Of a stretch of 5,969 bases of DNA, positions 1 to 5,969 are shown piece after piece; the stretch's first letter is position 1, and the number at the start of each line of letters is the position of its first letter. The translations under genes and the position numbers were made by a program. The DNA is from a bacterium (GTDB taxonomy: Bacteria; Coprothermobacterota; Coprothermobacteria; Coprothermobacterales; JAADFF01): positions 1 through 5,969 of the forward strand of contig JAMORD010000122.1 in NCBI GenBank assembly GCA_027063755.1, written 5' to 3'. The notes under the pieces were generated by a model. That model ran no database searches. It was not told the DNA's origin and worked only from the letters and a program-made list of their open reading frames with translations.

Positions 1-323
1 AGGTTGGAGATATTGTTAAACTCAAAGAAGGTGGCGGGGGCAAGGTGATGACCCGCAACATATTTACCAATATGGTTTATATACACACAGAGGATGGGGG
101 CCAAGCGTGGATAGACCTTGAAGATGTATCAGAGGTATGGCGTAAAGGACAGCTTGTGTTTTCTTATGAAGAGGCTATCAAAGGGAGATCTATATCAGAG
201 GATACCACAACTAAAGAAGTTAGTGAAAATATACATAACAGTCAAACGACGGAAGGGAAGGTAACTCAAGAAGGGCGTTTAGAAGATGGCGAAAACGAAA
301 ATGGTGCGGAAGGCGGGATTTGA
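1..323 (+). CDS. Partial hypothetical protein, 3' part (possible DUF2158/YodC-like segment)
   Basis: The reading frame is open from the left edge (first full codon at base 3) to a TGA at 321-323, so about 106 residues are visible and the start lies outside the window. A GTG at 45 could serve as a start, but the preceding in-frame residues (GDIVKLKEGG) look like real protein, so I treat the gene as 5'-partial. That stretch followed by VMT weakly recalls the small DUF2158/YodC family; this is resemblance by eye only. The middle part (WIDLEDVSEVW) looks folded. The last 45 or so residues are polar and rich in E, G, N and T, probably disordered. The final codons run into the 3' end of the convergent tRNA-Leu gene. 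No function is assigned. Confidence 0.5.
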   Translation, partial: VGDIVKLKEGGGGKVMTRNIFTNMVYIHTEDGGQAWIDLEDVSEVWRKGQLVFSYEEAIKGRSISEDTTTKEVSENIHNSQTTEGKVTQEGRLEDGENENGAEGGI

Positions 324-390
324 ACCCGCACGGGCTTTTAGGCCCACTGGATCCTGAGTCCAGCGCGTCTTCCAGTTCCGCCACTTCCGC
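302..390 (-). tRNA. tRNA-Leu (anticodon CAG), CCA encoded
   Basis: Read on the minus strand this folds as a class II tRNA of 89 nt. The acceptor stem is GCGGAAG/CTTCCGC with discriminator A and an encoded CCA (302-304 on the plus strand). The D-arm contains GCG…CGC, and the anticodon stem is CTGGA/TCCAG around the loop CTCAGGA. There is a long variable arm (GGGC…GCCC), and the T-arm is GCGGG-TTCAAAT-CCCGC. The anticodon CAG (plus-strand bases 354-356) reads CUG leucine codons. The long variable arm and A73 agree with leucine identity. The gene has its own consensus-like promoter just upstream. It converges on the partial gene at 1-323, with which it overlaps by 22 nt at its 3' end. Confidence 0.97.
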
Positions 391-400
391 ACCATTGCAT

Positions 401-409
401 TGATATAAT
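401..409 (+). promoter_or_regulatory. Putative extended −10 promoter of sepF-smpB
   Basis: On the plus strand TGATATAAT at 401-409 is a perfect −10 hexamer (404-409) preceded by the TGn extension. The predicted start near 416 gives a leader of about 30 nt for sepF. No good −35 box lies 17 bp upstream, since that position falls inside the tRNA acceptor stem; extended −10 promoters can do without one. The hexamer overlaps the minus-strand −10 box of the tRNA promoter, offset by one base. Confidence 0.55.
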
Positions 410-433
410 ACTAAAGAAGCAAATAAATGTCAA
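405..433 (-). promoter_or_regulatory. Promoter of tRNA-Leu
   Basis: On the minus strand there is a perfect −35 box TTGACA (428-433), a 17-bp spacer and a −10 box TATTAT (405-410). Transcription would begin near 397-399, just 5' of the mature tRNA end at 390. This is a near-ideal housekeeping sigma promoter. The −35 box touches the start of the sepF ribosome binding region, so the tRNA promoter occupies almost the whole intergenic gap. Confidence 0.8.
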
Positions 434-445
434 GGGGTGAAGGGT

Positions 446-907
446 ATGGGCTTTTTTGACTTTATTAAAAGTTGGCTGCAGACAGATTATTACGATGAAG
501 AGGAAGAGCAGGAAGTAGAAGAGGAAGAGTATGAAGAAGAATACGAGGGCCATGAAACGGGCTCCTACACTGAGACCTATACAACAGATTACTCTTCTCT
601 TAGCGATAAGACAGTATTTATCTACAGGGCCCAGGTATTTGAAGATGTGCGCTATATTAAGCCTGTTATGAAGAGAGATGTTCCCGTTGTAGTTGATTTA
701 TCTGAAGTGATGGAAAAAGACGATAGGAGGCGATTCCTTGACTTTGCGTGGGGTATGGCCAAAGCAGGTGGTGGTCGTATTAAGGTACTTGATACCAAAG
801 ACCTTATGTATGCCATAGTACTACCATCAGAACATTGGGGACTTGTTGATGAGGTGTCTCCTTCATTTTCTGAACCAGAAGATGTAGAAGAAGGAGCTGA
901 GGAATAA
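446..907 (+). CDS. sepF: Cell division protein SepF
   Basis: This 153-residue protein has the SepF layout. Residues 1-12 (MGFFDFIKSWLQ) form a short amphipathic membrane-targeting helix. Residues 14-50 are a strongly acidic, tyrosine-containing linker, and residues 56-130 match the SepF/DUF552 core (PVVVDLSEV, then DFAWGMAKAGGGRI where Bacillus has DFLSGTVYAIGGDI). A second acidic tail closes the protein. SepF tethers FtsZ to the membrane, polymerises into rings and supports septum formation. I chose ATG 446 because AGGGGTG (433-439) sits 6 nt upstream; a GTG at 437 would overlap that site. In many Bacillota sepF lies in the ylm cluster near divIVA; here its neighbour is smpB, 1 nt downstream, which suggests coupled translation. 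The family call is by recognition and the core is somewhat divergent. Confidence 0.85.
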   Translation: MGFFDFIKSWLQTDYYDEEEEQEVEEEEYEEEYEGHETGSYTETYTTDYSSLSDKTVFIYRAQVFEDVRYIKPVMKRDVPVVVDLSEVMEKDDRRRFLDFAWGMAKAGGGRIKVLDTKDLMYAIVLPSEHWGLVDEVSPSFSEPEDVEEGAEE

Positions 908-908
908 G

Positions 909-1361
909 GTGCGGATTGTTGCAAGAAATAAAAAGGCCAGACACAACTATGAGATACTGGAAGAATATGAAGCAGGTATTGTGCTGAAAGGTAGTGAAGT
1001 AAAATCGGTTAGGGCTGGTAAGGTATCTATTGTTGAGTCCTTTGCCCGTGTAGAAGGAGGGGAGCTGTGGCTGGAAAATATGTATATAGCCCCTTATGAC
1101 AACGCTGCAGGTGTGTTTGGTCATGAGCCCAGAAGGAAGAGAAAACTTCTTATGCATAAGAAGGAGATAAAGAGGCTTGCCGGTAAACTGACTCAGAAAG
1201 GCCTTACCCTAATACCCCTTGAGGTATATATAAACGATAGAGGGTTTGTCAAGGTGAAACTTGGACTTGCCCGTGGTAAGAAGAAATACGATAAAAGAGA
1301 AGCTATTAAAGAAAGAGATATTCGCAGGAAAATAGCTGCGGAGCTAAAAAATTACAGGTAG
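909..1361 (+). CDS. smpB: SsrA-binding protein SmpB
   Basis: SmpB binds the tRNA-like domain of tmRNA and delivers it to ribosomes stalled on broken mRNAs for trans-translation. The 150-residue product has the usual length and hallmarks: NKKARHNYEI near the N-terminus, GIVLKGSEVKSVR (about 23-35), HEPRRKRKLLMHKKEI (about 72-87), then KVKLGLARGKKKYDKRE. The basic C-terminal tail (about 120-150) is the part that enters the empty mRNA channel. The start is GTG, 1 nt after the sepF stop, with GAGGA at 899-903 inside the end of sepF as ribosome binding site. Its RNA partner ssrA begins 51 nt downstream, which strengthens both calls. Confidence 0.98.
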   Translation: MRIVARNKKARHNYEILEEYEAGIVLKGSEVKSVRAGKVSIVESFARVEGGELWLENMYIAPYDNAAGVFGHEPRRKRKLLMHKKEIKRLAGKLTQKGLTLIPLEVYINDRGFVKVKLGLARGKKKYDKREAIKERDIRRKIAAELKNYR

Positions 1362-1391
1362 CGAATATATGTTATAATTGTAATCGCTTTC

Positions 1392-1400
1392 TGGTATAAA
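1392..1400 (+). promoter_or_regulatory. Putative ssrA promoter, extended −10
   Basis: TGGTATAAA at 1392-1400 is a TGn-extended −10 box (hexamer TATAAA 1395-1400) ending 12 nt before the mature tmRNA 5' end at 1413. A TTATAA at 1372-1377 stands at 17-bp spacing but matches the −35 consensus poorly. A second −10-like TATAAT lies at 1373-1378, without a convincing −35. Either would let ssrA be transcribed independently of smpB. Confidence 0.45.
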
Positions 1401-1412
1401 AAACTGAAAGAT

Positions 1413-1762
1413 GGGGGCGACTGGTTTCGACGGGGAGTCGGGCCGGTACGCTGCAGGCCGGGTTGGTCGCCACCCCGTTAAAAAGGTGACACACAAAATA
1501 AATGCCGATTACGATTACGCACTTGCTGCCTAATTAATTGAGGCAGCCGCCCCCCGGTGCTCGCCACCGGCATCGGGTACGGCGTCAAACAGGTGGCAAG
1601 GTCTTTATGGTCGCCCCGCCATAAAGACCTACATATTGGGGCTTGGTCCTACCATGGGTGCCTGTGCCCTAAGGTAGGGCGACAACCAAACACAGGCTAA
1701 GCCTGTAGATGCGTACCGGGGAGGCTTCTCGGACGCGGGTTCGAGTCCCGCCGCCTCCACCA
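1413..1762 (+). ncRNA. ssrA: tmRNA (transfer-messenger RNA), tag ADYDYALAA
   Basis: tmRNA rescues stalled ribosomes and tags the unfinished protein for proteolysis. The 350-nt one-piece gene opens with GGGGGCGACTGGTTTCGACG and closes with a T-arm (GCGGG-TTCGAGT-CCCGC), the acceptor strand CGCCTCC and ACCA. Helix 2 is visible: 1445-1458 pairs with 1701-1707 and 1711-1717, with a GAT bulge. The first pseudoknot is at 1459-1490 (CGGG/CCCG and GTCGCC/GGTGAC). The resume codon is GCC at 1504, preceded by TAAAT as expected from the usual UA at −5/−4. The tag reads ADYDYALAA and then TAA at 1531-1533. Two further pseudoknots are clear. In one, 1600-1610 pairs with 1619-1629 and the loop 1613-1617 with 1638-1642. 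In the other, 1648-1653 pairs with 1673-1678 and the loop 1660-1666 with 1691-1697. No terminator follows; the next gene starts 12 nt on. Confidence 0.98.
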
Positions 1763-1774
1763 ACTTTTTAGGCT

Positions 1775-2536
1775 ATGGAAAGAATATACATACTGGATTC
1801 AGGTATAGGTGGATTGGCTCTACTAAGAGATTTGTGTTTTTTGGAGGCAAATGCCTCTATTTTTTTTGTTGCCGATGCAAAATATTTTCCATACGGTGAG
1901 AAGTCACAAGAAACTCTTTCTAATATATTTGATTTTCATGTGGCTGCTGCAAAACTCCTTGGCTTTGAAAAAGTTGTTGTTGCTTGTAATACCATGTCTA
2001 CAGTAGTTATGGAGGAAAAATATAAAATACCCGTATGGCATCTATTCCAAGGATGGGGAGAGCATTTATCTATGTATAATCGTCCCCTTGTGTTGGCCAC
2101 TAGTCGTACAATAGATAGTGGTATATATCAGAGACTTACCCATGGTATGGGGATATATAGTAAGGCTACACACCTTATCAGTGCCATTCAGCATGGCGAT
2201 GTGGGCACAATTAACAGTTGTCTACACGATATACGCAATGTGGCTATACGGGAAGGGGTTGATGCCATAGTGCTTGGGTGTACACACCTGTCATTTATAA
2301 GGGAGATGTTTTATCAGACAATGCCACCTAATGTGGAGATAGAAGACCCCTTATGGCATATGGCCCGAAGGATATTTGCCACTACAGGAGCAGGGCAAGT
2401 TATACTGGAAGGCGTGGGTAGCACCGACCCTGTGTATAATCCGATAGATGCTGTGAGGTCTATCCCCGGAAGTGAGGTGATTAGAGGGTGCAAGCGTTCC
2501 AAAACGGGCCTTATTCAGGGTATATGGCTATTTTAG
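1775..2536 (+). CDS. Glutamate racemase-like protein (Asp/Glu racemase superfamily)
   Basis: Glutamate racemase (MurI/RacE) makes D-glutamate for peptidoglycan by a two-cysteine mechanism. This 253-residue protein keeps the signatures: LDSGIGGL (D8, S9), DAKYFPYGEKS (about 34-44), VVACNTMS with C71 and VLGCTHLS with C169 and H171, so both catalytic cysteines are present. It departs from typical MurI after each motif (CNTMS for CNTAT/CNTAS, GCTHLS for GCTHYP, EDPLWHM in place of the usual D-S-G-like segment), and the C-terminal 50 residues do not resemble the family. It may be a second racemase or one with altered specificity. An in-frame stop at 1769-1771 makes ATG 1775 the first possible start, yet no ribosome binding site precedes it. 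The 3' end overlaps the next gene by 49 nt. Confidence 0.8.
   Translation: MERIYILDSGIGGLALLRDLCFLEANASIFFVADAKYFPYGEKSQETLSNIFDFHVAAAKLLGFEKVVVACNTMSTVVMEEKYKIPVWHLFQGWGEHLSMYNRPLVLATSRTIDSGIYQRLTHGMGIYSKATHLISAIQHGDVGTINSCLHDIRNVAIREGVDAIVLGCTHLSFIREMFYQTMPPNVEIEDPLWHMARRIFATTGAGQVILEGVGSTDPVYNPIDAVRSIPGSEVIRGCKRSKTGLIQGIWLF
2474..2481 (+). promoter_or_regulatory. Ribosome binding site fixing the GTG start at 2488
   Basis: GAGGTGAT is an eight-base match to the anti-Shine-Dalgarno complement and lies 6 nt before GTG 2488, inside the coding end of the racemase-like gene. It favours GTG 2488 over ATG 2524, which has only a weak CAGGG close by. Confidence 0.65.
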
Positions 2537-3081
2537 CTGTAGCAATAGTTATTTCTCTTATATATGCATATCTCACTAAGGGTAAGCAGGCTGTGTTTTC
2601 CACTATAGCTGGCACCATGCTGGCTGTTGGTTTGGGATTGTTTACATCTCATATAGCATATATTGTGTTAAATATGCCTATGCATATAGCCAAAAAATAT
2701 CTCTTTTATCCTATTGGGTTTGTTCCACAGGGATATTTATTGGGGCATCTTGTATTTGGCATGGTGTTTGCCTTTTTACTATCTCTAATAGAACCTTCTG
2801 ATGGTGAAATAGTTGCTCTTACTATTATGCTTCAAGTGGCAGCCATATTTCCACCTCCATACAGTTATGTTGTTGGACTTCTCTTGCTTGTGATGTTTTG
2901 GTCCAAATCTATGTGGTATCGCATAGGAGGTTGTGTTGTCTTTTCTGTAGCACTTGTGCTGTATAATGTTAAATGGGCTCCACTAATGGGGCTACCATAT
3001 AAGATTGCCTTAGGAGGTAGTATATTGGCCTGTTTACTTGCACTGCTTGTAGTGTATAGAGGTGAGACGAATGAATTTTAA
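2488..3081 (+). CDS. Uncharacterised multispanning membrane protein
   Basis: The 197-residue product is almost wholly hydrophobic. Candidate membrane segments are at about residues 13-29, 36-61, 83-101, 107-122, 124-138, 145-161 and 172-190, giving six or seven spans with very short loops. There are charged groups at 31-33 (KGK) and an acidic loop IEPSDGE at about 101-107 between spans 3 and 4. I recognise no family and see no transporter or enzyme motif. The gene begins within the racemase-like gene (49-nt overlap) and its end overlaps the DUF4446 gene by 11 nt, so the three are probably translated together. Followed by DUF4446, M23 and bactofilin genes, it is a candidate membrane component of an envelope module; that role is inferred from position only. 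Confidence 0.8.
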   Translation: MQAFQNGPYSGYMAILAVAIVISLIYAYLTKGKQAVFSTIAGTMLAVGLGLFTSHIAYIVLNMPMHIAKKYLFYPIGFVPQGYLLGHLVFGMVFAFLLSLIEPSDGEIVALTIMLQVAAIFPPPYSYVVGLLLLVMFWSKSMWYRIGGCVVFSVALVLYNVKWAPLMGLPYKIALGGSILACLLALLVVYRGETNEF

Positions 3082-3505
3082 TGTGTGGTATGCCATATCG
3101 GCTATTGCTGTTATGTTGCTTATTTTGACTTTTTTCAATGTCTATATGTTTCTCAAATGGAGACAGTGGGGTAAACCTGGTCATGTTATAGAGGTGTTAG
3201 AAAACCTCACAGAAGATGTAGAGGCTCTACGAGAGGATGTTGATGAATTGAAAGAGCAGATAGCCCTTATCCCAGGTAGATGGCGTGTTGCCCGCTATGA
3301 TGCTATCCCGGAAGAGAAAGGCAAGAAAAGTTCCACTCTTGCTGTTATCAATGAGCATGGTGATGGCTGGGTTATTACTTCGCTTACCATGACAGGTGCT
3401 TCTCGTGTCTACATCAAGAATGTAAGGGGGTGGAGATGTGAGGAACCGTTCTCATTTAGTCCCGAAGAAGAACTTGCTATTGAAAGCATCAAGAAGGAGA
3501 TATAG
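3071..3505 (+). CDS. DUF4446 family membrane-anchored protein
   Basis: The 144-residue protein has one N-terminal membrane span (about 6-28), a heptad-like acidic coiled coil (about 38-63, VIEVLENLTEDVEALREDVDELKEQI), and a C-terminal domain. The domain matches the DUF4446 pattern as I remember it: VARYDAI, then a serine-containing strand (STLAVINEHGDGWVITSL), then RVYIKNVRGW, ending in SPEEELAIESIKK. The family has no established function; in clostridial genomes it often lies near M23 peptidase, bactofilin or chromosome-partition genes. I chose ATG 3071 because AGAGGTGA (3058-3065) ends 5 nt upstream; GTG 3062 lies within that site. The gene overlaps the preceding one by 11 nt and the following one by up to 68 nt. 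Confidence 0.85.
   Translation: MNFNVWYAISAIAVMLLILTFFNVYMFLKWRQWGKPGHVIEVLENLTEDVEALREDVDELKEQIALIPGRWRVARYDAIPEEKGKKSSTLAVINEHGDGWVITSLTMTGASRVYIKNVRGWRCEEPFSFSPEEELAIESIKKEI
3424..3432 (+). promoter_or_regulatory. Ribosome binding site supporting GTG 3438 for the M23 gene
   Basis: AAGGGGGTG differs by one base from AAGGAGGTG and ends 5 nt before GTG 3438. It lies inside the DUF4446 coding sequence. No other in-frame start of the M23 gene has comparable spacing: ATG 3570 directly abuts its GGAGGT, and ATG 3543 and TTG 3480 have no clear site. Confidence 0.5.
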
Positions 3506-4547
3506 GCCCAGTAGAAGGGCTGTAGATATTCATTATTCTTTTATGGTTTCAAGTAATAGACATGGAGGTATGATCAATGTCTCTATCGGTAGATGGCAAG
3601 TAAAATTGCTTGCTGTTGTGCTTATGGTATTCTTTGCCACATTTGCCTTAATGTCTGCTCAGTTATGGGCCTACACACAGATGAAGATTGTGGCGGTAAG
3701 AGATGCTAAACTTGTATATGCCTTTCAGGCGTATGATGAGGCCCGTAGTAAAGAAATTTCCTCTTTGGTGACCAAGACCAATGAACTGCAGTATAAACTT
3801 GACAAATTACTTGCCGGTATCAATGAAATTAATAGTGTACTTGTTTCTACTGGCAAAGAGCTTAAAGGGGTTAAAGGCGCATCAGAGCTTGGTGTGGCGG
3901 CGGCTTCAGACTTATCGTTCGCTTTCACGGCAACTGCATCAGATTCTACAGCATCTACAAGCACCTTGTCACCGGCATTTGCCTTGTCTTCATCTGTTGA
4001 ACCATACTCTGAATATGGTGTAACCAATCAGATGGATGAGTTGAAAGATGCAGACCTTGTGCTTGAGCATATCTCCAACACATTGGTTCGCCTTGGTGCT
4101 GTAAGCAGCGAGATATCCAGCGACGCCAGTAAATATGTTTCCCTTATGGATCATGTACCCACTTTGTGGCCTGCCCATGGTAGATTTACTGCAGGCTTCG
4201 GATGGCGTAGAGATCCTGTTGTTCCCGGTCGTTGGGAGTTTCATAAGGGTATAGATATTGCTAACTCTTGGGGCACTCCTGTATATGCTGCTGCATCTGG
4301 TAAGGTTGTGTGGACAGGTTGGAATGGTGGATATGGAAAGTCTATTATTATAGACCATGGCAACGGTATAAAAACTATATATGCTCACCTGGAGAAGATA
4401 GAGGTCAAGATAGGTCAGGAAGTCAAGAAAGGACAAGAGATTGCCAAGATGGGGTCTACTGGTAGGAGTACAGGTCCCCATCTGCACTTTGAGGTTCATG
4501 TTAATGGTGTGGCTGTAGATCCTCTGAGATATCTCAGCAGAAAGTAG
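3438..4547 (+). CDS. Membrane-anchored M23 (LytM-type) peptidoglycan endopeptidase
   Basis: M23 enzymes are zinc metallopeptidases that cut peptide cross-links in peptidoglycan. The 369-residue product begins with a basic cytoplasmic stretch, has one membrane span (about 55-78), an extracellular coiled coil (about 88-140), an A/S/T-rich linker (about 145-190), a second short helix, and the LytM domain from about 245. Zinc ligands H269, D273 (HKGID) and H350, and catalytic histidines H317 (YAHL) and H348 (HLHF), are all present, so it should be active. The closing VDPLRYL is also typical. The start is uncertain. GTG 3438 has the best ribosome binding site but puts 68 nt inside the DUF4446 gene; TTG 3480, ATG 3543 and ATG 3570 are alternatives. 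HYSFMV before ATG 3543 resembles the start region of related proteins, which favours an upstream start. The bactofilin gene follows closely. Confidence 0.92.
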   Translation: MRNRSHLVPKKNLLLKASRRRYRPSRRAVDIHYSFMVSSNRHGGMINVSIGRWQVKLLAVVLMVFFATFALMSAQLWAYTQMKIVAVRDAKLVYAFQAYDEARSKEISSLVTKTNELQYKLDKLLAGINEINSVLVSTGKELKGVKGASELGVAAASDLSFAFTATASDSTASTSTLSPAFALSSSVEPYSEYGVTNQMDELKDADLVLEHISNTLVRLGAVSSEISSDASKYVSLMDHVPTLWPAHGRFTAGFGWRRDPVVPGRWEFHKGIDIANSWGTPVYAAASGKVVWTGWNGGYGKSIIIDHGNGIKTIYAHLEKIEVKIGQEVKKGQEIAKMGSTGRSTGPHLHFEVHVNGVAVDPLRYLSRK

Positions 4548-4552
4548 GAGGG
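4546..4552 (+). promoter_or_regulatory. Ribosome binding site of the bactofilin gene
   Basis: AGGAGGG overlaps the TAG stop of the M23 gene. Three consecutive ATG codons follow at 4553, 4556 and 4559; spacing (0, 3 and 6 nt) favours the third. Confidence 0.7.
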
Positions 4553-4558
4553 ATGATG

Positions 4559-4972
4559 ATGTTTGGCAGAAAGAGAAGGGTTAGCACCGATATTGGACTC
4601 TATGTAGGAGCTCATACTACGGTAGAGGGGAAAGTGTTTTCTACAAAGGGTGCTATTAATATAGCTGGTTCATTTAATGGTGATATTGTATCTCAAGATT
4701 TGGTTATTGTTTCAGAAGAGGGTAAAGTACAGGGTACTATAAAGGCCAAAGACCTTCATGTATTTGGTAAGGTCAATGGTATCGTAGATGTGGAGAATGA
4801 ACTTGTGATAGGCATGAGTGGTCTTGTTGAAGGAGAGACCTCTTATGGTAGTCTTCATGTGGAAGAAGGTGGTCAGATAAGAGGTAAGATGTCTCCTCGC
4901 GGAAAAGTTTCAGATAGTGGTGATAAGCCTAAATCATCTAAAAAAGATACTCCTAAAAATAATAAAAAATAA
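4559..4972 (+). CDS. Bactofilin (polymer-forming cytoskeletal protein)
   Basis: Bactofilins (DUF583) polymerise without nucleotide into filaments, often at the membrane, and position cell-wall enzymes. This 137-residue protein has a short basic head (MFGRKRRVS) and a core of about 90 residues with the repeating G-x-I/V β-helix pattern: GLYVGAHTTVEGKVF, GAINIAGSFNGDI, GKVQGTIKAKDLHVFGKVNGIV and GLVEGETSYGSLHVEEGGQIRG. A lysine-rich disordered tail follows (about 112-137). It lies directly after the M23 endopeptidase; bactofilin-M23 pairs that shape the wall are established in other bacteria (for example CcmA with Csd1 in Helicobacter), so a functional link is likely. It is the last gene before a strong terminator. 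The start is one of three tandem ATGs; the third has the best spacing. Confidence 0.95.
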   Translation: MFGRKRRVSTDIGLYVGAHTTVEGKVFSTKGAINIAGSFNGDIVSQDLVIVSEEGKVQGTIKAKDLHVFGKVNGIVDVENELVIGMSGLVEGETSYGSLHVEEGGQIRGKMSPRGKVSDSGDKPKSSKKDTPKNNKK

Positions 4973-4973
4973 A

Positions 4974-5000
4974 GGGAGCCGTAAGGCTCCCTTCTCTTTT
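4974..5000 (+). terminator. Strong, probably bidirectional rho-independent terminator
   Basis: A perfect 7-bp stem GGGAGCC/GGCTCCC (4974-4980 and 4985-4991) with a GTAA loop is followed by TTCTCTTTT on the plus strand. On the opposite strand the A-rich run before the stem (about 4961-4973) supplies a U-rich tract. It sits between convergent genes, bactofilin (+) and fchA (−), and can serve both. Confidence 0.9.
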
Positions 5001-5017
5001 ATGCTTCTGCGTTACTT

Positions 5018-5620
5018 TTACATTCTTTCCATGGCAAAGTCTATGATTTCATTGGCAAGCTTAGATGCATCTGCCATTAGTTTGTTGGCGTTTTCCATAT
5101 AGTGGGCGTATGCCTCTTTGCCAGCTACATTGATTTTTACATTGGCATATGCTATCTTGGCGGCAGATTTTAGAGCAGATGCTCCACCTACAACATCAGA
5201 TAAAACATACTTGGATATCTTGTCTTTAATCATGTCAAATGCCTGGAGCACCTCAAGACTTCTTTCCAGTGTCTGCATAGGGGCCTCAATGGATTTAATA
5301 CGTGCAGCCTTTAGTGCCTCTTTGCGGGCTGCTTTTTCCTCTTCTGTGCCTTTGGGCATAGCCTTTGCCTTCATGTACTCGTCAAATGCCTCTGCATCTT
5401 TATCTGCAAGTGTAAGAAATTCTTCATAAGCTCCCTGCATGCTTTCACCAATGCTCTTTAGTAGGTCGTCGTCTACCTTCTTGGCTGTAATGTCTATGGT
5501 CATTTTGAAAAGTCCTGCACCCATTGCCCCCATAATAGCTGCTGCTGTACCGCCACCGGGAGTTGGAGCATCAGATGCCAGTTTCTCTATAAACTCCTGG
5601 ACAGTCATCTCTTTAAACAT
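5018..5620 (-). CDS. fchA: Cyclodeaminase/cyclohydrolase family protein (methenyl-THF cyclohydrolase, FchA type)
   Basis: FchA interconverts 5,10-methenyl-THF and 10-formyl-THF and is related to the cyclodeaminase half of formiminotransferase-cyclodeaminase. The 200-residue product is all-helical in character, with the family signature APTPGGGTAAAIMGAMGAGL at about 18-37, a central charged helical region (about 90-130), and the late segment DVVGGASALKSAAKIAYANVKIN. Length fits stand-alone family members (about 200-210). ATG 5620 is chosen because AGGAGGTG ends 6 nt upstream; GTG 5629 would overlap that site. It directly follows a dihydrolipoyl dehydrogenase gene on the same strand, a pairing that suggests one-carbon units from glycine cleavage. 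A pure cyclodeaminase is less likely because no formiminotransferase domain is present. The family is secure, the exact reaction less so. Confidence 0.88.
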   Translation of the reverse strand: MFKEMTVQEFIEKLASDAPTPGGGTAAAIMGAMGAGLFKMTIDITAKKVDDDLLKSIGESMQGAYEEFLTLADKDAEAFDEYMKAKAMPKGTEEEKAARKEALKAARIKSIEAPMQTLERSLEVLQAFDMIKDKISKYVLSDVVGGASALKSAAKIAYANVKINVAGKEAYAHYMENANKLMADASKLANEIIDFAMERM

Positions 5621-5626
5621 GTGTGC

Positions 5627-5634
5627 CACCTCCT
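5627..5634 (-). promoter_or_regulatory. Ribosome binding site of fchA, overlapping the lpd stop codon
   Basis: On the minus strand AGGAGGTG (5627-5634) lies 6 nt before ATG 5620, and its first bases are shared with the TAG stop of the upstream dehydrogenase gene (5633-5635). This fixes the fchA start and indicates that both genes are read from one transcript. Confidence 0.85.
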
Positions 5635-5969
5635 ATAAAATGTGTATAGCCTTTTTCAGCGCTACTTCACATGCTTCTTTGATAGATTCCGAAATGGTAG
5701 GATGCGGGAATATTGTATGTGCTATGTCTTCAAGGGTTAGCCCTTTTTCTATGGCCACTGCACCTACCATAATCATCTCGCTAACATTTTCACCTACCAT
5801 ATGCATACCTATTATACGGTGAGTGTCCTTATTGGCAAGTACTTTAATAAAGCCTTCTCTTTCGGCCATTGTCCGTGCCCTGCCATTGGCAGATAGCGGT
5901 GCTATACCTTTTATGTATGTGCCTTCTTCCAGCTCTTTTTCACGCTTTCCAACACTGGCTACCTCCGGT
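5633..5969 (-). CDS. lpdA: Dihydrolipoyl dehydrogenase, C-terminal part (partial)
   Basis: Dihydrolipoyl dehydrogenase (E3/L-protein) reoxidises lipoamide in 2-oxoacid dehydrogenases and the glycine cleavage system. About 111 residues are visible, the C-terminal dimerisation domain. The frame opens at the right edge with PEVASVG, a family hallmark, then SANGRARTMAEREGFIKVLAN and IIGMHMVGENVSEMI, and ends with HPTISESIKEA. The catalytic His-Glu pair is visible (H89 and E94 of the visible part). The FAD and NAD domains and redox disulfide lie outside the window. The next gene on the same strand is fchA, whose ribosome binding site overlaps the stop codon, pointing to an operon that handles glycine-derived one-carbon units; this is inference, as no gcv gene is visible. 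Confidence 0.95.
   Translation of the reverse strand, partial: PEVASVGKREKELEEGTYIKGIAPLSANGRARTMAEREGFIKVLANKDTHRIIGMHMVGENVSEMIMVGAVAIEKGLTLEDIAHTIFPHPTISESIKEACEVALKKAIHIL

Follow-up and report, generated by a model that had tools for sequence, protein, structure and literature searches.

We have analyzed a window of 5,969 nucleotides (assembly GCA_027063755.1, contig JAMORD010000122.1), one contig of a 1.5 Mb draft genome belonging to a member of the Coprothermobacterota, in the order of Coprothermobacter proteolyticus. The original prediction made for this DNA had assumed a clostridial setting, which has to be given up, as the host does not belong to the Clostridia. The window carries a tRNA-Leu gene on the reverse strand (302-390), followed on the forward strand by the genes of SepF (437-907) and SmpB (909-1361) and by a tmRNA (1413-1762) with the tag ADYDYALAA. 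After these comes a tightly packed run of five forward-strand genes. It is opened by a MurI-like (glutamate racemase-like) gene at 1775-2536 (PF01177, 4.9e-12) and continues with a membrane protein of 197 amino acids and six to seven spans (2488-3081) that matches no family, a DUF4446 protein (3062-3505; PF14584, E 1.3e-15), an LmdC-like M23 endopeptidase (open reading frame 3438-4547, opening with GTG 3438; PF01551, E 4.3e-40) and a bactofilin (4553-4972; PF04519, E 5.5e-21). A bidirectional intrinsic terminator (4971-4994), with a stem of 9-10 pairs and a T-run on both strands, lies between the bactofilin end of the run and a cyclodeaminase gene that converges on it. The original prediction had described four genes on the same strand between 2488 and 4972, overlapping or nearly touching and closed by a single terminator, and both the coordinates and the gene identities were borne out. 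What did not hold was the beginning of the run, since the racemase-like gene overlaps the membrane protein gene by 49 nt. Only 12 nt separate the end of the tmRNA from the start of the racemase-like gene, so that the tmRNA and the wall genes may be on a common transcript. In a genome of the same genus (G001), flagellar hook-associated genes, fliW and csrA are found a few kb upstream of this region (L021 1-2180). Coprothermobacter proteolyticus is described as nonmotile.

Several of the gene starts could be placed more precisely. The position of a Shine-Dalgarno sequence makes ATG 3071 the likely start of DUF4446, which then overlaps the stop of the membrane protein gene by 11 nt. The place of the M23 gene in the packed row stands as predicted, and its start, which had been left open, is probably, again by Shine-Dalgarno position, TTG 3474 or 3480. 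This would produce an overlap of about 26-30 nt with DUF4446, and it is backed by the M23 genes of Coprothermobacter, which likewise begin about 20 nt within DUF4446. The likely start of the bactofilin is ATG 4559, 11 nt past the M23 stop, with a Shine-Dalgarno AGGAGG ending 6 nt before it; the protein would begin with MFGRKRR, and its counterpart in a relative with MFGRRRR. When the run was compared with G001, the dN/dS was well below 1 for all its genes and changes at third positions predominated, indicating purifying selection on a real gene row and not a chance arrangement.

The MurI-like protein keeps both catalytic cysteine motifs (ACNT and GCTH). Its score against TIGR00067 was 99.9 bits, below the curated cut-off of 146.65, a value that no genome in the Coprothermobacterota exceeds. 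It is the sole good match to this family in its own genome, the other match being weak, and judged by its sequence it is the best candidate for D-glutamate supply there, which would make the whole run wall-related. All nine Coprothermobacterota genomes contain MreB, suggesting that the bactofilin unit could act together with the elongation machinery.

The M23 protein has intact catalytic motifs (HKGID and HLHFE) and consists of a short, hairpin-like cytoplasmic tail, one membrane span, a coiled coil and the M23 domain. In most M23 proteins encoded before a bactofilin, the span is immediately preceded by a short cytoplasmic tail following the pattern FTxMIIPHS...(strand)...P. The window protein has the tail AVDIHYSFMVSSNRHGGMINVSIGRW at this same position, with a strand-turn-strand look, but the sequence has diverged from the pattern of the relatives and has lost the common 'PHS'. 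In the small phylum of genome G053, where there is no bactofilin, the tail is cut to seven or eight residues and shows no hairpin. The charge rule gave a mixed result for the M23 partners (27 N-in, 14 C-in and 18 ties), and we have therefore taken their orientation from the substrate and from LmdC. Because the substrate of the enzyme is the wall, the coiled coil has to lie on the outer side of the membrane.

The identity of the DUF4446 protein is secure, its score being 58.1 bits over a curated cut-off of 27.4 for PF14584. By the positive-inside rule, the C-terminus is cytoplasmic in each of the 231 DUF4446 proteins examined, and the predicted topology is a single N-terminal span with the helix or coiled coil and the head in the cytoplasm. 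In an AlphaFold2 model built from 53 sequences (pLDDT 90), a long helix (3-33) crosses the membrane and another (36-66) follows; the fold is completed by a sheet of four strands and a helix at the C-terminus. Residues S87, G99, K116, E132 and E133 and an RYDAF motif are conserved over the family. A sequence search for solved relatives returned coiled-coil look-alikes only, and the best hit of the model in Foldseek had an E of 0.21. The highest VIA-align Z values were 5.9 for the helices and about 4.5 for the head (a cystatin-like affimer, 45 residues, 2.4 A), in both cases within the range of common arrangements. A literature search over open-licence papers found none on DUF4446, in agreement with the earlier description of an uncharacterised family; it has no assigned function.

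We have examined the gene order around DUF4446 in other bacteria, starting with the Bacillota, where 174 of 249 genomes contained it. Among 60 Bacillota loci sampled down the match ranking, an M23 gene was found downstream in 36, a bactofilin in 33 and both in 32. ParB was located just upstream in 22, the complete series ParB-DUF4446-M23-bactofilin appeared in 10, and 12 had none of these genes. The 2 kb or less downstream of DUF4446 in these loci (119 kb in all) held 36 M23 and 34 bactofilin matches, against one M23 and two bactofilin matches in the remaining 327 kb, all of them in a tandem copy of the cluster at one locus. At that locus (L239) DUF4446 is followed by two tandem M23-bactofilin pairs. 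Over the total of 90 Bacillota loci, 50 of 50 M23 and 46 of 46 bactofilin matches lay downstream of DUF4446 and shared its strand; the sampled genomes being related, such counts overstate the number of independent events.

The same pattern appeared in other phyla. A scan of the collection with a narrowed profile gave 80 loci, mostly from Armatimonadota, Actinomycetota and Lachnospiraceae. Bactofilin came right after DUF4446 in seven of them and nowhere else in 593 kb, the seven being Chloroflexota-type, Actinomycetota or further bacteria (outside the named records, phyla were labelled after the centre genome). The trio DUF4446-M23-bactofilin was present in Coprothermobacterota (the window, G001 and G008), in Bacillota and at one Chloroflexota locus (L135), while Chloroflexota and Actinomycetota also had DUF4446 with bactofilin and no adjacent M23. 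The three genes are thus the recurrent unit that had been predicted, kept in the same order and on the same strand in several phyla. Within the Coprothermobacterota the DUF4446-M23 pair was found in all three families, with one genome (G007) giving no DUF4446 match. Bactofilin was found in two of the families and is missing in Coprothermobacteraceae, where DUF4446-M23 persists. In the three genomes of the G053 phylum (L028, L141 and L142) the pair is located beside rsmG and bactofilin is absent from the genome. Both the window and 19 kb surrounding the region in G001 were free of parA/parB and padC.

The distribution of DUF4446 is wider than that of the unit. Bactofilin was absent from 30 of 42 DUF4446 genomes in one sample, which rules out that DUF4446 is a dedicated bactofilin partner. 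Elsewhere it adjoins unrelated genes (a sigma factor, pheA, infB or serS), and its presence far from M23 and bactofilin, together with that in bactofilin-free genomes, indicates a role broader than the unit. In Armatimonadota (L027, L049, L053 and others) genes for an ECF-type sigma factor and a likely anti-sigma protein come after DUF4446, and in Patescibacteria (L079 and L086) it stands directly before infB. No match to DUF4446 was obtained in 14 control genomes; LmdC and bactofilin work in Proteobacteria without it.

We moderately favor the explanation that DUF4446-M23-bactofilin is an old cassette of fixed order, a wall-remodelling unit of bactofilin/LmdC type, in which DUF4446 would be a membrane-anchored adaptor on the cytoplasmic side. 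Its recurrence in the same place and order across several phyla makes it the probable third component that had been missing. Anchored by its single span, with helix and head in the cytoplasm, DUF4446 would bind the tail or the span region of the M23 protein and, where present, the bactofilin filament. The endopeptidase would thereby be held and licensed at one site of the membrane. In many Bacillota this site might be near the ParB-origin complex, because the DUF4446 genes follow parA-parB. In the genus of the window, the added multi-span protein probably tunes the same envelope process.

Other explanations can be drawn from the same gene orders. DUF4446 could regulate the M23 enzyme alone, as a gate of the wall hydrolase on its cytoplasmic side, bactofilin being an optional localiser. 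The DUF4446-M23 pairs that do without bactofilin in Coprothermobacteraceae and in the three G053-phylum genomes, the latter also devoid of the hairpin tail, fit this, but the DUF4446-bactofilin pairs of Chloroflexota and Actinomycetota, with no M23 beside them, do not, and we regard such a regulator as possible but doubtful. An adaptor touching both partners from the cytoplasmic face is consistent with the two kinds of pairs, since DUF4446 stays with M23 where bactofilin has been lost and with bactofilin where no M23 gene adjoins. It could also be that DUF4446 is part of the parAB locus, after parB as is common in Bacillota, and that M23 and bactofilin are mere passengers of a stable region near the origin. 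However, Coprothermobacterota, Chloroflexota, Actinomycetota and the G053 phylum show the same linkages in the absence of parAB, order and strand being unchanged, and hitchhiking of this kind appears unlikely.

The original prediction went in another direction. It saw the six-to-seven-span protein as possibly the core membrane side of a complex, touching DUF4446 and shared with it across the Clostridia, with the coiled coils of DUF4446 and M23 in contact. The overlapping reading frames speak for it, and so does the selection on the membrane gene, with a dN/dS of about 0.11 outside the overlap against G001, the values of its neighbours being lower (the protein evolves two to four times faster than the neighbour proteins). 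Some Bacillota (L200, L206, L211 and L226) have, just upstream of or near DUF4446, a different seven-span protein, DUF554-like by eye. The window protein, however, is not detectably related to these DUF554-like proteins (no Pfam match, hhalign probability 0.1), and having a membrane protein beside DUF4446 arise twice may be a coincidence. It matched nothing in Pfam or NCBIfam, and searches of 60 and then 290 genomes placed it in the genus of the window only (two of the 60; two clear matches in the 290), the one homologue, in G001, being 81% identical. A partial match (E 0.008) to a 441-amino-acid protein, obtained with a two-sequence profile over the 290 genomes, was judged to be due to chance. 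A single-sequence model gave seven helices at low confidence (pLDDT 59, pTM 0.36).

Both sister families have DUF4446-M23 without the membrane gene. In one of them (five genomes) the racemase gene directly abuts DUF4446, and in the third family of the phylum DUF4446 heads the row. The gene is therefore a lineage-restricted insertion, an add-on rather than a core part; it is a genuine, selected accessory gene restricted to the genus. The membrane protein had been expected, if the idea failed, to occur apart from the other three genes; what we found is the reverse, the other genes occurring without the membrane protein. As to the coiled coils, the membrane is predicted to separate them, that of DUF4446 being in the cytoplasm and that of M23 outside, which makes a mutual contact unlikely. 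Taken as a whole, a core built on the six-to-seven-span protein is very improbable.

A broader version of the adaptor can be formulated, in which DUF4446 would generally tie the origin/ParB machinery and the bactofilin filaments to the M23 cross-link cutter in several monoderm and deep-branching phyla. We consider this generalization rather unlikely. If true, it would amount to a so far unnoticed connection between chromosome position and the local opening of the wall. Bactofilin-M23 is an established shape module, and for its make-up beyond Proteobacteria the conserved and well-modelled DUF4446 gives a direct handle. As it comes after parA-parB in many Bacillota, it also allows a connection between chromosome segregation and wall cutting to be tested.

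There are known systems with similar components. The Helicobacter system CcmA-Csd1/Csd2-Csd5/Csd7 (PMC9507126) likewise combines a bactofilin with an M23 enzyme and non-enzymatic transmembrane proteins; the likeness of DUF4446 to Csd5/Csd7 is one of architecture only. In Myxococcus xanthus, PadC couples bactofilin to ParABS (PMC5703909), and the Bacillota rows similarly connect bactofilin with chromosome segregation genes. Here, in contrast, there is no PadC, the window is without parAB and the link comes from gene order only. Bactofilin can have an amphipathic N-terminal peptide that targets it to the membrane, for example MFSRKTE (PMC12448750), which the MFGRKRR of the window bactofilin resembles by eye only. 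The closest case is the bactofilin-LmdC module of Hyphomonas neptunium and Rhodospirillum rubrum. According to published work (PMC10945521), bactofilin polymers in alphaproteobacteria recruit an M23 DD-endopeptidase by its cytoplasmic hairpin tail, shown for LmdC to bind bactofilin, after which peptide cross-links are cut locally by the enzyme. As in the window (M23 ending at 4547, bactofilin beginning at 4553 or 4559), the genes for bactofilin and a single-span M23 protein are adjacent there, and the M23 proteins of both have a short tail on the cytoplasmic side, a span, a coiled coil and an M23 domain that is intact. The window differs in the diverged sequence of its hairpin tail and in belonging to bacteria outside Proteobacteria, and it adds a gene directly upstream of M23. 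The local cutting of cross-links by a bactofilin with an LmdC-like M23 enzyme is known; what is new here is DUF4446 as the third gene, fixed in its order.
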